Of a stretch of DNA of 41,675 nucleotides, positions 1 to 41,675 are shown in pieces. How positions within the stretch are numbered: the stretch's first letter is position 1; the number at the start of each line of letters is the position of its first letter. This DNA is from Muribaculaceae bacterium. Its GTDB lineage: Bacteria > Bacteroidota > Bacteroidia > Bacteroidales > Muribaculaceae. The stretch covers positions 1 to 41,675 of the forward strand of contig JAFLUA010000016.1 in NCBI GenBank assembly GCA_022508985.1. Direction: 5' to 3'. The position numbers and the translations under genes are program-made. Under the pieces are notes generated by a model that had not been told where the DNA came from, did not search any database, and saw nothing but the letters and a program-made list of their open reading frames with translations.

Positions 1-725
1 TCGCGTTTCTTAGCTTCTTCGAGCAGAGCGAGGTACTCGTCGAGCATCGCTTTCTTGGGGAATGTTATGCCGTAGACGCGTACCAATTGGTTGCGTGTTT
101 CGTCGCCACGCCAATAGGCGCCGGCAAGGCTCATAACCTTTACGGCCTTAATAGGAGCGGTAGAGGGTATGTGTGGCCCGCGGCATAGGTCGGTAAACGA
201 ACCTTGTGTATAAGTGGTTATGTGGCCATCCTCAAGCTCAGATATCAACTCGCATTTATATTCTTCGTTGCGGTCGCCAAATAACTTCAGGGCGTCGGCT
301 TTCGAAATGTCGGCACGTACAATCTGTTGGTCTTCGCGAGCCAGTTCGAGCATTTTTGCTTCTATTTTAGCAAAATCATCAGATGTGATTTTATGCTCTC
401 CCGGGTCGATATCATAGTAGAAACCGTTTTCAATAGCCGGGCCAATACCGAATCTTACTCCCGGATACAACACTTGTAGCGCTTCGGCCAAAAGGTGAGC
501 CGAGCTATGCCAGAATGCATGCTTGCCCTCGGCATCTTCCCATTTAAACAGCTTAATATGAGCATCAGAAGTGATGGGGCGCGATAGGTCCCATTCTTGG
601 CCGTTTACCGACGATGCGAGGACTTCGCGAGCAAGGCGAGGTGATATGGCTTGTGCTATCTGGAGCGGTGTTGTGCCGGCTTCAAATTCGCGTACACTAT
701 TATCCGGAAATGTGATTTTAATCAT
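1..725 (-). CDS. thrS: Threonyl-tRNA synthetase, N-terminal part (runs off left edge)
   Basis: Charges tRNA-Thr with threonine in the cytoplasm. About 241 residues are present from the ATG at 725-723; the catalytic core and tRNA-binding C-terminus lie outside the window. Residues 1-60 form a TGS domain. The second N-terminal (editing) domain follows, with HSSAH at 73-77 and LCRGPH at 180-185, so the four expected editing-site residues (two His, then Cys181 and His185) are all there. Later segments ([20 protein letters not shown], about 196-215) are typical of the family. The start is supported by the normal TGS beginning [10 protein letters not shown]. It is read divergently from glnN and is preceded by a hairpin-containing leader. 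What follows it cannot be seen here. Confidence 0.96.
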
Positions 726-744
726 ATTCAATTCATTAAAAATT

Positions 745-777
745 GCCCTCAAGAGTTCATATAACTCTTAAGCGGGC
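745..777 (-). promoter_or_regulatory. Hairpin in the thrS leader (possible attenuator or operator)
   Basis: An inverted repeat AAGAGTT(751-757)/AACTCTT(763-769) with loop CATAT is extended across a small internal loop by GCCC(745-748)/GGGC(774-777). Read on the minus strand it is followed by AATTTTTAATG, a short T-tract, and ends about 20 nt before the thrS start. It lies between the thrS -7 box and the start codon, so it would be in the mRNA leader. It could be a weak terminator/attenuator or a translational operator; the T-tract of five is short. Confidence 0.5.
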
Positions 778-790
778 TCAAAATCAGCCG

Positions 791-798
791 CAAAGATA
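791..798 (-). promoter_or_regulatory. thrS promoter, -7 box only
   Basis: CAAAGATA on the plus strand reads TATCTTTG on the minus strand, matching the Bacteroidetes -7 consensus TAnnTTTG. No convincing TTG -33 element is found 19-21 bp upstream. It would give a leader of roughly 60 nt holding the 745-777 hairpin. Confidence 0.5.
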
Positions 799-866
799 CG
801 ATTTTTTCTTCAATTAAAGCAGTGTTGAGCCAAAAATATCGCAATCCTCGACCCTTTAGGTGTCAT

Positions 867-901
867 TTTTGACGCATTTTGACGCATTATTGCCAATTGG
901 C
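867..901. promoter_or_regulatory. Direct repeat and palindrome upstream of glnN
   Basis: TTTTGACGCA occurs twice in tandem (867-876 and 877-886), followed by the perfect 10-bp palindrome GCCAATTGGC (892-901). They sit about 110-145 bp upstream of the glnN -33 element in the divergent thrS/glnN spacer, a plausible place for a regulator site. No known site is recognised; chance is possible. Confidence 0.25.
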
Positions 902-1011
902 GTTTAATCGGGGCCAAAAAGACGTGTGTTTAAGGGGCGAATTCCAAATGTAAATTGCAACTTGATGGTTGAGCAGATAACGTAGAACCGCAGAGCCGAT
1001 GAAATATTTTT

Positions 1012-1043
1012 TTTGTAACTAAAGCAAAAAAATTGTACCTTTG
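1012..1043 (+). promoter_or_regulatory. glnN promoter (TTTG-N20-TACCTTTG)
   Basis: TTTG at 1012-1015 and TACCTTTG at 1036-1043 are separated by exactly 20 bp, an excellent match to the Bacteroidetes sigma-ABfr promoter. Transcription would begin near 1048-1050, giving a leader of about 195 nt before glnN. Confidence 0.85.
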
Positions 1044-1063
1044 CAGAAGAAAAAGGAAACGGT

Positions 1064-1189
1064 ATGAAAATCTGTTCTATGGCTCATGATAGAGCCAAAA
1101 TATGTTATCATAAGTCTACCGGCTGCTCGGCAGTCGTGAATGGTAACGCAACGTACCGCCTCCGCAAAAATAACGCTACGCCCGATTGA
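1064..1189 (+). CDS. Candidate 41-aa leader peptide upstream of glnN
   Basis: A small ORF starts at the ATG at 1064 and ends with TGA at 1187-1189. AAGGA at 1053-1057 lies 6 nt before the start, a good Shine-Dalgarno spacing, and the ORF begins about 15 nt after the predicted transcription start. The product starts MKICSMAHDR and ends NNATPD; it has cysteines at 4, 14 and 21 and four asparagines but no glutamine, and no signal peptide or known domain. Its stop codon falls inside a terminator-like hairpin (1181-1207) ahead of glnN, the arrangement expected of a translated attenuator leader. I do not recognise the peptide. It might be only a chance ORF in a structured leader. Confidence 0.4.
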   Translation: MKICSMAHDRAKICYHKSTGCSAVVNGNATYRLRKNNATPD

Positions 1190-1217
1190 GCACCCTGCCC
1201 GGTCGGGTTAATTTTTT
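1181..1217 (+). terminator. Terminator-like hairpin before glnN (possible attenuator)
   Basis: CCCGA (1181-1185) pairs with TCGGG (1203-1207); inside it GCA/TGC forms a second short stem. TTAA and then six T residues (1212-1217) follow. Other hairpins occur earlier in the same leader: TGGCTC/GAGCCA (1080-1085/1092-1097) and CGGCTGC/GCAGTCG at about 1120-1136, the latter with one G-U pair. The T-tract begins 4 nt after the stem, so termination may be inefficient, which fits an attenuator better than a full stop. Confidence 0.4.
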
Positions 1218-1246
1218 GTAAAGTAACATAAAACTTAATATAGGAT

Positions 1247-3436
1247 ATGTCTACAACATTGCGATTCAAAATGGTGGAAGAGGCTTTCAATCGCAAGGCA
1301 ATTGCAGTTGAAACGCCCGACAAACGCCCCGACGAGTATTATGGTGAACTGGTGTTCAACCGTCAGAAAATGTTTCAGTATCTGCCTAAAGAGACATATG
1401 ATGCTCTTATAGATGCTATAGAAAACAAAAAGCCCATTACACGCCAAGTTGCCGACAGTGTAGCAATAGGGATGCGTCGCTGGGCACTTGACAACGGCGC
1501 TCGCCATTACACACACTGGTTTGCACCTCTCACCGGTGGTACGGCTGAGAAACACGATGCCTTCATAGAACATGATGGCAAAGAAGGCGTTATCGAAGAA
1601 TTCTCGGGCAAACTCCTTGCTCAACAAGAGCCCGATGCTTCAAGTTTCCCCAGCGGTGGTATTCGTAATACTTTCGAGGCTCGCGGCTACTCGGCATGGG
1701 ATATTTCGTCGCCTGCCTTTATCCTTGATCGTACTCTGTGTATTCCTACCATATTTATTTCATATACCGGAGAATCGCTCGACTATAAGACGCCTCTACT
1801 ACGTGCGTTGAATGCCGTAGATAAAGCGGCAACGGCTGTGGCCCGATACTTCGACCCGGAGGTGAAGCATGTAACATCGTTTTTGGGTTGGGAGCAGGAG
1901 TATTTCCTTGTAGATGAATCGCTCTACAATGCGCGTCCCGACTTGGTGATGACCGGTCGCACGCTAATGGGGCACGAAAGTGCAAAGAATCAACAGCTCG
2001 AAGACCATTATTTCGGCTCAATACCATCGCGCGTTGAAGCTTTTATGCTCGATCTCGAAATCAGGGGCCATCGCCTTGGCATACCGGTAAAAACACGTCA
2101 TAACGAAGTCGCTCCAAACCAATTTGAGTTGGCCCCTATATATGAAGAAACCAACCTTGCCAACGACCATAACCTTTTGGTGATGTCGGTGATGAGTGAG
2201 GTTGCCCGCAAACATAATTTCCGTGTGTTATTGCACGAAAAACCATTTGCAGGAGTTAACGGTTCGGGTAAACACAATAATTGGAGTCTTGGCACCGATC
2301 GTGGCGCAATGCTGTTTGCTCCCGGTAGAACGCCGCTCGACAACCTGCAATTCCTTACGTTTGTGGTAAACGTTATGGCGGCAGTACATAGACATAATGC
2401 CTTGCTTAAGGCCTCGATAATGTCGGCCACAAATGCGCATCGCCTTGGAGCGAATGAGGCACCGCCGGCGATTATCTCGATATTTACCGGCAGTCAGTTG
2501 GCCGATATTCTCAATCGTTTAGAGCATAGCGAAGTTGCCGATATCCCCGATTTGAAAAAGAAAGCCGGATATTCTATCGGCCTTGCACAGATTCCTGAAA
2601 TCTTACTCGACAATACCGACCGGAACCGCACATCGCCCTTCGCTTTTACCGGTAATAGGTTTGAATTCCGTGCTGTAGGGTCTTCGGCAAATAATGCCTC
2701 GGCAATGCTCGTTCTTAACGCTGCTGTCGCAGAGCAACTTGCCGATTTCAAAGTAAAGGTAGATGCGCGTCTGGAAAAGGGCGAAACTCTCACAGATGCT
2801 TTACTGGCTGAAATACGTGTTCTTATTAAACAATCGAAGCCAATACACTTTGACGGTAATGGTTATAGCGATGAATGGAAAGAAGAGGCCGCCCGTCGAG
2901 GCCTCGATTGCGAAACATCGGCACCCGTTATTTTCGATGCATATCTGTCGCCATCGTCGGTTGAAATGTTTACCAAAACAGGAGTGCTGTCGAAACCGGA
3001 GCTTGAGGCACGTAATGAAGTGAAGTGGGAAATGTACACTAAGAAAATACAGATTGAAGCCCGAGTCCTTGGCGATTTGGCAATCAACCATATTATCCCT
3101 GTTGCCACTCGCTATCAATCGATGCTTGTCGACAATGTGGTAAAACTGCGCGAGGTTTTTGGCGACCGAGCCGCCGAAATGGCTCAATGCGACCTCGATA
3201 CGATAGAAAGTATTGCTCAGAGAATGACTACGATAAAAACGACGGTGGCCGACATGGTGGAGGCACGTAAAAAAGCCAATGCCATCGAAAATGAGCGCGA
3301 AAAAGCTGTAGCTTACCACGATAATGTGGCACCGGCAATGGAGAAAATACGATATAACATTGATAAACTCGAGCTTATGGTAGACAATGAAATATGGCCG
3401 CTGCCTAAGTATCGCGAGCTTCTCTTTATCAGATAA
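1247..3436 (+). CDS. glnN: Glutamine synthetase type III (GlnN)
   Basis: Makes glutamine from glutamate, ammonia and ATP in the cytoplasm, the main route of ammonia assimilation. The 729-residue length equals that of the classic Bacteroides type III enzyme and is far longer than types I/II (about 450). The N-terminal type III region is followed by the catalytic core with GWEQEYFLVD (about residue 215), a NEVAPNQFELAP block and GSGKHNNWSLGTD, the nucleotide/glutamate-site signatures, then FAFTGNRFEFRAVGSS. The C-terminal roughly 150 residues are rich in charged helices, as in the family. The start at 1247 has GGA close upstream. It is the first gene of a probable two-gene unit with the PurF-like gene 8 bp downstream, and is preceded by a strong promoter and a possible attenuator. 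Confidence 0.97.
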   Translation: MSTTLRFKMVEEAFNRKAIAVETPDKRPDEYYGELVFNRQKMFQYLPKETYDALIDAIENKKPITRQVADSVAIGMRRWALDNGARHYTHWFAPLTGGTAEKHDAFIEHDGKEGVIEEFSGKLLAQQEPDASSFPSGGIRNTFEARGYSAWDISSPAFILDRTLCIPTIFISYTGESLDYKTPLLRALNAVDKAATAVARYFDPEVKHVTSFLGWEQEYFLVDESLYNARPDLVMTGRTLMGHESAKNQQLEDHYFGSIPSRVEAFMLDLEIRGHRLGIPVKTRHNEVAPNQFELAPIYEETNLANDHNLLVMSVMSEVARKHNFRVLLHEKPFAGVNGSGKHNNWSLGTDRGAMLFAPGRTPLDNLQFLTFVVNVMAAVHRHNALLKASIMSATNAHRLGANEAPPAIISIFTGSQLADILNRLEHSEVADIPDLKKKAGYSIGLAQIPEILLDNTDRNRTSPFAFTGNRFEFRAVGSSANNASAMLVLNAAVAEQLADFKVKVDARLEKGETLTDALLAEIRVLIKQSKPIHFDGNGYSDEWKEEAARRGLDCETSAPVIFDAYLSPSSVEMFTKTGVLSKPELEARNEVKWEMYTKKIQIEARVLGDLAINHIIPVATRYQSMLVDNVVKLREVFGDRAAEMAQCDLDTIESIAQRMTTIKTTVADMVEARKKANAIENEREKAVAYHDNVAPAMEKIRYNIDKLELMVDNEIWPLPKYRELLFIR

Positions 3437-3444
3437 ATTATCTC

Positions 3445-5337
3445 ATGGAACAACTAAAGCATGAATGCGGTGTGGCTATGATACGCCTACTAAAGCCGCT
3501 TTCGTACTACAAAGAAAAATACGGTAGTTATACCTACGCACTCGACCGCCTCTACCTCCTTATGGAGAAACAGCATAACCGCGGCCAAGAGGCGGCCGGT
3601 GTCGGCGTTGTGAAACTCAACACGCCGCCCGGATATGAATATGTATATCGAGAAAGAGCCCTCGGCACAGGTGCTATTGATGATATTTTCGCTAAAATCG
3701 GGCGAAAACTTCCCGAAAATATTAATAGTTTGAGCGAATCGGAAGTCGACAACTACGCTCCTTTTGTAGGCCAAATATATATGGGGCATCTCCGCTATAG
3801 CACAACGGGTCGTAGCGGCTTGGAATATACCCATCCGTTTTTACGCCGTAACAATTGGCGTTCGCGAGCACTTATGCTATGCGGGAACTTCAACATGACA
3901 AATGTTGATAGGATTTACGAGAACATTGTAGCAACGGGCCAGCACCCGCGCATCTACAGCGATACGGTGCTTATGCTTGAGCAAATTGGCAATGCTCTCG
4001 ACAAAGAAAATCATCGCTTATACAGAAAGTATCGCGACACCTTGCACGACCCACAGTTGGCCTACCGAATTGAAGAGGAAATCGACCTCGGAAATGTGCT
4101 CGAAGGCTCGGCTCCGCAGTGGGACGGTGGCTACACTATCTGTGGCGTAACCGGATGCGGCTCATCTTTTGTGATGAGAGACCCGTGCGGAATACGTCCG
4201 GCATTCTATTATTGCGATGACGAGATCGCTGTAGTGGCGTCTGAACGGCCTGTGATACAGACTGTCTTTGCTGTGTCGGGCCACAGTGTAAAAGAGCTGT
4301 CGCCGGGATGTGCCATGCTCATTAGTCGCGATGGTAAAATCGAAGTTCGACGTATCTTGCCGGAAGGTGAAAACGAGCGTTGTTCCTTTGAACGCGTCTA
4401 TTTTTCGCGTGGCAGCGATGCCGATATTTATCGCGAGAGAAAACGCTTGGGGGCAAATATAGTGCCGGAGCTATGTCATATGATTGATAAGGATTTCGAT
4501 AATACGGTCTTTTCTTTTATACCCAATACGGCAGAGGTGGCCTTCCTTGGCATGATTGAGGAGCTTAATTGTCGTCTTGAAAATTATCGCAAGAATGAGA
4601 TTGCGGCATTAGCAAAGGAAAATAAACTTACCGAAGAAGCCTTGTCTACTATCCTCGCAAGAAAGGTGAGAGTAGAAAAGGTTGCAATCAAAGATATAAA
4701 ACTGCGCACGTTTATTGCTGAAGGCAGCTCGCGTAACGACCTGGCCACCCATGTCTATGACGTTACTTATGGCTCTCTTAAAGAAAATTCCGATACCCTT
4801 GTAGTTATCGACGACAGTATAGTGCGTGGAACTACTTTGCGGCAGTCTATATTACGTATTCTCGATAGGCTTCATCCTTGTAGAATAATAATAGTGTCGT
4901 CATCTCCTCAAGTGCGTTATCCCGATTACTACGGTATTGATATGCCCAATCTTGACGAGTTGGCAGCATTTAGAGCTGTAATTTCGCTACTCGAAGAGAA
5001 TGGTAATGTAGAACTTATCGACAAGGTATATTTAGAGGCAAAAAGAAACCTCGAACTGCCTGATGCCGAGCAGGTAAATGCAGTAAAGGAGCTTTATGCG
5101 CCATTTACCGACGAGGAAATTGCCAAACGTATGTGCGAAATGTTGACTCCCGGCGATATTAAGGCCAAAGTCGATATCGTATTTCAAAGTTTAGATGGCT
5201 TGCACGATGCAGTGCCAACGTGCCCCGGCGATTGGTATTTCTCAGGCGATTATCCAACCCCCGGCGGTATAAGAATGGTTAATCGTGCATTTGTCGATTA
5301 TTATCATCGCTGTCGCTCGGTGCGCTACAATCCATAG
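3445..5337 (+). CDS. PurF-like class II glutamine amidotransferase/phosphoribosyltransferase
   Basis: 630 residues, well above the roughly 470-505 of ordinary PurF. The N-terminal half is a class II (Ntn) glutaminase: Cys8 in HECGVA after a 7-residue propeptide-like start, GHLRYSTTG near 115, and RDPCGIRP near 238. The C-terminal half has the PRPP loop LVVIDDSIVRGTT followed by a segment ending YPDYYGIDMP. PurF proper makes phosphoribosylamine from glutamine and PRPP, the first step of purine synthesis. Odd points: the HNGNLTN-type motif reads LCGNFNMTN, so the usual oxyanion-hole Asn is not in place, and an extra helical region of about 70 residues (around 370-440) precedes the PRPP loop. 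No iron-sulfur cysteine is seen at the YPDYYGIDMP site. It may be a Bacteroidetes-specific paralogue rather than the housekeeping enzyme. Its 8-bp spacing from glnN suggests cotranscription. Confidence 0.8.
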   Translation: MEQLKHECGVAMIRLLKPLSYYKEKYGSYTYALDRLYLLMEKQHNRGQEAAGVGVVKLNTPPGYEYVYRERALGTGAIDDIFAKIGRKLPENINSLSESEVDNYAPFVGQIYMGHLRYSTTGRSGLEYTHPFLRRNNWRSRALMLCGNFNMTNVDRIYENIVATGQHPRIYSDTVLMLEQIGNALDKENHRLYRKYRDTLHDPQLAYRIEEEIDLGNVLEGSAPQWDGGYTICGVTGCGSSFVMRDPCGIRPAFYYCDDEIAVVASERPVIQTVFAVSGHSVKELSPGCAMLISRDGKIEVRRILPEGENERCSFERVYFSRGSDADIYRERKRLGANIVPELCHMIDKDFDNTVFSFIPNTAEVAFLGMIEELNCRLENYRKNEIAALAKENKLTEEALSTILARKVRVEKVAIKDIKLRTFIAEGSSRNDLATHVYDVTYGSLKENSDTLVVIDDSIVRGTTLRQSILRILDRLHPCRIIIVSSSPQVRYPDYYGIDMPNLDELAAFRAVISLLEENGNVELIDKVYLEAKRNLELPDAEQVNAVKELYAPFTDEEIAKRMCEMLTPGDIKAKVDIVFQSLDGLHDAVPTCPGDWYFSGDYPTPGGIRMVNRAFVDYYHRCRSVRYNP

Positions 5338-5370
5338 AGGCGCAAAAAAATCTAAAAAACAGCGCGAAAG

Positions 5371-5401
5371 TTGAATAATAAAATTTTAAGTGTTAATTTT
5401 G
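5371..5401 (+). promoter_or_regulatory. tig promoter (TTG-N20-TAATTTTG)
   Basis: TTG at 5371-5373 and TAATTTTG at 5394-5401 are 20 bp apart, matching the Bacteroidetes consensus. The predicted leader before trigger factor is about 65-70 nt. No convincing terminator was found between the PurF-like gene and this promoter. Confidence 0.8.
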
Positions 5402-5474
5402 CAGTCCCTAATGGGTATATTGTCGTAGAGGCAGTGTGCAAATGAATAATTATTAAATATTAAGATACAAATTA

Positions 5475-6869
5475 ATGGACGTAACACTCGAAAAAACGAA
5501 AGACCTTGAAGGTTACATCGTTGTAAAAATCGAAGAAGCCGATTATGCCGATCGCGTTAAAAAAGAACTGAAGGAAATTGGTCAAAAGAGACAAATTCCC
5601 GGCTTCCGCAAAGGCCATATCGATATCAACCAATTGCGTAAGCGCTTTGGCAACGAAGTTAAAGCTCATGTGCTTAACGAAGTGGCTGCGGATGCATGCC
5701 TAAAATATATAGATGATAATAAACTTGATATTTTGGGTCAGCCCCTGCCCGCAGTTGATGAAGAAATCGACCTCGTTAAGGCAGATTACACCTTCAAGTA
5801 TGAAGTTGGTTTTGCGCCTACATTGAAACTCGAGCTTGAAAAAGCTAAAATACCGTTCTATAATATCGCAGTCACTGAGCAGATGATTGACGATCAAGAC
5901 AAGAGCATGCGTAGCGCTAACGGCGAGCAGGCTCCGGCACAAGAATATGCCGATCGTGCTCTCGTTAAAGGCTCTATAATGCAGCTCAACGAAGACGGCA
6001 CGATAAAAGAAAGCGATGACGCTATTCAAGTTACCGACGGCATTTTGGCTCCGTTCCTCTTTAAGTCGACTGATGAAGCTAAGAAATTCGAAGGCACAAA
6101 AGTTGGCGACAAGGTGGTGTTTAATCCTTTCGAAACATGCGATGGCAACGAGTCGGAAGTAGCCTCGATGTTACATATCGACCGCGATAAAGTTGAAAAC
6201 GCACGCGGCAACTTCGAAATGACAATAACAGAGTATGTTGTAAATAAGCCGGCCGAACTTGGTGAAGAATATTACAACAAAGTATTCGGTGCCGACAAGG
6301 TGCACAACGAAGAAGAATATCGCAAAGCAATAGCCGATCTGATATCGCGTTCGCTCCTACCTAACAGCAATCAGCTCTTCACTCGCCAAACTGAAGACTA
6401 TCTCATGGATACCTATGGCGCAAAAATGGAGCTTCCGGTTGACTTCCTGCGCAAATTTATGCTCCGGAATGAGTCTGAGACAAAACCTGAAGATATCGAT
6501 GAGCTCTTAGAAAAGAGTATCCCCGGTATTAAATGGGAAATAATCGAAAACAAAGTAGCAGAAAAATTAGACGTTAAAGTTAACGACGATGATGTTAAAG
6601 CTGCTGCGCGTCAATACGGAATGGAGCAACTTCAACAGTATGGAATGGGTCATATGGCCGACCAGATGCTCGACTATTTTGTAGAAAATATGCTTAAAGA
6701 TAAAAATCAGCGTCGTCAGCTCGTGAGAATGGCATTCAACGGTAATTTGTTCCATGCTTTGCATAACACAGTGAAGCTCGACGAAAAAACAATCTCTCTC
6801 GAAGAGTTTCAGGCTATTGTGGCAGAGCTAAACAAGGCTAATGCTCCCGAAGAAGTAGAAGCTGAATAA
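5475..6869 (+). CDS. tig: Trigger factor, ribosome-associated chaperone
   Basis: Binds the ribosome exit tunnel and shields nascent chains. 464 residues. The N-terminal ribosome-binding domain contains the signature PGFRKGHI near residue 42. The middle part (about 155-250) corresponds to the FKBP-like prolyl isomerase domain but is divergent, as is common in Bacteroidetes. The remainder is the helical C-terminal chaperone domain (KFMLRNESE, QQYGMGHMADQMLDYFVENM). Own promoter at 5371-5401 and terminator at 6903-6935, so it appears monocistronic. Confidence 0.95.
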   Translation: MDVTLEKTKDLEGYIVVKIEEADYADRVKKELKEIGQKRQIPGFRKGHIDINQLRKRFGNEVKAHVLNEVAADACLKYIDDNKLDILGQPLPAVDEEIDLVKADYTFKYEVGFAPTLKLELEKAKIPFYNIAVTEQMIDDQDKSMRSANGEQAPAQEYADRALVKGSIMQLNEDGTIKESDDAIQVTDGILAPFLFKSTDEAKKFEGTKVGDKVVFNPFETCDGNESEVASMLHIDRDKVENARGNFEMTITEYVVNKPAELGEEYYNKVFGADKVHNEEEYRKAIADLISRSLLPNSNQLFTRQTEDYLMDTYGAKMELPVDFLRKFMLRNESETKPEDIDELLEKSIPGIKWEIIENKVAEKLDVKVNDDDVKAAARQYGMEQLQQYGMGHMADQMLDYFVENMLKDKNQRRQLVRMAFNGNLFHALHNTVKLDEKTISLEEFQAIVAELNKANAPEEVEAE

Positions 6870-6902
6870 TTTTACAGCTATTCGCAGCATAATCGTTTAA
6901 GG

Positions 6903-6935
6903 AAGGAGGGTGTCGTCGATTGGCATCCTCCTTTT
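6903..6935 (+). terminator. Terminator of tig
   Basis: AAGGAGGGTG (6903-6912) pairs with CATCCTCCTT (6924-6933), one G-U pair, followed by TTTTATG. It lies 33 bp after the tig stop codon. Confidence 0.8.
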
Positions 6936-6964
6936 ATGTTGTAATGCACATGAAACGCAAAAGG

Positions 6965-6997
6965 AAGAGCCTCTAAGCAAAGCGCTTTGAGGCTCTT
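6965..6997 (-). terminator. Terminator of rprY
   Basis: AAGAGCCTC (6965-6973) pairs with GAGGCTCTT (6989-6997), with extra pairing in the loop (AAGC/GCTT). On the minus strand it is followed by a CTTCCTTTTG T-rich stretch. It sits 24 bp past the stop of the minus-strand regulator, back to back with the tig terminator. Confidence 0.75.
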
Positions 6998-7020
6998 TCA
7001 CTATATCGTTTCAGATGATA

Positions 7021-7728
7021 TTATTTTTCAGCTTCAGTGTCGGGGGCAATGAGTTTGTAACCTTTGCCGTGAATGTTTATAATTTCGATAGCGGGGTCGT
7101 CTTTGAGATGCTTGCGCAGCTTAGTGATATAAACATCCATAGAACGAGCATTGAAGTAGTTGTCGTCAATCCAGATTGTCTTCAACGCATAATTTCTCTC
7201 AAGGATTTCGTTGATATGAGAGCAGAGCAGGCTAAGGAGTTCCGATTCTTTGGTGGTGAGTTTTGTAACCTTGTCACGAATCATCAGCACTTGCTTTTGA
7301 GTATCGAAAGTGAAACCGCCAATCTTGTATTGAGTCACTTCTTTGCCCTTCTTGCCTTTTACGCGACGCAAAATAGCCTCGATGCGGAATGTGAGTTCTT
7401 CCATCGAGAATGGTTTGGTGATGTAGTCGTCGGCGCCAATCTTAAAGCCTTCGAGGATGTCGTCTTTAAGAGATTTTGCAGTAAGGAAAATAATGGGCAC
7501 TTCAGAGTTGACAGTACGTATTTCCTGAGCGAGTGCGAAGCCATCTTTCTTTGGCATCATCACATCGAGAACGCAGATGTCGTATTTGCCTTTGATAAAA
7601 GCTTTATATCCGGCTTCACCATCAACGAAAAGGTCGGCATTATAGCCTTTAGCCTGAAGGTATTCTCTGAGTAGCATACCAAGATTTTCGTCGTCTTCAC
7701 ATAGAAGAATTCTCATGCGGTCTTCCAT
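7021..7728 (-). CDS. rprY: OmpR-family response regulator, RprY-like
   Basis: Cytoplasmic transcription regulator, 235 residues. The receiver domain (about 5-122) has the acidic pocket EDD at 11-13, phosphoacceptor Asp55 in CVLDVMMPKKDG, and Lys in ITKPFSMEELTFR. The C-terminal winged helix (about 135-228) ends with the usual SMDVYITKLRKHL and NIHGKGYKL segments. The sequence closely resembles what I know of Bacteroides fragilis RprY. It starts 5 bp after the kinase gene ends and is surely cotranscribed with it. An alternative start at Met5 is possible. Confidence 0.88.
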   Translation of the reverse strand: MEDRMRILLCEDDENLGMLLREYLQAKGYNADLFVDGEAGYKAFIKGKYDICVLDVMMPKKDGFALAQEIRTVNSEVPIIFLTAKSLKDDILEGFKIGADDYITKPFSMEELTFRIEAILRRVKGKKGKEVTQYKIGGFTFDTQKQVLMIRDKVTKLTTKESELLSLLCSHINEILERNYALKTIWIDDNYFNARSMDVYITKLRKHLKDDPAIEIINIHGKGYKLIAPDTEAEK

Positions 7729-7733
7729 AATTC

Positions 7734-9269
7734 TTAGTTTTTAGAGAGTGGTAATATTATTATAAATTTTGTTCCTACATTTAATTCCGATTCTACCGAT
7801 ATTTCACCATGTAGCTCGGTTATCATTTTGTGTACGTATGCCAATCCGAGACCAAAACCCTTGACGTCGTGACGGTTGCCGGTTGACACACGATAGAATT
7901 TTTCAAATATTTTCTTAAGATCGTCGCGACGAATGCCAATGCCGTTATCTTCTACTGTTATTTCGAGGCGTTCGTTGGCAAGGTCGCGAGATGCAACGGT
8001 AAGGTGCAGCGGGCGTTCTTCCGAGCGATATTTTACGGCATTATCCAGCAGGTTGAAAATGACGTTGGTGAAATGCATTTCGTCAACGGTAACTATTGCA
8101 TCGAGGGCATCGAGATTGGCCGATATAGAACCGCCATACTTTTCAACCTTTAGTTTGAATGTGTTCACAATATTGTATATAGCCGCGTTGGCATCAATTT
8201 CATCGAGTTTTAGGGTGGTTTTTTGACGGTCGAACATCGACATCTGCAGCACTTTTTCAACCTGAAAGCGCAGGCGCTTCGTTTCGTCGGTTATCACAGT
8301 CGATATCTGCTGCAGCATCGCCGGCGATTTTCTCACACTTTGGTCGTTAAGCATCTGGGCCGCAAGTGAAATGGACGATATCGGCGTTTTGAATTCGTGG
8401 GTCATATTATTGATGAAATCGTTTTTCATCTCTGTGAGTTTTTTCTGTCTGAAAGCCACGATGATGGTGTAGACAAAGATTATCAACAATATGAACGTGA
8501 AAGCAAAAGCCGGAACCATAAACGATATCGAAGAGAATATATAATCGGTTGTGGTTGGGAAATATACTTTTAAGAAGTGATTTGGCCCCGTTAAGTCGTT
8601 GTGAAACAGGGCTTGTGTGAAAATGTTATTTTTTGCAATGTCGTTAGTCTTGTATTCGGCCGATTTGTATAGGACGGTGCCGGCATAGTTGGCAACGGCA
8701 AATTCAAAAGGCACCGTTAGGCCGAGTGTGTCTAATTCCTGCCGTAGATATATGCTTATACGCGCAGAATCGGCACGCTCTGTAATCGGCCTGTCAGATG
8801 CTTTCGACATAATATTTATAATTACGTCGTCGAGCACGCCTTTTTGATATAGATAACGGCTGCGGTAAGAGTCTTGAATATTTTGATAGTGCGCATCAAG
8901 CCCCCCAGTGGGTGCGCTCTGCAGTTTCGATATGGTGCCTATGCCACCTTTGATAGTTAGGTCGGCTTCAAGCCCCGTAGATGTTATGAATGAGTATTTT
9001 ATACCGCCCAATGTCGGAACGGGGTCGCCCATATACTGGGCAACGACAGCCGAAGTCTCGACCTGCCGAACGTCTTCTTCAAGAAAATGCTTTGCCTCAT
9101 CTTGCTCCAAATGTATCGCCACTGCAATAAGACTTTGCCTTACGCCTTGAGCAAATTGCTCATAGCGTATCTGCACTATGTTCCTCATATAAAATATTTG
9201 GATACAGAGCAATCCTACAAATGCAATAGCCATAATTATGGTTAATATCCAGATGGTTTGCTTTTTCAT
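7734..9269 (-). CDS. rprX: Membrane sensor histidine kinase, RprX-like
   Basis: Partner kinase of RprY, 511 residues. A transmembrane segment at about 8-28 and another at about 255-278 flank a periplasmic sensing region of about 225 residues. Then come the H-box MTHEFKTPISSI with the phosphorylated His, N-box FNLLDNAVKY, G1 VEDNGIGI and G2 GFGLGLAYV. No HAMP domain is obvious between the second membrane segment and the H-box. First gene of the rprX-rprY pair; its promoter lies within a long inverted repeat immediately upstream. Confidence 0.88.
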   Translation of the reverse strand: MKKQTIWILTIIMAIAFVGLLCIQIFYMRNIVQIRYEQFAQGVRQSLIAVAIHLEQDEAKHFLEEDVRQVETSAVVAQYMGDPVPTLGGIKYSFITSTGLEADLTIKGGIGTISKLQSAPTGGLDAHYQNIQDSYRSRYLYQKGVLDDVIINIMSKASDRPITERADSARISIYLRQELDTLGLTVPFEFAVANYAGTVLYKSAEYKTNDIAKNNIFTQALFHNDLTGPNHFLKVYFPTTTDYIFSSISFMVPAFAFTFILLIIFVYTIIVAFRQKKLTEMKNDFINNMTHEFKTPISSISLAAQMLNDQSVRKSPAMLQQISTVITDETKRLRFQVEKVLQMSMFDRQKTTLKLDEIDANAAIYNIVNTFKLKVEKYGGSISANLDALDAIVTVDEMHFTNVIFNLLDNAVKYRSEERPLHLTVASRDLANERLEITVEDNGIGIRRDDLKKIFEKFYRVSTGNRHDVKGFGLGLAYVHKMITELHGEISVESELNVGTKFIIILPLSKN

Positions 9270-9291
9270 TGTCGGGTAGTTGAGACGTTAA

Positions 9292-9352
9292 AAAGTTTGC
9301 GAATTAACATTTCGTGTCAAAATTAACAAATAAATGTGAATTCGCAAACTTT
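9292..9352 (-). promoter_or_regulatory. rprX promoter embedded in a 21-bp inverted repeat
   Basis: AAAGTTTGCGAATT (9292-9305) and AATTCGCAAACTTT (9339-9352) are perfect reverse complements; after one mismatch the pairing continues as ACATTT/AAATGT, 20 of 21 positions in all, around a 19-nt centre. On the minus strand TTTG (9348-9345) and TAATTTTG (9325-9318) form a promoter with 19-bp spacing, so the -33 box lies in one arm, the -7 box in the centre and the start region in the other arm. This suggests an operator for a dimeric or paired regulator, RprY itself being the obvious candidate (inference). Alternatively the RNA arm could help terminate nhaA transcripts. Confidence 0.7.
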
Positions 9353-9368
9353 CTTTATGTTAAAAAAT

Positions 9369-10790
9369 CTAATCTTCTACGGCATCCGGTGCTACGCCTT
9401 TTGGTAATGTGAGGTGTAGCCATATAAAGGCAAGGATTCCGGATAATACTGAACCTATCACAATGCCCAGTTTAGCATGGCTAAGCAAGGCTGCTTGTGC
9501 TGGGTCGTTGGCATTAAACGATAATGTTGCTATAAAAATAGAGACAGTGAATCCAATGCCGCCGAGCATGGCTATCGATGACATCATGTTCCAATTGGCG
9601 TGAGCCGGCATCGGTGCCAACTTCAATTTCACAGTGAGCCATGAGAATGATAATATTCCCAGGAATTTACCTGCGACAAGGCCTATTATTATAGCGAGCG
9701 AAATGCCTTCGAAAGCCTCCATAGGAGCCATGTCGAGCAGGAATATTCCGGCATTGGCAAAGGCGAATAAAGGCAGTATGTAATAGTTGACAAGCGGATG
9801 GAGTGTGTCTTCGAGGTCTTGAAGCGGAGATATCACTTTGTCAGAAGCACTTTCAACTTGTTTGAGCCAGTCTAATTGCTCTTTGTTGAGTATGGAGCGT
9901 TTTTCGAGGTCGCCTGTTACTTCAAAACTATTGAAATGAACTATCGAATTCTGTATTTTCTGTATATATTTTTTAGGTGCATATACCGGTGTGGCCGGAA
10001 CGCAGAAGGCAACAAGTACTCCGGCTATTGTCGGGTGTATGCCTGAATTCAGGAATAGATACCAGATAACGCCACCGATGCCTAAATAAAAGACCTTGCT
10101 CTTTATGCGGAATACAGAGCCGAGCATAAGCAATACTAAGAGTATGGCGGCGTAGAGCAGCATCATAAGCTCGATATGCGTTGAGTAAAAAGCGGCAATA
10201 ACAATAATACCGCCGATATCGTCGACAACAGCAAGGGTGGTGAGAAAAATTTTTAACGATACGGGCACTCTTTTGCCGAGCATGGCCAAGACTCCCAGGG
10301 AGAATGCTATGTCGGTAGCCATAGGTATGGCGGCTCCTCCAACGTATTCCGTGTCTTTGCTGATGAGGTAGTATAGCACCACCGGTACAACCATGCCGCC
10401 TATTGCCGCAACGATAGGCAGCAGCGCTTGCTTAAACGACGACAATTCGCCAACGAGTATTTCGCGTTTAATTTCAAGGCCTATCGAGAAAAAGAAAATA
10501 GCCATCAGCGAGTCGTTGATAAATGTGAGAAGTGTCATCGGATGTCCTGAATGGCTAAATAGATTGAAATCTCCGAGTTGAAGTCTTACTTCTTGTTCCC
10601 AGAAATCAAAGTAATAGGCGTTAATAGCCGGTATGTTGGCTATGATTAAAGCCAAGACGGTGGTTCCAATTAGAATATTACCACCGGAGGCATGGCGACG
10701 TATAGCCTGCCGTGCCGAATAAAACACGCGCGATGAAAAGCCTGTTTTATCGCTTATGGGCGTTTGTTTATGTGATGAATTTTCGGTCAT
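9369..10790 (-). CDS. nhaA: Na+/H+ antiporter NhaA
   Basis: Inner-membrane sodium/proton exchanger for sodium and pH homeostasis. 473 residues, longer than the roughly 390 of E. coli. The ion-binding aspartate pair is present in LAVVDDIGGIIVIAAFY, and PMATDIAFSLGVLAMLGKRVP and SIGLEIKREILVGELS are family signatures. The extra length comes from a long N-terminal cytoplasmic stretch (about 35 residues) and a hydrophilic loop at about 275-330 (NSIVHFNSFEVTGDLEKRSI onwards), as in many Bacteroidetes homologues. It lies directly upstream of rprX on the same strand, 99 bp away. Confidence 0.95.
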   Translation of the reverse strand: MTENSSHKQTPISDKTGFSSRVFYSARQAIRRHASGGNILIGTTVLALIIANIPAINAYYFDFWEQEVRLQLGDFNLFSHSGHPMTLLTFINDSLMAIFFFSIGLEIKREILVGELSSFKQALLPIVAAIGGMVVPVVLYYLISKDTEYVGGAAIPMATDIAFSLGVLAMLGKRVPVSLKIFLTTLAVVDDIGGIIVIAAFYSTHIELMMLLYAAILLVLLMLGSVFRIKSKVFYLGIGGVIWYLFLNSGIHPTIAGVLVAFCVPATPVYAPKKYIQKIQNSIVHFNSFEVTGDLEKRSILNKEQLDWLKQVESASDKVISPLQDLEDTLHPLVNYYILPLFAFANAGIFLLDMAPMEAFEGISLAIIIGLVAGKFLGILSFSWLTVKLKLAPMPAHANWNMMSSIAMLGGIGFTVSIFIATLSFNANDPAQAALLSHAKLGIVIGSVLSGILAFIWLHLTLPKGVAPDAVED

Positions 10791-10851
10791 AGTTAAGAAA
10801 GTGCTTGATAAACTTATAACACATTAATTCTGCCGTTTGTTCTCTCCGACA

Positions 10852-10898
10852 AAAACACCGACGAGCTCCCGTTTATGTTTTGATGGTTGCTTGTCGGT
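10852..10898 (-). terminator. Possible terminator downstream of the phosphorylase gene
   Basis: ACCGAC (10857-10862) pairs with GTCGGT (10893-10898) and is followed on the minus strand by GTTTTTG. The loop is long (about 30 nt), so this is a weak call. Confidence 0.3.
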
Positions 10899-10937
10899 AG
10901 TTTTTATGAGATTATTCTTATCGGAGTTTCGTGGCAA

Positions 10938-13496
10938 TTAAATCCAACGTGTGTATGCGAAATCTTGGCGGTGCGGCAATTCCGAATTTTTTGGATATAG
11001 ACGGAATCCGTAGCGGAAGACTCCGGCATCGCGAACTTTTGTCGATAACTCATAAGTTATCATGTCGCCTTCTTGTTTCACGATTTTGAATTGCTCTGTG
11101 CGCGAGAACACTTCCTGGCCGTTTTCTTGTCGGTAAATAACCATTTCGAGACCTAAATCGCGTCCGATGCCATTAGTATCAATCGTTACTTCGAAGCGAT
11201 AGGGCGCACCTGTCAGCGATGATGCCATTTCGCCACTGTTATGGAATTCGACCACTTTGATGCCATCCCATCGCGCGGCAACGTGCTCTTTCCACGAAAC
11301 GATGTTTTTGGCGAGAGTGCAGTTGTCGGCACTGAGTCGTTGGCAACGGGCGGCTTCTTTTGAATAGAAACGTTCGATATAATCGTCAATCATACGCTTC
11401 ATTGTGAAATGAGGCGCAATGTCGCCTATCGACCCCTTGATATATTGTATCCAGCGAGGAGAGTAGCCGGCCGAATTCTTTTCGAAATACAAGGGTATAA
11501 TTTCGTTTTCGAGCATAGAGTATATTGTGGCAGCATCAAGTTTATCTTGCTGTCCTTGGTCGTTGTAGGTGCGTTTGTCGGTCAAAGCCCAACCTGCTTT
11601 CTCGTTAAAACGATAACCTTCATACCACCATCCATCGAGTACGGAGAAGTTGAGCACACCATTCATTTCGGCCTTCTCTCCTGATGTTCCCGATGCTTCA
11701 AGCGGGCGTGTTGGGGTGTTCATCCATATATCTACACCCGTAACGAGACGTTTCGCAACAATCATGTTGTAGTCTTCGAGGAATATTATTTTACCGAGGA
11801 ACTCGGGGCGGTGGCTTATTTCAACGATGCGTTTGATAAGATCTTGGCCGGCACCATCTGCAGGGTGTGCTTTGCCGGCAAAGATAAACTGCACAGGGAA
11901 CTGCTCGTTGTTTACGATTTTAGCGAGGCGGTCTAAATCGGTGAAAAGCAGATGCGCACGCTTATAGGTGGCAAAACGGCGGGCAAAGCCGATAATGAGT
12001 GCATTGGGATTGATGCGGTCGACGATATTCATCACCGACGACGGATCACCTTGATTTGCCAACCATTTTTCCTTGAAGTCGCGACGTAAAAAATTGATAA
12101 ACTTGTTCTTAAGTGTAAGTCGCATGTCCCAAATCTTTTGATCGGGCACTTCGAATATACCTTTCCAAGCTTCAGTCTCGCTTTGATGCTCAAACACCTG
12201 GGCACCAAGCTCTTTGTGGTAGAATTCTTTCCACTCCGAGGCAGCCCATGTAGGCATGTGAACGCCGTTGGTAACATATCCTACATGGCTCTCTTTCCAG
12301 TCATATCCTTTCCAGATACCGGAGAACATCTTCTTCGATACTTCACCATGCAACCAGCTCACACCATTGGCTTCCTGGCAGGTGTTGAGGGCAAAGACAC
12401 TCATCGAGAAACGTTCGTTAGTGTCGGGATTTTCGCGACCCATGTTCATGAGGTCGTTCCACGATATTCCAAGTTTGGCCGGGTACTCACCCATATATTT
12501 CCCAAAAAGACCTTCGTCGAAGTAGTCGTGACCGGCCGGCACGGGTGTGTGCACTGTGTATAGCGATGAAGAGCGTACGAGTTCGAGGGCCACGTTGAAG
12601 CTAAGGCCGTCTTTCTGAACATAATCTACGAGGCGTTGAAGGTTTAGCAAGGCGGCATGACCTTCATTGCAGTGATAGATTTGCGATTTCACACCGAGTT
12701 TCTGCAGCATGAGCACACCGCCAATACCGAGCAGGTATTCCTGCTTGATACGGTTTTCCCAATCACCGCCATATAATTTGTGCGTGATAGGGCGGTCGTA
12801 TTCGCTGTTCATGTCGAAATCGGTGTCGAGAAGATAGAGCTTCATGCGACCTACGTTAACACGCCATATGTGGCAATAAATGATACGGCCGGGGTAGGGT
12901 ACTTCGAGTATCATCGGGCGGCCGTCGGCATCAAAAACCTGTTCGATAGGTAGTTGATTGAAATTCTGAGGCTCATAGTTGGCAATCTGTTGTCCGTCAA
13001 CACTCAATGTCTGGGTAAAGTAGCCATAGCGATAGAGGAACCCTACTGCGGTCATGTCGATGCGGCTATCAGATGCTTCTTTGATGTAGTCGCCGGCGAG
13101 AACGCCCAAGCCGCCTGAATATATCTTAAGGCAGTTGCATAAGCCGTATTCCATTGAAAAATACGATACCGACGGCACGTCTTTGCGCATCGGTTTGCTC
13201 ATATACTCTTTGAAGTCGTCGTGAACCCTTCTGAGATTGGTCATAAACTCTTCATCGGCGATGAGTTCAGCAATACGCTCGGAACTAAGTTGTTGCAAGA
13301 GCATAACCGGGTTTTCGCCGTCTTTACGCCATAGGTCGGGATCGATGGAGCGGAAAAGGTTTTTACCTTCGCTATTCCATACCCACCAAAGGTTCTTCGA
13401 CAGTTCCTCAAGAGGCTTGAGGCGTGAGGGAAGCTCTGATTTTACTGTAATGTCGCGCCATATAGGAGCGTTGGAGTTACTAACAGAAAGTTTCAT
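10938..13496 (-). CDS. glgP: Alpha-glucan phosphorylase (GT35)
   Basis: Releases glucose 1-phosphate from glycogen or maltodextrin by phosphorolysis. 852 residues. The N-terminal block SYFSMEYGL and [18 protein letters not shown] and the C-terminal cofactor block [22 protein letters not shown] are characteristic; the Lys in GEKAEMNG aligns with the pyridoxal-phosphate lysine (GNMK in muscle-type enzymes). This belongs to the bacterial branch with an N-terminal DUF3417-like segment ([20 protein letters not shown]). The gene begins 14 bp after the glycogen synthase gene, forming a synthesis/degradation pair. Confidence 0.93.
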
Positions 13497-13510
13497 ATAA
13501 AAAATCGTAG

Positions 13511-15172
13511 TTATTTCAATTTGTTAATCTCGGCATTACGCACACTTCGTGCAACTTCGTATGCCTTATTATAGTATGATATAAAATCTGTCCATTGAGC
13601 TTTTTTTGCACTTACCATAGCCGCTTTACGCGATTTCTTGATATAGCTATCGGTAGCGTTGGCGAGGCGTTGTATGCTGCGCGATATGGTATGTACGGCT
13701 TCGAAATAGTTGTTGTCGTTACGCTGTGCAACAACGATACCCGCATTATCGAAATCGACATTCTCATCCAGTGTCAACGCCCAACGGCCAAAACCAGCAA
13801 GGCTTGTCGTTACTGTTGGCACTCCAAAAGCTATGCTTTCGAGCGGCGTATAGCCCCAAGGCTCGTAATACGATGCAAACACCGTGGCGTCGAGGCCGGG
13901 TAATATGTCGTAATAATTCATATTGATGATGCCATCGTTGCCATTGAGGTAACAAGGCACGTATACGACAGCGACATATGAATTAGTGTCGTTGCTAAAG
14001 CCTTTTTCATGAATATATCTCACAACAGCATCGTCGCCATAGTTGTGCAGATTGTGTGTTATTACAGGGTCGCTAAGGCGCGATGTAATATTGTGTCGCA
14101 GCTGGTGTTGCAAGTCTTCACGAGGACCGGCAACCCATGCCGGAACGAGGATAAACGCCAACACTTTTCTTGCAGAGCCGCAATAGGCAAGGTCGTTCAT
14201 CGCATCGATATACATGTCAAGACCTTTGTTGCGGAACTCGCAGCGGCCCGATGTCGCCACAATAAAAGTACTATCATCGAAGTCAACTCCTGTGAGGGCT
14301 CTTGCAACATCGAGCAGGCGTCGACGTGCAGCGGCCCGCAGTGCCCCATATTGCTTCGGGCCGGGTACGAAGTTTAACTCAAAGCCATTTGGCGTTACTT
14401 CGGGGCGCCGTTCAAGCAGTTGGGCCGACTCATCGGCCGTAACCTCGCTCACTGTAGTAAAGCAATCGGCATTATGGGCGGCGGCTTTCTCGAGGGAGTG
14501 CTTGGCCTCCATGTTCAGTTCCTGAGCCATCTGATTGCCATTATAATTAGGCAATTGGTCGTAGAGCGGTTTGCCGTTGCCGCAGATGCTGCGGCCTATG
14601 CATGTGGCGTGCGTTGTAAAAACGGTAGCCACTTCCGGCATATCCGATTTCAGGGAGAGCAAGCCCATAGCCGTTGTCCACTCGTTGAAATGAGCCGTAA
14701 CTTTTCGGCGGTCGGTATTTGTAGTTGTGACAATGTTTTCAATCACTATGGCGGCAGCTCTTGCAAAAGCGCACCCTTCATCGTAGTCGCCATAGGCGTG
14801 TAGCGAATCGACGCCGTAGCGAGCCCACATCTTGCCATAAGCTTCGTCTTTCGACGTGTACATGCCGTCGAATTTTACAAGTATGGCTATCGGTTTGCCG
14901 GGAATGTCCCAACGACCTATGCGGATGCCAACACCTTCGGGTAGCTTAGACGTGTCGACGCTCTTTCGCAACAACGTTTTCGAATCGATGAAGTAGGGCG
15001 ACGGATTTGCCGCGCTCCACACATCGGGACCGATAAATATAAGATTGTCTTTGAATTGAGTTTTTAATGTCTTGGCTTTGCTCGATAGCACAGTATAGAT
15101 GCCGCCTATCTTGTTGCAAACCTCCCAACTAACTTCAAATAATAAATCTATCTCTTGATTATAGTTACTCAT
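13511..15172 (-). CDS. Glycogen synthase, GT3 family
   Basis: Extends alpha-1,4-glucan; the GT3 family resembles fungal and animal glycogen synthase and is usual in Bacteroidetes, whereas the common bacterial GlgA is GT5. 553 residues. Start [20 protein letters not shown] is the GT3 N-terminal signature; [29 protein letters not shown] and the C-terminal [20 protein letters not shown] (donor-site Glu) agree. First gene of the pair with the phosphorylase. A -7 box at 15201-15208 lies 28 bp upstream. Confidence 0.92.
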
Positions 15173-15200
15173 TATTGAACCTTAATCACCTTTGATAGTG

Positions 15201-15208
15201 CAAAGGTA
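15201..15208 (-). promoter_or_regulatory. Glycogen operon promoter, -7 box
   Basis: CAAAGGTA on the plus strand gives TACCTTTG on the minus strand. The -33 position holds TTTAG rather than TTG, so the upstream element is weak. It lies just downstream of the terminator of the LRR gene. Confidence 0.55.
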
Positions 15209-15226
15209 CAAAATTTTAGCGAGACT

Positions 15227-15263
15227 AAAAAATCATGGCAACCGAGCGAGGCGGCTGCCATGA
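15227..15263 (-). terminator. Terminator of the BspA-like gene
   Basis: TCATGGCA (15233-15240) pairs with TGCCATGA (15256-15263), extended inward by CCG/CGG after one mismatch. On the minus strand it is followed by TTTTTTAGTC. It is 30 bp or so beyond the stop codon of the LRR gene. Confidence 0.8.
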
Positions 15264-15292
15264 CTTGTGATAGTTTATTATGTCTTTATTAA

Positions 15293-17848
15293 TTACTTAA
15301 CAAGAACTTTCTTCCCATTTATGATGTAAAGGCCTTTTTCAATGTTTCTGATTTGTTTGAGCGAAGCATTGCGATAAAGCATGCGGCCTGAAATGTCGTA
15401 AACATTAGTCGGGGCGATGTCAGAATTGCTTAATATTGAATCAAGGCCTGAATTGTCGATTCCCTTAGTGTCGACTTCAATACTTTCTTCGAGACCATTC
15501 TCTGTTTCTACTTCAAAATCAACGACACCCGATTCGTATACCGTAATTAATCCGTTCTCTACTTTTGCTATTGAAGAATCAGAACTTGTCCAATTCATAA
15601 CTGTTGAAGCACCATAGGGGAACAAACGAACATTCAACATCTTCTTATCCCAATTTACCGATTCGATCTTTATTTCGGTAGGATCGATATCTTGAATATC
15701 TGTCGAAGAACTAATTCTTTTGCTTGATTGCTGATTTATTCTTTCACCTCTTGATGGTGTAGATACTATAACGCGGCAGTTAAGCGTTTCACCGTTGATT
15801 TTTGCAGTGACCTGTGTAACACCTGTAGCACCCATTGCTACGATAAGACCGCAATCGTTTACATAAGCGATATCGGTATTCGAACTGCTCCATTCCACTT
15901 CGTCGTCGGTGTTAAACAATCCGAGCTGAAACACTTCGTCGCCGGCCATCTCTACTTCATAGTGCGATAATGAAGCACCGCTGGTTATAGTCAAATAGTT
16001 GCGGAAACGTCCCCACATATCATCTCTTACGTAAGTTTTGAGTGCTTGTTCGTGTACAGTTACCTTAGCTGTTTCGTAAACTGATAGCGGGAATGCCGAT
16101 GGAGATAATGAAGGTGGATTGCTGGCGAATGATTTTATTGAGGTAATTTCAGTGCATCCACTAAATGCAGAATCTCTTATTTCGTTTAGGCTACTACCAA
16201 ATTCCAGTTCTGCCAAATTTTGACAATTGTAGAATGCGTTGTTCCAAATTGTTGTTAAACAATTAGGAGTTTTTATTGATTTCAAGTTTTTACACCCGTT
16301 AAATGCTCCTGAGCCTATTTGAGTTACATAAAAAGTCTCCCCTAAAAACTCTACTGTGTCAGGAATGGTTAAATCTTCGCTAACTTCTGAATATCTATTA
16401 ACGGAAACATAATTATTAGATATATCCAATACGCTATACCAAAGGTTTTTATATTCAAATGTATTACCAACTTCAGGAACTATAGGCAAGACTCTAACTT
16501 CACAAGTGGAAGAAAGAGACCCGCAACTAACTGTAATAAGGACTTCACCTTCTAAATGTGCAGTAACAATACCATTAGCTGATACAGTTGCTATATTATC
16601 GTCGGAAGATTCCCACTTTAAGATATCGGTTGTATATGTTGGTTCAATATATGCACTTAATTTGTAGCTCTGATTTTCTTTTAATGATAGTGTAGTTGAA
16701 CTAAGATATAGACGAGTGGCCGGAATTTCAACGTCATCAATGATTTCTGAGAAATTTTTCCAGGTATCTGCATCCTCATATATTTTTTTAGTGCCAATCG
16801 GTACATGTAAAATAACCCCAGCTAAAGAAACATTCATAAAAGTTGATAGGTCGCAAGATGGAGGAGTTGTAGACCATAAATATAGGTCATTAAGGTTATT
16901 GCAGTCTTTGAATAAATTTGTGCCCAATGAAGATAGTTGTGGTAGTAGTTTTACTGTTTTCAAACTGGTGCAACCGGAGAACATATGACCATTCATAAAT
17001 CTCACCGAAGAGGGAATTTCAATATATTCTAAACTTGTACACCCCTCAAATAATGACCCCGCGAAATCTGTTATTGAATTAGACAAACGCACATTTTTTA
17101 GGCTTGTGCAACCAGCAAAGACGGCATATTGAATTACTGTTACACTATCAGGTATGTCTATGGATACTAAAGAAGTACACCCTTGAAATACTTGCCACCC
17201 TATGTATTCAAGGTTTTTTGAAAGTTCTACTGAATTAAGATTTGTGCAATTACTGAAGCAATGGCCACCACCTCCATCGTGTCCCATATCTGTTATAGAA
17301 TCAGGAAGCTTAATTGATTTTAGTGCATTACATCCTGCGAACACGTAATTACTAAGAAGCTTAAGTGCATTTGACAATTGAATATTTTCTAAACTTATAC
17401 AATTCATGAAAGCTCTATCTCCCAGGCTGTTTAATGTATTAGGTAGTGTAACTGATTGAAGGTTAGTACAGTCGATAAACGCATCATTATTAATGATTTT
17501 AAGCCCATCGTTAAATTCAATCGAAATAATTTCTGAACCATTAAATGCGTCGTGCCCTATTTCTATAATAGAATTTGGTAAAATCATGCTGTCAATATTG
17601 GTATGCGCAAAAGAATAATTTCCAATAGAAACGACAGAATATGACTTGTTTTCGTATGACACCATTTGAGGGATAACTACATCTCCATTCACATCATTGC
17701 CAGGACTACTCTCAGATCCTGCTTTCGTCATACAGGTTTGGGCATTATCATTTAAAATAGTATAGTTAATACCCTCATAGCTGAAATCTTGCGACCAGAC
17801 TGATACAGTCGCTAAAATCACAAATAAAAAAGTGAAAAGTTTTTTCAT
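15293..17848 (-). CDS. BspA-like leucine-rich repeat surface protein with Ig-like (Big2) domains
   Basis: 851 residues with a signal peptide (MKKLFTFLFVILATVSVWSQ). Residues about 70-365 hold about ten LRR_5 repeats of the type AFxxCxxLxxIxLPxSIxxIG, and about 490-600 hold three or four more. Bacterial Ig-like segments follow the first block (WESSDDNIATVSANGIV, about 415) and occur twice near the C-terminus (WSSSNTDIAYVNDCGLIVA; WTSSDSSIAKVENGLITV). The final 35 residues (VYDISGRMLYRN...GLYIINGKKVLVK) resemble the shortened type IX secretion sorting tail seen in gut Bacteroidales. BspA-type proteins are surface proteins that can bind host matrix or other bacteria; the ligand here is unknown. 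The DNA is clearly more A+T-rich than the flanking metabolic genes. Confidence 0.88.
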   Translation of the reverse strand: MKKLFTFLFVILATVSVWSQDFSYEGINYTILNDNAQTCMTKAGSESSPGNDVNGDVVIPQMVSYENKSYSVVSIGNYSFAHTNIDSMILPNSIIEIGHDAFNGSEIISIEFNDGLKIINNDAFIDCTNLQSVTLPNTLNSLGDRAFMNCISLENIQLSNALKLLSNYVFAGCNALKSIKLPDSITDMGHDGGGGHCFSNCTNLNSVELSKNLEYIGWQVFQGCTSLVSIDIPDSVTVIQYAVFAGCTSLKNVRLSNSITDFAGSLFEGCTSLEYIEIPSSVRFMNGHMFSGCTSLKTVKLLPQLSSLGTNLFKDCNNLNDLYLWSTTPPSCDLSTFMNVSLAGVILHVPIGTKKIYEDADTWKNFSEIIDDVEIPATRLYLSSTTLSLKENQSYKLSAYIEPTYTTDILKWESSDDNIATVSANGIVTAHLEGEVLITVSCGSLSSTCEVRVLPIVPEVGNTFEYKNLWYSVLDISNNYVSVNRYSEVSEDLTIPDTVEFLGETFYVTQIGSGAFNGCKNLKSIKTPNCLTTIWNNAFYNCQNLAELEFGSSLNEIRDSAFSGCTEITSIKSFASNPPSLSPSAFPLSVYETAKVTVHEQALKTYVRDDMWGRFRNYLTITSGASLSHYEVEMAGDEVFQLGLFNTDDEVEWSSSNTDIAYVNDCGLIVAMGATGVTQVTAKINGETLNCRVIVSTPSRGERINQQSSKRISSSTDIQDIDPTEIKIESVNWDKKMLNVRLFPYGASTVMNWTSSDSSIAKVENGLITVYESGVVDFEVETENGLEESIEVDTKGIDNSGLDSILSNSDIAPTNVYDISGRMLYRNASLKQIRNIEKGLYIINGKKVLVK

Positions 17849-17948
17849 GTTTCTATGTTTTAGTTAATATTCGAAATGCTTGATAATTATATAAGTGTCG
17901 TATTTTAATCATATTTATAGCACCACTTCTCTACGAGCCGAGACTCAT

Positions 17949-18470
17949 TTAAAAAAGTGCTTGCCAGACGTTCTTAAAAGTGATAAGTAATGTTTCGAGA
18001 ATGCTCTTTACCAAAGAAGTAAATAAAATTTCAGAGGCATTTTTTATAACACACTCCTTTGACCAAAATTTGTTTTGCTTCAATAGTTTTGATAGATTGC
18101 CGGATTTTATTGGCGTTATATCAATTAAAATTCTCTTTTGCTCAGATAATTCTACCTCGATTTTAGCTTTTGTAATGTTTTTTGGCGGAACTGCAATGAC
18201 AACAGTCATGTCGTTGGGGGCGTCGAGGACAAAACATTCAAATTGTTCTGCGGTTAATTTTTCTGTTATGAAACGTATTTTATACCCCTCAATTATTATG
18301 TCAATACACGCATCATCGTGTTCAAAAGTATTATTGTAATTATCAAGAAGGAAAGAGCGAAAATTGCTATGCAACAATATTCTGTTATCGTTAATATTTG
18401 CCTCGTGTAGATCGGTGTCAAATTGATAATTCTCTAACCCTTTTACCCAAAAGACGATATTGTTTTTCAT
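17949..18470 (-). CDS. Unrecognised 173-aa protein behind a structured leader
   Basis: I do not recognise a family. The 173 residues begin MKNNIVFWVKGLENYQFD; there is no signal peptide or lipobox. The first two thirds look like mixed alpha/beta with many Asn, Asp and Ile; a Lys-rich part (KLLKQNKFWSKE) follows and the last 30 residues (LFTSLVKSILETLLITFKNV) form a hydrophobic or amphipathic helix that could touch a membrane or partner. Base use is A+T-rich, like the neighbouring LRR gene. There is no clear Shine-Dalgarno next to the ATG; AGGAGAGG lies over 20 nt upstream. The candidate structured RNA at 18518-18839 lies directly upstream on the same strand. Confidence 0.6.
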   Translation of the reverse strand: MKNNIVFWVKGLENYQFDTDLHEANINDNRILLHSNFRSFLLDNYNNTFEHDDACIDIIIEGYKIRFITEKLTAEQFECFVLDAPNDMTVVIAVPPKNITKAKIEVELSEQKRILIDITPIKSGNLSKLLKQNKFWSKECVIKNASEILFTSLVKSILETLLITFKNVWQALF

Positions 18471-18481
18471 ACAATCGAAAT

Positions 18482-18834
18482 AGCCTCAGGCCTCTCCTCT
18501 TTGGCTATCAGATAAATAAAAAAGCGTGAGAGTCTGTATCATCTACTCGTCTCACATACGGAGGCTCTGGAATGCCTTTCAAGATGAAACGAGCAGTTAG
18601 AGCCTCACGCAAAATATGTGAAATTGTAGGGGCAACACTTATGATGTTTTGTGTGATAAATCCACGGCAAGACGCACCATGTCCCTACACAAATTCACAA
18701 CCGAAAGGCATCCATCACTGCTTCATTTGACCTTGATTGAAAATTTCCAGATTTCCCGTATGTCAAATGAGCGCCGATAAACGCTTCAAAATATGTAATT
18801 ACACTCACTCATAGGCCTTTTAAAGGCCTGAGGC
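18482..18834. repeat. 11-bp inverted repeat enclosing the structured RNA region
   Basis: GCCTCAGGCCT (18483-18493) and AGGCCTGAGGC (18824-18834) are perfect reverse complements about 330 bp apart. The right copy lies at the predicted 5' end of the minus-strand transcript and the left copy 13-23 nt before the start codon of the 173-aa gene, so in a read-through RNA the 5' end could pair near the translation start. The right copy also takes part in a local palindrome AGGCCTTT/AAAGGCCT. No target-site duplication flanks the repeats. Confidence 0.6.
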
Positions 18835-18839
18835 GATTT
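18518..18839 (-). ncRNA. Candidate structured non-coding RNA, about 320 nt
   Basis: This fills most of the 437-bp gap between the HAD gene and the 173-aa gene. A consensus promoter precedes it. Predicted pairings: GCATTTGAC-type stem (18724-18731 with 18762-18769, extended to 11 bp with one bulge); AGCG/CGCT (18770-18773/18782-18785); a 15-bp stem of 18617-18631 with 18683-18699 (one mismatch, two-base bulge); and a terminal rod closed by GCGTGAG/CTCACGC (18524-18530/18604-18610) with CTCGT/ACGAG and AGGC/GCCT inside. Six T residues follow the rod on the minus strand, as in an intrinsic terminator. No long ORF with coding character lies in it. The conserved cores of RNase P RNA and tmRNA are absent. 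It could be a 6S-like RNA, another sRNA, or a long leader controlling the downstream gene. Confidence 0.5.
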
Positions 18840-18845
18840 GCGTTG

Positions 18846-18877
18846 CAAAGTTATTTATTTTATATGTAAAATGCAAA
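18846..18877 (-). promoter_or_regulatory. Promoter for the structured RNA (TTTG-N20-TAACTTTG)
   Basis: On the minus strand TTTG (18877-18874) and TAACTTTG (18853-18846) are separated by 20 bp, a full match to the Bacteroidetes promoter. There is no gene start nearby; the next start codon is 370 nt downstream at 18470. This strengthens the case for an independent RNA or a very long leader. Confidence 0.8.
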
Positions 18878-18907
18878 ACTATATTATATAAAGATGGCTC
18901 AGAGTTC

Positions 18908-19567
18908 TCAGATTAGATTAAGAATCTCGGGGAGTGATTCTATCTGATGGTGTGCTTGATAGTCGGAGGATATTGCATTGCTTTGCCTATGTATATTCAG
19001 GCCGTCGTCGAGTAGTTGTATTGTGGCCCAGCCAAGGCGCTTGGGAGCAATGAAATCTTTTTCGGGATTATCGGCTACGTATGTAAAACTTGTGACGTGA
19101 GGGTATTTATTTTTGAAATATAGGTAATTGGCTTCTGAGGGCTTTTCCGAGCCGAATTCTTCCGAGATTATTATATTATCGTTGTCGAAAAAATCGTATA
19201 AACCGAGCGCTTTAATCTTGTTGCGTTGTGTTATGCTACGACCATCGGTAATAATGCCCAATATTGCACCCTCTGATTTGAGATGCTTTAATAATAGAGA
19301 GGAAGTCGTCGGCAGGCTTATATCAGGCATGTGCTTGCGATACCAGTCGAGATACTGCCGTATGTGCGTATTGAAATGAAATCGTTCTTCAAGATGGTCG
19401 AAAGGATTCTCTCCCGATGAAAATGCGCCCCACAAAGTGTCGTAAATCTGAGTGTGCGTAGTCGTGCCCTGAAGCTGATCCGATATATATCGAAACGCGC
19501 TTTTAACATATTCTATCTCTTTATAGAGAGTGTCGTCAAGGTCGAAAACAACGCATTGTGAAAGCAT
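18908..19567 (-). CDS. HAD-superfamily hydrolase
   Basis: Probable phosphatase, 219 residues. Motif I is DLDDTL (nucleophile Asp9, general acid Asp11), motif II is IITDGRS, motif III is the Lys in SEKPSEANY, and motif IV is YVADNPEKDF. A helical cap at about 20-85 makes it a type I HAD. The substrate cannot be told from sequence. It follows dnaG by 19 bp on the same strand, so it is likely cotranscribed. Confidence 0.85.
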   Translation of the reverse strand: MLSQCVVFDLDDTLYKEIEYVKSAFRYISDQLQGTTTHTQIYDTLWGAFSSGENPFDHLEERFHFNTHIRQYLDWYRKHMPDISLPTTSSLLLKHLKSEGAILGIITDGRSITQRNKIKALGLYDFFDNDNIIISEEFGSEKPSEANYLYFKNKYPHVTSFTYVADNPEKDFIAPKRLGWATIQLLDDGLNIHRQSNAISSDYQAHHQIESLPEILNLI

Positions 19568-19586
19568 GGTTTTTGCACATTATAGG

Positions 19587-21761
19587 TCAATTCTTGGGTA
19601 GGATAATCCTTTCGCCGAGCACTTCTGCGAGTTTGCGTTGCAGCTCTTTGTGTTCGCTAATCTGTTTCAGGATTTCTATCGCTTGAGGTCCTTGCGAGGG
19701 GTCGAGCGTCGCCAGCTGCTGCGTGAGCTTGGCTATGATGTCGCTAAGAATCGCGTTGCGCAGTTCATAGATAGCACGAGGGACGAGCGTGGGCAGCTGA
19801 TCTTGCTCACTTTCTATGTTTCCTTGCTTGGCGTATATTCGCGACAAAACATATCGGTCGAAAAGGAGTTCAAGGGCAGTCTTCCTCACGGCCTCGTCGG
19901 GCGAATTTGTTAAATGAGTGTGTAGATATTGAGTGTCGAACTCATTGATAGAGTCACGCCTGAAAGATTCGAGTTGAAGTTGAATCTCGGTTTCCAATTT
20001 TTTTATTTGGCTTATCGACCCTCCCTCTCTTCCTATTTTTGCTCTGGCCTCTTCGAGTTTTTTGTCGAGCTCTATCTCTATTTCTTTCACTCGTTGTTCA
20101 TGTTTTTCAACCCAATCGCCGTGGCGAAGTTCTTTTATGGCCTCAAACGTGGCATTGAATGGGCTGTGAGTAAAGCTAATGCCATCTAAGGCCAATTCGT
20201 TTGCTATAACGTCGAAAACAGTGGCCGGGCGTGTGCTGCCATCATCTTGCTTGATGTCAACAAAGAACAGCAGGCCATATCGCACGAGATATCGTACGAG
20301 CATCTCTTCGTATGGCCGAAGTTTGTTTGTGTCAAGATTTAATAATGGGGTCTCATCTTCGGCCGGTTTCTCATTCTCGATGTCGGCGATAGAGTTTTGA
20401 GCCTGTTCGCGTCGCGCATTTTTCTCAGCTTCTTCATATCGTCCTGTTATAAGGACGTTTAGCTGTCGTATCAATACCTCTTCGGGCAGCGACAACATAC
20501 GCGAACATTGCGAAATATACTCTTGACGTTTCACCGCATCGTCGACATGAGCGACACTTCCGAGTATGGTATTTACCACTTTTGCTCTTGCAGTGGGATC
20601 GTTTGCAGGGACATCTCGCAATAGCACTTCGGTCATAAAGGCTATAATGTCGCGCTCGTTTTCTGCGAGGTATCGTTCAACTTCGCTCGACGAATGGCTC
20701 TGCGCAAACGAGTCGGGGTCGTCGCCAGGTGGTAATAGAAGCACCTTTACATCGAGTTTCTCTGCCAGCAGCATATTGATTCCTCGCAACGAGGCTTTGA
20801 TTCCGGCAGGGTCGGCATCATATATGAGTGTTACATTGTTGGTAAACCGCCGGATAGCTCTAATCTGACCTTCGGTAAGTGACGTGCCCGACGATGCCAC
20901 CACGTTTTCGACGCCGGCCTGGTGCATGGATATCACATCGAGATAACCCTCGACGAGGATGCATTTGTCGCGCTTGGATATCGCATTTTTAGCTTGGTAT
21001 AGGCCGTATAGCTCGAGGTTCTTTTTATATATCTGCGACTCTGGAGAGTTTACATATTTTGCGATGGTCTTATCGGAGCGCATAGTGCGCCCGCCAAATG
21101 CTATCACCCGCCCCGAGATACTATGGATGGGGAACATGACCCGCCCTCTGAAGCGGTCGTAGGTACTCGTTTTATCTTCGCGTTCGCTAACTCCGGCCAG
21201 CCCGGTTTCGATTAGGTATTTCTCATTGTATCCGGCTTCTTTTGCTGCAGTCATAAGCGCAGAACCACTATCAAGAGAATATCCCAGGTGGAAACGCTCG
21301 ATGATAGCATCGGTCAAGCCGCGATGATGAAAATAAGCCAGAGCGATATTGCGCCCGTCGTCGGTGTCGTGCAGATTGTGCTTGAATTGTTTTAATGCAA
21401 ATTCGTTAACGGCAAGCATTGCTTCGCGGTCGTTTTGGGCTTGTCTTTCTTCGTCGGATTGCTCCTTCTCAACAATTTCTATGTTGTATTTTCGGGCGAG
21501 GTAGCGTAGAGCTTCGTTATAGCTCATCTGCTCTAGCTCCATGATGAAGTTGACGGGCGAGCCTCCTTTGCCGCAACTAAAACATTTGCAAATATTACGA
21601 GCCTTATTGACAGAGAATGAAGGCGTGCGCTCGTTATGGAACGGGCACAAACCTTTATAGTTGGCACCGGAGCGACGCAATTTAACAAAATCGCTCACTA
21701 CGTCAACGATGTCGGCGGTGTCGAGAATCCTATTTACTGTTTCACGGTCGATAAGTGCCAT
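19587..21761 (-). CDS. dnaG: DNA primase DnaG
   Basis: Synthesises RNA primers at the replication fork with the replicative helicase. 724 residues. The CHC2 zinc-binding domain has Cys39, His42, Cys60 and Cys63. The RNA polymerase core contains DRFRGRVMFPI and the TOPRIM elements ILVEGYLDVISMHQAG and LIYDADPAGIKAS. The C-terminal roughly 270 residues are the less conserved helicase-interaction region, with a charged coiled-coil stretch near 570-610. First gene of the unit with the HAD phosphatase. A 20-bp gap separates it from the AKR gene upstream on the same strand. Confidence 0.96.
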   Translation of the reverse strand: MALIDRETVNRILDTADIVDVVSDFVKLRRSGANYKGLCPFHNERTPSFSVNKARNICKCFSCGKGGSPVNFIMELEQMSYNEALRYLARKYNIEIVEKEQSDEERQAQNDREAMLAVNEFALKQFKHNLHDTDDGRNIALAYFHHRGLTDAIIERFHLGYSLDSGSALMTAAKEAGYNEKYLIETGLAGVSEREDKTSTYDRFRGRVMFPIHSISGRVIAFGGRTMRSDKTIAKYVNSPESQIYKKNLELYGLYQAKNAISKRDKCILVEGYLDVISMHQAGVENVVASSGTSLTEGQIRAIRRFTNNVTLIYDADPAGIKASLRGINMLLAEKLDVKVLLLPPGDDPDSFAQSHSSSEVERYLAENERDIIAFMTEVLLRDVPANDPTARAKVVNTILGSVAHVDDAVKRQEYISQCSRMLSLPEEVLIRQLNVLITGRYEEAEKNARREQAQNSIADIENEKPAEDETPLLNLDTNKLRPYEEMLVRYLVRYGLLFFVDIKQDDGSTRPATVFDVIANELALDGISFTHSPFNATFEAIKELRHGDWVEKHEQRVKEIEIELDKKLEEARAKIGREGGSISQIKKLETEIQLQLESFRRDSINEFDTQYLHTHLTNSPDEAVRKTALELLFDRYVLSRIYAKQGNIESEQDQLPTLVPRAIYELRNAILSDIIAKLTQQLATLDPSQGPQAIEILKQISEHKELQRKLAEVLGERIILPKN

Positions 21762-21781
21762 TTTTATCTACTCGCTGTCGT

Positions 21782-23173
21782 TTATTTGTTTTTGCGTAAA
21801 TTATCGGTGTAAGAGTCAATTTTAGCCATCATATCGGGGATGTTGATGTTTTGAGGACAGTGAAGTTTACACTCTCCACAACCTATGCAGCGGTCGGCTT
21901 GGCGTAGGCGAGGAACCGATAAATCGTAGCCATATAGAAAAGCTTTGCGAGCCTCGTTGTAGCGCGGGTCTGTAGCATTGCGAGGCATGTTGTCGTTCTT
22001 AATGCATTTGTTATAATGCTTGAAGACAGTAGGTATGTCGACGCCATAGGGGCACGGCATGCAATATTTGCAATCGGTGCAGGGTATTTCTTTATTTTCG
22101 ATAATTTCGACTGCAATACGCTGCAAAAATGCATCTTCATCGTCTGTTATCGGGTCTAAGGGAGAGAATGTCTTTAGATTCTCCTGGAGGTGTTCCATAT
22201 AAGTCATACCGCTCAACACGGTGAGTACGTCTTCTGGCGTACCGGCATAGCGGAATGCCCATGTTGCAATTGAGTCATCGGGACGGCGAGCCTTCATCTT
22301 AGCTGCAATCGGTTGTGATACCGTAGCAAGTCGTCCTCCAAGTAGCGGCTCCATAATGACCGACGGAATCCCTCGTTTATGAAGTTCGCCATATAGATAT
22401 ACTGCGTCGGTATTTACCGGATTTGTTTCATCTGCAAAATGCCAGTCGATGTAGTTGAGTTGAATCTGTACAAAATCCCAGTGGATTTCTCCCTTGTCCA
22501 TAAGTTCAAGGAGATAATCGAAAACAGCGATATCACCATGATATGAAAAGCCGAGATTGCGTATCGTACCATCGGTGCGGCGTTCTTTAAGAAAATCGAG
22601 AATGCCGTTATCGAGATATCGTTTGCTGAAACGTTCCATGCCGCCTTGACCTACTGAATGTAACAGTAAGTAGTCGATATAATCTGTGCGTAGATTTTTG
22701 AGAGAATTTTCAAACATCTCTATCGATTTTTCTCGAGGCCATATTTGCTCGGCAAAGTTTGATAACTTTGTAGCAATGTAATATGAGTCTCGAGGATATC
22801 TCGACAATGCGATACCCATTACTTTTTCAGATTGGCCCTGGCAATATACCGGAGATGTGTCAAAATAATTGACGCCATGCTTTAAGGCATAATCCACCGA
22901 CTGATTTACAGCCTCTTGGTCGATAGTTGTATCTTCAGTACCATTAGCCATACCAAGGGTTGGAAGTCGCATACACCCATATCCGAGTAGCGAAACGCGG
23001 TCGCCGGTGTTTGGATTTACACGCATTGTCATTTCTCCTGACTGTGGTGTGTCATTGTCATCGTTTGTCGGTTTCACACCGCAGGATGCGATGACTCCGG
23101 CGCCTGACAAAATGCCTATATTTCGTAGAAAACGACGGCGACCATAGTCGGTCTCTTTATTTTTGTTTGCCAT
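21782..23173 (-). CDS. Tat-exported aldo/keto reductase with ferredoxin domain
   Basis: 463 residues. The N-terminus GRRRFLRNIGILSGAGVIASC combines a twin-arginine motif with a lipobox-like IASC, so a Tat-exported lipoprotein is likely. The AKR barrel (about 45-345) keeps the catalytic set: Asp in NYFDTSPVY with its Tyr, Lys in YYIATKLSNF and His in LLLHSVGQGG. The C-terminal part carries CTDCKYCMPCPYGVDIP and CIGCGECKLHCP, enough for two 4Fe-4S clusters or one plus a partial. Substrate unknown. Known AKRs use NADPH; export would leave it without that donor, so the clusters probably exchange electrons with the membrane polyferredoxin encoded 3 bp upstream (inference). Confidence 0.88.
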   Translation of the reverse strand: MANKNKETDYGRRRFLRNIGILSGAGVIASCGVKPTNDDNDTPQSGEMTMRVNPNTGDRVSLLGYGCMRLPTLGMANGTEDTTIDQEAVNQSVDYALKHGVNYFDTSPVYCQGQSEKVMGIALSRYPRDSYYIATKLSNFAEQIWPREKSIEMFENSLKNLRTDYIDYLLLHSVGQGGMERFSKRYLDNGILDFLKERRTDGTIRNLGFSYHGDIAVFDYLLELMDKGEIHWDFVQIQLNYIDWHFADETNPVNTDAVYLYGELHKRGIPSVIMEPLLGGRLATVSQPIAAKMKARRPDDSIATWAFRYAGTPEDVLTVLSGMTYMEHLQENLKTFSPLDPITDDEDAFLQRIAVEIIENKEIPCTDCKYCMPCPYGVDIPTVFKHYNKCIKNDNMPRNATDPRYNEARKAFLYGYDLSVPRLRQADRCIGCGECKLHCPQNINIPDMMAKIDSYTDNLRKNK

Positions 23174-23176
23174 AAA

Positions 23177-24718
23177 TCAGATGCTTTGGTGTTGTTTCAA
23201 TCCTTCTACATAAATAGCAGCGTGGTTGGCTGCATATTGCTCTATATTTCCTACTGGACAGTGATATTCGCATGAGCCACATCCAATGCATGCTCCTTCG
23301 TTAACAACAGGTCGCTTGTGCCCGTTTTTATCATCAATCATAGATATCGCATCAACGGGGCAGTGGCGTTGACAATTTCCACAATCTACGCCTTCAGTAG
23401 CAGATAGGCATATCGTAGCATCGACGTGCGCCGTGCCGATTTTAATCGAAGTTTTTAATGCCTCATCGATAGGGGTAATGGCCCCGGTAGGGCATACTTG
23501 GCTACAACGTACACACTCGGTGCGACAGAAGCTCTCGGTAAACGACATTGTCGGTTGCATGAAACCTTCAAGTGTTATGACCGGTCGTAAAATATGCTCG
23601 GGACATTCGTTTACGCACAACTGGCATGCCGTGCAATGGCTCCTGAAATGGCTATGAGATATTGCCCCTGCAGGAAGTGTCGGCGATATATCTTTATGCG
23701 ATTGTTTGTCTTTAAGCGGTGTAAGACCTCCGTCGAGAATCTTACCTGAAGCCGCCGATGCGACAAAACTTCCGGCTATTGTTGCTCCACCGATGAGAAA
23801 GTTACGGCGTGTGTTATCGATGTGAGATTCTTCTTTAATAACCGTGACTTTGGGAGCTCTACGATAACTTAGCGCACCTTGTTTGCAGCTGTTTATGCAA
23901 TCTAAACACACAACGCAACGGCTGTAGTCGATAGCATGGCTTTTAGAGTCGATACACTGAGCTTTACAGTGGCGACTGCAACTGCCACAACGGTTACATT
24001 TATCGGTGTAGATAACCGGCTTGAGCAGAGAGTAGCGCGACAAGAATCCGAGAATTGTGCCAACAGGACATATCTTGTTGCAATAGCCACGGCCTGAAGT
24101 GATTGCAAAAGCAGCAACAACAATAAATGTGATGGCTGCTACTATGGCAATTGCTATGTTGATATGACCACTCAATTGAGGCGCGCTATCGAAGATGTAA
24201 TTACCGACACTGGCCTGGCGAAGCCCCATTACTGTGGCATAATAGTGGCATGCAGGCACGATGGTTTGTCCAACGATACGACCGTAGGCGCTATAAGGGT
24301 CGAGTATTCCGGCAACTGATATCGGCAAAAGACTGGCGAGGCCTAATACAGCAAGCAATAGGAATATTGATAAAAAGATATAGCGCAACACTTTGTTTTC
24401 TTTTTCGTAGCGGTAGATTCCTGCTTTACGTTTTCGGTGTGGCGTAAAACAACGTCGTAGCCATGCTATTACATCTTGTGAAATTCCTAAAGGACAGATC
24501 ACCGAGCAGTATAATCGTCCGAATATCAGCGTTATAAGTGCTAAAAAAATGAGGGCAACAATATTAATAGCCAATAATGCGGGCACAAATTGGATGTCGG
24601 CCATAAACGATAACATTGCAGCACTCCAGCCTGTAAAGTCAACAAAGAGCAGAGTTATCACAATGATACTCAGTATGGCAAGTACTATTCTTACGAATTT
24701 CAATAAATGTGATTTCAT
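23177..24718 (-). CDS. Membrane polyferredoxin, NapH-like and NapG-like halves fused
   Basis: 513 residues. The N-terminal half has about four membrane segments with the NapH/NosR-type loops YCSVICPLG and YCNKICPVG, then two ferredoxin motifs (CNRCGSCSRHCKAQC and CVVCLDCINSC). Near residue 300 a twin-arginine signal-like stretch TRRNFLIGGATIAGSFVAS restarts, followed by a second ferredoxin module: CTACQLCVNECP, CVRCSQVCP, CGNCQRHCP and CIGCGSCEYHCP. This looks like NapH joined to NapG in one chain. Such proteins pass electrons between quinol or cytoplasmic donors and periplasmic enzymes. There is no nap, nrf or nos reductase gene here; the partner is most likely the exported AKR encoded directly downstream. 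Confidence 0.85.
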   Translation of the reverse strand: MKSHLLKFVRIVLAILSIIVITLLFVDFTGWSAAMLSFMADIQFVPALLAINIVALIFLALITLIFGRLYCSVICPLGISQDVIAWLRRCFTPHRKRKAGIYRYEKENKVLRYIFLSIFLLLAVLGLASLLPISVAGILDPYSAYGRIVGQTIVPACHYYATVMGLRQASVGNYIFDSAPQLSGHINIAIAIVAAITFIVVAAFAITSGRGYCNKICPVGTILGFLSRYSLLKPVIYTDKCNRCGSCSRHCKAQCIDSKSHAIDYSRCVVCLDCINSCKQGALSYRRAPKVTVIKEESHIDNTRRNFLIGGATIAGSFVASAASGKILDGGLTPLKDKQSHKDISPTLPAGAISHSHFRSHCTACQLCVNECPEHILRPVITLEGFMQPTMSFTESFCRTECVRCSQVCPTGAITPIDEALKTSIKIGTAHVDATICLSATEGVDCGNCQRHCPVDAISMIDDKNGHKRPVVNEGACIGCGSCEYHCPVGNIEQYAANHAAIYVEGLKQHQSI

Positions 24719-24757
24719 GTAGCGTTGTTATAGAAGCAAGTATTTTAATTCTTCACA

Positions 24758-24789
24758 CAAAATTAGAGAAAAAATTGCGCTCTCACAAA
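24758..24789 (-). promoter_or_regulatory. Promoter of the polyferredoxin-AKR unit (TTTG-N20-TAATTTTG)
   Basis: On the minus strand TTTG (24789-24786) and TAATTTTG (24765-24758) are 20 bp apart. The leader before 24718 is about 35 nt. No clear terminator separates it from the end of aroB at 24819. Confidence 0.8.
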
Positions 24790-24818
24790 TTAACTTTTGG
24801 CCGAAAAAAATGATGCGA

Positions 24819-25898
24819 TTAAGCGATATGCATAAGGTCGCGGTAAATGTCGAGTGCTATACCGATATTTTCAGCCGTAACCGAGCTGTTAATTTGTACT
24901 TTTCCGATTTCTTTGAGCAGTGTAAAATTAATTGTATCGTTACCGAAATTCTTTTTATCGTGCTGCATTGCAGAAATTAGGGCGGGATAGTCGTCGCACG
25001 AGATGTCGATGGTGCCATACATTTCATATACATAATTTGCCAGACGATATAAAATATCAGAAGGAAGTTGTAGCTGTAGATGTGATAGAACAAGTGCTAT
25101 GACAAGCCCGTGCGCAACGGCATAACCATGAGGTAGAGGAGTGTTTCTTTTTTGCATAAGGCTCTCAATAGCGTGGCCAGCTGTATGCCCGAGATTTAAT
25201 GCTTTTCTAATTCCTGCTTCATTGATGTCGGCTTCTACAAATCGCTGTTTTACAGATATACTATGTTTGGTTAATGAAAGTATTGCTGAAATGTCGAAAT
25301 CGGGTTCTGCAATCCTAAAAGATAGCACTTGATTTGTTGATTCAAGACCGTCGAGTAGACCATGTTTTATCATTTCGGCATACCCGGAAAAGAGCTCTTG
25401 TTTAGGTAGTGTTTTGAAGAAAACTGAAGAGATTATGGAAGACTCGGCTTCGTTGATAACCCCGATTTGGTTTTTATACCCATTAAAATTAATGCCTGTT
25501 TTCCCTCCGACAGAAGCATCGACTGCCGCGAGTAGGGTGGTTGGTATGTTGATGAAACGCATACCTCGCATATAGGTCGAAGCTGCAAACCCTCCAATGT
25601 CGCTTACCATTCCGCCTCCAAGATTAATGATAATTGATGAACGCGTGGCGTTGTTGTCCGACAGTTGTTGCCATATCAATTCGAGTGTGTCGAGATTTTT
25701 ATTTGCATCGTCGGGCTTGATTGTTAAGACTTTAGCGTTGGATACATATTTTGATGAATCTATCAACAGAGGCAGGGCATACGACGCTGTATTTTCATCA
25801 ACTAAAATGAAAAGCCTATCAAAGATAATGGCTTCAAGCTGTTTGTCGAGCATTTTGCCTACTTCGTTGGAGAAAATCAATTTTTGTTTCATCGTCAT
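24819..25898 (-). CDS. aroB: 3-dehydroquinate synthase
   Basis: Second step of the shikimate pathway: DAHP to 3-dehydroquinate, NAD- and zinc-dependent, in the cytoplasm. 359 residues. NLGGGMVSDIGGFAASTYMRG is the NAD-binding signature, IPTTLLAAVDASVGGKTGIN carries active-site Asp and Lys, and LNLGHTAGHAIES and HGYAVAHGL provide the metal-binding histidines. Last gene of a minus-strand unit of four, 32 bp after the HAD gene. A second Met two codons in (25892) could also be the start. Confidence 0.95.
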   Translation of the reverse strand: MTMKQKLIFSNEVGKMLDKQLEAIIFDRLFILVDENTASYALPLLIDSSKYVSNAKVLTIKPDDANKNLDTLELIWQQLSDNNATRSSIIINLGGGMVSDIGGFAASTYMRGMRFINIPTTLLAAVDASVGGKTGINFNGYKNQIGVINEAESSIISSVFFKTLPKQELFSGYAEMIKHGLLDGLESTNQVLSFRIAEPDFDISAILSLTKHSISVKQRFVEADINEAGIRKALNLGHTAGHAIESLMQKRNTPLPHGYAVAHGLVIALVLSHLQLQLPSDILYRLANYVYEMYGTIDISCDDYPALISAMQHDKKNFGNDTINFTLLKEIGKVQINSSVTAENIGIALDIYRDLMHIA

Positions 25899-25930
25899 AT
25901 ATTTTTTATAGCTGTCCGATAATCAGAGCT

Positions 25931-26653
25931 TTATCGAGTTAATAGAGCTAAACATAATCTACATTCTGCCATTGAATTAACTTCAATATCTGCGCCGGCC
26001 GCAAGTAAGGCTCCATGTTTTAACGGGCCGGTTATTACACCGATAGTGAAGATGCCGGCTTTCGATGCACTCTCAACGCCTAAGGGGGCATTGTCAATTG
26101 CTATCGCTTGAGATGGATGTGTGTTGGCCTTGTTAATACCGGTTAAGTATGGTTCCGGATCTGGCTTGCCGCGCTTAACGTCGTGCGCCGTTACTCGGAG
26201 GCTGAAAGCATCACCAAAATCGGCGTTAAGTTTCGAGAGTATTGATGCTTGTCCAGAGCCTGTTACTAACACACATTCTAAGTTTTTATTTAAGGCCAAA
26301 TCAACTGTATCTTTTGCTCCAGGCATCAGCTTTGGCTCTCCAAAAGACTTGAAAAAATCAGCTTTGATATCGTATAATCTCTTACATGTTTCGGCGTCGG
26401 CAGCGTGGTGATATTGTCGTTGATAAAGAATGTTAATGGTATCGGCACCGGTGCGTCCTTCGTAGGCGAAAAATTCGTTTTCATCGGCTTCGATTCCCAC
26501 GCTGTCGCACATCATTTTCCATGCGCGCGCATGCCCCGGCATAGAGTCGTATAATATGCCGTCCATATCGAAAAGTACGGCTTGAATTTCGTCGAGGGTA
26601 TGCCCTGTGCGTCGAGTGTAATTGTTTTTCGCCAGTGCGATTAAATCTTTCAT
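25931..26653 (-). CDS. HAD phosphatase, beta-phosphoglucomutase-like
   Basis: 240 residues with a 25-residue N-terminal extension before motif I, FDMDGILYDS (nucleophile and acid Asp). Motif II is VTGSGQ, motif III the Lys in RGKPDPEPYL, motif IV AIDNAPLGVESA. The GRTG segment in the cap resembles the beta-phosphoglucomutase/sugar-phosphatase branch. Substrate unknown. Its start codon overlaps the stop of the DUF5715-like gene by one base (TAATG), indicating translational coupling. Confidence 0.85.
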   Translation of the reverse strand: MKDLIALAKNNYTRRTGHTLDEIQAVLFDMDGILYDSMPGHARAWKMMCDSVGIEADENEFFAYEGRTGADTINILYQRQYHHAADAETCKRLYDIKADFFKSFGEPKLMPGAKDTVDLALNKNLECVLVTGSGQASILSKLNADFGDAFSLRVTAHDVKRGKPDPEPYLTGINKANTHPSQAIAIDNAPLGVESASKAGIFTIGVITGPLKHGALLAAGADIEVNSMAECRLCLALLTR

Positions 26654-27405
26654 TATTTCGAAGGTATGCTATCCGGTATAGCAGTGATATGAAAGCAGGC
26701 TTGCTTTCTCTCGTGTTTAACAACGCAACGACCTTCTTCTCGAAGGTCAAAAATGATTCTCGCCAGTAAATTTTTCAGGTCTTCGAAGGTGCGACGAGTG
26801 GCTGTTGAGTCGTCGCAAATAAATTTGCTATGGCTAATATCGAATGTTGTGCCAAACCCATGAGCGCTCTCAGATGACGCATTTCTATTTATTCTGCGAA
26901 GCTTTCCCATCGTTAACGGAGTCCTTAAAACGCTTGTCACCTTGGGCCGGTAAGCCCCGCCGCCATGAGCAGCCAACGAGTCGTTGAAGCGCTGTCCGAT
27001 GTCTTCGAGTAATCGTGCGGCGTGGGGCATTAAGTAAGAATATGAGTGGGTTAATTCATCGATATAAATGTCTTTAGTCGATTCGATTTTAATTAATCCT
27101 TTAGATGCTGCCCAAGTATTATTCTCGTCGAGTGATTTAATACCACCGGCCTGAGCATAGTAGAGATGAATATAATTGCTATCGTTGAAAACCTTGCCGA
27201 AAGTGCCTTTAATCCAATTGACTTTCAATCTTTCGCATCCATCGTCGGGGGGCGTTACGCCATTGTTGTCATATTGGTTGAAAGTAGAAGTGTCGCGTAA
27301 TAATTCGGCGAGTCGTTCGTCGATATTATTATTGTTGGAGTTGTTGCTGCAAGCCAATGCCAGGGCTAAGAACACGCACGCTATTGCTATGGGAGTGAAA
27401 CGCAT
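26653..27405 (-). CDS. DUF5715-like lipoprotein, probable M15-type peptidase fold
   Basis: 250 residues; a lipobox-like LALACS at about 15-20 points to an outer- or inner-membrane lipoprotein, followed by an Asn-rich linker. The C-terminal half has VTSVLRTPLTMGKLRRINRN, then SAHGFGTTFDI and CFHITAI, the spacing of His, Asp and His zinc ligands in VanY/M15 D,D-carboxypeptidases. I therefore infer a peptidoglycan-trimming or binding role in the periplasm; activity is unproven. It starts 4 bp after the SecB-like gene ends. Confidence 0.7.
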   Translation of the reverse strand: MRFTPIAIACVFLALALACSNNSNNNNIDERLAELLRDTSTFNQYDNNGVTPPDDGCERLKVNWIKGTFGKVFNDSNYIHLYYAQAGGIKSLDENNTWAASKGLIKIESTKDIYIDELTHSYSYLMPHAARLLEDIGQRFNDSLAAHGGGAYRPKVTSVLRTPLTMGKLRRINRNASSESAHGFGTTFDISHSKFICDDSTATRRTFEDLKNLLARIIFDLREEGRCVVKHERKQACFHITAIPDSIPSK

Positions 27406-27409
27406 AGCA

Positions 27410-27880
27410 CTACATTGGTATTATCGAGGATGCAGAATGATTTTTTTGGAGGCGATAAGTCAGAGCCGAGAGGTCGATTATTGGCAAAGGACGATATCGC
27501 AGAGACGTATTGGCAGTACGCACAGCAATAACTCCGCGCAGAGAGCCAACGGCAAGGCTAACCATGGTCATCATTAGTTTGCCGCCGATTATTACTTCTT
27601 CTCCTTGCAGCGAGATGTGCGTCATCAGGTCTTCAATCTCAAAAGTAGTTACAACCGAGCAACTGAGAACTTTTGTGCGTATAAGCCCTAATACCGTGAT
27701 ATATGAACAAGTAACCACTAAACTTATCATAGAGTGTTCTATATCGGGTACGACACGAATGTTCATGTCTACATTTATCGGAGCGCGACCTAATCGGCGT
27801 AGCGCGCGTCGATTTATAGCAGTGGCGCCATCTACTTCACGAACCGAAACGAGGCTTATATTAACAGATGTTTGTTCCAT
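27410..27880 (-). CDS. SecB-like small protein (tentative)
   Basis: 156 residues without a signal peptide. Three beta-rich segments (VDMNIRVVPD, ISLVVTCSYIT, VLSCSVVTTFEIEDL) are followed by a helix and the ending TMVSLAVGSLRGVIAVRTAN and LPIIDLSAL. This pattern recalls SecB-fold proteins, in which a helix of the type FARxxIxxxTxxxG is followed by an LPxxx segment. Classical SecB is rare in Bacteroidetes but relatives of this length are common there. It would bind unfolded chains in the cytoplasm if the assignment holds. First gene of the operon ending in aroB. Confidence 0.4.
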   Translation of the reverse strand: MEQTSVNISLVSVREVDGATAINRRALRRLGRAPINVDMNIRVVPDIEHSMISLVVTCSYITVLGLIRTKVLSCSVVTTFEIEDLMTHISLQGEEVIIGGKLMMTMVSLAVGSLRGVIAVRTANTSLRYRPLPIIDLSALTYRLQKNHSASSIIPM

Positions 27881-28088
27881 AAAAATGAATTATTATCATT
27901 GTATGAGGTAACTCGGCCAGCAGTGCAAAAATACATAATTTATTTCAATTTCCATATCTAAAACGTACTCTCTTTTTGGCTGTAGAAAAAGAATTCGAAT
28001 AAAATTTGCCCATATTGTAAAAAAATGGTATTTTTACGCAAATAAATTTATAATAAATTTTGCTTTAATCTAAACCGATTGAAAAACA
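27881..28088. other. Divergent spacer between aroB operon and murein-peptide operon
   Basis: 208 bp, A+T-rich. The minus-strand -7 box is at 27926. For the plus-strand operon the best candidate is AAATTTTG just upstream of 28070, one base off TAnnTTTG, without a clear -33 box. No hairpin is seen. Confidence 0.5.
27926..27933 (-). promoter_or_regulatory. -7 box upstream of the SecB-like/aroB operon
   Basis: CAAAAATA gives TATTTTTG on the minus strand. No TTG lies at the right distance upstream. The leader before 27880 would be about 40 nt. Confidence 0.45.
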
Positions 28089-29468
28089 ATGAAAAAATAC
28101 CTTATTTTAGCATTAATCGTGCTGGCGTGTATTTTTGGCATTTATAAGCTTGCTGGAAGTTCGAAGGCAGAAGCTTCAAATGAAACTACGCCTGTATGGC
28201 TTGAGGCCGATTCATTAACAGCCATCGACGCTCGTATCAGAGCCGATTTTTCGCTGTCGCGTGACGAATTCGCAGAGCAGGTACGTCAAAATTACCCCGA
28301 CGTAACCGATGCCGATATTGATGAATTTGTTGAAAAACATTATGTTGAAGCTAAAACTATTGATGGGGAGCAGCGTTTCCACCGCAAGTCGCCTCGCAAC
28401 CTTCGCCTGTTGAATCCGGCCTATAATGGTGGTGCTCGTCATCGTGGCGACCAAGCGTCGGCAGCACGCATTAGCTATGTGGATTCAGTTCTGCAGTATT
28501 ATCGCGGTAAAAATAAATTTGGCAAGAGTCATGAGGTTACATTCAAATATACAATAGATGTACCTTACGATGAAGCTCTTGAAGGAGACACATTGTCGGT
28601 ATGGATGGTTCTTCCGTTGTCAAATCCCGAAGGCGGACGTCAAAGAGACCTTGAAATCTTATCGGCTGAGCCGGCCGATTATGTAGTGTCGGGCGACAAG
28701 TCGATGCATAGCACCATATATTTCAATGCACCGGCTCCGCAGAAGGGTGACACTGCTCATTTTGAGTATGTTGCACGCTTTATAACATCGGGTGCATATT
28801 TCTCTGAAAAAGAGATAATGAAAAATTTGAAACCCTACAATAAAGATAGCGAAGTCTATAAGCAGTACACTAAATTGCCCGACGGCCGTCATATAGTACG
28901 TCTCGACTCGCTTGCCGCCGAAATTGTGGGTAATGAAACTAATCCCTACAAGTGTAGCGAATTGGTTTTCGATTACATTATCGATCGTTATCCTTGGGCC
29001 GGTGCGCGTGAATATAGCACTATCTCGTGTATGCCTGAATATGTACTTCGTGAAAAACATGGCGATTGTGGACAGGTTAGTTTGCTTTACATATCGCTGA
29101 TGCGTACACTTGGCATTCCGGCACGCTGGGAAAGCGGTTGGATGCTACATCCTCATGAAGTAAATCTCCACGATTGGGCCGAAGTATATCTTGAAGGTAT
29201 CGGATGGGTGCCTGTTGATGTTTCTTTTGGCAGGTATACAGGTGCAACCGACCCCGAAATAACAGGATTCTATTCGCATGGCATCGATGCACATCGCCTT
29301 GCGGCAAATACGGGTGTTGGCGACAAATTCTATCCTGCCAAGAAATTTGTTAGAAGCGAAACTGTTGATTCACAGCTTGGCGAAGTAGAATCGACAAAAG
29401 GTAATCTCTACTATCCTGCGTGGAATCACAAAATGCGTGTAATAAGTGTAACTCCAGTTCAAGAGTAA
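28089..29468 (+). CDS. Exported transglutaminase-like protein
   Basis: 459 residues with an N-terminal signal or anchor (KYLILALIVLACIFGIYKLAG). The C-terminal half is a transglutaminase-like cysteine peptidase fold with triad Cys327 (GDCGQVS), His361 (LHDWAEVY) and Asp377 (PVDVSFG). The middle part (about 140-260) is a beta-rich domain usual in this Bacteroidetes family. Bacterial members often act as peptidases or amidases on cell-wall or other peptides. First gene of a three-gene plus-strand unit; 7 bp separate it from the NlpC/P60 gene, which supports a role in murein-peptide breakdown. Confidence 0.85.
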   Translation: MKKYLILALIVLACIFGIYKLAGSSKAEASNETTPVWLEADSLTAIDARIRADFSLSRDEFAEQVRQNYPDVTDADIDEFVEKHYVEAKTIDGEQRFHRKSPRNLRLLNPAYNGGARHRGDQASAARISYVDSVLQYYRGKNKFGKSHEVTFKYTIDVPYDEALEGDTLSVWMVLPLSNPEGGRQRDLEILSAEPADYVVSGDKSMHSTIYFNAPAPQKGDTAHFEYVARFITSGAYFSEKEIMKNLKPYNKDSEVYKQYTKLPDGRHIVRLDSLAAEIVGNETNPYKCSELVFDYIIDRYPWAGAREYSTISCMPEYVLREKHGDCGQVSLLYISLMRTLGIPARWESGWMLHPHEVNLHDWAEVYLEGIGWVPVDVSFGRYTGATDPEITGFYSHGIDAHRLAANTGVGDKFYPAKKFVRSETVDSQLGEVESTKGNLYYPAWNHKMRVISVTPVQE

Positions 29469-29475
29469 ATTTTAT

Positions 29476-30651
29476 ATGAAAAATTTAAGTATATCATTAC
29501 TAACGTTAGCAATATCGGGCGTTGCGGCCTTCGCACAGGCTCCGACACAACTTGTGGAGAATGCTAAAGATGTAGTGGCAGAAGCCAAATCGCTTACGGC
29601 ACCGGATGCTCGACAGGTCGTATATGAAATTGAAGTTACCACAAACACCGATGGCAAAGTAGTTGTCGGCGGTGCCACTTCAGAGCAATCGGCTCACGAC
29701 ACCCTTGTTGAAAAGCTTAATACTGCAGGTATCGATTTTATAGACAATGTTGTTGTGATGCCATATAACAAATGGGCACAGACGCGTCTGTCGGCCGCCA
29801 GCCATCGTGTTTCGGGTCGGCATGCAGCCGAAATGGCAACACAATCGGTAATGGGTACACCGTTGCGCGTATTAGATGACAGTGAAGATTGGTGGCGAGT
29901 ACAGACCCCCGATGGGTATATCGCATACGTTCCATCATCGTCGGTGATAGCTAAGACCGACGAAGAAATGGCCGCATGGCGTGCTGCCAATCGTTATATT
30001 GTCACATCGTTATATCAAATTAGAGTATATAATTCAGAGACAGCCGAAGGCCCTCGCGATGTCGTTACCGACCTCGTAAACGGTTGCATCGTAGTAGCAG
30101 TAGAGCCTGGTATTAGCAATGGCCGCCGTCATGTTGAATTGCCCGACGGCCGCACCGGTTATGTCGATGCCACTAAAATAGCTCCGATAGAAGAGTGGGC
30201 GGCACAAGACTTTGATGCCGACCGCATACTCAACACGGCATATAGCATGGAAGGCACCCCATACCTTTGGGGCGGCACCTCTGTTAAGGCTCTCGATTGT
30301 TCCGGTCTTGCAAAAGTAAGTTATTACTCCAATGCTATAATACTCATGCGCGATGCTTCACAGCAGGCTCTCACAGGTATGCGCATTGAGGCTGCCGACT
30401 GGCGCACATGCGAGGCTGGCGACTTGCTTTTCTTTGGCAACGCTAAAACTAAAAAAGTGACGCACGTTGCAATATATGATAATAATGGTAACTATGTGCA
30501 CTCGTCGGGTCGTGTTAAGAGAAACAGTGTCGACCCGGAATCGCCCGACTATCTATCGACACCATTCCTCCATGCTGTTAGAATTAATGGTAATGAAGGA
30601 ACTACAGGTATTGTAAGTGCACGAAATCACCCATGGTATTTTACGAAATAA
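29476..30651 (+). CDS. NlpC/P60 endopeptidase with SH3-like domains (YkfC-like)
   Basis: 391 residues with a signal peptide ending near AFA. The N-terminal region contains SH3-like segments (GTPLRVLDDSEDWWRVQTPDG, then IRVYNSETAEGPRDV). The C-terminal NlpC/P60 domain (about 250-385) has Cys275 in LDCSGLAK and His330 in VTHVAIYD, with the third polar residue in NYVHSSG. The domain order matches YkfC-type gamma-D-glutamyl-diamino-acid endopeptidases, which cut free murein peptides to release L-Ala-D-Glu. The dipeptide epimerase that would use this product is encoded 21 bp downstream. Confidence 0.9.
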   Translation: MKNLSISLLTLAISGVAAFAQAPTQLVENAKDVVAEAKSLTAPDARQVVYEIEVTTNTDGKVVVGGATSEQSAHDTLVEKLNTAGIDFIDNVVVMPYNKWAQTRLSAASHRVSGRHAAEMATQSVMGTPLRVLDDSEDWWRVQTPDGYIAYVPSSSVIAKTDEEMAAWRAANRYIVTSLYQIRVYNSETAEGPRDVVTDLVNGCIVVAVEPGISNGRRHVELPDGRTGYVDATKIAPIEEWAAQDFDADRILNTAYSMEGTPYLWGGTSVKALDCSGLAKVSYYSNAIILMRDASQQALTGMRIEAADWRTCEAGDLLFFGNAKTKKVTHVAIYDNNGNYVHSSGRVKRNSVDPESPDYLSTPFLHAVRINGNEGTTGIVSARNHPWYFTK

Positions 30652-30672
30652 CAATAACTAAATAAAATAAGT

Positions 30673-31803
30673 ATGGATCGTCGTAACTTTCTTAAAACAG
30701 GTATGTTAGGCGCTCTTATAGCCGCCTCTCCCGTATCGATATCCGCTCTTGACGAGGCAACACGCCCGGCAACACGTAGTGGACGTCTTAACCTATCTTT
30801 CCGCCCCTATGAGCTTAAATTGCGTCATGCTTTCAACCTTGCACGCAACCAACGCACAACAACCCCCGGTGTTCAAGTTCAGATTGAATATGATGGTGTG
30901 ATTGGATATGGCGAAGCTTCAATGCCTCCCTATCTCGGTGAAAGCGTTGCTTCTGTTACAGAATTCCTCAGCAAACTCGACTTGGCACAATTCACCGATC
31001 CTTTCCGCATTGAAGATATTCATGCGTATATGGAAAGCGTTGCTCCTGATAACAGAGCCGCAAAAGCATCGGTCGATATCGCTTTGCACGACCTCACCGG
31101 TAAAATCATGGGTCAGCCCTGGTATAAGATATGGGGCTTGAATCCCGACAATGCGCCCAATACTTCGTTTACTATCAGCTATGATGCCGACCCGGCAGAA
31201 ATGAAGAAGAAAATAGAAGAAACGGCACCGTTTAAGGTTATAAAAATCAAAATGGGTGTAGGCCACGACAAGGAAACTGTTGAAGCATTCCGCAGATATT
31301 CCGATGTGCCAATCTGTGTCGATGCCAACCAAGGTTGGAACGATCGCGAACAGGCCCTCGAGATGTGTCATTGGCTCGCTGAACGCAACTGTTTATTTGT
31401 AGAACAGCCTATGGATAAACTTGCTATTGACGACACTGCATGGCTCCGCGAACGCTCACCACTACCTATCATAGCCGATGAGTTCCTACAGCGTCTGCCC
31501 GACGTGCGTCGTGCTGCCGAGGCATACGATGGCATCAATATTAAACTGATGAAGTGTACGGGTATGCACGAGGCATACAAAATGGCCGTACTTGCCCGTT
31601 CTCTTGGCATGAAAGTGATGCTTGGTTGTATGACCGAAACCTCTTGTGCAGTAAGTGCCGCTTCACAGCTGTCGCCACTCGTTGATTGGGCCGACCTCGA
31701 CGGCAACCTGCTTATCGCCAACGATATCTTCGACGGAATGAAGATTGTTGACGGTAAAGTGACAATCCCCGATCGTCCAGGCATCGGCGTTGTACCCCTC
31801 TAA
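30673..31803 (+). CDS. Dipeptide (L-Ala-D/L-Glu) epimerase, enolase superfamily
   Basis: 376 residues. The N-terminus MDRRNFLKTGMLGALIAASP is a Tat signal, so the enzyme is probably exported. Enolase-superfamily residues: the KxK motif in VIKIKMGVG, metal ligands Asp in CVDANQGW, Glu in LFVEQPMD and Asp in IIADEFLQ, and Lys in INIKLMKCTG. It epimerises L-Ala-D-Glu to L-Ala-L-Glu, so the dipeptide can be cleaved by ordinary peptidases. A Tat-exported form is unusual compared with cytoplasmic YcjG/YkfB, but fits its exported neighbours. Last gene of the unit; a strong terminator follows. Confidence 0.9.
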   Translation: MDRRNFLKTGMLGALIAASPVSISALDEATRPATRSGRLNLSFRPYELKLRHAFNLARNQRTTTPGVQVQIEYDGVIGYGEASMPPYLGESVASVTEFLSKLDLAQFTDPFRIEDIHAYMESVAPDNRAAKASVDIALHDLTGKIMGQPWYKIWGLNPDNAPNTSFTISYDADPAEMKKKIEETAPFKVIKIKMGVGHDKETVEAFRRYSDVPICVDANQGWNDREQALEMCHWLAERNCLFVEQPMDKLAIDDTAWLRERSPLPIIADEFLQRLPDVRRAAEAYDGINIKLMKCTGMHEAYKMAVLARSLGMKVMLGCMTETSCAVSAASQLSPLVDWADLDGNLLIANDIFDGMKIVDGKVTIPDRPGIGVVPL

Positions 31804-31824
31804 TAAGTAATAAAACAAAATGAT

Positions 31825-31868
31825 AATTGTCAGCTAAAATCTTCTTGGATTTTGGCTGACAATTTTTT
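31825..31868 (+). terminator. Terminator of the murein-peptide operon
   Basis: GTCAGCTAAAATC and GATTTTGGCTGAC pair over 13 bp with one G-T pair around a TTCTTG loop, flanked by AATT and followed by AATTTTTTGC. It starts 22 bp after the epimerase stop. Confidence 0.9.
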
Positions 31869-31872
31869 GCTT

Positions 31873-31906
31873 AAAAAGGGGGCGTGCTGATTGTCGGCAC
31901 GCCCCC
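31873..31906 (-). terminator. Terminator of the PPi-phosphofructokinase gene
   Basis: GGGGGCGTGC (31878-31887) pairs perfectly with GCACGCCCCC (31897-31906); on the minus strand TTTTTAAGC follows. It lies 28 bp past the stop codon of the minus-strand gene and back to back with the plus-strand terminator. Confidence 0.9.
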
Positions 31907-31933
31907 TGCAAGCTGTATTAGAAGGATGAAAAG

Positions 31934-33580
31934 TTAATTGCGGTGTTCGTATTTGAGAGTCATTGAGGGTTGGTCGCAAACTTCGGTAGGACCAAAGTAT
32001 TGAATAGGACCCGGATAGATGTAGCAGGTGTTGTGAGCCCACTCTTCGCGTTGCTCGGCAAACTTGCGGAAAGGTTCTCCGTCGAGGCGAACGAGCGCTT
32101 TTTGAATAACGGGTTTATCCTCGGCGTTACGGCGCTCGATATTCATCATCATGGTGATAGGAATACCACCGGGAATCCATTGTACGGCCGGTTTTACGAG
32201 GTTACGTATCGACGACATATAGCCTGTTACGCCGGCATTGATAAGAGCTGATGCATTGAAGCCGAGAGAGTAGCAGTAGTCGGCGTCGAAGTTCGACGGG
32301 TCGGCGCAGCGTCCTTCGTATCCGAAGAAGTGGTGTAGTGCCGAGAATTTACCTTTAACTTCTTTGAATTTCTGCGAGGTGGCAAGTTTTGCACTAACGA
32401 GGCCGCTAAGCAGTTTCTCTGTTTCGATAAGCGAAACCTGAACATTGCCGTGCGGGTCGCGGTCGAGCATAAGCTGGCGAGCGACACCTTCGGGCAAACC
32501 TTTGAGCGATGCCACGTTCTCAGCGCTCAGGTTGCTCATAATAAATTGTGTAAGCGCTGATGCATCCATGCCGGCAACTTTATCGGCGTTAGCACCGAGT
32601 AGCTCATTGAGTTCGGCAATTAGGCGTTTGAATTCAGGTATAAATTCAATAAGGCCTTCGGGGATTAGAACAGTGCCAAAGTTGTTGCCTTCGGCGGCAC
32701 GAGCTGTTACTATGTCGGCGATATACGATACGATATCGCTGAGGCTCATATTCTTCTCTTCAATTTCTTCTGATATGAGGCAGATGTTAGGTTGTGTCTG
32801 CAATGCGCACTCAAGAGCGATGTGGCTTGCCGAGCGGCCCATCAATTTAATGAAGTGCCAATATTTCTTGGCAGAATTACAGTCGCGTTGAATATTGCCG
32901 ATTACTTCGGAATAAACTTTTGTAGCGGTATCAAAGCCGAAAGATGTTTCGATAAGATTGTTTTTAAGGTCGCCGTCGATAGTTTTCGGGCAGCCGATAA
33001 CTTGTATACCTGTGTTTTTAGCTTTATAGTATTCAGCAAGAATAGCAGCATTTGTATTAGAGTCGTCACCACCAATGATAACGAGTGCGCTAATACCGAG
33101 TTCACGCAATATTTCGAGGCCTTTGTCGAATTGTTCTACCTTCTCAAGTTTAGTACGACCCGAGCCAATGATGTCGAAACCACCGGTGTTGCGGTATTCG
33201 TCGATAATGGGAGCTGTAAGCTCGATATATTTGTGATCGACAAGACCGCCGGGGCCCATCAAAAAGCCGAAAAGGCGGCTATCGCGATGTATCTTTTTAA
33301 TGCCGTCGAAAAGACCGCTAATCACATTGTGTCCACCGGGAGCCTGTCCACCCGATAGGATAACGCCAACGTTTACGGGCTTACCTTGACCGGCGGTACT
33401 ATTTTTTTCAAAACGGATTTCCGGAAGGCCGTAAGTGTTAGGGAAAAGTTTTTGAATGGTTTCTTGGTCGGCTACTGATTGTGTAGGCTTGCCTTCAACT
33501 ACTTTAACAGCCCCTTGAAGTGCTATCGGCAACTTGGGCTGGTAAGCTGCGCGTGCTTTCTGTAAAGCGCTTTTTTTCAT
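31934..33580 (-). CDS. pfp: Diphosphate-fructose-6-phosphate 1-phosphotransferase (PPi-PFK)
   Basis: Interconverts fructose 6-phosphate and fructose 1,6-bisphosphate using pyrophosphate, a reversible glycolytic step typical of anaerobes. 548 residues, the size of the long (plant-beta/Bacteroidetes) form. [18 protein letters not shown] binds the phosphates; [11 protein letters not shown] has Asp where ATP enzymes have Gly (GGDGS), the marker of pyrophosphate use; [11 protein letters not shown] carries the catalytic Asp and Lys; [14 protein letters not shown] follows. It stands alone, with 98 bp before it (no clear promoter recognised) and a strong terminator after it. Confidence 0.95.
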
Positions 33581-33678
33581 TTGTTTATGATAGTGTGCGG
33601 TTAATGTTGTGTTTTGTTATGCAAAGTAAGCAAAAAAAATAGAATTATAAGGCTTCTGAAGTGTGAATAAGTGTTTAA

Positions 33679-34959
33679 TTATCTTTGTCCGCCTATTACT
33701 GTAATAAGATTTTGTGGTCTTAAGTAGCAATCGGCCATTTCGGCAATAATATCGGGTGTTAGCGTATCGATAGCGCGCTGCTGTAGCTCGAAATAATTGT
33801 CGGGAGTGCCTACGAGCAACTGTGTGGCATAATAGCCTGAAATCGATGATGGCGTGTCAAGAAGTTCGGCCAACGATGTTGCCGCATATAGTTTCAGACG
33901 CTCTAATTCTTTGCCTCGAGGGGGATTAATTTTCAAGTTGTCTAACTCGTGAATCACCTCGTTTATAACAGCAGAAGTGTATTCTTTGTCGCATTGTGCC
34001 GCAATTTTGAGATATGAGCCTTCTTGCGAGCCTATTAAAGCGGCTGAAATACCATAAGTAAGGCCTTTGTCTTCGCGGATATTAGCCATAAGACGACTGC
34101 CGAAGTAACCGCCGAGAGCAATTATAGAAAGTCGCAACGGTATGTAATTGTTGTCGGCACGAGAGATGGCCGGCATACCCATAATGATAGCACTTTGATA
34201 GCTGTCGTCTTTAGGTATTGTATCTATGGTGCCGGCGCAACAAGGCGTATATGGTATTACTGATGCCTTGTAGCCTAAACCAATCGAAGGTATCGCTTGT
34301 AGAAAATCACGCAGGGCTTTTATGATATGGCTGTCGATTTGACCGCAGAGAAAGGCGTGTGCTTTTGCCGGGCATATCATCTGTCGATGCATATCGGTGA
34401 TATATGGGCGAGTATATTTGTCGACGTCGTCACTTGTAATATTTATCGCCAACGGATGCCGCTTACCCATAATAAGTTTATTAAATGCATTATCGGCAAT
34501 GGTCGAAACCTCTTGAAGCGAAGTCTCAATCTGAGCTTTCGCTCTTAGCCGCGCAGTCTCCAGCCGTTCGTCGGGAAATATCGGGTTGGCAATGATATCG
34601 CTCGCTATTGGCAGGAAATCGGCTATCCGATGATTGAGCATAGAAAAGCGCAGAGAGCTGTAGTGGGCATGGCATGTCGAGCCTACCCTTACGCCGTTAT
34701 AATCGATAGTGTCGCCTATTTCATCTGCCGTATGAGTAGCGGTGCCATCGGTAAGGCATGCAAGCATAATTTTTGCCGCGATGTCGCCACATAATTCCGA
34801 CGCCCCGCCGGCGAAGTATATCGACAAGTGGCAAATGGGTTGTTCGCCTCCACTGAAAGTATGGAGTGTAATGCCGTTGTCGAGAATTTCTTTGTTTTCG
34901 CTTGGCATCGACATCTTAGCGAACGGGCGTACTGTCGGTGCCTTTTTCCTGTCAATCAT
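33679..34959 (-). CDS. M16-fold peptidase-like protein without the zinc motif
   Basis: About 426 residues. The ATG at 34959 shares a base with the upstream stop (TGATG), so it is preferred over the TTG at 34965. The fold is that of the insulinase/processing-peptidase family: N-terminal LHTFSGGEQPICHLSIYFAGGA, and in the second half the hallmark FGSRLMANIREDKGLTYGIS. The HxxEH zinc motif that should follow the FAGGA strand is absent (SELCGDIAAKIML instead), so it is probably not a peptidase by itself. Inactive M16 proteins usually pair with an active subunit, which is not in this window. No signal peptide is seen. Last gene of the ThiE-like/NfeD-like operon. Confidence 0.8.
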   Translation of the reverse strand: MIDRKKAPTVRPFAKMSMPSENKEILDNGITLHTFSGGEQPICHLSIYFAGGASELCGDIAAKIMLACLTDGTATHTADEIGDTIDYNGVRVGSTCHAHYSSLRFSMLNHRIADFLPIASDIIANPIFPDERLETARLRAKAQIETSLQEVSTIADNAFNKLIMGKRHPLAINITSDDVDKYTRPYITDMHRQMICPAKAHAFLCGQIDSHIIKALRDFLQAIPSIGLGYKASVIPYTPCCAGTIDTIPKDDSYQSAIIMGMPAISRADNNYIPLRLSIIALGGYFGSRLMANIREDKGLTYGISAALIGSQEGSYLKIAAQCDKEYTSAVINEVIHELDNLKINPPRGKELERLKLYAATSLAELLDTPSSISGYYATQLLVGTPDNYFELQQRAIDTLTPDIIAEMADCYLRPQNLITVIGGQR

Positions 34960-36299
34960 CAACAAACCTCTATTTCAGCAACATAAAGTTGCGCATTTTC
35001 GTATTTAACAACCTTGACTTTCTTGTTGGCTGCGATGAAAGGACCTGTCGACACGGCATCAAAGATCTCATGTTCTATTTCTATTTTCCCGGCCGGGCGC
35101 AAGTCGGTGACGCTACAACCACTTTGGCCTATATATCTGGCAAGACTCATATCAACGCCTACAAAACCATCGTCGACAGTCAATTCTTTCATCAACTCGG
35201 AATGTTTCCTCAAGAAGCGAGGCCCTCTCGATGATGTTAAATATAATACAGCCACAATAGCAAGAAGGCAACCAGTGCCGACAATACACAAGGAGTGTCC
35301 TATCGATGCGAGATCGAAACCGCTTACAGAATCATTGCTTGTCATTGCTCCGATAAGAGATATGGCAACGGCAATGATGCCGCCGATGCCGCATATACCA
35401 AAGCCCGGAATGACAAATACTTCCATCGCAATAAGAACTATGCCGGCTATAAAACACAGCAATACCCATGCCGGAATAGCACCCCCGGCAAACATGGGGA
35501 GGAAATACAATATAGTAGCGACAACCGATACGGCAGCTGCAAAACCTAAGCCAGGAGTGTGCATTTCCATGTAGATGCCACCGAGGATGAGCATTACAAG
35601 AATGGCTCTCACGGCAGCATTCGACAGAAATCCTAAAATATTGTCGGACAAAGAGCGTTCGTAGCTGCTAATAGTATAGTTGTCGATATCGAGGTCGCTA
35701 AGCACTTCGCCAATATTAGAGGCAATGCCATCGGCATAGCCACATTCTAACGCTTGCAGCGCCGTAAGCGAAACAGAGACCGCCGGATTAACCATCGAGG
35801 CGGCAATGGCCGGGTCGCGACGCCACGCCGTGCTGTCGCCAATAGATTTTCGGCCATGATGTTCGGCAGTAGCTCGCATGATGGTACTCATATACGATTG
35901 GTATTTTTCGGGCAAGGGTTCTCCGGCTCCATTGACAACCGTTGCCGAGCCCATGCTTGCTGCCGGGGCCATAAATACGCTGTCGCACGCCAACGCGATA
36001 AGGGCACCGGCCGATGCCGCATTTACATCGACAAATGCCACCGTAGGCAGGTTGAGGCGGAGCAGGGCAGTGCGTATAGAGTCGGCCGCATCGAGAGCGC
36101 CGCCGTAGGTGTTGAGACGAAGCACAACCAGGCGCGCGTTTTCTTCTTGGGCTTGTCGTATTCCTTTTTTGAAATGGTGAAAGGCACTATTATCTATTTC
36201 GGTCTCTACGGGTATTACAAAAATCTTGTTTTGGGCATTTGCCGATAATGCCGATATAATGCCAAGGAAAAGGGCAATAATGGTTATGCGTGTTTTCAT
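34959..36299 (-). CDS. NfeD-like membrane serine protease (ClpP-class)
   Basis: 446 residues: signal peptide (ITIIALFLGIISALSANA), a ClpP/SppA-like domain (about 28-220) with nucleophile Ser in DVNAASAGALIALACD and a Lys in LPEKYQSYM as the expected base, four or so membrane segments (about 230-355), and a C-terminal OB-fold NfeD domain (VGVDMSLARYIGQSGCSVTD; GPFIAANKKVKVVKYENAQL). Long NfeD proteins cleave or regulate stomatin/flotillin-type (SPFH) partners in the membrane; no SPFH gene is adjacent here. It overlaps the ThiE-like gene by 4 bp (ATGA) and the M16-like gene by 1 bp, so the three are translationally coupled. Confidence 0.9.
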   Translation of the reverse strand: MKTRITIIALFLGIISALSANAQNKIFVIPVETEIDNSAFHHFKKGIRQAQEENARLVVLRLNTYGGALDAADSIRTALLRLNLPTVAFVDVNAASAGALIALACDSVFMAPAASMGSATVVNGAGEPLPEKYQSYMSTIMRATAEHHGRKSIGDSTAWRRDPAIAASMVNPAVSVSLTALQALECGYADGIASNIGEVLSDLDIDNYTISSYERSLSDNILGFLSNAAVRAILVMLILGGIYMEMHTPGLGFAAAVSVVATILYFLPMFAGGAIPAWVLLCFIAGIVLIAMEVFVIPGFGICGIGGIIAVAISLIGAMTSNDSVSGFDLASIGHSLCIVGTGCLLAIVAVLYLTSSRGPRFLRKHSELMKELTVDDGFVGVDMSLARYIGQSGCSVTDLRPAGKIEIEHEIFDAVSTGPFIAANKKVKVVKYENAQLYVAEIEVC

Positions 36300-36886
36300 G
36301 TCTGAGGTGATAGATGTTTTATTATATGTGCTATTTTTTCAACGGGGTCGGTGCTGTCGCTAAAAATCTGCTCTCCGCTGCAGATGCCCGAAAAACCGGA
36401 TTGTTTAAATGTGTCTAAGTCGGTGTCGCTTAGTTTGCTCCCGGCCACATAGGCTACGATTGGAATTTCACAACCACATAGCCTCACGTCATTGATAAAC
36501 TCTTTGGCGTTGTCGATATCGCTAAAAGCGACATAATCGATATCGCCGCGGTACAACGACGTTGCAGAATCGGGTGTCGCAACAACGCTACCAATAATAG
36601 CTTCTGCGCCTAACTCTTCTCTTACTTTGAGTGGTGAAATATTGTTGTCACTTATAAATACGCCATGAAGACCATATTCTCGAGCTTGCTCGATGCAATT
36701 TTCTATTGTCAATATAATGCCCTTGTCTTTACACATTGCCACTATATCGACTATTTCGCCACGCATTTTATCGGCGCGTTGAGCATCTACTTTCAAAAGC
36801 AACCATTGGGCTCCGCCTTCGATTGCCATCTGAGCGCTTTCGCTCAAAGAGTATTTTGCGTTTTTGCTTATTATAATCTGTAACAT
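36296..36886 (-). CDS. ThiE/TenI-like TIM-barrel protein with altered active site
   Basis: 196 residues, the length of thiamine-phosphate synthase. The strand-helix pattern fits: LQIIISKN, WLLLKVDAQ, ILTIENCIEQAREYGLHGVFI, AIIGSVVATPDSA, DYVAFSDIDN, IPIVAYVAG and GFSGICSGEQIF. But the usual ThiE motifs IINDR and GVHLGQxD read LTIEN and GVFISDNN, so pyrophosphate and pyrimidine binding residues look lost. It may be a TenI-like or repurposed barrel rather than a thiamine enzyme. The -7 box ends only 4 bp before the ATG, so its mRNA may be nearly leaderless. First gene of the operon. Confidence 0.55.
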   Translation of the reverse strand: MLQIIISKNAKYSLSESAQMAIEGGAQWLLLKVDAQRADKMRGEIVDIVAMCKDKGIILTIENCIEQAREYGLHGVFISDNNISPLKVREELGAEAIIGSVVATPDSATSLYRGDIDYVAFSDIDNAKEFINDVRLCGCEIPIVAYVAGSKLSDTDLDTFKQSGFSGICSGEQIFSDSTDPVEKIAHIIKHLSPQT

Positions 36887-36890
36887 ACGG

Positions 36891-36898
36891 CAAAGATA
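36891..36898 (-). promoter_or_regulatory. -7 box directly at the ThiE-like start codon
   Basis: CAAAGATA gives TATCTTTG on the minus strand, followed by CCGT and the ATG at 36886. The -33 region has no clear TTG. If used, transcription would begin at or within a few bases of the start codon. Confidence 0.5.
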
Positions 36899-36924
36899 AG
36901 CATTATCATCGACATTTTACACAT

Positions 36925-36956
36925 AAAAAAAGGTGCCCCAAAAGAGGCACCTTTTT
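36925..36956 (-). terminator. Terminator of the 816-aa lipoprotein gene
   Basis: AGGTGCC (36931-36937) pairs with GGCACCT (36946-36952), with A-tracts on the left and T-tracts on the right. On the minus strand seven T residues follow the stem. It lies 23 bp beyond the stop codon. Confidence 0.85.
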
Positions 36957-36978
36957 AATAGCCATAGTTTTACTATAA

Positions 36979-39429
36979 TTAGTGGGTCGATTGCTGTTTT
37001 ACAACACCATTTTCTATTACGGTATAGTAGGTAGTTGCAGCATTAGTGCTACCATGAATTTCACGCCACAAAGCTATATATTTACCTTCGTCATAAGTAA
37101 CATTGTTGATGGTGAGTGTGCCAGCTTTGGTAAACAATTCAGAATGGATTTCAATAGCAGCTTTAGTAGAAGCTGTGCCGGAAACCAAGAACTTACAATC
37201 GCTAATATCGATGTCGCCCATTACAGTATTACCTTGAGCGCTGTATACAAGGATACCTTTCGTTTCACGATCATCATTTTTGCTGCTTGTATCGAAAGTA
37301 CAACCTGTAAGAGTTGTTTTACCTTCCGATTCACAATAAAGGCCATAACGTGTTTGATTTTTCCCGCCACCTGCGAAGTAGAATTTACATCCATCAAAAA
37401 TGTTTTCGCCGGTTACTGCGTGATACTCACCATAGATATCAACATTGGTAAATGTTGTCTTTACAGCGCCGCTAAAACGCATGGCAGTGTGGTTGGTAGA
37501 ATTTTCAAATACTTTAAGCGATAGGTTGCTAAACTCAAGTGTGCAGCCTGTCGCATCAAAATAATCGGCGTTAACAAGAGACGTAACGTCGGCGCCACCA
37601 CCAACAAATGTAAGTTTGGCATTGCTGGGTATTGTAACTGCACCAGTACTTGTTGAAGGTTTGAATGAGAATTCGCCATCGGCAAGTATAATAGTTGCTT
37701 CGGTAACATTGCCTTCTGCAAGTTCTTTGAGCGCTTCATTAAAATTGTCGCCGGATTTTAATTCAATAGCATCGGCAGGAACTACGGTGTAGTAAGTGTC
37801 GGCACCCTTTTGAGTTTCAACTACTTTATAGCCTTCAGCTACAAAATTTGTGCCTTCACCTTCAGCTTTGTTGTTGGCAGGGTTGAAGTTGATAAATGTG
37901 CCACCGAATACTTCAATAAAGTCGCGAGGCTCTTTATCGGTTTTTGGTGTGCGAAGTTCATCATAAACGTTCAAAAGGTAATCATTCTTTTCACCTGCTT
38001 TACCAAAAGTGCCGCCTTCAATAGTTACTTTACCACCTATTTTATTAGATAAGTTTGGAGGGCATGCAACATATACTGCAGGACCGTTTCCGTTCTCGGT
38101 ATTAGTATAATATGTTCCTGATTTAATAGTGACAGACGTAGCTTCGTTGGCACTATTAACATATATTGCGTACGGCTCGCCTACAACTGTCATATTTTCG
38201 AGTGTCAAGTGCGATTCAGACGACGTCTTAACCAGAATAGTTGCCGAAGCATTCTGTTCGCTGGCATTTTCGGAGGGATAAATAGTACCGTTTCTCATAA
38301 TAACGTTAGCACCGTTGCCAAATACAAGAGCATCGCCATATTGTCCGCCTTCAGCTTTGATTTCGTGGCCATTGAGGTCGACAACAGCGTCTTTTGTAAA
38401 TGTGAGTTCGCCGGGTACTTCAACGTCGTCGGTAAGAACAACCGAACCACCAACAGCAGCTGCGAAGAGGAGCTGGTCGTAGTTGTAGTCGGGTTCTTCG
38501 TATTCGGGTTTAATGATGATGTTGAGTTCGGCATTGCTTGTGAGTACTTGTCCGAAGAGGTTGGTGCGATGGTTACGTTTTACAGGCACTGAACCTACTG
38601 TCTTTGTTTGGCGAGTAGCTGCGTCTGCATTGAGCACATACTGGAAATTAACGCTTGAGAGTACTTCTTCTTCTGTGTCAGCAAGGATATAAGCCATAGC
38701 GAGGTAGTCATAACCTGCTACGGGGAAGCTTTCTGCTTCAATTTCTTTGTCGTTATATGTTTGACCTGGGATGGGCCCAAAGCCGAATGTAATCTTTTCT
38801 GCATCGCCGATTACAGCACCTGTGAGCAGGTCGAGTTCTTTGTAAGCACTTGTAACGACAAGGCATGAACGGTTGGGCGCAGCCCCCAGTTCTTTAGCCA
38901 CTTTGAAGTCGTTAGTGCCGACATTGATTTGTGCAAATGGACGGGTGAGTTCAACCGACATTTCAACGTCGCCTGTGATTGTCTTCTCAACGGTCTTGAA
39001 GAAGGCGTCGAGGTTTTCATCGTTGGCATAGAGGGTAGCGTCGGCTTTGTACGACATTTTAGCGGTGTGCTCAGGATCGCTGAAGCTTACCTGGTAGGGT
39101 GATTCGGGCGAAGCAGCCCAGAATACGAAGACGTAGGTGCGACCCGTCACGAGTTGGAAATCAACTTTTGTGCTGATGTTGATTGTGGCGTTGGTAACGG
39201 TGTAGCTGTCGATGCGCTGCAAGCCGGCGTCTTTCTTTTCATACACTGCATATTGCAGCTGTGTTGCCGTTGTGCCATCGCTGTAGGCACGCGACTGCAT
39301 AGTGGGGAAATTGAGGTTTACCGACACCTTGGCGTCCTGACCGGCTACATAGCCTGTCTCGAGTTCTTCGCTACACGAGGTGGTGAAGAGCATTGCAAAC
39401 GCCAACATTCCTAACAGAATTTTTTTCAT
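36979..39429 (-). CDS. Large lipoprotein: DUF6562-like domain plus beta-helix region
   Basis: 816 residues with a lipoprotein signal (MKKILLGMLAFAMLFTTSCS, Cys19). Residues about 30-320 resemble DUF6562/fimbrillin-like lipoproteins: a VNLNFP strand near the start, TGRTYVFVFWAAS and VPVKRNHRTNLFGQVLTSNA. From about 330 to the end there are many short hydrophobic strands with N/T/G turns (VVDLNGHEIKAEGG, VIMRNGTIYPS, LTLENMTVVGEPYAIYVN, VTIEGGTFGKAGE, TTLTGCTFDTSS), the pattern of a right-handed parallel beta-helix. No catalytic residues are recognisable. Probably a surface-exposed structural or adhesive lipoprotein. Downstream member of the locus with the 343-aa lipoprotein and DUF3575-like protein; an 11-bp repeat array lies in its upstream gap. 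Confidence 0.75.
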   Translation of the reverse strand: MKKILLGMLAFAMLFTTSCSEELETGYVAGQDAKVSVNLNFPTMQSRAYSDGTTATQLQYAVYEKKDAGLQRIDSYTVTNATINISTKVDFQLVTGRTYVFVFWAASPESPYQVSFSDPEHTAKMSYKADATLYANDENLDAFFKTVEKTITGDVEMSVELTRPFAQINVGTNDFKVAKELGAAPNRSCLVVTSAYKELDLLTGAVIGDAEKITFGFGPIPGQTYNDKEIEAESFPVAGYDYLAMAYILADTEEEVLSSVNFQYVLNADAATRQTKTVGSVPVKRNHRTNLFGQVLTSNAELNIIIKPEYEEPDYNYDQLLFAAAVGGSVVLTDDVEVPGELTFTKDAVVDLNGHEIKAEGGQYGDALVFGNGANVIMRNGTIYPSENASEQNASATILVKTSSESHLTLENMTVVGEPYAIYVNSANEATSVTIKSGTYYTNTENGNGPAVYVACPPNLSNKIGGKVTIEGGTFGKAGEKNDYLLNVYDELRTPKTDKEPRDFIEVFGGTFINFNPANNKAEGEGTNFVAEGYKVVETQKGADTYYTVVPADAIELKSGDNFNEALKELAEGNVTEATIILADGEFSFKPSTSTGAVTIPSNAKLTFVGGGADVTSLVNADYFDATGCTLEFSNLSLKVFENSTNHTAMRFSGAVKTTFTNVDIYGEYHAVTGENIFDGCKFYFAGGGKNQTRYGLYCESEGKTTLTGCTFDTSSKNDDRETKGILVYSAQGNTVMGDIDISDCKFLVSGTASTKAAIEIHSELFTKAGTLTINNVTYDEGKYIALWREIHGSTNAATTYYTVIENGVVKQQSTH

Positions 39430-39617
39430 AGTCGTTTGGTTTGTTTAGTTAGTAAATTTTTGTTGTTTATTTGTTGTTATTTTGTTTTTATTTTGTCTTT
39501 ATTTTGTCTTTATTTTGTCTTTATTTTGTCTTTATTTTGTCTTTATTTGTTTCGATTATGTTATGGGGTCTTGTGTCTTTTCTTATGTGTTTCTATCTGT
39601 TTCGATGCGCTCCTTTC
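39430..39617. other. Intergenic gap with skewed T-rich strand
   Basis: 188 bp between two lipoprotein genes. It is strongly T-rich on the plus strand and holds the 11-bp tandem array. I see no consensus promoter or hairpin terminator in it; short hydrophobic ORFs through it are products of the repeat. Confidence 0.6.
39476..39550. repeat. 11-bp tandem repeat, five perfect copies
   Basis: TTTATTTTGTC is repeated perfectly five times (39487-39541), preceded by a degenerate copy GTTATTTTGTT (39476-39486) and followed by a partial copy TTTATTTG (39542-39549). The period is about one helical turn. It lies 47-140 bp upstream of the 816-aa lipoprotein start on the coding-strand side, where copy-number change could alter promoter spacing or leader length. 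Confidence 0.9.
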
Positions 39618-40649
39618 TCAGTATATTTCAATGTTGTAGTCGTCGCCGTCGAATCCGGGGTTGATGGCTACGCCTCCCGAGGCTGCCGAGGTGAGGAACG
39701 CCCCTTTGACGATGGTGAGTCTATTTCGCATCACGGGCACTTCGACGCCGCGTGTAGCAGATAGTAGTGTGCCTTTGCTGTCGTATACTTCGACGTTGAT
39801 GTTCATGACGGTTTCGTCGCCGTTTACCAAGACGTAGTCGAAGCCCATGAGCATGCCGTCGTCGCCTAAGGCCATGGGGCTGGTAAAGGACATGCCTGTC
39901 CACGAGTCCGACGGCTTGTCGGTGAATATGTTATATGTGCTGGGCATAAAGGCGTTGTAGCGGAACACTACGCGGAACTCGCTCAGGTCGACGCTGCGTG
40001 CCAGTGTCGTCTCCATACGCTGGAGGAAGGCGTCGACGTCGGTGGAGATGAACTCGTAGCGGCCCATAGGGCGGCCCATCTCGACGGTGGCTCTATACGA
40101 GGGCAGTGTCTCGCCTTCGAGGTAGCGGTTAGGGTGTGTAACCGTCACCGTGGTCATGCCTTTGAAGGCTTCGCGACAGTCGTCGCTGCCTACATAGCCG
40201 TCTTTATCGAGGTAGGTGATGGCGGCGAAGTCGGCAGTGCGATAGTATTTGTCGGAGGTGCTGTTGCGGTCGACATAGTCGGTCCACACGTAGATGTCCC
40301 AGCTGCCTTCTTCGAGATCGATAGAAACGCTCGTGTCGAGCACTCCGTCGTAGCTGCGCGTGAAGATATAGTTGCGGGCGGCATCGCGTGAGGCCGTGCG
40401 CGACTCTCCCGAGGGATATACTTCTACGATGTAGCGTATGTCGCAGTTGTCGGGTTGCTCTCGCGATATGTTGGCGCCACGGGTATAGGTTATCTCTTTA
40501 TACAGTGGCATCGACATCTCGTAGTCGAGGTCGAGGATAAACTCTACTTCGCCATAGTCGAGGTGGGGCCACTCATGGACGCTGCACGACCCGGCGATAG
40601 CAACTATTGCCGTTAGAACGATACTCTTTATATAGCCGAGTGCTCTCAT
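39618..40649 (-). CDS. DUF6562/fimbrial-subunit-like lipoprotein
   Basis: 343 residues with a lipoprotein signal (IVLTAIVAIAGSCS, Cys22). After the lipobox come WPHLDYGEVEFILDLDYE and a beta-rich body (GSWDIYVWTDYVD; YRATVEMGRPMGRYEFISTD), ending with VPVMRNRLTIVKGAFLTS and INPGFDGDDYNIEIY. That ending is shared in pattern with the neighbouring 816-aa protein (VPVKRNHRTNLFGQVLTS) and with Bacteroidales fimbria-locus lipoproteins, so an anchor or minor subunit role is inferred. It starts 6 bp after the DUF3575-like gene. G+C content is visibly higher than in the LRR region. Confidence 0.72.
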   Translation of the reverse strand: MRALGYIKSIVLTAIVAIAGSCSVHEWPHLDYGEVEFILDLDYEMSMPLYKEITYTRGANISREQPDNCDIRYIVEVYPSGESRTASRDAARNYIFTRSYDGVLDTSVSIDLEEGSWDIYVWTDYVDRNSTSDKYYRTADFAAITYLDKDGYVGSDDCREAFKGMTTVTVTHPNRYLEGETLPSYRATVEMGRPMGRYEFISTDVDAFLQRMETTLARSVDLSEFRVVFRYNAFMPSTYNIFTDKPSDSWTGMSFTSPMALGDDGMLMGFDYVLVNGDETVMNINVEVYDSKGTLLSATRGVEVPVMRNRLTIVKGAFLTSAASGGVAINPGFDGDDYNIEIY

Positions 40650-40655
40650 CTGTTG

Positions 40656-41675
40656 CTATCGTTTCTTTAGGTCGAATGTATAGGCTATGCTTACGGCTGC
40701 CTGGTCGAGCCCGAAATATGTCTTGCGGTCGGTGCCGGCCAGGCGTCCGTTGGGTTCGTTGATAAATCTGTCGTAGTGCAGGCCGTAGGCTCCGCATCCC
40801 AGCGCAAACTCTATGCACCAGCGGTTGTTGCGGCTTATTGGCAGGCGATAGCCTACGCTTATGCCACCGCCGAGGGCCGGCGTGTTGCCGTTATGGTCTT
40901 GGTAGCGATACTCCCCTTTGAAGGCGAAGTTATAGCAGGCTATGCCGAAGTGTGCACCTATGAAGAAGCGGTCGTTATCGGGGTGTAGCCAATAGCGTAG
41001 CTCGGGTTGGGTGCCGAAGAGGCGGAACTTAAGGTCGTAGCTGAAGTAGTTGATGGCGGAGTAGTACACCGGCAGGGCCAACGACAGGTGTTGGCACAGG
41101 TCTATTTCGCCGGCGAGGTTGGCCTCGGAGAAGGCCCAGCCTACGATATTGGTCTTTAGGTGGATATGTCGCACCTCATCGTCGATAGCCTCGGGCTCTT
41201 CGACCGGCGTTTCAACGATTTCTTCGACAGGTTCTTCCTCTGGTTCTTCGACCACAACTTCTTCTACGACGGGCTCTATTTCCTCCACTTCCTCGACTAC
41301 TTCTTCGACGATTTCGTCGTCGTAATAGTCGTCGAGTTCTTCAAAGACAGAGTCGGGCTCTTCGCGGCGTGTGACGATTACGGCGGCTGCCGAGCGCATC
41401 TGTGCGAAGACTTCGGCTTTGAGCCACTCCCAGGCGCGTCCGCCGTCGACAGCCTGAAGGCGGCTTACGCGGTCGTCGGTCGAGGCTACGGCGTCGATGC
41501 CGTTAGCGCGGCGTATGGGCCGCCCTATAATCTGCAACACCTCTCTTTTGCTTGCCAAATCGGACTCGCGGACGCGTTGCCGCAGGTAGTCCCACGGGAT
41601 ATAGCTCGCGTCGCGCTGTATGAGGCTCTCGGGTATCTTAACACGTCCGGATATAACTTTCTCCAAGGCCGCCAA
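40656..41675 (-). CDS. DUF3575-like outer-membrane protein (5' end outside window)
   Basis: The frame is open to the right edge, and the first in-window codon is TTG (Leu), so the true start is outside. 339 residues are visible. The N-terminal part (about 1-105) includes RVSRLQAVDGGRAWEWLKAEVF, seen in Bacteroidales OmpA/fimbria-locus proteins. A strongly acidic Glu/Val/Pro linker of about 55 residues follows (about 110-165). The C-terminal DUF3575-like domain begins HLKTNIVGWAFSEANLAGEIDL and continues as alternating amphipathic strands, ending VSIAYTFDLKKR, as expected for a small outer-membrane beta-barrel. It heads the locus of two lipoproteins downstream, suggesting a surface-appendage or envelope role. 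Confidence 0.75.
   Translation of the reverse strand: MAALEKVISGRVKIPESLIQRDASYIPWDYLRQRVRESDLASKREVLQIIGRPIRRANGIDAVASTDDRVSRLQAVDGGRAWEWLKAEVFAQMRSAAAVIVTRREEPDSVFEELDDYYDDEIVEEVVEEVEEIEPVVEEVVVEEPEEEPVEEIVETPVEEPEAIDDEVRHIHLKTNIVGWAFSEANLAGEIDLCQHLSLALPVYYSAINYFSYDLKFRLFGTQPELRYWLHPDNDRFFIGAHFGIACYNFAFKGEYRYQDHNGNTPALGGGISVGYRLPISRNNRWCIEFALGCGAYGLHYDRFINEPNGRLAGTDRKTYFGLDQAAVSIAYTFDLKKR

Follow-up and report, generated by a model that had tools for sequence, protein, structure and literature searches.

The RNA locus in the window

The window, that is, the whole stretch of 41,675 nucleotides that was analyzed, carries on its minus strand an RNA locus with a HAD-type hydrolase gene upstream of it and two protein-coding genes behind it. 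The features of the locus are as follows:

18846..18877, minus strand: promoter TTTG-N20-TAACTTTG, with TTTG at 18877-18874 and TAACTTTG at 18853-18846 (direct reading)
18811..18845, minus strand: 5' hairpin AGGCCUUU..AAGGCCU of the window copy (direct reading)
18523-18518, minus strand: U-run, T6, of the window copy (direct reading)
18483..18505, minus strand: hairpin after the U-run, GCC 18505-18503 pairing with GGC 18485-18483, containing strand d3 at 18496-18492 (direct reading)
17949..18470, minus strand: downstream ORF of 173 aa without Pfam match, start codon at 18470
15293-17848, minus strand: BspA-type leucine-rich-repeat gene of 851 aa behind the 173-aa ORF

Between the promoter and T6 lies a structured RNA of about 320 nt. 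The 336-nt fold of the window RNA reached -110.9 kcal/mol, while shuffled sequences had a mean of -82.8 (sd 4.3, z = -6.57, 0 of 100 shuffles as low). An earlier note on this DNA had proposed an unannotated RNA with its own promoter and about 320 nt of strong structure, which agrees with this result and with the promoter read at 18877-18846 (minus strand), and the proposal can now be extended to a family with covariation. The 11-bp stem described there is stem b (18596-18586 pairing with 18553-18543) and its 87-nt rod is 18610-18524, followed by T6. The 15-bp stem could not be recovered, as no uninterrupted stem of that length was found and the longest uninterrupted runs had 13 bp including G-U pairs. 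One 13-bp complement (with G-U pairs) of the window copy joins 18713-18701, the 3' strand of helix P4, to 18582-18570 in the loop of hairpin b. The hairpin after the U-run sits 5' of the start codon, and a similar one was seen in many copies of the RNA.

Distribution of the RNA family

A blastn search detected further copies in the genome of the window and matches in 20 of 61 genomes, its own included. A covariance model of the 3' module (R1; 25 copies, 108 positions) matched seven places in the window's genome, and matches were present in 45 of 49 genomes of the genus, in 91 of 99 genomes of the family, representing 28 of 30 genera, and in 26 of 198 genomes drawn from the order (own genome included in each case). 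Eight of these 26 order matches are doubtful, with weak E-values only (1e-4 to 1e-3); seven of the eight genomes were retrieved, and all seven failed the profile filter, as did some strong model matches. In a sample of the class, 5 of 295 genomes matched, namely the window's own, three further members of the order and a near-chance case (E = 5.9e-4). Antisense self-matches of R1 (26 of 126) were removed by a later E-value limit.

An exact 20-base pattern was found in 64 stretches of named genome contigs, 57 of them with a nearly full-length copy. The record titles name Muribaculaceae, Paramuribaculum, Duncaniella, Prevotella, Paraprevotella, Alistipes, Bacteroides, Barnesiella, Coprobacter and similar taxa, and many records come from rumen, rectum or faeces. 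Carriers available in culture include Paraprevotella xylaniphila YIT 11841, Muribaculum caecicola and Heminiphilus faecis. Full copies were also seen in two records titled Clostridiales and Lachnoclostridium (L103 and L073); the title of L103 is probably wrong. The window and 246 loci together yielded 175 distinct copies, 162 of which are near-complete. Judged from these sequences, the window RNA represents one member of a structured, strongly conserved RNA family of gut Bacteroidales without Rfam match. In the window's genome, a tRNA-like gene read from the sequence at 2580-2700 of locus L012 has a promoter and first bases closely resembling those of the window RNA, and the 29-base, 90%-identical match near a tRNA (L007/L012) represents this shared promoter and first bases, not a copy.

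The earlier note had named an Rfam search as a check, and no family reached the gathering score in the window. A search of 18400-18920 at E up to 10 yielded no more than four matches below threshold, all to snoRNA or lncRNA families, so that no core of RNase P, tmRNA or 6S RNA was recognized; the note's statement that the RNase P RNA and tmRNA cores are lacking therefore holds for the Rfam and ARAGORN models. Two sets of 13 loci with other copies, searched against Rfam at E up to 1, gave chance-level or unrelated matches only and no 6S; among these matches were three genuine tRNAs and, in another part of L102, an L20-leader match below threshold (E = 0.09). The Rfam library includes the models of OLE, ROOL and GOLLD, which matched neither the window nor the sets of other loci. 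Identity with 6S, RNase P RNA, tmRNA or any Rfam family was thus rejected. A 6S-like RNA, which the note had considered, is further opposed by the relaxed search, by the number of R1 matches per genome (up to 15 or 16) and by the position of the copies before genes. No description of this RNA was found among the literature matches listed, and the retrieved part of PMC11109978 contains no word beginning with Bacteroid.

The layout around the RNA is well kept. A TAnnTTTG box lies at most 160 nt upstream in 148 of the 162 near-complete copies, compared with 8.7% in base shuffles, and a same-strand ATG ORF begins at most 140 nt downstream in 142 of them (at least 50 codons; 3 of the 142 are shorter, being cut by the contig end), a position directly 5' of a same-strand gene like that of riboswitches. 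The ORF starts 50-71 nt after the stem in 94 of these 142 copies and 40-100 nt after it in 126. Several of the remaining 20 copies are at contig ends, and in most others a same-strand frame follows at a greater distance or an alternative start codon is present; in L095 there is an opposite-strand ORF only. Many copies (e.g., L071, L072, L120) have a domain of about 45 nt between promoter and core that resembles a compact pseudoknot and reads GCAUAUCG..GGAGUCCCGAUAUGGGG..GCGGG..UGC or GCAGACCG..GAAGCCCGGUC..GGGC, while some, the window copy included, have a plain hairpin or little in its place. This domain may shield the 5' end or form a separate module.

Local hairpins and the stem before the U-run

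Local pairing in the RNA comprises the following elements:

18770..18787, minus strand: local hairpin P1, AGCG 18785-18782 pairing with CGCU 18773-18770 (94.2% paired, 46 copies)
18723..18770, minus strand: hairpin P2, stem 18770-18763 pairing with 18730-18723, strands g5, h5 and k5 in its loop (46 copies)
18708..18721, minus strand: P4, GCA 18721-18719 pairing with TGC 18710-18708, conserved loop (weak helix, 70.1% of cells paired)
18618..18698, minus strand: P5 arm, GTGAA 18698-18694 pairing with TTCAC 18622-18618 around a copy-specific hairpin (segment scan and reading)
18518..18610, minus strand: 3' module, stem c 18610-18604 pairing with 18530-18524 and enclosing hairpin b, then the U-run (100 copies)
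18554..18585, minus strand: loop of hairpin b, with k3 at 18585-18579, h3 at 18572-18566 and g3 at 18562-18554

Hairpin P2 showed double changes in all 8 of its 8 pairs, with 89.0% of cells paired among 46 MAFFT-aligned copies; four of the original 50 copies had been dropped (L005 and L244 with a misplaced anchor, L183 and L184 as the most divergent) and L170 had been shortened. For P5, the segment scan gave z = 5.6 (A+88 against P-108). Stem c (7 bp) and hairpin b (11 bp) were analyzed in 100 copies aligned with R1, which are the window and 99 of the 162 near-complete copies taken in list order, the more distant first. Here 99.9% of the cells of stem c were paired; for hairpin b the value was 95.8%, with double changes in 9 of 11 pairs. 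These double changes in P2 and b are compensatory changes of the kind that the earlier note had looked to in homologous stems. When the partners were slid by one column, the overall pairing of c and b fell from 96.5% to 44-46%, in an alignment that was itself fitted to c and b. The permutation within genomes did not place b beyond its paralogs (312 of 2000 as high; overall z = 3.3). Because b is conserved in sequence and the windows of this test often missed its strands, the support for b is the count of pairs with double changes.

A run of at least six T in 8 nt follows the stem in 149 of 162 copies. Of the terminator claimed in the earlier note, a stem and a U-run are present, but a scan for ordinary terminators (loop of 3-8 nt) was empty, since the loop enclosed by the stem ahead of the U-run measures about 73 nt.

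Several candidate helices were demoted. Helix a had double changes in only 1 of 4 pairs and overlaps h; P4 was demoted for its low share of paired cells; local P1 as a covarying helix scored 14.66 against 14.52 permuted (266 of 2000 as high); and the alternative pairing b-alt (UUGCUC with GGGCA) was 96.5% paired but had double changes in 1 of 5 pairs. In this part of the RNA (18573-18596 in the window), the b5 strand (UUGCUC in the family) is able to pair either with b3 or, as b-alt, with the next GGGCA, a possible third state.

Long-range pairing between two hairpin loops

In an unbiased permutation scan of segment against segment in 90 diverse copies, long-range pairings emerged that had not been sought. 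Their strands are located as follows:

18755..18763, minus strand: g5 (ACATACGGG), pairing with g3 18562-18554
18745..18751, minus strand: h5 (TCTGGAA), pairing with h3 18572-18566
18730..18736, minus strand: k5 (TCAAGGT), pairing with k3 18585-18579
18521..18527, minus strand: f3 (ACGCTTT), pairing with f5 18787-18781 in the rod and partly with c5 in the local fold

Among 158 copies, helix g (median 9 bp, 120 distinct strands) scored 20.63 with its own partner and 11.14 with permuted partners (z = 51.6), and the own partner exceeded 95% of foreign partners in 141 of the 158. The corresponding values were 17.54 and 11.93 for h (7 bp, z = 25.3) and 18.12 and 12.22 for k (8 bp, 117 distinct strands, z = 33.0). 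Own partners also outscored the partners of paralogs within the same genome (54 copies, 21 genomes; 20.48 against 10.44 for g, 17.61 against 11.92 for k), and none of 2000 within-genome permutations was as high as the own score for g, h, k or P2. The strands of g5, h5 and k5 in the loop of P2 thus face k3, h3 and g3 in the loop of b, making P2 and b two hairpins with complementary loops.

Helix f pairs AAAAGCGU, the 5' core strand, with ACGCUUUU, the strand of the stem and U-run (18.29 own against 17.36 permuted, sd 0.12, 0 of 2000 as high). At its second U-run position, C stands opposite G in 10 of 17 G-bearing copies (Fisher P-value = 6e-7) and U-A occurs in L064 and L067, with nine A-C mismatches. 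This count took 158 of the 162 copies, excluding one without anchor and three with a GACG 5' strand (L165, L170, L244). By reading, L165 and L170 (GACG with CGCGC) break f, and L176 alters both sides to give nine perfect pairs. The covariation signal of f is modest and partly clade-bound.

A helix to the gene leader

The stem strand contains one further pairing segment:

18528..18532, minus strand: d5 (CTCTC) of the stem strand, pairing with d3 18496-18492, 5 bp in the window

The partner element of helix d is found between the U-run and the start codon, in most cases 20-50 nt from the U-run. The stem strand reads GACUCUC in 79 and GGCUCUC in 42 of 173 copies. Among the 50 variant copies, with examples such as AGACUCCCG pairing with CGGGAGUCU and AAAUGCCCA with UGGGCAUUU, the own score was 15.94 against 12.0 permuted (sd 0.34, 0 of 5000 as high). 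Over 171 of the 173 copies, two with a misplaced stem end having been removed, the values were 15.20 and 13.23 (0 of 2000), and within eight genomes (25 copies) 15.76 and 13.35 (0 of 5000). Taken singly, only 11 of 31 divergent copies exceeded the 95th percentile. The within-genome test covered 31 of 42 loci; the other 11 end in CACGU instead of CACGC, and these together with three others were read by eye for f. Because the d strand lies after the U-run, d is unable to decide termination itself.

The earlier note had drawn another link to the gene, an 11-bp complement between the two ends of the RNA. This complement is exact in the window (18834-18824 with 18493-18483, 13-23 nt before the start codon) and is the best of its row of 158, but it is private to the window copy: across the family, own ends scored 16.42 and permuted ends 16.28 (sd 0.21, 263 of 1000 as high), and the end complement was rejected as a family feature. 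A stand-alone sRNA, also suggested there, becomes less likely because a same-strand gene follows nearly all copies and the covarying helix d joins the RNA to the gene leader. The suggestion of a long regulatory leader of the 173-aa gene fared best, although such a leader would act through f, g/h/k and d and not through the proposed pairing of the ends.

Two proposed alternative folds

The helices fall into two sets, each of which is nested. Set L comprises P1, P2, P5 and c enclosing b; set R comprises helix d and a rod in which f encloses P5 along with g, h and k. The sets collide, since c and f have ACGC in common, c and d CUC, and P1 and f GCG, while both P2 and b run across g, h and k. These five helices and stem c all have at least 5 bp in 142 of 155 copies, a lenient requirement alone because the length is that of the best complementary run per search window, so that the permutation tests carry the evidence; kinship of the copies was controlled in part, by the within-genome permutations. 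When each set was enforced in a nested energy model, the rod was lower in 75 of 78 copies sampled from the 155 (medians -103.6 against -89.0 kcal/mol), with a small gap in the window copy (-94.2 for the rod, -89.8 for the local fold), and enforcing f alone was better than enforcing c in 151 of 153 copies. This predicted lead of the rod is equally compatible with a static fold and with a switch.

Alternative covarying folds, as expected of a riboswitch, are thus found, and the shared and crossing strands suggest that they alternate. On balance, and as far as comparative sequence evidence goes, we consider the window RNA to be probably a leader RNA of the downstream gene, from a Bacteroidales family of two-state cis-regulatory RNAs. 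During synthesis P2 would form first, its loop displaying three single-stranded segments. In fold L, b and c would then form, and stem c with the U-run would end transcription or hold the gene off. In fold R, k3, h3 and g3 of the b loop would instead pair with the segments of the P2 loop to give a long rod, the 5' strand of the RNA would remove the ACGCUUUU strand from stem c through helix f, transcription would continue, and helix d would hold the remainder of the stem strand against the leader just before the start codon. A kinetic choice would be plausible because local hairpins form first in transcription, and candidate triggers tipping the balance may be a metabolite, a protein or transcription speed. 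With rather less than even confidence, we tentatively suggest a new principle of RNA switching, in which a single leader holds two hairpins with mutually complementary loops and each paralog has its own private code; the hairpins would turn into a loop-loop rod (inside one molecule or between two molecules of the same transcript) and the U-run strand would pass from the terminator-like stem to the 5' end of the RNA, then being tied to the gene start region.

The same helices could be read as one knotted, static fold, in which the loops of P2 and b kiss via g, h and k and a compact RNA binds a protein or shields the mRNA without switching. Such a knot fits the joint presence of g, h, k, P2, b and c in the great majority of copies, and g, h and k would each span less than one helical turn with linkers between them. 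However, the pairs c/f, c/d and P1/f must alternate because the two members of each use the same nucleotides, and about 23 bp of loop-loop pairing between two stem-closed loops should be sterically hard. We regard a purely static fold as doubtful.

Downstream genes and comparison with known leaders

The genes behind the copies include those for leucine-rich-repeat proteins, CsgG-like proteins and many proteins without assigned role. A Pfam scan of 74 of 92 downstream proteins (gap of 30-100 nt and at least 80 aa) identified 53 families, the commonest with four members (LRR_5, LRR_8, CsgG), and no shared pathway was apparent among the 25 families listed. Read by eye, the N-termini of these proteins often look like signal peptides. 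N-termini like that of the 851-aa BspA-type protein recur downstream of other copies, sometimes 290-360 nt away. In L028 and L096 the downstream small protein has a twin-arginine-like start and cysteines further on, and is perhaps a modified-peptide precursor. Among nine CsgG-like homologues with at least 130 bits, the RNA lies directly upstream in six and is absent at E 0.01 in three; on this comparison, the placement before orthologous genes is kept across genera.

Attenuation-type leaders and riboswitches use terminator/anti-terminator folds. The RNA described here shares with them a structured leader before a gene, a stem with a U-run and a competing strand able to free the U-run strand. 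It differs in that the competing rod is built from two hairpin loops with paralog-private sequences, in the large loop closed by the U-run stem, and in the lack of an Rfam match and of a common downstream pathway. A metabolite-binding riboswitch, with the conserved unpaired nucleotides at P4, P5 and the h loops as a ligand pocket setting the balance of folds, would account for the size, the conserved positions, the leader position and the several copies per genome, all similar to riboswitches, but the diversity of the downstream families and the absence of any Rfam riboswitch match speak against it, and we consider it unlikely, if worth keeping in mind.

A trans-acting or self-assembling RNA, whose loops would pair between molecules of the same paralog or whose stem strand would pair with the leaders of other copies, seems distinctly improbable. 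Covariation is blind to whether pairing of identical molecules is within or between them, g and k are private to each paralog, and the commonest d strand is shared by so many copies, all of which would agree with it; against this, a gene stands right behind nearly every copy and d is copy-specific where it varies, which fits cis action. A REP/MITE-like repeat or mobile DNA element that merely folds would explain a dispersed multicopy sequence but can be practically dismissed given the compensatory changes, the fixed promoter-to-gene layout, the conservation before orthologous genes, and searches in which the window copy had no match in plasmid or phage records and the 20-mer of the family none in viral contigs.

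Other known RNAs were compared with the putative two-state leader. The FopS sRNAs of Bacteroides, likewise a multicopy RNA family in Bacteroidales genomes and deposited in Rfam according to the text available, are probably a different family: their structure, so far as that text describes it, differs (PMC11697453), and no Rfam family matched the window RNA. OLE, ROOL and GOLLD are described in PMC12286853 as large, ornate RNAs of bacteria whose loop-loop pairings covary and in part connect separate molecules; they form RNA-only homo-oligomers, whereas the Bacteroidales RNA precedes genes and has no Rfam match. The motifs 6S-Flavo, Bacteroidales-1, Bacteroid-trp and Bacteroides-1 (Weinberg 2010; PMC2864571, in part) are structured RNAs of the same phylum, but no Rfam match was obtained here, their models being assumed to be in the library; Bacteroides-2 lacks an Rfam number and, by the account of that paper, is present in one sequenced organism. 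From the available sections of Fremin and Bhatt 2021 (PMC8040213), 3161 candidates of 27-219 bp were reported from human microbiomes, several in Bacteroidetes and some palindromic with predicted terminators, and a piece of this RNA may be included in that list.

If the reading as a family of two-state leaders is right, gut bacteria would possess a sizeable layer of control without an entry in the RNA family library. The family would also be a model in which to ask how an RNA settles on one of two folds that are each supported by covariation, and why loop codes differ among paralogs in one cell. If the suggested switch principle is true, many surface and secreted proteins that are unrelated to one another would be under the control of one device, used with orthogonal codes throughout gut Bacteroidales.
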